In this document: positions 1 to 36,053 of the stretch, one piece after another
How the letters are laid out: every line of letters starts with the position of its first letter
How positions within the stretch are numbered: position 1 is the first letter of the stretch
From: Ignavibacteriales bacterium
GTDB taxonomy: Bacteria > Bacteroidota > Ignavibacteria > UBA10030
Direction of reading: 5' to 3'
NCBI GenBank assembly: GCA_016207415.1
Contig: JACQPT010000110.1
Span: 1 to 36,053 of the forward strand
Length of the DNA stretch: 36,053 nucleotides
The notes under the pieces: generated by a model
What the model saw: only the letters and a program-made list of their open reading frames with translations
The model's database searches: none
What the model was told of the DNA's origin: nothing
Position numbers and translations under genes: made by a program

Positions 1-947
1 GTATAAACGCCTGCGAACTTTTCAACGAATGTTTGCGAAGGAGCTCGCTGACTCTCGGCTTCTTCGACTAAGTGCACGATGCGCGCGATCGTGGAGTCGG
101 AAGCTGGCTTGGTCGCGCGGATCTCTAAAGTGCCCCTCTGATTCAACGAACCGGCAAAAACGGCATCGCCAGTTTTTTTTGTGATAGGCACAGACTCTCC
201 AGTAATGGCTGATTGGTCGACCGTGGAAAAACCGTGGAGAACTTCGCCGTCAAGCGGAATCCTCTCACCCGGCCGCAGGACAAGAACATCGCCGACGTCG
301 ACGGATTCGACGGGCACGACGATCTCGGTCTTGCCTCTTTTCACCGTTGCCGTCGAAGGAGAAAGCTTCATCAGAGAGTGGATGGCGTTTCGAGTCCGGT
401 CTATGCTCAGGGATTCCAGCAGGAGCGAGAATGCAAAGAGCAGCATAACGGCTGCGCCTTCGGCATGTTCTCCCATAACGACAGCACCAATGACGGCAAT
501 CGTCATAAGGAAGTTCATGTCGAGCGAAAGATTCTTCACTGCACTCCACGCCCTGAGGCCGACATGCCATCCGGAGGAGACGATGGCCGCTATGAAGAAT
601 GCGCCCACGATGTCGGGGGACGCGTCCAGGACACGAGCAATTTGTCCGCACGCAAAGAGGGTGGCTGAAGAAATCACAGAGAACAGGAGGCGGCGGGATG
701 TCCGTCTTTTCGCCCGAGTGTGTCGGGAATCAACCTGACCGGGAAGCCCGATCTGCTTCAGGGCTTTGAGGATTTCAGACTCTCTGGACGAGTGTTGCAC
801 AGTAAGCGTGTGCGAAACGAGGTTAAACCGTAGTGTTTGGACGCCGTCGAGTGCCGAGAGCCTTTTGCGGATAAGAGCTTCTTCTGCTGCACAACAGAGG
901 TCGTTGATGGTGAAGACGGACTGTCTTGTGTGTACCGACGATGCCAT
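1..947 (-). CDS. Heavy-metal translocating P1B-type ATPase (Zn/Cd/Co type), C-terminal part cut off by window edge
   Basis: Manual minus-strand translation from ATG at 947: MASSVHTRQSVFTINDLCCAAEEALIRKRL (CCxxEE-type HMA domain) ... FSTVDQSAITGESVPITKKTGDAVFAGSLNQRGTLEI (actuator TGES motif); open through position 1. Confidence 0.93.
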   Translation of the reverse strand, partial: MASSVHTRQSVFTINDLCCAAEEALIRKRLSALDGVQTLRFNLVSHTLTVQHSSRESEILKALKQIGLPGQVDSRHTRAKRRTSRRLLFSVISSATLFACGQIARVLDASPDIVGAFFIAAIVSSGWHVGLRAWSAVKNLSLDMNFLMTIAVIGAVVMGEHAEGAAVMLLFAFSLLLESLSIDRTRNAIHSLMKLSPSTATVKRGKTEIVVPVESVDVGDVLVLRPGERIPLDGEVLHGFSTVDQSAITGESVPITKKTGDAVFAGSLNQRGTLEIRATKPASDSTIARIVHLVEEAESQRAPSQTFVEKFAGVY

Positions 948-1297
948 CAATACTCAGAAATGTGTCTTGAGGCGACCCGGATGAGGTCCTCGATATGTTC
1001 GTCGTCGAGGGAATAAAAAACCATTTTGCCATTTTTTCGCTGTTTTACGAGTCGAAGAGTCTTCAAAAGTCGCAGCTGGTGCGAGACGGCGGATTCAGAA
1101 ACCCCAAGCACTTTAGCAATGTCGAACGTGCACAGCTCGTCCTTCGACAATGCCATCACAATCTTGAGCCGCGTGGGGTCGCTCAGAACTTTGAAGGTCT
1201 CACTGAGGTCGATGATCTTCTCGTCGTTTGCCAGGTTTTTCAGCGCCGACCGGATATGGGCCTGATGGTCGTGCTTTGCGGAAGAAGTTGTTTTCAC
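947..1297 (-). CDS. ArsR/SmtB-family metalloregulatory repressor
   Basis: ORF with wHTH (VLSDPTRLKIVMALSKDELCTFDIAKVLGVSESAVSHQLRLLK) and C-terminal DEHIEDLIRVASRHISE matching an SmtB-like alpha-5 site; GTG start, TGATG overlap with the ATPase. Confidence 0.93.
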   Translation of the reverse strand: MKTTSSAKHDHQAHIRSALKNLANDEKIIDLSETFKVLSDPTRLKIVMALSKDELCTFDIAKVLGVSESAVSHQLRLLKTLRLVKQRKNGKMVFYSLDDEHIEDLIRVASRHISEY

Positions 1298-1298
1298 A

Positions 1299-1324
1299 AA
1301 CGATTGAGCATTTGTTCAATCGTT
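1299..1324. promoter_or_regulatory. ArsR/SmtB 12-2-12 operator
   Basis: AACGATTGAGCA-TT-TGTTCAATCGTT; arms complementary at 11 of 12 positions; abuts the -10 box. Confidence 0.85.
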
Positions 1325-1352
1325 AATATATGGAATTTTATCAGGAAGTCAA
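1325..1352 (-). promoter_or_regulatory. sigma70-like promoter of arsR/ATPase operon
   Basis: Minus strand TTGACT-N16-TATATT. Confidence 0.7.
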
Positions 1353-1507
1353 GCATGAGGAATGAAGAGGCTGGCTAAAATGTAGCTCGGGAAGGTTTCC
1401 TGTTGCGAGCGGCGTGGCGCCAGGTTGCTTGCGTTAAAAAGAGAATGTCTTCAACCCTTGCACATTCGGAGAGGGCACTTGACGGCAGAAATCGTCGATG
1501 GGAATTT

Positions 1508-1575
1508 TGCCACGACTTTTCCCGAAGGTCAAGAAGTGATTCCTTTGGGAGATGGCTTCGCCAAAAGTCGTGGCA
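1508..1575. repeat. Long imperfect palindrome (13-bp perfect outer arms) with nested stem
   Basis: TGCCACGACTTTT (1508-1520) and AAAAGTCGTGGCA (1563-1575) are exact reverse complements; inner CCCGAAGG/CCTTTGGG with one G-U. Confidence 0.8.
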
Positions 1576-1580
1576 CACAC

Positions 1581-2822
1581 CTATTGTCCACGAAACGAAA
1601 GCACCGTCAGAAATGATTCCTGACCCGAAAATTTTGCCACGAGATGGATATCACCCTTGCCGACAGCGGCGGTTCCGGAATATTCATTCCCATTCTGTTG
1701 CAGAAACGTCCACTTCTCAGAATGCACAACGGCCACTTTTTCCGCGGCAGTCATTCTGATGCGAAACTCCTGCCCCGGACTCGACTGAAGCACTCCGTCC
1801 ATGGGCGAGATGAGGAAACAACCGTTTTCAAAGAAAGTGCTGTAGGCTCTCGGATAAACCCGTTCACTCGGTTCCTCACAATCCACGCGATAATCCAGCG
1901 CCCACGAATATTGACCGGCGTCGCTTTTGCGCTTGGCAAAGAGACGGAGTAAGTATGTACCTTCCGCCGGGAGCGAAGATCGAATTTCGATTTCATCATC
2001 CGACCTCTGGGTGAAAACACGCGTGTCATCGAATCTTTTCCCGCCCTGTTCGAGGCTGGCGAGCACGAGAGCGTCTGGGGCGGCATCGAGCCTTACTGTT
2101 AATTCTTTCCGCGCTGAAATGATGGCGCTCGTATGACTCTTCAGCTTAAGTCCCGACCAAAAAAAAGGCGGTCGAAGAAAGACAAGGTTCTCGTACTGTT
2201 CCCTTGTGACGGGCTTCTCGAGAAGTTGCCATTTTTCATCGGTCGGGAAGTGGTCGTAAATAAACTCTTCGGGAGGTGTCAGAAAATAGTGTTCCTGGAA
2301 AAATCGAACGTACTGCTTCTGCTCATCGACATAACCTGCGCCCCATGTGCAGTCTAGCAATTGCCATCTACCGTCGATCTTCACTGCATTCCACGCATGA
2401 TTGGGCCGCCCGCCGATGCTCCCGCCGGCCTCAAAACGGTGGCCTTTTGCAAAGCCGGCAATCTTTACGACCTCCAGCCGTGCGGCTTTGGCAATTTGCT
2501 CGAACAAACCCGCATATCCGTCGCAAACAGCTTTTCTTTCTTTCAGAGCGTTGCCGGCGCTTGAGGAGGAAAGGTCTCTGGAAAAAAATGCTTTTGTGTC
2601 ATACGCGATATTCTGTGTGACCCACCGAAAGATCGCCCTGATTCTCTGTTTGTCGTTCTTCGCAGGCTCAACAAGATAGCGGCCGAGTGTTTCATAGGAC
2701 CTTTCCGCGTCCGCGGGAACCTCAAGAGCGTGCCGGTCGATCCGAGAAAAATCCTCCTCCGAATCGATCTGGGCTGAAGCATGGAGGGGAAAAAGGAATA
2801 TCAGAATTGAAAGTTTTTTCAT
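1581..2822 (-). CDS. Secreted transglutaminase-like domain protein
   Basis: MKKLSILIFLFPLHASAQ signal peptide; ERKAVCDGYAGLFEQIAKAA...NHAWNAVKIDGRWQLLDCTWGAGY carries the Cys/His/Asp transglutaminase triad context. The ORF opens at 2852, but the ATG at 2822 is the better start. Confidence 0.82.
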   Translation of the reverse strand: MKKLSILIFLFPLHASAQIDSEEDFSRIDRHALEVPADAERSYETLGRYLVEPAKNDKQRIRAIFRWVTQNIAYDTKAFFSRDLSSSSAGNALKERKAVCDGYAGLFEQIAKAARLEVVKIAGFAKGHRFEAGGSIGGRPNHAWNAVKIDGRWQLLDCTWGAGYVDEQKQYVRFFQEHYFLTPPEEFIYDHFPTDEKWQLLEKPVTREQYENLVFLRPPFFWSGLKLKSHTSAIISARKELTVRLDAAPDALVLASLEQGGKRFDDTRVFTQRSDDEIEIRSSLPAEGTYLLRLFAKRKSDAGQYSWALDYRVDCEEPSERVYPRAYSTFFENGCFLISPMDGVLQSSPGQEFRIRMTAAEKVAVVHSEKWTFLQQNGNEYSGTAAVGKGDIHLVAKFSGQESFLTVLSFRGQ

Positions 2823-2848
2823 TGGCAACCTGTTTATGTCAAGTGATG

Positions 2849-3766
2849 TCAATATCTTTCCAAATCCTTGCCTACCACGACCCGCCCTTGAAATCCGGCA
2901 GCTTTGATCGCAGAGATCATTTCTTCATCCATCCCACCCATGCGTACGACATGGTGCAATACGAGAAGCTTCGGCTGAGCCCGAGAGGCAATTCTGCCCA
3001 GCTCCTTATCCGACGTGTGAAACTCGCGCATGTATTTCGGCCAATCCTCGCCTCCGGGCCGATTCTCCGGCGCAAGACGAGCTTCCGGATATACCTCATG
3101 AACAAGTACATCAGCACGCATGGCCGCTTTTTCAAGCTCAGCGCTCGGTTTTGTGTCGCCGGAGATAACAATCGAGCGCGTCCGAGTGTCATTTCGATAA
3201 CCGAAAGCATGCTTCCAATTACCATGGGGAACAGCGAAAGCGGTTACCTTCACGCCGTCAACTTCATACACAACGCCGGGTTTGATTTCGTGAACGTCCG
3301 CCCTGTAGGCATCAGGAGTTTGGTGCTCGAGACCTTCTACGCGAACCTTAATGTCTTCCGCATACGCGGCATACAGATGCATCGTCATGCTGCTTAGCCC
3401 GGGAGGGCCAAATACGCTAAGAGGTTCTTTTCTCCCCATCACCCATGACGTAAAAAGGAGGTCAGGATACCCGAGCGTGTGGTCGCTGTGCAAATGCGTG
3501 ATAAAAAGCGCTGTTACGCCATTAATTGGGAGTTCTGCAGCGGCGAGTTGCCGCTCAACACCGGGACCGGCGTCGAAAACGAAAACCCTTGCGCCTACGA
3601 CCACAGCAGTTGCCGGCCCCTGTGCTTGGGGGCTGGGACGCGGCATTCCAGTGCCCAGCAGAACCACGATTGTGCTATCCTGCGTCAACTGACAGAAAGA
3701 GCTTATCGTAGCAAAACACACGATGCAAAACAAGAGGATAAACCGAATGGGCTTTAAACGTTCCAT
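2849..3766 (-). CDS. MBL-fold metallohydrolase (RNase Z/arylsulfatase-like), secreted
   Basis: MERLKPIRFILLFCIVCFATISS signal; THLHSDHTLGYPDL motif, VISGDTKPS, LVLHHVV; N-terminal part of the 402-aa ORF is judged spurious. Confidence 0.85.
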   Translation of the reverse strand: MERLKPIRFILLFCIVCFATISSFCQLTQDSTIVVLLGTGMPRPSPQAQGPATAVVVGARVFVFDAGPGVERQLAAAELPINGVTALFITHLHSDHTLGYPDLLFTSWVMGRKEPLSVFGPPGLSSMTMHLYAAYAEDIKVRVEGLEHQTPDAYRADVHEIKPGVVYEVDGVKVTAFAVPHGNWKHAFGYRNDTRTRSIVISGDTKPSAELEKAAMRADVLVHEVYPEARLAPENRPGGEDWPKYMREFHTSDKELGRIASRAQPKLLVLHHVVRMGGMDEEMISAIKAAGFQGRVVVGKDLERY

Positions 3767-3771
3767 CGTCC

Positions 3772-4326
3772 TTAATCCCTTTTGTTTTTCAGATATTTTT
3801 GAGTGCCCACACCGTAAGACTCCCGGAGAAGCGAAACAAAATGGCCGTCGAAGTCTTTTTCTGAATCGATGCGAAACAAGTGCCCCTGGAAGTGGGAAGC
3901 ATATGCTTGGTATTTCACGAGCTTTGGATGTCGGACCTTGCGCGGGAGGCCAAGTCCGCACAGGAGATAGGATTTTCTTGGATAAGCTCCGGCGAATCGC
4001 ACCCGGACCATGAAGACAACGCTGGATTTTCGCGGAATCATCGTCACTCGTCCGCAAGCGCGCACGAGTTTCTCAAACGTGCGGAATAGGCGAAGCACAT
4101 GAGGGTCGCTTTTCGCGAACAGTTCTTTCAACGTGTGCTTTCCGCAGGAATGCCAGATGTTGGATGTAACAAACTTCGCGCCGCATTTCGGACATCGCCA
4201 GAGAGGTTTTTTGATATTGTCAGACACGAGGCTGGACAAAACAAAATTTCCAAGATCTATTATTCCCTGTTCGATATTGGAAATTCGCTTTGAATGATGA
4301 GTATCGAACTCCTCATATCGAATCAT
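3772..4326 (-). CDS. DUF5655-type domain protein
   Basis: LWRCPKCGAKFVTSNIWHSCGKHTLKELFAKSDPHVLRLFRTFEKLVRACG resembles the zinc-ribbon plus DUF5655 pattern; likely start MIRYEEFD at 4326. Confidence 0.7.
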   Translation of the reverse strand: MIRYEEFDTHHSKRISNIEQGIIDLGNFVLSSLVSDNIKKPLWRCPKCGAKFVTSNIWHSCGKHTLKELFAKSDPHVLRLFRTFEKLVRACGRVTMIPRKSSVVFMVRVRFAGAYPRKSYLLCGLGLPRKVRHPKLVKYQAYASHFQGHLFRIDSEKDFDGHFVSLLRESYGVGTQKYLKNKRD

Positions 4327-4366
4327 GGGCACTTTTTGTACGGCGACCTGTGAAGAAAGCTTAGTT

Positions 4367-4807
4367 TCATTTCCCTGGCGAAAGGAAACGGTGGCGGATC
4401 TCAGGCGTGGGCACCATGCACTCGTCGCTTCTGCCGAAAAGAACGTATCGATGGCGTGCGAGAAGCCCGTAGAGCGGCTCACGCAAAAACGCCGGGACGA
4501 TGGCAAACGCGTAAAAGAAGCGAATCAATCCGCGAAGCCTTTTAACAACGTTCAAGACGGCGGTCGTGCCGGTGAAGATTTCTCCTCGCTCCAGAAGCAC
4601 AATCGTTTCCATCTGTCCAACATGCTTTTTGTTCAGCATCCTTTGGGCTTCGTTGCTTTGAAGGGGTGCGAATTGGAAAATTTCGCCGGGATCGCGACGG
4701 ATCACGAATTGCACGAAGCCGTTGCACAAATCGCAAACTCCATCGAAAAAAATAACAGGATGAGAGAGTTCAACATTGACATTAACCTTTGAGAGATCAC
4801 TCCTCAC
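4367..4807 (-). CDS. DCC-family thiol-disulfide oxidoreductase (DUF393)
   Basis: VIFFDGVCDLCNGFVQFVIRRDPGEIFQFAPLQSNEAQ with DxxCxxC motif. Confidence 0.92.
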   Translation of the reverse strand: MRSDLSKVNVNVELSHPVIFFDGVCDLCNGFVQFVIRRDPGEIFQFAPLQSNEAQRMLNKKHVGQMETIVLLERGEIFTGTTAVLNVVKRLRGLIRFFYAFAIVPAFLREPLYGLLARHRYVLFGRSDECMVPTPEIRHRFLSPGK

Positions 4808-4915
4808 AACTAGTCGCCGAAATAGTGAAAATTTCCCTTTGTCGTGTGTACTTTTTACACAGACAGCGTCGAATGGGTCTTCGGAATAGAAAAACGCCAG
4901 ACATGAAATTCCCGC

Positions 4916-4944
4916 GTGACAAATTTAGGGATTTCTTGTATTAT
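4916..4944 (+). promoter_or_regulatory. Candidate sigma70-like promoter of the 5122-7119 module
   Basis: GTGACA-N17-TATTAT. Confidence 0.55.
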
Positions 4945-5042
4945 TCAAAAGAGCCGCTCACTTGTTGATTGGCGTCACCACAGTCCAAGAGCCGTTTCCT
5001 TACCAATGTAAAGATACACATCCGGGAGGCAGCCGAGTTCGT

Positions 5043-5095
5043 TTCTTGAGCACGCTCGATTTTCGGAGAGCCAAGGCACGCTCAAGAAGTTTTTC
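5043..5095 (+). terminator. Intrinsic-terminator-like hairpin in the 5' leader (attenuator candidate)
   Basis: TTCTTGAGC(5043-5051)/GCTCAAGAA(5080-5088) perfect 9-bp stem, inner GCTC/GAGC, followed by GTTTTTC. Confidence 0.6.
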
Positions 5096-5106
5096 ATACG
5101 ATCGTG

Positions 5107-5121
5107 TAGGAGGGCCTCCTA
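5107..5121 (+). promoter_or_regulatory. Self-complementary Shine-Dalgarno region
   Basis: TAGGAGG-G-CCTCCTA directly before the ATG at 5122. Confidence 0.6.
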
Positions 5122-6333
5122 ATGGTTGTCGATACGAGCAGTATTCTCCAGTTTTTTCTCGCCGTATTGCTGTTTCCAACGTTGTTTCAATCGGAATTCC
5201 TGCAGTTTGCCTGGGGAGCGGACGATGTCGTCTGGGTGATGGTGCTCAAACGTCTTTTTCTCGTCCTGCCAGTCTTTGCGATCATAGCGGGATGTTGGGT
5301 GAGCATCCCGTCGCTGCTGACGGTCCTGTTTCGGCATAAACGGCAGGAGTTCGTCACTGCGCTGTTTATCACGTGGTGGGACCTCGGAAAATCCATTGCC
5401 TCGTATTGGGGCGGGATCTTCAAATTCCTCGTCACCTTACTGGGTTCACTCGTCGCACTCTTGAAAGTGACGGTTTTTGGCCTCTGGTCGATCATGCAGG
5501 AAATTCTCTTCCTGCCGTTTCGATTGATGCGGAGCGCTGGCCAGAGCGTTGTGAGTTCGCCGGTACCGTGGATTGCCGTCTTCCTGACGATATTCTGGTG
5601 TCTCATCGAAGCCATGATCTTCACCTATGTCACCTCGCCTCTGGTCGCGGATACTTTATCGAACATTACAGGAGAGCAATTGTCCATAGGGTTGATGAGG
5701 ATCCCACTTTTTATTTTTCTTTTCTTTGTTGTCCTGGGAAGTTATGCGGTGCTCTCGAATCTGGTCGCTGCGGTGAAAAGCAAGAATGTGTACTCCATCG
5801 TCGGCATTGCTGTTATTGAATTTGTTGTCCTGTTTGTCGAGGTCGTCTTCCTGTACAGGGAATTTGTGGATTCTCTGGTTCCGTGGTTCGCTCAGTACTC
5901 GGAAGGGTTCGAGCTGGGCGTGTTCTGGACTCTCGCCATCGCATGCCTCGCCTGGTTTGGTGTGAGGAGTATTTCGTGGTTTCTGTTTGCGGCCCACGGG
6001 ACGCCGACCATCCTGTCCGTCATTCAGGGCAAGGGTCTGGGGATGGCCGCCGCCTCGGAGCCTGCGAAAACCCGCTTTGTCGCGTTCTCTTCGGAGTTTA
6101 TCAACAAGATCAAGGAAGAGGCCGATTGGATCAAAACAAAAGGGGATGAGCTGCTTGCGGCGTTCATGTTGCCGCCTCTTCAGGTTGTCGCAGCTACGAT
6201 TAATTTTTGCATTCTCCTCGTCAGCGGAAAACACCTTTTTGCGCTGCCGTTTAAGAGCATGGATTCGCTCCTGAGTTCGAGGTCGCTTCTTGAAAATCTT
6301 GCTCCTCACAGAGAAACAGTTTCGCAAGCATGA
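5122..6333 (+). CDS. Polytopic membrane protein of unknown function
   Basis: 403-aa ORF with many hydrophobic segments, strong SD (AGGAGG); no family recognised. Confidence 0.85.
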   Translation: MVVDTSSILQFFLAVLLFPTLFQSEFLQFAWGADDVVWVMVLKRLFLVLPVFAIIAGCWVSIPSLLTVLFRHKRQEFVTALFITWWDLGKSIASYWGGIFKFLVTLLGSLVALLKVTVFGLWSIMQEILFLPFRLMRSAGQSVVSSPVPWIAVFLTIFWCLIEAMIFTYVTSPLVADTLSNITGEQLSIGLMRIPLFIFLFFVVLGSYAVLSNLVAAVKSKNVYSIVGIAVIEFVVLFVEVVFLYREFVDSLVPWFAQYSEGFELGVFWTLAIACLAWFGVRSISWFLFAAHGTPTILSVIQGKGLGMAAASEPAKTRFVAFSSEFINKIKEEADWIKTKGDELLAAFMLPPLQVVAATINFCILLVSGKHLFALPFKSMDSLLSSRSLLENLAPHRETVSQA

Positions 6334-6348
6334 CGGGGGGAGGCCATT

Positions 6349-7119
6349 ATGCAAAATCTATCGAAGATCTTTTTAGGAATCCTGACCGCAGCTGTTTTCA
6401 TTGCAGGATGTGGGTTGGGGGATGGGAGTGCCGAGAAACCGCGCCTTTCCCTGTTTGTGGCATTCGACATCAGCGGGTCGTTCATGAAAAGCGGCCATTA
6501 CGAAAACTCGATCGATTTCCTGGCGCGTTATTTGTACGCACATCTTAACGGGCTGGGCGGTCTGGAAGTACCGAATGCCTTGTTCGTAAGCTCAATCGGC
6601 GGCGCATCGGCAAACGAGCCAAAAACTTTTTATCCGCGGCAGCTCTTTGAAAACAAAAGCGTCGATGAAATCGCCCAGAAACTTCGTGAGGTCTTTCCCA
6701 AAGGGACGGAAAATCCGTACACGGACTACAATGCCTTCTTTGAACAGGTCGCCATGACCGTGAGGAACAGAAAACTCGTCCTCAGACCGGTGTCGATCGT
6801 GATGGTGAGCGATGGAATTCCCGACGTCAAAAAAGAAGGGCGGACGGATTTTCGGAGTATCGCATTGAAACCTCTGGAGGGTCTGGCGCGGAATATCACG
6901 CTGCGGTTGCTTTACACGAACGCAGAAGTCGGCAAAAACTGGCAAACCAAAGTCCCGAGAAGCAGGGTGAAAGTGTGGACTCAGGATGCGGAAGTCATGA
7001 CAACCTGGAGTGACCCCAAGATCTACTCGGCGGAAAAGCCGGTGGAGGAACAAGAACGATTCTTTTCATGGGTAAAGGACAACGTGGATTTCGGCGTGAG
7101 TGCCCGACGCGTCGACTGA
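6349..7119 (+). CDS. Lipoprotein with vWA-like fold
   Basis: Lipobox FIAGC; LFVAFDISGSFMKSG (DxSxS MIDAS) and VSIVMVSDGIPD. Confidence 0.75.
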   Translation: MQNLSKIFLGILTAAVFIAGCGLGDGSAEKPRLSLFVAFDISGSFMKSGHYENSIDFLARYLYAHLNGLGGLEVPNALFVSSIGGASANEPKTFYPRQLFENKSVDEIAQKLREVFPKGTENPYTDYNAFFEQVAMTVRNRKLVLRPVSIVMVSDGIPDVKKEGRTDFRSIALKPLEGLARNITLRLLYTNAEVGKNWQTKVPRSRVKVWTQDAEVMTTWSDPKIYSAEKPVEEQERFFSWVKDNVDFGVSARRVD

Positions 7120-7131
7120 AGGAACTGAAAA

Positions 7132-7998
7132 TTATCCATGAGAGTCGGAAAGAAAGCTCAATACCTTCGAGTTGTATTCCTCCGGGTTGTCCCTGTGCAT
7201 GCCATGTGAGGCTCCCGTAATAAAGACCCGCTGAGCGTTGGGCAATATTTTCAAGAGCTTGTCCGAGATTGCATGAAAAAATCTTGGGCTCTTCTCGCCG
7301 TACACGAAGAGAATCGGAATCCTGCAAGTCCTCGCCTCCTCGATGGGAAACGGTGGAAATCCCGGTCCGAGGAGTTCAGCCTTCAGGGCCTTTGCATTGT
7401 CCACGAACACAGTGCGGGCAGGGGGAGGAAGTCGGTCGAAACTGCCTTCTCCGAGCACGCCGTTGATAAAGAGTTTGAGTCCTCCCTCCAAATCGTCACG
7501 TCGTAACGCTTCCTGCGCTGGTTTTATTGCTGTCATACCGAATCTCATGAACCGCAGGGCTGTGATGGGACTTCTGAGGACCAGGGACACCATATGGAGT
7601 GGATTGTCCGGATTCTCTGCCAACAGTGGAAGCACAGGCGGCTCACCAAGAACGAGAATCCGAATCAAATCGGGATTTCGGATTCCTGTGATTAACGACG
7701 TGTAAGCTCCATAGGAAGAGCCGACAAGACGAACACCCCGAAGCCCCACTTTCCTGATGAATTCGACCAGGTCGCGGGAATGGGTGTCAACAGTGTAGTC
7801 TGAACCGTTGCCTGCCGAGGAGTTTGGAAAGTGGTATCGCCTGCTGTAGGCGAAGACGCGATACTTCTGTGAGAAAAAATCAACTTGCGCCTTCCACGTC
7901 CGGTAATCGCTCACACTCCCGTGAACAAAGATAACAGGCTCGCCGTTTCCCGCTTCGAGATATTCGAGTTTGGTTCCGTTTATTTCGGCGGCGGGCAT
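7132..7998 (-). CDS. Alpha/beta hydrolase
   Basis: PVIFVHGSVSDYRTW, LVGSSYGAYTSL nucleophile elbow, ASHGMHRDNPE. Confidence 0.92.
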   Translation of the reverse strand: MPAAEINGTKLEYLEAGNGEPVIFVHGSVSDYRTWKAQVDFFSQKYRVFAYSRRYHFPNSSAGNGSDYTVDTHSRDLVEFIRKVGLRGVRLVGSSYGAYTSLITGIRNPDLIRILVLGEPPVLPLLAENPDNPLHMVSLVLRSPITALRFMRFGMTAIKPAQEALRRDDLEGGLKLFINGVLGEGSFDRLPPPARTVFVDNAKALKAELLGPGFPPFPIEEARTCRIPILFVYGEKSPRFFHAISDKLLKILPNAQRVFITGASHGMHRDNPEEYNSKVLSFLSDSHG

Positions 7999-8070
7999 AC
8001 AGAAGTATTGTTATTTTATCTGAATGATGTTAAGCTGAATCCCGAACGGATAGAATGTGAGTAACACTAT

Positions 8071-8085
8071 AACCCCTTCGGGGTT
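8071..8085. terminator. Short symmetric hairpin, possible terminator downstream of M48 gene
   Basis: AACCCC-TTC-GGGGTT; weak U-tract. Confidence 0.35.
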
Positions 8086-8113
8086 CTTGTTTCAGATGTC
8101 GAAGTGGATAGGT

Positions 8114-8926
8114 CTATTTTCTTTCCTCAAACGAGCCGGTCAATCCTTTCATCGCTCTCCATCTCCCCGGATCGCTAATCGGCGCAGGTTCGTAGGTTTC
8201 CCGTTTCCTCAGATTCAGTATTTCGGCTGCCCTGTCTTGCGAGTTTGGGTGCGTTATGAGGAGCTCGTATTGCCTGGGGATGCTGCCTTTTTCCCGCGAC
8301 AAACGAAAGAGGAAATTCGCAAGGTGCTCCGGGTCGATATGCGCTTTGGCCAGACACCGAACAGCCCACAGGTCCGCCTCGTTTTCCTGTTCTCTGTCGA
8401 ATGCAGTCGAGGTGAGCAACTTCATTACCTGACGTCCAATCTCGCCGCTTGCATCACCGCCGGCAATCGTCGTCAGCATCGAAAGCCCCACTTCCTTCAA
8501 CAGTTTTTTTTTCACGTGCTCGTGTTCCATGTGCGCAATCTCGTGAGCCAGGACCCCAGCCAGTTCCTCAGGGGAGTTACAATAACTGATGAGCCCCGAA
8601 TATAAAACAAGATTCCTGCCTGGAAGTGTGAAGGCATTGATGTCTCGTTCAAGAAGGATATAGAGGAAAATGGAAGATTCATCGATACCGTTCGCCTCGC
8701 AAAGCCTTTGCTTAATGTCTTCGACAAAAGCCTGAACGCTGTCCGAGCCCAGTTCGGGTTTTCCCCTTTGCATCTCCTTCAGAACCCAGGCGGAAAGCTT
8801 TTCCTCGGTGTCTTTTGTGAGTTGTTCGATTTCGAAGATGTTAACGAAATCGATCCGGCTCAACAGAAACCACACGCCGAAAAACAACAACGCAAGCACT
8901 ATGAAATGCAACAACACCTTTGCCAT
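8114..8926 (-). CDS. M48-family metalloprotease (membrane anchored)
   Basis: LAHEIAHMEHEHV (HExxH), later EADLWAV; N-terminal TM. Confidence 0.92.
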   Translation of the reverse strand: MAKVLLHFIVLALLFFGVWFLLSRIDFVNIFEIEQLTKDTEEKLSAWVLKEMQRGKPELGSDSVQAFVEDIKQRLCEANGIDESSIFLYILLERDINAFTLPGRNLVLYSGLISYCNSPEELAGVLAHEIAHMEHEHVKKKLLKEVGLSMLTTIAGGDASGEIGRQVMKLLTSTAFDREQENEADLWAVRCLAKAHIDPEHLANFLFRLSREKGSIPRQYELLITHPNSQDRAAEILNLRKRETYEPAPISDPGRWRAMKGLTGSFEERK

Positions 8927-8927
8927 G

Positions 8928-9359
8928 TTATCCCTTTACCAAAACCTCCGTTAATGGGCCAAAAAACCACCAGGAAACGTGCTTTCCTTTCCGCGTCCGA
9001 ACGGCTGCGTAAATGGCAGCGATAAATTCCAGGATATTGAACAGCAAAAGAGTCATGATGTAGGCGATGTATGTGTTGGTGACTTCGCGTTCTCCAAAGA
9101 CAACACCTGCCGTCCAATACACTCCGGCTGCATTGGCGAAAAATGTCAAAACCTGCGCAACGAGGTTCTGCGTGCAATGCCAACGCACGAAATGACCGGC
9201 TTTCCTGTTGGCGACGTAGAAAATGACCGAAGCGATGAGGTTGACAATCGGCAGCGGCAGTCCAAACATGATCACCACGACAGCCATAAGGTAGCTGTTC
9301 GAGGCTTTCTCCGATTCGTATTCGTTCGGGTCGTTGAGAAGAACTTGGGGCGCGGACAT
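8928..9359 (-). CDS. DUF4870-like small membrane protein
   Basis: NSYLMAVVVIMFGLPLPIVNLIASVIFYVANRKAGHFVRWHCTQNLVAQVL; likely start MSAPQVLL at 9359. Confidence 0.75.
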   Translation of the reverse strand: MSAPQVLLNDPNEYESEKASNSYLMAVVVIMFGLPLPIVNLIASVIFYVANRKAGHFVRWHCTQNLVAQVLTFFANAAGVYWTAGVVFGEREVTNTYIAYIMTLLLFNILEFIAAIYAAVRTRKGKHVSWWFFGPLTEVLVKG

Positions 9360-9360
9360 G

Positions 9361-9768
9361 TTACATGGCTTTTGAAATGTTCCAAATCCAGTTCGCCACA
9401 ATAATCAAGCCCGCAAGGAGAACTACCCATCGATGCTGGGTCACGTAGCGCTCGGCCACGACATAACGATTGTAGAACGAGTCTCTTTTGCGGAGAATAT
9501 CGGCGAGAATCCACAACGGGACGATCACCAGGGCGAATGCGGTCAAGAGGCCGAACGGATTGATGAGCAGAGATTCCTGAACGTCCCCGACGGCCAATGC
9601 GGCAATCGAACGCGTCGTTCCACAGGAAGGACAAGGGATTTCTGTAACAGTCTTAAACAAACAGGCCGTCGGATGATGTCCGCCTGATCCAGGAGCGGTC
9701 CAAAAAACCCAGACGTATCCCGCCAGTGACAGCACAAGAAAGAATATGTAAAGGTTTCTCCTGGTCAA
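9361..9768 (-). CDS. DUF2752 domain membrane protein
   Basis: TEIPCPSCGTTRSIAALAVGDVQESLLINPFGLL is the hallmark PCPxCGxTR motif. Confidence 0.9.
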   Translation of the reverse strand: MTRRNLYIFFLVLSLAGYVWVFWTAPGSGGHHPTACLFKTVTEIPCPSCGTTRSIAALAVGDVQESLLINPFGLLTAFALVIVPLWILADILRKRDSFYNRYVVAERYVTQHRWVVLLAGLIIVANWIWNISKAM

Positions 9769-9813
9769 CGTTGAGATTGCGTGATTTCCACCTTGAGAAC
9801 TTTGGTCATCGCA

Positions 9814-10152
9814 TCAATACATCGCCTGCTGAAAGTTCTGCATGTTGATTTCCCTGGTCCGGCCCATGATGAGGAACCAGTCCACAATTGTCCAGATGCC
9901 GAAACCGCCACAGGTGAGCAGTTTAGCGACTCCAAGGCCGACCTCGCCGAGCACAAACCGGTCAATGCCAAAATGACCGCCGATGAGTGAAACGATGAGC
10001 ATAATGATTGGGTCTCTGAGGCTGACCGACTGCAGTTGGAGAAGCTTGGCGTCATCAAGCTTTGTCAATTTTTCTTTGATTGACGCAAGTTGATATCCTT
10101 CAAAGTATTTTCCCGACGTCATCAAAAACAGATCGACCTTTTGTTGGTCCAT
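9814..10152 (-). CDS. TM2 domain-containing protein
   Basis: IIMLIVSLIGGHFGIDRFVLGEVGLGVAKLLTCGGFGIWTIVDWFLIMGRTR. Confidence 0.93.
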   Translation of the reverse strand: MDQQKVDLFLMTSGKYFEGYQLASIKEKLTKLDDAKLLQLQSVSLRDPIIMLIVSLIGGHFGIDRFVLGEVGLGVAKLLTCGGFGIWTIVDWFLIMGRTREINMQNFQQAMY

Positions 10153-10201
10153 AAAGCCTCCAGAGTTGAGGTGGGAGAATGTGGTGTGTTTGTATGGTCG
10201 T

Positions 10202-10927
10202 TTATCTCACAATGTTCGCGAGCGTGTCGTGATGTTCGCGGATGAGCGTTCGCAAATACGGTCCGATGTGCCGGGCACTTTCGAAGCCGGCCTCTCTCGC
10301 GGCGGCGTCCTGGTCTTTTTCCGCAATGTTCACGCTTTCGGCGTAATGCTTCAGGTCTCGGAATGCGCCGATCGTGAACAGGTCCCAGGCTGCGCCTTGA
10401 TCGCGAACGAAGATAAAGTTCTCCGGCCGCTTGATTGCGCGCTGGTAGGCGTTTTCCATTTCGCGCTCCTTGTAAAGTGCTTCCCGTTTTGTTGCAAGAG
10501 CCACGAACATTTCAACGTGAAAGAATGAATTTGCTCCAAAAGCTGTCCGGACCTCTTCGAGCGGTGGTCCGTAAACAAAGAGGTCTTCCCGCCACGAGAT
10601 GTTGTCACGAATTCTTTTCTCGACTTCACTCGATTCAGTTTTCTTTCTTTGCACAATCCTTGCCGGCTTGTAGTATTCGGCATAGGATTCGATGGGGAGG
10701 AGGATGAGGAGATCCCACTTGTCGCCCTGGGTATGCCGGATCATGAAGGGCATGGGTTCACCGTTTGCCGAATCCAAAGCAAACGATGATTTGTAAAAGT
10801 CGATGAGCTCAAGGAGTTTTCCCGGGGCCGCTTGAATGAGTGTCGTTTTGTAGAGATATGTTGGTTGAGCGGGTGAAAGAGTACACGTCAAGCAACAGAC
10901 AACGAGAAGAACGTACGAGGCTTTCAT
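10202..10927 (-). CDS. Secreted hypothetical protein
   Basis: Signal peptide MKASYVLLVVCCLTCTLSPAQ; strong promoter upstream; family not recognised. Confidence 0.75.
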   Translation of the reverse strand: MKASYVLLVVCCLTCTLSPAQPTYLYKTTLIQAAPGKLLELIDFYKSSFALDSANGEPMPFMIRHTQGDKWDLLILLPIESYAEYYKPARIVQRKKTESSEVEKRIRDNISWREDLFVYGPPLEEVRTAFGANSFFHVEMFVALATKREALYKEREMENAYQRAIKRPENFIFVRDQGAAWDLFTIGAFRDLKHYAESVNIAEKDQDAAAREAGFESARHIGPYLRTLIREHHDTLANIVR

Positions 10928-10953
10928 GAATTGTCGTTCAAACGAGTCCGCCC

Positions 10954-10982
10954 ATAATACAAAAGGTCGGTACGTTTGTCAA
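10954..10982 (-). promoter_or_regulatory. Consensus sigma70-type promoter
   Basis: Minus strand TTGACA-N17-TATTAT, upstream of the ATG at 10927. Confidence 0.75.
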
Positions 10983-10983
10983 G

Positions 10984-11742
10984 CTACCAGCGGAAAGTCT
11001 CACCGTTCTTGAGAACATGAAGCTTTTCGGCGAGGCCCAGGCGGTTGACTGCCTGATGGAGAAGAACCGGAGGCTCGTTCAATGGTTCATCGCTAATCTT
11101 AAAAGTGCCCCAGTGGATGGGCACCAGACTCTTCGCTTTCAGATCAACGAAAGCCTGAACAGCCGAAGCAGGGTTTAAATGAATATCTTTGAACCACTTG
11201 TGCGGCTTATAGGCGCCGACGGGAAGGAGGGCGACGTCTATCGAAAACCGTTCGGCTATTTGCCGGAAATGATCGTCATATCCTGTATCCCCGGCGAAAT
11301 AAACGGTTGATGCGTTGGTCTGAACAACGTAACCGCCTGCAAGAGTCTTTTTTCTGTCCCAGGGTAATCGCTTGTTAAAATGTTTTGCTGGCACGCACGT
11401 CACCCGCAAATTCCGAATCTCCACACTCTGCCAGAAGTCCAATTCAACCACATCTTTGAAGCCCGTGCGTGTGCCGTATTTTGAAAGGCCGCGTGGGAAA
11501 AAAATCATGGATTGATTTCGTCGTCGCAACCTGCGCAGCGTTCTCAAATTCAAATGGTCGTAATCTGCGTGTGAGACGAGGATGACGTCGATGTGCGGCA
11601 ATTCCCCGAAGGCTACGCCTGGCATGCGCAAACGAGGGATGTAGTAGCCGAGCGTCCAGCTGTAGACGGGGTCGGTTAGAACATTGACGCCACCGAGCTG
11701 AATGAGAACAGTGGCGTGATTAATGAACGTGAGGGAGTTCAA
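10984..11742 (-). CDS. MBL-fold hydrolase (UlaG/NAPE-PLD-like)
   Basis: TFINHATVLIQLGGVNVLTDPVYS, SHADYDHLN, YFAGDTGYDDHF, PIHWGTF. Confidence 0.9.
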   Translation of the reverse strand: MNSLTFINHATVLIQLGGVNVLTDPVYSWTLGYYIPRLRMPGVAFGELPHIDVILVSHADYDHLNLRTLRRLRRRNQSMIFFPRGLSKYGTRTGFKDVVELDFWQSVEIRNLRVTCVPAKHFNKRLPWDRKKTLAGGYVVQTNASTVYFAGDTGYDDHFRQIAERFSIDVALLPVGAYKPHKWFKDIHLNPASAVQAFVDLKAKSLVPIHWGTFKISDEPLNEPPVLLHQAVNRLGLAEKLHVLKNGETFRW

Positions 11743-11785
11743 GAAAAAACGGGATCTGTCCGAATGACCCGAGGATTAGCCCCTG

Positions 11786-12643
11786 TCAAACTTTAAGGTA
11801 GGATTCCTTCAACTCGGAAGAGAGAACCTCATTCATGCTGCCGGCCCGATAACCTTGCAAATCGAGAGTCACATACACGAAGCCCAGTTTTTTGAAATGT
11901 TGCACGATTTGATCCCGCAAGTCGTCTTCAAAAATTCTGTGGAACTCCTGCTTTCCAATTTCAAGCCGTGCAGTCTTCTCATCATGGTGGCGGACACGGA
12001 AAAAGCGAAACCCAAGGTCGCGCATGTATGTCTCTGCTTCATCGACTTTCATGAGGTTCTCCTTTGTTATGCCAAAACCGTAGGGAAATCGGGACGACAA
12101 ACACGCAAACGACGGCTTATCCCAGGTAGGAATGCCAAGATTTTTTGCCAGAGCTCGGACATCATCTTTTGAAAAACTAGCTTCCAGAAGTGGAGACCTG
12201 ACGTTTTGCTCTGCCTTTGCCCGCATGCCCGGCCTGAAATCCCCCATATCGTCCGTTATCGTCCCGTCGGCGATCCATCGGATGCCTTCTTTGTCCGCTA
12301 TGGCATTGAGTTTTCCGAAAAGCTCTGTCTTGCAAAAGTAGCAACGGTCGGGCGGGTTTTCCCTGAATTTCAGGTCGTCTGTTTCCTCGGTAGCGACAAC
12401 CTTGAAACGTGAGCCAAATTGCTCCGCCAAAGCAATGGCTTCCTCAAATTCTCTCGTCGGATAAGTTTCCGAACGCCCAATAACCGCAAGAGCCTTGTTA
12501 CCCAAGACCTCCGTTGCGACCCGGATCAGCAACGTGCTGTCAATTCCCCCGGAAAAACCAATCGCTACACTTTCCATTTCGTGGAGTATCGTTTTAAGAA
12601 GGCCGTATTTTCGTTGAACTTCAAGATTCATTGTCGAAGTCAT
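11786..12643 (-). CDS. larE: ATP-dependent sacrificial sulfur transferase LarE
   Basis: AIGFSGGIDSTLLI PP-loop, PPDRCYFCKTELF, KPSFACLSSRFPYG, VRHHDEKTARLEI. Confidence 0.92.
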   Translation of the reverse strand: MTSTMNLEVQRKYGLLKTILHEMESVAIGFSGGIDSTLLIRVATEVLGNKALAVIGRSETYPTREFEEAIALAEQFGSRFKVVATEETDDLKFRENPPDRCYFCKTELFGKLNAIADKEGIRWIADGTITDDMGDFRPGMRAKAEQNVRSPLLEASFSKDDVRALAKNLGIPTWDKPSFACLSSRFPYGFGITKENLMKVDEAETYMRDLGFRFFRVRHHDEKTARLEIGKQEFHRIFEDDLRDQIVQHFKKLGFVYVTLDLQGYRAGSMNEVLSSELKESYLKV

Positions 12644-12648
12644 TAAAC

Positions 12649-12688
12649 CATCACTCCATTACTCCAATACTTCACTATTCCACATCAC
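12649..12688. repeat. Degenerate 8-bp tandem repeat, 5 units
   Basis: CATCACTC CATTACTC CAATACTT CACTATTC CACATCAC. Confidence 0.65.
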
Positions 12689-12691
12689 GCT

Positions 12692-13552
12692 TTAACTCAC
12701 CAATTTCTCCTCCAATGCTTTCCTCACTTCCTCGACAGGCATTCTCTCGCCCGTCCAAATCTCAAACGCTTTAGCACCCTGATGAATAAACATTTCTAGT
12801 CCCCTGATGATTTTTGCTCTGGCTGCCTTGGCTCGTTTTAACAATGTAGTTTCAAGAGGCCTGTAAATCAAGTCGAAAACGATTTGGTGGCTAACGAACT
12901 GGAACGTATCAGAAAGCGGTGATGCCTCGCTCTTTGGAAACATGCCGACAGGGGTTGCATTCACGATCAGCGAGTACTGTTTCGATGAAGATGTCGCCAA
13001 GGAATAATCAATCACCGTTGCATTCTCAATTTTCAAAAAGGCGGCCAATGAGTTGGCTTTTCCTTGCGAACGGGCAGCGATGACTATTTCCGGCGGCTTA
13101 AAATATTTCTTGAGAGCATACAGGACTGCCCGAGACGCGCCTCCGGACCCGAGCACTAGGACTTTTTTTTCTTCAATCGCTTGCCTGTGCGGCTCGAGGC
13201 TCTTCAATGCTCCGTATACATCGGTATTGTAGCCAATCAGTCTGCCCTTCTGAATAGTAACTGTATTCACGGCCCCGACGCTTTTCGATTCGAAGTCTAG
13301 TTCGTCAAGAAGAGGAATAATCGTTTCTTTGTGCGGTAGTGTGACGTTGAAGCCGGCAAACCCTAGTTTCTTCATATCATGGACGGCATCCTTGAGTCCA
13401 GAAGGTTCGATGTCGTAGGATGCGTAAAGAAAGTTCAGTCCGAGTGCTTGAAACGCAGTGTTGTGCATGACCGGAGAAAAAGAATGTTGAATCGGGTGCC
13501 CGATAACCGCAAGGAATCGGTAATCTGGTGAAAGCTGGGAAGGAATGGTCAC
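12692..13552 (-). CDS. aroE: Shikimate dehydrogenase
   Basis: AVIGHPIQHSFSPVMHN, GFNVTLPHKETI, LVLGSGGASRAVLYAL. Confidence 0.96.
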   Translation of the reverse strand: MTIPSQLSPDYRFLAVIGHPIQHSFSPVMHNTAFQALGLNFLYASYDIEPSGLKDAVHDMKKLGFAGFNVTLPHKETIIPLLDELDFESKSVGAVNTVTIQKGRLIGYNTDVYGALKSLEPHRQAIEEKKVLVLGSGGASRAVLYALKKYFKPPEIVIAARSQGKANSLAAFLKIENATVIDYSLATSSSKQYSLIVNATPVGMFPKSEASPLSDTFQFVSHQIVFDLIYRPLETTLLKRAKAARAKIIRGLEMFIHQGAKAFEIWTGERMPVEEVRKALEEKLVS

Positions 13553-13567
13553 AAATGTGGGGAGAAG

Positions 13568-14983
13568 CTATCGCTTTAGCAGCCGCGAGAAGGCCCTTGA
13601 TCCGCTAAAACCTGGAAACTCGGACTTGAAAAGTTGTCTCAGCTCAGGGTCGATTTCAAAAGCAGTTTTCAGGGACTCAATGGCTCGTTCCTTGTCGCCG
13701 AGTAGCAGCAACACCTTTCCCTGGCTGTAATAGGAAGGGGCAAATTTGGGCGACAGCTTGATGCTTTCCTCCAGAGCTTCAAGAGCCTTGAAGAACATCC
13801 CCACTTCGCCGAGCGTGTCACCGTAATCATACCACGCTTCTGCGTTTGAGGCATCGAGCTTGAGGACCATCTTGTAACTCTCCAGAGAATCATCAAGCTT
13901 GCCGAGGTTGTACTCTGCGTCAGCGCGTGCATACCACAACTCCGGATAATCGTTACAGAGAGTCAGCGCTTTCTTGTAGTCGGCGAGTGCTTTTTTGGGT
14001 TTGTTGAGTGCATCCCAGCAGCAACCTCGTCCGAAGTACGATTCGTAATGGTTGTTGTCATACTTAATGGCATTGGTGAAACAAAAAATGGCGTCCTCGT
14101 ATCTTGCCAGCTCTTCATAGGCGTTTCCGAGGTTGTGCCACGCGGGCACGTCGGAGCTTTCGTGTTTCAGCGTCACTTTGTAACAATTGATGGCATCGTC
14201 CAGCTTTCCCAGGTTCGCATATGCATTGCCCATGTTGTACCATGCCGAGGGGAATTTCTCGTTGATAGCGAGGGCCATTTCATAGCTCTGGATGGACCGC
14301 TCATATGCACCCTTTCGGTTAAGCACAATCCCGCGGTTATACCAGGCGTTAAAGTTGTATGGATCCCTGTTGAGGTGCTCATCGTATGATTTCACCGATT
14401 CATCCAGCTTGTCCATGAAATCAAGGCAATAAGCGAGCTCATACCACGCGTCTTTGTGGTCGGCGTTCAGGCTGAGGATTTTTCGGAACGTCCGTGTCGC
14501 TTCCTCGAATTCCTCCTCTTTTTCGAGCGACAAACCTTTGTGGAAGAGAGCCTCTTCATTGAACGGATCCAATTCCAAGGCCTTTTCGAACGACAGGAGG
14601 GATTCTTTCACACGGTTGAGGTTGTCCAGCGTGATACCCCGGTTAATATAGATCTCCGAATCTGTGGGATTCAGGCTCAAAGCCTTTTCGTAGCTCTCCA
14701 GAGCTTCTTCGTACCTGAAGAGGTTGTTGAAGATCATCCCTTTCTGCTGCCATGCGTCGGAATTAAAGGGCTGAAACGAGAGAAGCCTTTCGGCAAATCG
14801 AAGCGCTTCCTCGTATTCTTCGTGCTCAAAATAGAATTGGATGATTTCTTCGAGTGCTTCGGGGTTATTGATGTCGCGCGAACCGTTCTTGATGGATTCG
14901 CGGAAGTTTTTCAAGTCGTCGTCGGAAGGCTCATCCGACCTCCGGGGAAGGTCGTCGTCATCGAAACGATCAAGGTCTGCCAT
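13568..14983 (-). CDS. Tetratricopeptide repeat protein
   Basis: 471 aa with many consecutive TPR motifs (AWYNRGIVLNRKGAYERSIQSYEMAL etc.), acidic N-terminus. Confidence 0.95.
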   Translation of the reverse strand: MADLDRFDDDDLPRRSDEPSDDDLKNFRESIKNGSRDINNPEALEEIIQFYFEHEEYEEALRFAERLLSFQPFNSDAWQQKGMIFNNLFRYEEALESYEKALSLNPTDSEIYINRGITLDNLNRVKESLLSFEKALELDPFNEEALFHKGLSLEKEEEFEEATRTFRKILSLNADHKDAWYELAYCLDFMDKLDESVKSYDEHLNRDPYNFNAWYNRGIVLNRKGAYERSIQSYEMALAINEKFPSAWYNMGNAYANLGKLDDAINCYKVTLKHESSDVPAWHNLGNAYEELARYEDAIFCFTNAIKYDNNHYESYFGRGCCWDALNKPKKALADYKKALTLCNDYPELWYARADAEYNLGKLDDSLESYKMVLKLDASNAEAWYDYGDTLGEVGMFFKALEALEESIKLSPKFAPSYYSQGKVLLLLGDKERAIESLKTAFEIDPELRQLFKSEFPGFSGSRAFSRLLKR

Positions 14984-15036
14984 CGTTTCCTTTCCATTGG
15001 TGGGGAAAAAGCTCCGTCACAATCTGACTTACTGTC

Positions 15037-15065
15037 AATAAAGCAAATTTTGGAAGTGAAGTCAA
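15037..15065 (-). promoter_or_regulatory. Promoter of TPR gene
   Basis: Minus strand TTGACT-N17-TTTATT. Confidence 0.55.
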
Positions 15066-15126
15066 GTAACGATTGAGGAAGATGTGCCAACTCCAAAAGA
15101 ATTCAATGAGATGGATGCTTTGATAA

Positions 15127-15155
15127 TTGATTTTCGTGGCTTGTTGGAGTATATT
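15127..15155 (+). promoter_or_regulatory. Promoter of yggS-divIVA-ileS cluster
   Basis: TTGATT-N17-TATATT, 19 nt before the ATG at 15175. Confidence 0.65.
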
Positions 15156-15174
15156 ATAACCTCAAGCCCTGTGG

Positions 15175-15864
15175 ATGGTCGCCGAGAATATCAGAAATAT
15201 TCGAAAACGCATTGAAGAATCGTGTCTTCGTTGCGGAAGGCGGCGAGAGGACGTCCGCGTTGTCGCTGTCACCAAGACTTTTGACGCTGACAAGATCAGG
15301 CAAGCGCTCGAAGCCGGACAGTTCGATTTTGGCGAGAATTATGTTCAGGAGCTGACCCAGAAGAGGACCGAGGTAGGAGATCCGCGGTCACGGTGGCATT
15401 TTATCGGCCATCTTCAAACGAATAAGGTAAAGTACATTGCTGACTTCATTCACCTTATCCATACCGTCGATAACGAAAGAGTAGCTTCCGAGCTTCAGAA
15501 AAGGGGAGAAAGGCTGGATCGTTCGCTGGACGTGCTCGTTGAGGTTCATACGACGGATGAGGCGACAAAATCGGGTATAGCGCCTGCCTGGGTGCTTGAG
15601 CTGGTCAAGCAGGTTTCAAAACTCTCCCGCGTCCGGGTTCAGGGGCTCATGACGATGGGACCGTTTTCCGAAGACCCCGAAGATTCACGGGCATCATTTC
15701 GTCAGCTGGCAGATTTGGCAAAAGGGATAGAGAAAGAGGGAATCGAAAACGTGTCGATGCAACATCTTTCGATGGGGATGAGTCATGATTTCGAGGTGGG
15801 CATAGAAGAAGGAGCGACGATTGTCAGAATTGGAACTGCGATATTTGGAAAACGGAAATCATAG
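15175..15864 (+). CDS. yggS: YggS/YlmE-family PLP homeostasis protein
   Basis: VVAVTKTFDADKIRQALEAG, FGENYVQEL, WHFIGHLQTNK, LSMGMSHDFEVGIEEGATIVRIGTAIFG. Confidence 0.95.
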   Translation: MVAENIRNIRKRIEESCLRCGRRREDVRVVAVTKTFDADKIRQALEAGQFDFGENYVQELTQKRTEVGDPRSRWHFIGHLQTNKVKYIADFIHLIHTVDNERVASELQKRGERLDRSLDVLVEVHTTDEATKSGIAPAWVLELVKQVSKLSRVRVQGLMTMGPFSEDPEDSRASFRQLADLAKGIEKEGIENVSMQHLSMGMSHDFEVGIEEGATIVRIGTAIFGKRKS

Positions 15865-15903
15865 CCTCAAACACTATTCCCATTCACCGAGAAAAGGTGG
15901 CTT

Positions 15904-16434
15904 ATGAAAATCTCTCCTCTTGAAGTCAAGCGTCAGGAGTTTAAAAAGGTCCTCCGGGGGTACGACCCCGTTGAGGTCGACACTTTCCTGGAAATGATCT
16001 CGAACGAGCTCGAGGAATTGCTCGGTTTGAACAAGCAAATGAAGGATAAAGTGATCGAGCTCGAGACCCAGCTTGCCGACTACAAGCACATGGAGAAAAC
16101 GCTCCAACAAACGCTTCTCCAGGCTCAGGAAACAAGCGGAAAATCCATCGAGAATTCCCGCAAAGAAGCCGACCTCATTATTAAAGAAGCCGAGCTCAAA
16201 GCGTCGCAGATTGTCGAAAAGGCACGGACGGACTTTTCCAGGACGAAAGAAGAGATCGCCAACCTCAAAGCGCGTAAAGAAAGCATCATCAGTCGATTGA
16301 AAGTGTTGCTACACTCCGAGCTTGACCTGCTTCGGGCACTCGAGATCGACGAAGAGGACCTCTCCAAACACGACTCATCTAAAGGAACCGGGAAAGAGCA
16401 TCTCGAGATCGAAGAGATACTGAAGAAGTTGTAG
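15904..16434 (+). CDS. DivIVA domain-containing protein
   Basis: MKISPLEVKRQEFKKVLRGYDPVEVDTFLEMISNELEEL then coiled coil. Confidence 0.93.
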   Translation: MKISPLEVKRQEFKKVLRGYDPVEVDTFLEMISNELEELLGLNKQMKDKVIELETQLADYKHMEKTLQQTLLQAQETSGKSIENSRKEADLIIKEAELKASQIVEKARTDFSRTKEEIANLKARKESIISRLKVLLHSELDLLRALEIDEEDLSKHDSSKGTGKEHLEIEEILKKL

Positions 16435-16453
16435 CTCCGCTCAGAACTCCGCA

Positions 16454-17281
16454 ATGACAGAACTTCGAAAGAATATGCAGGAAGCGGTGGATTTTATCCG
16501 CACGAAAACTGATTTCCGCCCGCCCATCGGCATTATTCTTGGAACAGGTTTGGGGGGACTGTCGAAAGAAATCGAGAAAGAAACTGCGATCGACTACGGA
16601 GAGATCCCGCATTTTCCACTCTCGACGGTGGAGTCTCACCACGGAAGGCTGCTCTTTGGGACGCTGGCGGAAAAGAAAGTTGTCGCCATGCAGGGCAGAT
16701 TTCATCTCTACGAAGGATATACCCTCAAACAGGTGACGTTTCCGGTTCGGGTAATGAAATTTCTGGGAGTGGAGAGCCTCCTGATCTCGAATGCAGCAGG
16801 AGCTCTTAACCCGAAGTTCCGTAAAGGCGACGTGATGATCATGGCCGACCATATTAATCTGCTCGGCGATAACCCGTTAATCGGACCCAACGACGATACA
16901 CTTGGGCCGCGGTTCCCGGATATGTCGGAACCTTACAGCCATGAATTGATTGCACTCGCCGAAAAAGCAGCAAAGGATTTGAAAATCAAGGTGCGTAAAG
17001 GCGTCTATGTTGCCATGCAGGGCCCGAACCTCGAGACGAGAGCTGAGTATCGTTTTCTTCGTACTATTGGCGCTGACGCAGTTGGGATGTCGACTGTACC
17101 GGAGGATATTGTCGCCGTCCACATGGGCATGAAGGTCCTGGGGATGTCGATCATCACGGACGAATGTTTCCCGGAGACATTGAAACCTGTTACGCTGGAA
17201 GAGGTAATCTCAATGGCAAACAAGGCGGAGCCCAAGATGACCGCGATCATGAAGGAGGTTGTCAAGAGGATCAGCTTATAG
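16454..17281 (+). CDS. Purine-nucleoside phosphorylase (trimeric type)
   Basis: GIILGTGLGGL, VVAMQGRFHLYEGY, NAAGALNPKF, MSTVPEDIVAVHMGMKVLGMSIITD. Confidence 0.95.
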   Translation: MTELRKNMQEAVDFIRTKTDFRPPIGIILGTGLGGLSKEIEKETAIDYGEIPHFPLSTVESHHGRLLFGTLAEKKVVAMQGRFHLYEGYTLKQVTFPVRVMKFLGVESLLISNAAGALNPKFRKGDVMIMADHINLLGDNPLIGPNDDTLGPRFPDMSEPYSHELIALAEKAAKDLKIKVRKGVYVAMQGPNLETRAEYRFLRTIGADAVGMSTVPEDIVAVHMGMKVLGMSIITDECFPETLKPVTLEEVISMANKAEPKMTAIMKEVVKRISL

Positions 17282-17282
17282 C

Positions 17283-17510
17283 ATGACCGGCGTCGGAAAG
17301 CTCTTGATATTACTTGGGGGCATTCTTGTTCTCGTCGGCGTGCTGTTGACATTTTTCGATAAGATTCCGTATCTGGGCAAGTTACCGGGTGACATTCATG
17401 TTAAGAAAGACAATTTTGAATTCTATTTTCCGCTTGCAACGAGCATCTTACTGAGCCTCCTCCTGACAGGTTTATTTTGGTTAATAAACTACTTTGGGAA
17501 GAAAGACTAG
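17283..17510 (+). CDS. DUF2905 membrane protein
   Basis: MTGVGKLLILLGGILVLVGVLLTFFDKIPYLGKLPGDIHVKKDNFEFYFPLATSILLSLLL. Confidence 0.9.
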   Translation: MTGVGKLLILLGGILVLVGVLLTFFDKIPYLGKLPGDIHVKKDNFEFYFPLATSILLSLLLTGLFWLINYFGKKD

Positions 17511-17540
17511 TTCCAAAGGTTGGTATTTAAGGGTTTGACT

Positions 17541-20500
17541 GTGTTCAACCAATTATCCGACAAACTGAGTTACCACGAGCTGGAAACCCGAATCCTCAAA
17601 TTCTGGGAAGAAGAAAAAGTCTTCGAGCAAAGTATCGCCTCGCGCGAAGGAAAGTCGCAGTTTACCTTCTACGAAGGTCCCCCCACAGCAAACGGACGGC
17701 CCGGCATTCACCACGTCATGAGCCGGACGCTCAAGGATCTTATCTGCCGTTACAAGACCATGCGAGGCTTCCAAGTGCACAGGAAAGCGGGATGGGACAC
17801 ACACGGCCTTCCGGTGGAAATCGAAGTCGAAAAATCGCTTGGTTTCAAACACAAGGACGAGATTGTCAAATACGGCGTTGCGAAGTTTAATGAGGAGTGT
17901 AAAAAGTCCGTCTGGAAGTACAAAACGGAATGGGAAGAGTTGACGCGCATCATGGGATACTGGGTGGACCTCGACGAACCGTACGTAACGTTTGAAAACG
18001 ATTATATCGAATCCGTCTGGTGGGCGCTGAAGCAGTATTTTGACAAGGGGCTGATGTACAAGGGGTACAAGATTCAACCATACTGTCCGCGTTGTGAGAC
18101 ACCGCTTTCGTCGCACGAGGTATCGCTCGGCTACAAAGATGTCAAAGATCCTTCAGTGTATGTGAAAATGAAAGTCAAAGGTGAAACGAACACGTTCTTC
18201 CTGGTTTGGACGACAACGCCATGGACCTTGATCTCAAACGTGGCCCTGGCAGTCCATCCTGAAGTCGAATATGCCAAAGCGGAACATAAGGGAGAAAACC
18301 TCATCCTCGCAGAGGCGCGTCTCCCCGTCCTCGGAGATGAGTATGTCATACTTGAAAAATTCAAAGGTTCGAAGCTTGCGGGAAAAGAGTATGAACGACT
18401 CTTCGATTACCATCGCGTAAAGGAAAAAGGATGGTATGTTGTGCTCGCCGAGTTTGTCACGACAGAGGATGGCTCTGGCATTGTGCACATGGCTCCTGCA
18501 TACGGTGAGGATGACTACCAGCAGGCCATGAAGTACAGCCTCCCGACGATTCATCCCGTGAGCAAGTCCGGCGAATTTGGACCCGAAGTAACGGACTTTG
18601 CGGGCAAATTCGTCAAAGAAGCCGACCCCGAAATCATCGCCAACCTGAAGAACCGGCGGCTGTTGTTCAAGAAAGAAACCTATCTTCACAGCTACCCGCA
18701 TTGCTGGCGTTGCGAGTCGCCGTTGTTGTACTACGCACGCGATTCCTGGTACATCCGGACCACGGCGTATGCGGAGAGGATGAGAGAAATCAACAAGACC
18801 ATCAATTGGATTCCGGACGAGGTTGGCGTCGGCCGTTTCGGGAACTGGCTGGAGGAAAACAAGGATTGGGCAATCTCGCGTGACCGTTTTTGGGGGACGC
18901 CGCTTCCCGTGTGGGTCTGCCAAAAATGCGGCCAACAGAAATGTGTCGGCAGCATTGAGGAGTTAAAGAAAGGGAAGAACGCACCCGATCCTTTAGATTT
19001 ACATAAACCTTTCGTAGACGAAATCACCTTCACATGCGAGAAGTGCAGCGGGATGATGAGCAGGACTCCAGAGCTCATCGACGTATGGTTTGATTCCGGC
19101 TCCATGCCGTTTGCACAGTGGCATTATCCGTTCGAGAACAAAGAGGTTTTCCAGAATGCGTACCCCGCCGATTACATCTCCGAGGGCATCGACCAGACAC
19201 GCGGGTGGTTTTACACGCTGCATTCCATCGGGACGTTCTTATTCGACAAACCGGCGTACCGGAATTGTCTCGTCAACGAACTGATTCTCGACAAGCAGGG
19301 CCAAAAGATGTCGAAGTCCAAGAAGAACACTGTGGACCCTTTTGCCCTCATTCGCAAATATGGTGCAGATGCGACGCGCTGGTATCTTATCACCAACAGT
19401 CCGGTGTGGCGGCCGACCCTATTTGACGAGGCAGGCGTCGGGGAGGTGCAAAGAAAGTTTTTCAGCACGTTGCTCAATACGTACTCTTTTTTCGCGCTGT
19501 ATGCGAACGTCGACGGCTTCCAGACCACCGAAAAGCCGATTCCGGCGCGTGAGCGGGCAGAGATCGACTGCTGGGTCCTTTCCGAACTGAATTCCCTGGT
19601 GAAAAATTACACACAATGGATGGAAGAGTTCGATGTGACACGTGCGGCGCGAGGTGTGAGCGACTTCACGATAGACCAGTTGTCCAACTGGTATGTTCGA
19701 AGAAACCGCAGGAGGTTCTGGAAAAGCGAAAATGGCAAAGACAAAACGGCCGCGTATCAAACGCTCCATGAATGCCTGATGACCGTCACGAAACTCATGG
19801 CTCCGTTTGCCCCGTTCCTTGCCGACGAACTCTATCAAAGCCTCAACCCGGGACGGAAGGAATCAGTACATGTTGATTCTATTCCGGCCGCGGATGAGAG
19901 GACAATCGACGGCGAGCTCGAAAGGAAAATGGAACGCGCGATCCGGATTGTGAGCCTTGTGCGCGCTCTGAGAATGAAATCGAACCTCAAGGTGCGTCAG
20001 CCGCTGACGAAGATTCTCATCTCCGTGGCCTCCGAAAAAGAAAAGGCCGAAATCCGGCAAATGCAGGAAGTTATTCTCGAAGAAATAAACGTCAAACACC
20101 TCGAGTACGTGACGGAAGAAGAGGGAGTCTTCAGGAAAAAAGCAAAACCGAATTTCAAAACGCTCGGACCGAAATTCGGCAAAGGGGTTCAGCCCGTTGC
20201 CGCCCGCCTTCGTGAGCTAAGCTCTCAGGAGCTCCATGCTCTTTTCCATCAGGGAACACTTGCACTTTCGATAAATGGTAGCGATTATACAGTGTTGCCC
20301 GAAGATGTGGAGGTGGTCTATGAAGAAACGAAAGGTTGGCTTGTTGAGACCGACGGCAGCATGACGGTGGCACTGGACACGCAGCTGAATGACGAACTGG
20401 TCGATGAAGGTTTAGCGCGGGAGTTTGTCAATCGGGTGCAGAATCTTCGGAAGGATTCGGGTTTCGAAGTGACCGACCGCATCAAGATTTACTACAAGTC

Positions 20501-20672
20501 GACAGACCGCCTCGCCAGGGCGCTCGCCAGACTGGCTTCCTACGTTCAACAGGAAACACTGGCGGCGGAGATTCGTCATGTGACGAAGGACGGAAACGGC
20601 GAGGTTCCATTCATCACAGAAGACATCAATGGAGAGAAGGCGGAAATTGGAGTGGAGAGGATTCACAGTTAA
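17541..20672 (+). CDS. ileS: Isoleucyl-tRNA synthetase
   Basis: GPPTANGRPGIHHVMSRTLKD (HIGH-like), DQTRGWFYTLH, KMSKSKKNTVDP (KMSKS); start uncertain, ORF open from 17520. Confidence 0.97.
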   Translation: MFNQLSDKLSYHELETRILKFWEEEKVFEQSIASREGKSQFTFYEGPPTANGRPGIHHVMSRTLKDLICRYKTMRGFQVHRKAGWDTHGLPVEIEVEKSLGFKHKDEIVKYGVAKFNEECKKSVWKYKTEWEELTRIMGYWVDLDEPYVTFENDYIESVWWALKQYFDKGLMYKGYKIQPYCPRCETPLSSHEVSLGYKDVKDPSVYVKMKVKGETNTFFLVWTTTPWTLISNVALAVHPEVEYAKAEHKGENLILAEARLPVLGDEYVILEKFKGSKLAGKEYERLFDYHRVKEKGWYVVLAEFVTTEDGSGIVHMAPAYGEDDYQQAMKYSLPTIHPVSKSGEFGPEVTDFAGKFVKEADPEIIANLKNRRLLFKKETYLHSYPHCWRCESPLLYYARDSWYIRTTAYAERMREINKTINWIPDEVGVGRFGNWLEENKDWAISRDRFWGTPLPVWVCQKCGQQKCVGSIEELKKGKNAPDPLDLHKPFVDEITFTCEKCSGMMSRTPELIDVWFDSGSMPFAQWHYPFENKEVFQNAYPADYISEGIDQTRGWFYTLHSIGTFLFDKPAYRNCLVNELILDKQGQKMSKSKKNTVDPFALIRKYGADATRWYLITNSPVWRPTLFDEAGVGEVQRKFFSTLLNTYSFFALYANVDGFQTTEKPIPARERAEIDCWVLSELNSLVKNYTQWMEEFDVTRAARGVSDFTIDQLSNWYVRRNRRRFWKSENGKDKTAAYQTLHECLMTVTKLMAPFAPFLADELYQSLNPGRKESVHVDSIPAADERTIDGELERKMERAIRIVSLVRALRMKSNLKVRQPLTKILISVASEKEKAEIRQMQEVILEEINVKHLEYVTEEEGVFRKKAKPNFKTLGPKFGKGVQPVAARLRELSSQELHALFHQGTLALSINGSDYTVLPEDVEVVYEETKGWLVETDGSMTVALDTQLNDELVDEGLAREFVNRVQNLRKDSGFEVTDRIKIYYKSTDRLARALARLASYVQQETLAAEIRHVTKDGNGEVPFITEDINGEKAEIGVERIHS

Positions 20673-20690
20673 CAAAGGGGGGAATTGCTG

Positions 20691-21188
20691 ATGCCAGCAA
20701 CAAAAAAGAAAATGTCGGCAAAGAAAAAAGTCATTCGTGCAGTGAAAACGCCGAAGCTCAAACAGCCGAATATGAAAGCCAGGCCAGCGCCGCCGAAAGC
20801 GCCCATTCAACGCAAGAAAGGCTATACGAAGTCGGAGTTGGACTACTTTAAGACCATCATCATCGAGAAGCGCAAGGAAATCCTCGAAGAGCTTGAATCG
20901 CTGAAGTCGAGCATGATGGACGTGACGACCGGAGAGTATGTCACGGAAAACTCGACATACTCGCTGCATATGGAGCAGGGGACAGACGCCATGGAAAGGG
21001 AAAAAACGTTTCTGTTCGCATCGCGGGAAGGCAAATTCCTGAACTACCTCGACGATGCGCTCAAGCGGATCGAAAAAGGCGATTACGGCTTTTGTCAGGA
21101 TTGTGGAAAGTTGATCGAAAAGGAGAGGCTGGAAGCCGTGCCCCACGCCCAGCTTTGCGTGCAATGCAAACTGAAACGCGGAAAATAA
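20691..21188 (+). CDS. TraR/DksA-family zinc-finger protein with Lys/Pro/Ala-rich N-terminal tail
   Basis: IEKGDYGFCQDCGKLIEKERLEAVPHAQLCVQCK; N-terminus MPATKKKMSAKKKVIRAVKTPKLKQPNMKARPAPPKAP. Confidence 0.92.
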   Translation: MPATKKKMSAKKKVIRAVKTPKLKQPNMKARPAPPKAPIQRKKGYTKSELDYFKTIIIEKRKEILEELESLKSSMMDVTTGEYVTENSTYSLHMEQGTDAMEREKTFLFASREGKFLNYLDDALKRIEKGDYGFCQDCGKLIEKERLEAVPHAQLCVQCKLKRGK

Positions 21189-21208
21189 ACGACCGACGAG
21201 CCGCCTCC

Positions 21209-21856
21209 ATGCGCGTTCTGTACGTAACTGGTATCATCGTTCTGCTCGACCAAATCACCAAGCTGCTGGTGAAAGGTTTCACGTTGTCGTTTCTCGACTT
21301 CTATCATCCGGGGATGCAGCTCGGCGCAAGTATTCCCATCCTGGGCGATTTTCTCCGCCTGACATTCATCGAGAATCCCGGGATGGCCTTCGGTATCGAT
21401 ATCGGCGGCCGGCTCTTCCTAACGGTTTTTTCCATCATTGCCAGCGTCGGCATCCTTTTCTACTTGTACAGGATTCGGGAGGAGACGCTTGCGGTTCGGG
21501 TTCCTCTGGCCATGATCCTTGGTGGCGCAATCGGCAATCTGATCGACCGTGTGTTCTACGGCGTCATTTTTGGAGAGGGGTCGCTTTTCTACGGCAAGGT
21601 TGTTGATTTCTTCGATGTGGATTTTTTTAACATAGACTTTGTGGGTTTTCATATTTCTCGTTGGCCCGTGTTCAACGTTGCCGATGCTTCCGTTTCTCTG
21701 GGCGTCCTTGTACTTCTAATGTTTCATCGAAAGTTTACCAGCGTGGAGGAACCCCGCGTATCGCTGGCGGCGTCGTCCAAAACTGGGTCAAGCGACGGCA
21801 TGAAGAACGGATCATCCGAGACTGCAACCGACGGTTCAACTCCTACTCCTTCTTGA
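21209..21856 (+). CDS. lspA: Lipoprotein signal peptidase
   Basis: VLLDQITKLLVKG, IENPGMAFGI, GGAIGNLIDRVFYG, FNVADASVSLGV. Confidence 0.94.
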   Translation: MRVLYVTGIIVLLDQITKLLVKGFTLSFLDFYHPGMQLGASIPILGDFLRLTFIENPGMAFGIDIGGRLFLTVFSIIASVGILFYLYRIREETLAVRVPLAMILGGAIGNLIDRVFYGVIFGEGSLFYGKVVDFFDVDFFNIDFVGFHISRWPVFNVADASVSLGVLVLLMFHRKFTSVEEPRVSLAASSKTGSSDGMKNGSSETATDGSTPTPS

Positions 21857-21857
21857 T

Positions 21858-22865
21858 ATGTCCTCCCGGGCTGAACCTAAATCGCCCGAGGCTGCACCAC
21901 CGCCAGACCGCGAGACACTGCGTATTGTTGTACCGCCCAAGCAGTCGAAAGAAAGGCTCGACGTTTACCTTACGCATCAGGTTGAAAATGCAACCCGGAG
22001 CAAGGTACAACGTGCTATAGAGGCCGGACTCGTTCTTGTCAACAACAAAAGGGTGAAGTCAAGCCACCAAATCTCGCCTTCTGAAGTCATCGATGTAACC
22101 TTCGACCGTCCGAAACGTCCTGACGCCATGCCTGAAAACATCCCGCTGGAAATCACTCATGAGGACGATCAACTTCTGGTTGTCAACAAGCCGGCAGGGA
22201 TGGTGACTCATCCCGCCTATGGCAACTATTCCGGCACACTGGTCAATGCGCTGCTCTACCATACTCAAAAGCTCTCTGGAGTGAACACGGAACTTCGGCC
22301 GGGCATTGTTCACAGGCTGGACAAGGATACGAGCGGTCTCATGGTTGTAGCAAAGACGGATGCTGCGCATCATCTTCTAGCGCAACAGTTTTCGCGCCGA
22401 ACGATTGGAAGGGAGTACGTTGCGCTTGTATGGGGTTTATTCAAACAGCCCCGCGGCACGATTGAAGCAAGCCTCGGACGGAGCAAGAAGGACAGAAAGA
22501 AAGTTACAGTCACAACGGAGGGAAAGCACGCGGTGACAGAATTCGAGGTCCTGGAGCAATTCGATTTCCTTTCTCTTGTCCGTTTGAAACTGAAGACTGG
22601 CCGCACACACCAGATTCGTGTTCATCTTGCGCATAGAGGACATCCGGTTTTCGGCGACACGACATATGGAGGCCGGAACCATCGGTGGGGAGGATTGGCT
22701 GGGAAAAAATCTCGGCTGGCAGCAAACCTGTTGACGCTTATCTCACGGCAGGCATTGCACGCGAAAACAATCGGGTTTGTTCATCCCACCACAAAGCACT
22801 GGACGAGCTTTGATTCGGAGATTCCTGAAGATATGAAAAGTATTCTCAGAAGATTGCAGGAGTGA
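21858..22865 (+). CDS. rluD: RluA/RluD-family pseudouridine synthase
   Basis: S4 domain, RPGIVHRLDKDTSGLMVVAKT, TGRTHQIRVHLAHRGHPVFGD. Confidence 0.95.
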   Translation: MSSRAEPKSPEAAPPPDRETLRIVVPPKQSKERLDVYLTHQVENATRSKVQRAIEAGLVLVNNKRVKSSHQISPSEVIDVTFDRPKRPDAMPENIPLEITHEDDQLLVVNKPAGMVTHPAYGNYSGTLVNALLYHTQKLSGVNTELRPGIVHRLDKDTSGLMVVAKTDAAHHLLAQQFSRRTIGREYVALVWGLFKQPRGTIEASLGRSKKDRKKVTVTTEGKHAVTEFEVLEQFDFLSLVRLKLKTGRTHQIRVHLAHRGHPVFGDTTYGGRNHRWGGLAGKKSRLAANLLTLISRQALHAKTIGFVHPTTKHWTSFDSEIPEDMKSILRRLQE

Positions 22866-22899
22866 AAAGCAAGAGCATTCAGCTCAGAGATCGAATGAA

Positions 22900-22939
22900 G
22901 AAAAAAAGGTGCGACGCCCAAACAACTGGACGCCGCACC
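22900..22939 (-). terminator. Intrinsic terminator of the DUF6600-type gene
   Basis: Minus strand GGTGCG...CGCACC stem followed by TTTTTTT. Confidence 0.65.
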
Positions 22940-22952
22940 CACCAGCCGCATG

Positions 22953-24134
22953 TTAGTCTCTACCCCTCTTTCGTTCTTCACGTTTCGGCTGATTCCCACG
23001 ATTTCCTTCCCGGCTTTGAGGCTGGCGGCTCGCCGGGGTTTGCCGTTCGACCCTTGGAGACGGAAGCTGAGGGCGTTGGTACTGAGGTGTACTCTCCCGC
23101 CGAAGTTCTTTTTGATCGCGTTGAGGATTCATGCGCCGTTGGTCGACGCGGGGGTCTGTCCGTCCTTGCGGCGTAACCTCATTCCGTTGTTCACGGGATT
23201 CCATCCCATCCTTGAGCCTATCTTGTTCACGTTTTCCACGGTCGATCGGTCGACGGCCGCTCTCGGAAGGTCTCGAGCCTTGTTCGGATTCTCTCGATGG
23301 ACGGTTGATACGATTGATATCGAGCGTCGTGCGGCGGTCTGCCCGGCGGGCATCGATTCGCACGTCACGTTCCTGCTCCATTTCCGTCCTGTTCGGCCGG
23401 TAGACCTCGATGCGCTCCCGGGAACCGTCCCGCACGACTCGCTCAACTGAACGGTCTCGCACATCTGCGATTTCCATCCGGCTGATGCGCGTTCTCCCGC
23501 GACGCTCGATGAATTCACGGTCAACTCCACGGTTGATGATGCGGTCACGGTCGACTTCATAACCTCCGGCGGATCTCGTTGTTCGAATCAGCCTGCGCGT
23601 GCTCCCTGCGTCAACGACGTGTCTTGTTATCGTCGGCGCACCGAAGTACTGGCAATGAATGAAACTCCAGTAATGGACGGGAGCGACCCATCGAGTTGTG
23701 AATCGTATCCCGATCGAAATGCTGAAGTGCGCGTACGGCGGTAGAGGAGCCCATCCGATGTAATCATCGTTGTACCTCCATTCCACCCAGGCTGGACCCC
23801 AAACGTCGTCGGGAATCCAAATCCATCCATAGAAATCATCATAGTACCATCGGCCGTAATGGTAGACAGCCCAGCCGAATGGTTCATGCGAAACCCAATA
23901 CCAACCATGGTCCGTCCACGCCCATCGGCCGTACATATAAGGGCGCCAACCCAACCTCACGCGCAAGGGGCGCCAGGCATAAACACCGCTTTCGATTTCG
24001 ATCCATTCACCATGAGGGCCAAGTGAAGAGTAGAAAAAAGCCACTCGTCCCCCGTGATACATCGAAGTACCATGGCCGCGTGAGTTTTCCGCCGTTATCA
24101 CAATCAATCCAATGATAAAAATGAGCCTTTTCAT
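22953..24134 (-). CDS. DUF6600-like secreted protein with Arg-rich C-terminal tail
   Basis: WRPYMYGRWAWTDHGWYWVSHEPFGWAVYHYGRWYYDDFYGWIWIPDDVWGPAWVEWR; start MKRLIFIIGLIVITAE at 24134. Confidence 0.8.
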   Translation of the reverse strand: MKRLIFIIGLIVITAENSRGHGTSMYHGGRVAFFYSSLGPHGEWIEIESGVYAWRPLRVRLGWRPYMYGRWAWTDHGWYWVSHEPFGWAVYHYGRWYYDDFYGWIWIPDDVWGPAWVEWRYNDDYIGWAPLPPYAHFSISIGIRFTTRWVAPVHYWSFIHCQYFGAPTITRHVVDAGSTRRLIRTTRSAGGYEVDRDRIINRGVDREFIERRGRTRISRMEIADVRDRSVERVVRDGSRERIEVYRPNRTEMEQERDVRIDARRADRRTTLDINRINRPSRESEQGSRPSESGRRPIDRGKREQDRLKDGMESREQRNEVTPQGRTDPRVDQRRMNPQRDQKELRRESTPQYQRPQLPSPRVERQTPASRQPQSREGNRGNQPKREERKRGRD

Positions 24135-24387
24135 AGTCCACCTCATGTGCAATGCTGACAGAGGAGTGTCAACGTTCGTGCCATCCTGGGGTATTCTCGC
24201 CTGCGCTGGAAGTGAAGGAAAACGACCGTATCCCGTTCCCAATAGTATCCAATTGTGTGAAATTCTGTCCAGTGTCCTTGATTCAATAAGCAAAAATATT
24301 CATCTTGGCGAAAGTCCTGTAGGCCTCGCCAAAAGGCCTTTGCACACCAGCGATTCCCATCAGTAACCGACAAAGCACAGGGATCTT

Positions 24388-25059
24388 ATGTTAACGACAT
24401 CAACGATGCGAATTCGGGCAAACTTTCGGGAGAACATCCTTTTGAGGATTCTGGCTGTCGGTTACCCCCTCGTGTGGATCATTACGGCAATACGGCCTGT
24501 GTATCCTTCCGATTGGCTCCTGGAAAATATTCTCGTTGTCCTTTTTGTTCCCGGTTTAGTTGCAACATATAAAAGATTTCCGCTTTCCGACCTTTCCTAC
24601 CTTTGCGTTGCGGTGTTCATGACCCTCCATGCGATCGGTGCTCATTATACGTATGCAGAGACTCCCATCGGATACTGGATGCAAGATTGGTTTCGTCTGG
24701 AACGGAATCATTATGACCGCGTAGTGCATTTTTCGTTCGGCTTACTGATGGCGTATCCTGTGAGAGAAGTCTTCCTTCGCGTTGCCCGTTCGAAGGGGTT
24801 CTTTGCCTACTATCTTCCGTTGGATGTCACGCTCGCCTTCAGCGCGGGTTATGAGATTATTGAAATGCTTGTAGCTGTTGTCGTCAGCCCGGAGGCGGGA
24901 ACCGCGTATTTGGGAACGCAGGGAGATGTCTGGGACGCGCAGAAGGATATGGGTTTGGCGGCGCTAGGGGCCGTCATTTGCATGGCGGCAACAGCCGTGA
25001 TCCGGACGGTGCGGAAGAAGCCCCACGTTCCGGAATTCGAAACCGCAGATGAGTTGTGA
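24388..25059 (+). CDS. DUF2238/YjdF-like membrane protein
   Basis: HAIGAHYTYAETPIGYW...RNHYDRVVHFSFGLLMAYPVRE...YLGTQGDVWDAQKDM. Confidence 0.88.
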   Translation: MLTTSTMRIRANFRENILLRILAVGYPLVWIITAIRPVYPSDWLLENILVVLFVPGLVATYKRFPLSDLSYLCVAVFMTLHAIGAHYTYAETPIGYWMQDWFRLERNHYDRVVHFSFGLLMAYPVREVFLRVARSKGFFAYYLPLDVTLAFSAGYEIIEMLVAVVVSPEAGTAYLGTQGDVWDAQKDMGLAALGAVICMAATAVIRTVRKKPHVPEFETADEL

Positions 25060-25073
25060 CTGAAGCCGCGCTC

Positions 25074-25102
25074 TTGGAAGCGCTGTGACTTTTTTCTATA
25101 TT
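25074..25102 (+). promoter_or_regulatory. guaA promoter
   Basis: TTGGAA-N17-TATATT ending 5 nt before the ATG at 25108. Confidence 0.55.
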
Positions 25103-25107
25103 TCTGT

Positions 25108-26652
25108 ATGCAACATCCGGAGCTTCTTCTTGTTCTCGATTTTGGCTCTCAATACACACAGCTCATTGCGCGAAGAATCCGTGAGCTTGGCGTCTATTCG
25201 GAAATTCATCCGTTTCATCTCAGCATAGAAAGAATCCGCCAGCTCAACCCGGTCGGTATCATTCTGTCGGGCGGACCGTCAAGCGTTTACGAACGTGACG
25301 CACCGAAGCCTTCGGAAAAAATCTACAGCATCGGTGTGCCTGTGCTGGGCATTTGCTACGGACTCCAGCTCATTGCCGACCAGCTTGGCGGCAAAGTCGC
25401 TGCCTCCACTCGGAGGGAATATGGAAAAGCGTTCCTGCATATCGATAACAGGGACGACCTTTTTTCCGGATTGGACGGGTCCACTTCGGTCTGGATGAGT
25501 CACGGCGACTCGTTGAGTCAAATCCCGCCCGATTTTGAGCCGATAGCACACAGCGAGAATGCACCAATTTGCGCAATTCGCAACCCCGGCCGAAAAATCT
25601 ATGGCGTCCAATTTCACCCGGAAGTCGTCCATACACCGGACGGCAGTAAGATACTTTCCAACTTCGTCTTCAAGATTTGCAAAGCCCATGGCAGTTGGAC
25701 TCCTGAATCCTTTGTCAAGCAAGCGACACAGGAAATCAAAGGCCGTGCGGGAAGGTCGAATGTCTTGTGCGCTTTGAGCGGCGGCGTGGACTCGTCTGTC
25801 CTCGCCGTCCTTTTACACAAGGCACTCGGCCAACAGCTGTATTGCCTGCACATCGACAACGGCCTGATGAGGAAGAACGAAAGTCGGGAAGTGGTGCGCA
25901 TGTTCGAGGAAAATTTTCGCATGAACCTTGCCTCGGTCGATGCAACGGACATCTTTCTCAGCCGTTTGAAGGGCGTCGTCCATCCGGAAGAAAAGAGGAG
26001 AATCATTGGCCGGACGTTTATTGAAATTTTTGAAGCTGAAGCGAAAAAACTTGAAGGTTCGGTGGAATTTCTTGCGCAAGGGACTCTCTATCCCGATGTG
26101 ATTGAATCTGTTTCGACGAAAGGGCCATCGAAGACCATCAAGACTCATCATAATGTTGGTGGATTACCCGGCAGCATGCGATTTCAACTGATCGAGCCGT
26201 TTCGCGAACTTTTCAAGGACGAAGTTCGTAAGATAGGCCTGATTTTGGGCGTCCCGGAGGAATTTATTCGACGGCATCCGTTTCCCGGCCCGGGACTTGC
26301 TGTGAGAGTGCTGGGAGAAATCACGAAAGAGAAACTTGAACTTTTGCGCGATGCGGACGACGTCTTTATCCAGGAACTCAACAGGGCGAACCTGTATGAT
26401 GAAATCTGGCAGGCTTTTGTCGTCCTGCTCCCGATCCAGTCCGTGGGGGTGATGGGAGATGGACGTACCTACGAATACACAGCAGCACTCCGGGCTGTTA
26501 CGAGCATCGACGGCATGACAGCGGATTGGGCAAGAATTCCACCGGACATCCTGGCGAGGGTCTCCAGTCGGATCACGAATGAGCTTAAGGGCATCAATCG
26601 CGTCGTGTATGATGTGAGTTCCAAACCCCCTGCAACCATCGAGTGGGAATAA
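25108..26652 (+). CDS. guaA: GMP synthase (glutamine-hydrolysing)
   Basis: [61 protein letters not shown]-terminus. Confidence 0.98.
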
Positions 26653-26707
26653 GCCCGCCGATTGCGATCAGGCCCAACATCTTTACCACAAAAGACTTTC
26701 ATCCTGT

Positions 26708-27427
26708 ATGATCGAACTTCATAACGTTACAAAAAGATTTGGGAGTTTCACCGCAGTCAATGACCTCTCGCTGAAGGTCGAGAGAGGGGAATTCTTCGGA
26801 TTTCTCGGACCGAACGGGGCGGGGAAGACAACAACGATCAAGATGATCGCAGGCCTCTTCTCGCCGACGAACGGTGAAATTGTGGTGAACGGGTTTAACG
26901 TCGTCAGCCAGCACATTGAGGCAAAGCAGACTATCGCCTATGTTCCCGACCAGCCGTTTCTGTACGATAAGCTGACGGGGCGGGAATTTCTGTACTTTGT
27001 CGGCGGTCTGTACAAAATCGGGAAGGAAAAACTGGCCCAAGTGATTGCGGAACTGATAGAGCATTTTGAGATCGGCGACTGGGTGGATAAGAGGACGGAG
27101 GATTATTCCCAGGGAATGCGTCAGCGCATTACGATTGCAGCTGCACTGCTGCATGAACCGAAGACGATTATTATTGACGAGCCGATGATCGGGCTTGACC
27201 CGCGGAGCGCCAAGATTGTCAAGGATACGCTCCTGGAGCAGGCGCACAAGGGCGTCTCGCTTTTCATGTCCACCCACAGCCTGCCGGTCGCAGAAGAGCT
27301 ATGCGACAGAATCGGCATTGTAAAAAACGGAAGGCTGATTTTCTGCGATACACAGGACAAGCTGCAAGTTTACAAAAAACAATACGACGGCAAGTTTGAA
27401 TCAGTTTTTCTGGAGCTGACCAAGTAG
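26708..27427 (+). CDS. ABC transporter ATP-binding protein
   Basis: GPNGAGKTTTIKM Walker A, DYSQGMRQRI signature, IIIDEPMIGLD Walker B. Confidence 0.97.
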   Translation: MIELHNVTKRFGSFTAVNDLSLKVERGEFFGFLGPNGAGKTTTIKMIAGLFSPTNGEIVVNGFNVVSQHIEAKQTIAYVPDQPFLYDKLTGREFLYFVGGLYKIGKEKLAQVIAELIEHFEIGDWVDKRTEDYSQGMRQRITIAAALLHEPKTIIIDEPMIGLDPRSAKIVKDTLLEQAHKGVSLFMSTHSLPVAEELCDRIGIVKNGRLIFCDTQDKLQVYKKQYDGKFESVFLELTK

Positions 27428-27433
27428 GAACCG

Positions 27434-29137
27434 ATGAGAGAGCTTTTGCACGTATTGAAATACAAGCTGATTGCGTTCATCAAAGGGACATTTGATTTCC
27501 GGTTTGTCATCGTGGCGCGCGGTCTCGGGTCGCTCCTCGTGTTCGGCGGATTCGCCGTCGGCGCTTATATGTTGTCGTATGAAATCACCAGGTATGTGCT
27601 TGAAAATACCCGAACCGGTTTGTATCTCTACCACCGTTTCATCTCCATGATCTTGTTCGTCTTTTTTGTGGCAGTGAACCTCGGGAACATTATCGTTTCG
27701 TATGCCACCCTTTACAAATCATCCGAAGTGTATTACTTCTTTACGAAGCCGCTCTCCCACACCAACATTTTTGTCCTCAAATTCTTTGACAATTTCTTTT
27801 ACAGTTCCACCACACTCTTCCTGGTGGCCTTCATGGTGTTGTGGGGTTACGGCAATTACTTCGGATATCCCTGGTATTTCTTTGCGAGTGTCATGGTTTT
27901 TGTTCTCGTGCCTTTTATGTTTCTTTCGGCATGCATTGCTGTGCTGGTTCTCATGGCTATTATGAAGGTGACCAGCCGTCTGGGCTTTCGCAAGGTCATG
28001 GCGTTGTTGTTTACCGTCTATTTTAGCTTTATTTATGTGTTCTTCCGGCTTTCGAATCCCATCAAGCTGGTGGAAGAAGTGAACAGGTACTACCCAAACG
28101 TTGACCAGTATCTTTCACAGCTCACGCCCGGGTTCCTCAGCTACATGCCCAATCACTGGGTCTCCGAGTTTCTCTTTTTTGTTGCACAGGGCGATGTTTC
28201 CCGTGCATTGCCGTTTGCCGGAATTGTCTTTGGCGTTGCGCTGGCGGCCTTTGTGGTGGCACTTCTGGTTGCAAACAAGTTCTATTACCGGAGCTGGCTC
28301 GTGTCTCTGGAAGTCCATGCGTCAAAAAGCACACCGTACTCCGTGAACCGCCCGGGCCTTTTTGATTTCAGAAAGAAGTCGATGTTCAGTCCGCAAACCG
28401 AGGCGCTTCTCAAGAAGGAATACTTTTCCTTTATCCGCGAGCCGAGCCAGTGGATTCACTTGCTCGTGATGGCCATCCTGACGTGCATCTTTGTCTTGAG
28501 CATCGGAAATCTCAACCTCCGGCTGCGCGTGACGGAAATCCAGCTGATCACATATCTCGTCTTGTTTGCGTTCGGCGGATTTCTCTCGTGCTCGCTGGCG
28601 TTGCGATTCGTGTTTCCCATGATCAGCCTCGAAGGAAACGCCTTCTGGTCGTTGTTAAGTGCGCCGGTCGACCGCCAGAAACTGTATTTCATCAAATTTG
28701 CCGTAGGTTTTGTCGTTGTCGGCGCGCTTGCTGAGTTCGTGGCAATTGCGGTCAATTTGCCGTTTGTGCGCCTTACCGCTCGGTTTCCACTACTCCTCTA
28801 TTTTGGTATCTTCGCTGCTTTTTGGATGTCCTTGTGCATCGTTGCCGTCAACCTCGGCTTCGGCGGCTATTTCCCGAGCTTTCAGGAAAAAAATCCGATT
28901 CGCGTCGCATCGACCCAGGGAGCGACACTGACCTTCCTCATCTCCCTTGTGTATCTGATCACGCTCGTTGCGATTTTCATCCTGCCTCTGACACGCTATT
29001 TTGAGTCTCTGTTTGTCTTTCGGCCTTTTAATCTCTCGAGCATTGTCCAACCAGGTACGCTCCTCGCCGTTGTTTCGTCGGCGTTGGCGGGTTTTTCGAT
29101 GTATGTGGGCATGAGGTCGCTGCAGAGGGATTTCTGA
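27434..29137 (+). CDS. ABC transporter permease (ABC-2-like exporter)
   Basis: 567 aa, polytopic, 6 nt after the ATPase gene. Confidence 0.85.
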   Translation: MRELLHVLKYKLIAFIKGTFDFRFVIVARGLGSLLVFGGFAVGAYMLSYEITRYVLENTRTGLYLYHRFISMILFVFFVAVNLGNIIVSYATLYKSSEVYYFFTKPLSHTNIFVLKFFDNFFYSSTTLFLVAFMVLWGYGNYFGYPWYFFASVMVFVLVPFMFLSACIAVLVLMAIMKVTSRLGFRKVMALLFTVYFSFIYVFFRLSNPIKLVEEVNRYYPNVDQYLSQLTPGFLSYMPNHWVSEFLFFVAQGDVSRALPFAGIVFGVALAAFVVALLVANKFYYRSWLVSLEVHASKSTPYSVNRPGLFDFRKKSMFSPQTEALLKKEYFSFIREPSQWIHLLVMAILTCIFVLSIGNLNLRLRVTEIQLITYLVLFAFGGFLSCSLALRFVFPMISLEGNAFWSLLSAPVDRQKLYFIKFAVGFVVVGALAEFVAIAVNLPFVRLTARFPLLLYFGIFAAFWMSLCIVAVNLGFGGYFPSFQEKNPIRVASTQGATLTFLISLVYLITLVAIFILPLTRYFESLFVFRPFNLSSIVQPGTLLAVVSSALAGFSMYVGMRSLQRDF

Positions 29138-29175
29138 TTGCAAATGAAGCGGTGATGTGCTAATTTTCTTTCGCA

Positions 29176-30072
29176 ATGGATGAGCCGACCATACATGGTT
29201 TACTCGAACAGGCGCGTTCTTACGCCGAAGACGGCAAATTGCTTCATGCAACGCAGATCTATCATCGACTCACGACGGCCGCACCACATGTGGAGGCCGC
29301 GTGGATTGAACTCTCCAAGGCATATGTTGAACTGAAGCGGTTCGATGTGGCGGAACGGATATTGCAGGAAGCCCTAAAAACCGCATCCGACCCTGCTGAA
29401 CCCTACTACCTCCTTGGTACTCTTCACCTCAAAACGGAGAATTTCACTGCAGCCCTGGAGTATTTTCGGAAACTTTTGGAAGGTGAGGAGAGCCTCTCGC
29501 GGACGCTACGGGCTCATCTTCATTTCAATCTCGGGCTCGCGTACTGGGGAAAAGAGAACTGGACGCTTTCGGAATTGCATTTCCGAAAGGTTCGTGAGCT
29601 CAACCCAAATTTTCCGAGGATCAGCGAATCCATTGCGGAGCTGCTACTTCGACGCGGCGCCGTGATTGAGGCGATTAAGGTGCTGAAGAGAGGGTTGCTG
29701 ACCGAACCCTATAGCTGGATTGGCCATTATCTTCTGGGGATCGCGTTCACACGTTCCAAGGAATGGCAAAAAGCCCTCGACGAATTCACGGCGGCTATTG
29801 AAATGGACCCAAGCGAACCCCGAGCATGGCAGATGTGTGGGGAGGTCCTTATCACACTACGGCAACTGGACCAAGCAGAGAATTATCTCCGAAAGGCACT
29901 TGAACTCAATCCTTCACTCGCCGACGCATGTGCCGATTATGGCTTCGTCTTCCTGAAGCGTGGAGACCTTCGGAGAGCGAACGAATACTTCGAACAGGCG
30001 CTTCAACTGGAGCCCGGCAATCCCAAAGCCCAACAAGGAAAACGAGAGCTCAGATTCGAAAAGAAGCGCTAG
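29176..30072 (+). CDS. TPR protein
   Basis: 298 aa with TPR motifs (PYYLLGTLHLKTENFTAALEYFRKLL etc.). Confidence 0.93.
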   Translation: MDEPTIHGLLEQARSYAEDGKLLHATQIYHRLTTAAPHVEAAWIELSKAYVELKRFDVAERILQEALKTASDPAEPYYLLGTLHLKTENFTAALEYFRKLLEGEESLSRTLRAHLHFNLGLAYWGKENWTLSELHFRKVRELNPNFPRISESIAELLLRRGAVIEAIKVLKRGLLTEPYSWIGHYLLGIAFTRSKEWQKALDEFTAAIEMDPSEPRAWQMCGEVLITLRQLDQAENYLRKALELNPSLADACADYGFVFLKRGDLRRANEYFEQALQLEPGNPKAQQGKRELRFEKKR

Positions 30073-32088
30073 ATGACCCCCCTGAGATTCTTTGTTCTTT
30101 TGTACGCTCTCGGCGCGTGCGCCGAAGTCCAGTCATTTGCAAAATCCTCTGAGAATCCCGACGACAGCGTGGCGTTCAGGCAAGACGTTGAGCGCCTGTT
30201 TGTCGACGCCATGAGGCATTTTACCGCAGGCCAATTCGACAGCGCCGCTTCATTGTTTGCCAGACATATCCGCGAATTTCCCCGGAGTCATAGGTCGACC
30301 GGTTGCTACATCATGGGGGCCAAAGCCTTTCATCGATTAGGAAGCTTCCGGGAATCCATCAAGCTGTTGAAAGACCTGATCGACCTCTATCCTGAATCGA
30401 AATACGTTGATGACGCACATTACACGCTTGGGCTGAATTTTTACCGGCTGGTGCGCTACGAAGATGCAGCCGAAGAGTTTCTCCAGGCGTATCAGCTGAC
30501 GGATGACCCGAGACTGCGGAACAGTTCTCTCGGCATGCTCGAAACCTTGACATCGGCTAAGCTGAGCGCGGCACAACTGCAACTGCTGCTCGGCGGTGTG
30601 TCGAGCGAGGAAGTGAGAGCCCTGGTTGACCTTCGCATTGCGGAGAAAGTGTACGCCTCAGGAGATGTTCGCTCAGCACAGGAAATGCTCAGGTCGATTG
30701 CCGCCAGAGCCGCGTCGATAAAGTATGTGGGTGACGCGATCACACTCCTTCAGAAATATGAGCAAGGAGGAATTGCAAGAATTGGCGTCGTTCTGCCGCT
30801 GATGCTCAAGGCGGAGAAATCCTCCGCGAAGGAACTGGGCATCGAGCTGCTCGACGGCATCCGCTTTGCCACAGACGAGCACAATCAAGAGTCGCTTCCC
30901 CGGGTGGAGCTTGACATCCGGGACAGTGAGCGTGACCCAAGCGTTGCTGCGCGGCAGGTAGCAGAGTTGTGCGGTGACGAGAAGGTCGTGTCGATTTTCG
31001 GCCCTGTCTTCAGCAACGAGGTATTTGCGAGCGCGGGGATAGCGAACGCGCGTGGGGTTCCACTCATTTCACCAACCGCTACCGCAAACGGGATTGCCGC
31101 CATCGGAGGCTTCGTTTTCCAGGCAAATCCCGACTACGAAGTCCGGGGAAGAGCGATGGCTCGGTATGCCGTTCAAACTCTCCATGACAGTACGTTCGCA
31201 GTCCTCTCACCCGTGGAGCCTCCCGGGAAGCTGATGGCGGATGCGTTTATTGATGAAGTCATGTTGTTGGGAGCAAGGATCGTGGATGTCCAATGGTATC
31301 CGGCGGGAGCGACGGACCTTCGCATGCAACTTGAATCAATGCGCAAAAAGGCACTTGAAGCTTCCGCGGTGCCCTACATCGATTTTTCGAACAACATCAA
31401 GCATAGTGATGTGAACAGAATGGTTGCTATGGGAATTTCTCAGCGAATGTTGGACTCGTTGATGGAAGTCGGGGGCGTAGCACCCGTGGACCTTTTGTTC
31501 GGCAGGAACGGAAAACTAATGGCGGACTCGCTTGGCCTGGAAACTCAGAAGCCTCTTATCCGAGCGGATAGCCTTGGCTTACCTGTCGAAAACATTCAAG
31601 CGATCTTTGTTCCGATTTCAAGCTCGGAGGAAATCGGCGTCGTTGGTTCACAGCTCAAACTTTTTAATTTCCGCACGCAGGTCCTCGGGACTGGCGAATG
31701 GCAGGATCCAGCCGAGCTAGACCAGCATCGCCAGTACGTCGACGGCGTGATCTTTTCGACGGATTCGGACTGGGATGAGAAGGATCCGGTTTTCAAGCTC
31801 TTCATAGCGAAGTTCCAGAAAGCGGAGAAGAGAAAGCCGACAAGGAACACGTTGTACGGATACGATGCCATGAAGCTTCTCCTGAAGGTCATACAGCTAG
31901 GGGCAACACATCGAAATGAAATCGCCGCCAACCTGGCTGCAATCCAGGATTTTCCGGGGATTCATTCGAAGGTTTCCTTTGGGGAAAGGCGCGTGAACTC
32001 TTTCCTCGCTGTCCTTCAATTCAAAAACCGGATGGTCAAAAGGCTCGGTGACGTGGATGTCTCTCTGCGTCCCTCAAACACTCCATGA
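30073..32088 (+). CDS. TPR plus type-1 periplasmic ligand-binding domain protein (LpoA-like architecture)
   Basis: N-terminal TPRs (SKYVDDAHYTLGLNFYRLVRYEDAAEEFLQA), then IGVVLPLMLKAEK...SIFGPVFSNEVFASAGIANARGVPLISPTATANG; possible lipobox LGAC. Confidence 0.88.
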   Translation: MTPLRFFVLLYALGACAEVQSFAKSSENPDDSVAFRQDVERLFVDAMRHFTAGQFDSAASLFARHIREFPRSHRSTGCYIMGAKAFHRLGSFRESIKLLKDLIDLYPESKYVDDAHYTLGLNFYRLVRYEDAAEEFLQAYQLTDDPRLRNSSLGMLETLTSAKLSAAQLQLLLGGVSSEEVRALVDLRIAEKVYASGDVRSAQEMLRSIAARAASIKYVGDAITLLQKYEQGGIARIGVVLPLMLKAEKSSAKELGIELLDGIRFATDEHNQESLPRVELDIRDSERDPSVAARQVAELCGDEKVVSIFGPVFSNEVFASAGIANARGVPLISPTATANGIAAIGGFVFQANPDYEVRGRAMARYAVQTLHDSTFAVLSPVEPPGKLMADAFIDEVMLLGARIVDVQWYPAGATDLRMQLESMRKKALEASAVPYIDFSNNIKHSDVNRMVAMGISQRMLDSLMEVGGVAPVDLLFGRNGKLMADSLGLETQKPLIRADSLGLPVENIQAIFVPISSSEEIGVVGSQLKLFNFRTQVLGTGEWQDPAELDQHRQYVDGVIFSTDSDWDEKDPVFKLFIAKFQKAEKRKPTRNTLYGYDAMKLLLKVIQLGATHRNEIAANLAAIQDFPGIHSKVSFGERRVNSFLAVLQFKNRMVKRLGDVDVSLRPSNTP

Positions 32089-32810
32089 AACCCTCAAGAA
32101 ACAGCAAAGGTCGACTGGCTCGGAAGACAGTGTATCGGCCCACGATCAAGGACTGGCCCGAAGGGGACCGACCGCGGGAGAAGATGATGCAGCGGGGAGC
32201 GGATGCACTGACGGAGGCTGAGCTTTTGGCGATTCTCATTCGAACGGGAAAGAAAGGCTCAACAGCAGTTGATCTGGCCAAGAGTCTTTTGGCGGGGGAA
32301 AGGACATTGCAGGATATCGCAGACATGTCTCCTGCCGAATTCAAGCAATTCCATATCGGTCGTGCGCGAGCGGCGGCAATCATCGCGGCTTTCGAGCTCT
32401 CAAGGCGCTTTCAATCATCGAACGGTAAGGACCAGCCGATTTTTCGTACGCCTGAGGACGTGGCGAAAAGGTTCTTTGCAAAATTCCGCGATGTCAAACA
32501 CGAAGAGTTTTGGTCGCTGTTGCTGAGCTCATCGAACCGACTCGTCTCCGAACGCAAGATTACGTCGGGTACGCTCAACACTTCGTTGGTCCATCCGCGC
32601 GAGTGTTTCAAGCCCGCGATAAGAGAATCGGCGGCAAGTGTGATTTTTTTACACAATCACCCGAGCGGAAATCCGGAGCCGAGCGCCGAGGATATCGCTG
32701 TCACAAAACAGCTTGTCGAGTCCGGCAGAATTTTGGGCATTCCTGTCCATGATCACATTATCATTGCAGGATCTTCGTTTACAAGTTTTGCCGACAGGGG
32801 GCTCCTTTGA
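32085..32810 (+). CDS. radC: RadC/JAB-domain protein
   Basis: FLHNHPSGNPEPSAEDIAVTKQL (HxHxSGxxxPSxxD); ATGA overlap with the upstream gene. Confidence 0.95.
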   Translation: MKPSRNSKGRLARKTVYRPTIKDWPEGDRPREKMMQRGADALTEAELLAILIRTGKKGSTAVDLAKSLLAGERTLQDIADMSPAEFKQFHIGRARAAAIIAAFELSRRFQSSNGKDQPIFRTPEDVAKRFFAKFRDVKHEEFWSLLLSSSNRLVSERKITSGTLNTSLVHPRECFKPAIRESAASVIFLHNHPSGNPEPSAEDIAVTKQLVESGRILGIPVHDHIIIAGSSFTSFADRGLL

Positions 32811-32838
32811 TTCATTTTTTTGGATCGACCGTTTCTTC

Positions 32839-32867
32839 TTGACTTTTTAACTCGGTTTCTTTATCAT
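32839..32867 (+). promoter_or_regulatory. Promoter of small lipoprotein/LysM pair
   Basis: TTGACT-N17-TATCAT. Confidence 0.7.
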
Positions 32868-32924
32868 ACCTTCGATTTCGGTATTATTTCTTAAAGCACA
32901 TGCGGATTGGAAGGAGGAACTTTC

Positions 32925-33185
32925 ATGAAGAAGATATTTGCCATCTCCCTTGTTGGCAGTTTTTTGATGGCAGCGACCCTTACCGGGTGCAGCAGCAAAC
33001 CGTCGGCCGAAGAAATGAAACAGCTGGATGACCTAAAGGCGGAGGTTGCCTCACTCGAGAAGGAAATTGCGTCGAAAGAATCTGAAAAAGCAGAATTGCA
33101 AAAGGCGATGGCGGACAAAGATGCTCAGCTTGCCCAGTGCGCCAAAGATCGAGACGCTCTTCAACAACGTTTGAACGCAAAGTAA
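32925..33185 (+). CDS. Small coiled-coil lipoprotein (Lpp-like size and layout)
   Basis: MKKIFAISLVGSFLMAATLTGCSSKPSAEE lipobox LTGC followed by heptad repeats; SD AAGGAGG. Confidence 0.88.
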   Translation: MKKIFAISLVGSFLMAATLTGCSSKPSAEEMKQLDDLKAEVASLEKEIASKESEKAELQKAMADKDAQLAQCAKDRDALQQRLNAK

Positions 33186-33207
33186 CGGAAGGAAGGAGAT
33201 CAACGAA

Positions 33208-33966
33208 ATGAAGAACATGAGTCGACTGAGCATTATCCTTGTTTTGACAGCCATCGTGGTCGCACCAGCCTTCCCTCAGGAACTGTCGAAAGAGGAGTGG
33301 CAAAAGCAAGTGACGGAATTGACCACAAAAAGAAACGATCTCAAGAACAAACTGGCTTCTCTTCAATCGGAAATTGCCAACCTCCAAAAACAGGATGGCG
33401 ATAAATCGGTCGCTCTCAAACAGTGCCAGGACGAGCTTGCGGCGCTTATCGGCAAGGAGGAAGCTCCGTTGATTGCGCTCCTTGACAAGATCGATGCAAG
33501 GCTCAATGAGCTAGCGCGTTTGTCAAACCAGGACCTCTGGGCAAGAGGCAGCGAATTGGATGAAGTTCAGAAATGGATTGACGAAGCGAAGAAAAACCCT
33601 CTCAGCGTGGTGTCGAAGTTCTCCGGCCGTATTGCCGACCAGCAGAGCAGACTCGACGCCTTGCGAAAAGCCCTTCAACAAATCGCCGAATCGGGTATGG
33701 GCATGCAGTCATACACGGTCGGGACATGGGCCAGGGATCGGGATTGTCTCTGGAACATTGCAAAGAAACCGAAGATTTATGACAACGCCTTTCTGTGGCC
33801 AAAGATCTGGCAGGGCAATCGGGACATGGTGAAAAATCCCGACGTCATACAGCCAGGCTGGAAGTTGAAGATTCCGGCCAAGGCGGAGCTCACCAGCGAG
33901 GAACGTTCGGCATTGCGATCCTACTGGGCGAAGAAGCAGGCATCCAAACCTGCGGCCATGAAGTAA
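33208..33966 (+). CDS. Secreted coiled-coil protein with C-terminal LysM-like domain
   Basis: YTVGTWARDRDCLWNIAKKPKIYDNAFLWPKIWQGNRDMVKNPDVIQPGWKLKIP. Confidence 0.88.
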   Translation: MKNMSRLSIILVLTAIVVAPAFPQELSKEEWQKQVTELTTKRNDLKNKLASLQSEIANLQKQDGDKSVALKQCQDELAALIGKEEAPLIALLDKIDARLNELARLSNQDLWARGSELDEVQKWIDEAKKNPLSVVSKFSGRIADQQSRLDALRKALQQIAESGMGMQSYTVGTWARDRDCLWNIAKKPKIYDNAFLWPKIWQGNRDMVKNPDVIQPGWKLKIPAKAELTSEERSALRSYWAKKQASKPAAMK

Positions 33967-34014
33967 GGAGGTACCGCTTCCACGTTCCACAGTGCTGATT
34001 CTGAGATTCAAGCA

Positions 34015-34055
34015 ACGCCCTCACCGCTCACGCGGGCAGAGGGCGTTTTGCGTTT
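34015..34055 (+). terminator. Rho-independent terminator
   Basis: ACGCCCTC...GAGGGCGT with inner CCGC/GCGG, then TTTTGCGTTTTT. Confidence 0.85.
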
Positions 34056-34088
34056 TTAAGACAACCTTTTAAGAGGAGGAAAACATCT

Positions 34089-35090
34089 TTGGTGGAAAAA
34101 AAGCTTCCGTTGACAGGTGTTGATTCAGTACAGTTGCTGGGCTTCAACGATGCGAACCTGCAGCTCATCGAAGACCGCTTTGATGCAACCATTACCGTCC
34201 GTGGTGACCAGATCACACTGAGGGGGCCACAAGCACACGTCACGAAGGTTGAGAAAGTCTTCAAAGAGCTTATCTATATCCTCAACAAAAATGGCAACCT
34301 CACACCGAGTGATGTCGACACGGTGATCGACCTGGTCTCCGTCAACGGCTCCACACCCGAACTTCCTCCCGACATATCGGCCGAAGAATCGGACACGATC
34401 GTTTTGTACACGAAGTCGGGCATCATCAGGGCTCGCACTGTGGGCCAAAAACATTATGTGCTGGAGGCACGCAGGAATGACATTGTTTTTGCTATCGGTC
34501 CAGCCGGCACGGGGAAAACATACCTGGCGGTCGCCATGGCGGTTGCAGCCCTAAAAAATCGAGACATCACCAGGATCATTCTGGCACGGCCTGCCGTTGA
34601 AGCGGGAGAAAGCCTCGGGTTTCTGCCGGGTGATTTTCGGGAAAAAATCGACCCTTACCTGCGTCCCCTGTATGATGCCCTCGACGACATGCTCTCAGCC
34701 GAAAAACTCCGGAGTTACCTCGAAAAGAGAATTGTGGAGATTGTTCCGCTTGCCTACATGCGTGGCCGTACTCTCCACAATGCTTTTGTCATCTTGGACG
34801 AGGCACAAAACGCCACGGCCATGCAAATGAAGATGTTCCTCACGCGATTGGGAGAGCACTCCAGGTCAATCGTCACGGGGGACATTACGCAGATCGACCT
34901 GCCGCAGAAAACGACGTCAGGGCTTGTGCAGATACAGGACGTGCTTAAACAAATTCAGGGAGTTTCGTTTGTCTACCTCGACAAAAACGATGTTGTGCGT
35001 CATCGGCTGGTCAAAGACATCATCGATGCATACAGCCGTTTTGGGTCATCGAACGGCAACAACAAACAAGAGGTTAACGGAGGTGTTTAA
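34089..35090 (+). CDS. PhoH-family protein (YbeZ-like ATPase)
   Basis: AIGPAGTGKTYLAVAMAV Walker A, LARPAVEAGESLGFLPGD, FVILDEAQNATAMQMKMFLTRLG. Confidence 0.96.
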   Translation: MVEKKLPLTGVDSVQLLGFNDANLQLIEDRFDATITVRGDQITLRGPQAHVTKVEKVFKELIYILNKNGNLTPSDVDTVIDLVSVNGSTPELPPDISAEESDTIVLYTKSGIIRARTVGQKHYVLEARRNDIVFAIGPAGTGKTYLAVAMAVAALKNRDITRIILARPAVEAGESLGFLPGDFREKIDPYLRPLYDALDDMLSAEKLRSYLEKRIVEIVPLAYMRGRTLHNAFVILDEAQNATAMQMKMFLTRLGEHSRSIVTGDITQIDLPQKTTSGLVQIQDVLKQIQGVSFVYLDKNDVVRHRLVKDIIDAYSRFGSSNGNNKQEVNGGV

Positions 35091-35856
35091 TTCTGGTCCA
35101 AACCTCATCCATCTCCTCAAGGGTTGAATGCTCAAAGGTTTTCCCCTGGCGGTGTAATTCCTTCTCCATCGACCGAAACCTCTTCGTGAATTTTTCGATG
35201 GAACCCCGCAGGGCCATTTCCGGGTTTACGTGGAGGAACCGCGAGTAGTTGACGATGGCAAACAGCAGATCGCCCAGCTCCTCTTCGACGTGCTGACGGT
35301 TTTCCGACCGTTCCGCCTTAAGCAATTCTCCGACTTCCTCATCGACTTTTTTCCAGACATCCTGTTTTTTCTTCCAGTCAAAACCTACTTTCGATGCTTT
35401 GTCCTGCAGCCGGTACGCACGAAGAAGGGCGGGCAATTCTGCGGGGACACCATCGAGGATCGACTCCCTTCCCTCAGCCATCTTGATTTTTTCCCAGTTT
35501 GCCTTGACTTCACGCGACGTTGCCGCTTTGGCATCGCCAAAAACATGGGGATGTCGGCGAATCAATTTTTCCGAGATGTGGTTGAGCACATCCTGCATCG
35601 AAAAGGTATGCTCCTCCTCGGCAATCACGGAGTGGAGGGCTACGTGGAGAAGCAAATCGCCCAATTCTTTTTTTAGTTCGACAAGGTTGTTCTGGTCTAT
35701 CGCTTCGACGACCTCATAGGCTTCTTCAATCAGACTCTGGCGGATGGATTGATGAGTTTGTTCCCGATCCCAGGGACATTCTTTCCGGAGCCTGCCGACG
35801 ATTTGAAGGAATTCTTCAAATTGAACCTGAGTGGAGATTTTTTTCTTTTTCGTCAT
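35074..35856 (-). CDS. mazG: Nucleoside triphosphate pyrophosphohydrolase MazG
   Basis: IVGRLRKECPWDREQTHQSIRQSLIEEAYEVVEAI...KKELGDLLLHVALHS. Confidence 0.96.
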   Translation of the reverse strand: MTKKKKISTQVQFEEFLQIVGRLRKECPWDREQTHQSIRQSLIEEAYEVVEAIDQNNLVELKKELGDLLLHVALHSVIAEEEHTFSMQDVLNHISEKLIRRHPHVFGDAKAATSREVKANWEKIKMAEGRESILDGVPAELPALLRAYRLQDKASKVGFDWKKKQDVWKKVDEEVGELLKAERSENRQHVEEELGDLLFAIVNYSRFLHVNPEMALRGSIEKFTKRFRSMEKELHRQGKTFEHSTLEEMDEVWTRIKHLR

Positions 35857-36015
35857 AATGGGTTGAGAATCATATTGAAAAGTTGAGGGAGAATCAAATC
35901 AGGCGTAAAATTTGGCGATTGTTTTTTTAAGCCCGAATCCGTACCTTAAACATTACAGATTGAAGAATGTGGATTGCAGATTTGACGTGTCCTAATCTGC
36001 GATTTTGATTGCCTT

Positions 36016-36053
36016 GGGGCTGTAGCTCAGCTGGGAGAGCGCTTCGTTCGCAA
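36016..36053 (+). tRNA. tRNA-Ala (anticodon CGC), truncated by window end
   Basis: GGGGCTG TA GCTC AGCTGGGA GAGC G CTTCG TT CGC AA: acceptor, D-arm and anticodon loop resolved by hand. Confidence 0.88.

Follow-up and report, generated by a model that had tools for sequence, protein, structure and literature searches.

An obligate pair of genes for a polytopic membrane protein and a predicted vWA lipoprotein, sparsely distributed among bacterial phyla

The window analysed here is the whole stretch of 36,053 nucleotides that makes up contig 49 of the 2.79-Mb draft genome of an Ignavibacteriales bacterium. It contains two co-oriented genes separated by a gap of only 15 bp (Table 1). The first of these (gene 1) encodes a membrane protein with multiple predicted helices, and the second (gene 2) encodes a lipoprotein with a vWA domain. 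The earlier note had described this layout from the sequence, including the divergent and convergent neighbours of the pair and the segments DISGS and VSDGIPD of the second product, and all of these elements were found where it had placed them. A purine-rich site also precedes the start of gene 1 in most relatives.

Table 1. Positions of the two genes, their sequence features and their neighbours, counted from the first letter of the window
Feature	Position	Strand	Remarks
DCC1-like thiol-disulfide oxidoreductase gene	4367-4807	-	Pfam PF04134; upstream of gene 1, divergent
Conserved upstream non-coding region	4914..5013	+	79% identity to a same-genus genome over about 102 bp
Sigma-70-like match	4916-4944		Within the conserved upstream region; chance level about 1.8 per region
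Predicted ribosome-binding site of gene 1	5108..5113	+	AGGAGG; basis: sequence
Gene 1, polytopic inner-membrane protein	5122..6333	+	403 aa; start ATG; no family recognised; 8-9 predicted membrane helices
E163, in predicted membrane helix 4 of gene 1	5608..5610	+	Invariant in 38/38 members
Predicted membrane helix 6 of gene 1, residues 233-250	5818..5871	+	E233, E240, E247, R246 and D250 invariant in 38/38 members
R282, in predicted membrane helix 7 of gene 1	5965..5967	+	Invariant in 38/38 members
Predicted ribosome-binding site of gene 2	6335..6343	+	GGGGGGAGG; within the intergenic gap; basis: sequence
Gene 2, lipoprotein with vWA domain	6349..7119	+	256 aa; start ATG
Signal peptide and lipobox of gene 2	6349..6411	+	FIAG-C21; lipobox pattern in most members
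MIDAS motif DISGS, residues 40-44	6466..6480	+	D40, S42, G43 and S44 identical in 38/38 members
T125-D126, MIDAS second-loop Thr	6721..6726	+	38/38 members
D155-G156, MIDAS third-loop Asp	6811..6816	+	Inside VSDGIPD; 38/38 members
Alpha/beta-hydrolase gene	7132-7998	-	Convergent; 12 bp past the gene 2 stop

Both ORFs are real genes under purifying selection, since their protein sequences are conserved while synonymous sites are near saturation. The two proteins share 90% and 86% identity with same-genus copies. Relative to the same-genus locus L005, non-synonymous divergence of the pair amounted to 0.06-0.11, and the omega of the vWA gene was 0.06 (NG86). The same method gave a pN of 0.056 against a pS of 0.75 for the membrane gene when compared to its same-genus copy.

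The pair had also been credited with a structured leader of its own, a claim that our results did not support. The 166 nt upstream of gene 1 folded no better than shuffled versions (z = 0.13; 108 of 200 shuffles were equally good) and no Rfam family matched the leader, leading us to reject a structured RNA leader or riboswitch. Meanwhile, the non-coding region upstream of the pair stays about 79% identical although synonymous sites in the genes are nearly saturated, indicating a conserved regulatory region. Conservation of the primary sequence within the genus suggests that this region probably contains elements of a promoter or operator and not a structured RNA. A perfect palindrome (TGTGTA-CTTTT-TACACA, positions 4845-4861) lies between the DCC1-like gene and the pair and is exactly retained in a same-genus genome; it is probably linked to the divergent DCC1-like gene. 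Elsewhere in the genome, the pattern TGTGTA-N5-TACACA occurs exactly only once, within a GAF/PP2C-like ORF; with one mismatch allowed, there are seven matches versus five for the reversed control. In view of the single further match and the small excess over the control, a regulon defined by this palindrome is doubtful.

The association between the two genes was nearly perfect. For every one of 44 distinct full-length vWA homologues, gene 1 immediately precedes the vWA gene in the same orientation; this count leaves out one duplicated fragment of 97 aa and one fragment at a contig end. When 396 genomes of the phylum were searched with separate profiles of each protein, the same five genomes were matched by both and no others, and matches were either very strong or absent. 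A contig scan of the genome collection returned 27 loci, with gene 1 beside gene 2 in each, and copy number, examined in 11 genomes, was one throughout. The pairwise distances of the two proteins are correlated (r = 0.92 overall, and 0.82 and 0.96 within the two clades), although joint inheritance by itself could produce such a correlation. Genes flanking the pair are shared sporadically, mainly among close relatives, and none of the loci examined revealed a conserved neighbour, which suggests that the partner needed by each gene is the adjacent one.

An empty site within one Balneolaceae-type genus provided a natural comparison. Two genomes of this genus (G176 and G943, loci L078 and L114) carry the pair and a third (G242, locus L112) lacks it. 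Locus L078 shares both flanks with L112, 4.0 kb at 85% identity on the left and 5.3 kb at 82% on the right. Between them, L112 holds 208 bp where L078 has about 2.3 kb including the pair. Thus, the proposal that the genes form a self-contained unit is upheld by the invariable pairing and by flanks that occur with or without exactly these two genes, and an obligate two-gene module that is gained or lost as a unit is well supported. In a separate locus (L081, positions 8879-12935, genome G405), the last 299 bp of the vWA gene are duplicated at 92% identity about 3.5 kb downstream. The duplication encloses two genes, a decarboxylase of the ornithine/DAP/arginine PLP family and another that appears PLP-like by eye and has no Pfam match, and the end of the vWA gene may have served there as an insertion point.

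The pair was detected in nine named phyla and candidate divisions, namely Ignavibacteriota, Zixibacteria, Calditrichota, KSB1, FCPU426, Eisenbacteria, Balneolota (Aliifodinibius), Nitrospirota, and Aminicenantes, at identities of 32-90%. Its distribution is sparse, as it occurs in 5 of the 100 nearest relatives and in 5 of 396 genomes of the phylum. Frequencies in other groups were 9/119, 4/148, 2/149, 9/40, and 6/92, and presence varies even inside one genus. The unrooted tree of the joined proteins comprises two deep clades. Within it, the copies of Zixibacteria, Ignavibacteria, Eisenbacteria, and Balneola each form one clade with strong support, while those of Calditrichota are not resolved. 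Hence, the tree can be accounted for without wholesale transfer between phyla. The part of the tree that contains Nitrospirota and Acidobacteriota may include transfer. One copy (L073, G881), found in the phylum sample centred on the Aminicenantes genome, groups with the Nitrospirota copies at weak support (85/43), and is a possible case of transfer between phyla. This pattern is compatible with an ancient, vertically inherited pair that was often lost, with some transfer, or with a combination of the two, gain and loss being indistinguishable in an unrooted tree.

Such patchy presence, together with the clean gain or loss of two genes and their stand-alone character, would suit an envelope defence or stress module, in which a membrane effector is restrained by a periplasmic metal-dependent sensor of phage, toxin, or envelope damage. 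We consider this function rather improbable. Neither protein matched PADLOC, the only candidate being one member with an E-value of 0.062 to the CARF_TM model, which is at chance level, and no defence genes were found as conserved neighbours. The copies of each phylum fall mostly into one clade, suggesting a turnover slower than that of typical defence genes. No copy of the pair was found in plasmid, phage, and IMG/VR collections, the last of these scanned by pattern for the most conserved stretches only. Comparison at the empty site also revealed neither terminal repeats around the pair nor a target-site duplication. We therefore rejected the interpretation of the pair as cargo of a mobile element, given the lack of terminal repeats and of phage, plasmid, or viral copies in the collections searched.

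The nature of gene 2 became apparent from its predicted structure. No significant match was found to Pfam, NCBIfam, PADLOC, or PDB sequences, whereas the AlphaFold2 model (pLDDT 86.3, pTM 0.82) was matched by Foldseek to vWA domains as the top PDB entries (best E 7e-7, probability 1.00), albeit with moderate TM-scores of 0.4-0.55. The best matches were to the vWA domains of RGLG1, the inter-alpha-inhibitor heavy chain, complement factor B, TRAP, and integrin. A total of 125 matches had E<=0.001, and NorQD (9qhe_G, E 4e-5) was among the hits. The five MIDAS positions (D40, S42, S44, T125, and D155) are invariant among the 38 sampled members. Based on fold and motif, the assignment of gene 2 to a predicted vWA fold with a complete putative MIDAS metal site is well supported, in agreement with the MIDAS motif read earlier from the letters. 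Gene 2 thus resembles the Pfam families VWA and VWA_2 (PF00092 and PF13519) in predicted fold and MIDAS but differs in that no vWA member reached a Pfam cut-off, the best being an E-value of 0.062 to VWA_2 in 1 of 28 members. Likewise, a search of the bacterium's own genome with PF00092 matched four other vWA genes and not gene 2. Adding this high-confidence fold to the universal pairing, the five genomes matched by both profiles, the empty site, and the purifying selection, we ruled out that the two ORFs are chance neighbours or an annotation artefact; nothing was found in favour of this explanation, and its probability is negligible.

About 12 residues separate the lipid-bearing cysteine of gene 2 from the first vWA strand (residues 34-39 in the AlphaFold2 model). 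With so short a linker, the vWA domain is expected to lie near the surface of the membrane. A few copies, such as those at L024, L025, and L036, have a signal-like N-terminus and no clear lipobox cysteine, and lipid anchoring is thus, as judged from these sequences, not universal in the family. The lipoprotein signal would be compatible with an adhesin, that is, a surface vWA lipoprotein which binds its ligand through the MIDAS while gene 1 serves its export. Bacterial MIDAS adhesins do exist, such as Bd0875 of Bdellovibrio (PMC11003981), and gene 2 resembles proteins of this type in being an envelope protein with a MIDAS. Nevertheless, the linker is very short and the polytopic partner is obligate and equally conserved, making adhesion less likely. 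To our knowledge, no obligate polytopic partner is known for adhesins of the Bd0875 type. The vWA sequence is conserved throughout and not in its core alone (52% mean column identity), unlike surface adhesins. Hence, we regard this function as improbable.

Gene 1 was confirmed as a polytopic protein outside the recognised families. No significant match was found to Pfam, NCBIfam, PADLOC, or PDB sequences. In the searches with the pair, weak Pfam matches to DUF6557, DUF2304, DUF748, and IMPa_N_2 were taken as chance, as they involved few members and fell below the cut-off wherever one was shown. The AlphaFold2 model is weak (pLDDT 69, pTM 0.40), and a PDB fold search with this poor model returned no significant match and no known channel or transporter fold. 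Ion-driven units of the MotA/ExbB/TolQ type were not recovered either, by Pfam, NCBIfam, or the fold search with the same poor model. The earlier note had named two outcomes that would speak against its proposal, a pair not conserved in other genomes or a strong match to a characterised system, and the opposite was observed on both counts. In the Eisenbacteria locus L025 (positions 2602-3613), the gene 1 copy switches reading frame around residues 262-293; a sequencing error or a recent frameshift is the probable cause.

The charges of gene 1 provided insights into its topology and possible activity. Averaged over 38 members, loops L2 (66-78), L4 (127-150), and L6 (212-226) are positive, while L5 (171-194) and L7 (249-268) are acidic, and these signs are kept in most or nearly all members. 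From this pattern we infer that YREFVD-x-x-x-PW marks the periplasmic end of helix 6, so that D250 and P254-W255 would lie on the outer side. Residues 77-95 probably form a further membrane-spanning segment. Across all 38 members, down to 32% identity, nine charges (R71, R74, E163, E233, E240, R246, E247, D250, and R282) are invariant, and D87 is kept in 37 members. Seven of the nine belong to helices 4, 6, and 7 or are found where these helices end. E233, E240, and E247 are spaced seven residues apart and thus lie on the same face of helix 6. Such invariant charges in the membrane helices of the partner point to an ion-conducting or ion-binding membrane complex. Enzymes, scaffolds, and salt-bridge networks that transport nothing can likewise contain invariant acids within the membrane.

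Based on these findings, we postulate that the products of the two genes form one inner-membrane complex. The vWA protein would be exported and, in most members, lipid-anchored, and held near the membrane by its very short linker. We infer that it binds gene 1 in the same membrane, because the pair is inseparable, no other partner is apparent, the MIDAS is conserved, and the tether is short. MIDAS sites commonly take an acidic residue of their target as the last metal ligand. In the complex, an acid of the polytopic partner would complete the coordination of the divalent metal at the MIDAS, and the invariant R246-E247-x-x-D250 cluster at the predicted periplasmic end of helix 6 is the best candidate docking site. 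The stripe of buried invariant acids in gene 1 (E163, E233, E240, E247, and D250), paired with R246 and R282, leads us to propose cation binding or passage. The polytopic protein would most likely conduct, transport, or be driven by a cation, and we hypothesize that gene 1 moves ions; the vWA protein would be the metal-dependent assembly, gating, or sensing subunit. We hold this combined reading, of an inner-membrane complex with MIDAS docking on a partner acid and a partner most likely moving or driven by cations, tentatively and at a little under an even chance.

This arrangement is reminiscent of the animal alpha2delta/CaV system, in which a membrane-anchored extracellular MIDAS vWA protein docks on an acid of its polytopic partner, as gene 2 is proposed to do (PMC6231325). 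For alpha2delta-1, docking of the MIDAS on D78/D122 of CaV has been shown or proposed (PMC6231325). Alpha2delta differs from gene 2 in being far larger, in its Cache domains, and in its GPI anchor, and no sequence relation was found; the weak model of gene 1 matched no channel fold. The analogy with CaV is one of working and not of membership. A bolder version of the proposal, which we consider doubtful, is that gene 1 represents a new bacterial class of channels or transporters. It would then be the first member of a new fold family with an acidic stripe inside the membrane, and its gating or assembly would depend on a lipid-anchored vWA subunit with a MIDAS. The pair would be a convergent counterpart of alpha2delta-CaV, passed on and lost as a self-sufficient unit in many phyla.

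Among bacteria, NorD and NorQ offer another parallel. NorD is cytoplasmic, and BatA and BatB are anchored by membrane helices, whereas gene 2 is exported and mostly lipid-anchored. NorD/NorQ resemble the pair in that a bacterial MIDAS vWA protein acts on a membrane protein (PMC9976466), and docking of the NorD MIDAS on D220/E222 of NorB, at helix VII, has been shown or proposed (PMC9976466). By analogy, the pair could be an assembly or metallation factor that matures a third protein, of the membrane or the periplasm, or inserts its cofactor, with the MIDAS binding the client and gene 1 acting as carrier or scaffold; nitric oxide reductase is served in this way by NorQD. Besides the precedent of NorD, itself a MIDAS vWA protein that works in this manner (PMC9976466), the conserved Trp and Pro patches would agree with this function, and the sparse distribution fits a niche enzyme. 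Yet vWA proteins of this kind (NorD, BatA/B, and ViaA) are accompanied by a MoxR AAA+ ATPase, and neither such an ATPase nor a client gene is conserved beside the pair in any lineage examined. Moreover, presence flickers inside a genus with exactly two genes gained or lost. We therefore judge an assembly role unlikely.

A MIDAS-bearing vWA domain is a known kind of domain, while gene 1 and its pairing with gene 2 are absent from the libraries searched. A word search of the open-access literature, which by its nature cannot prove absence, found no description of the pair. What emerges is a two-protein membrane system that is strongly conserved and whose genes occur together almost without exception. 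As one genus naturally includes genomes with and without the pair, its function can be tested by deleting or moving just two genes. At the least, these findings add two new protein families, found in a number of little-known phyla. Should the docking model hold, the pair would offer a compact bacterial example of how a membrane protein is assembled or gated through a MIDAS, a process best known from the large calcium channels of animals.
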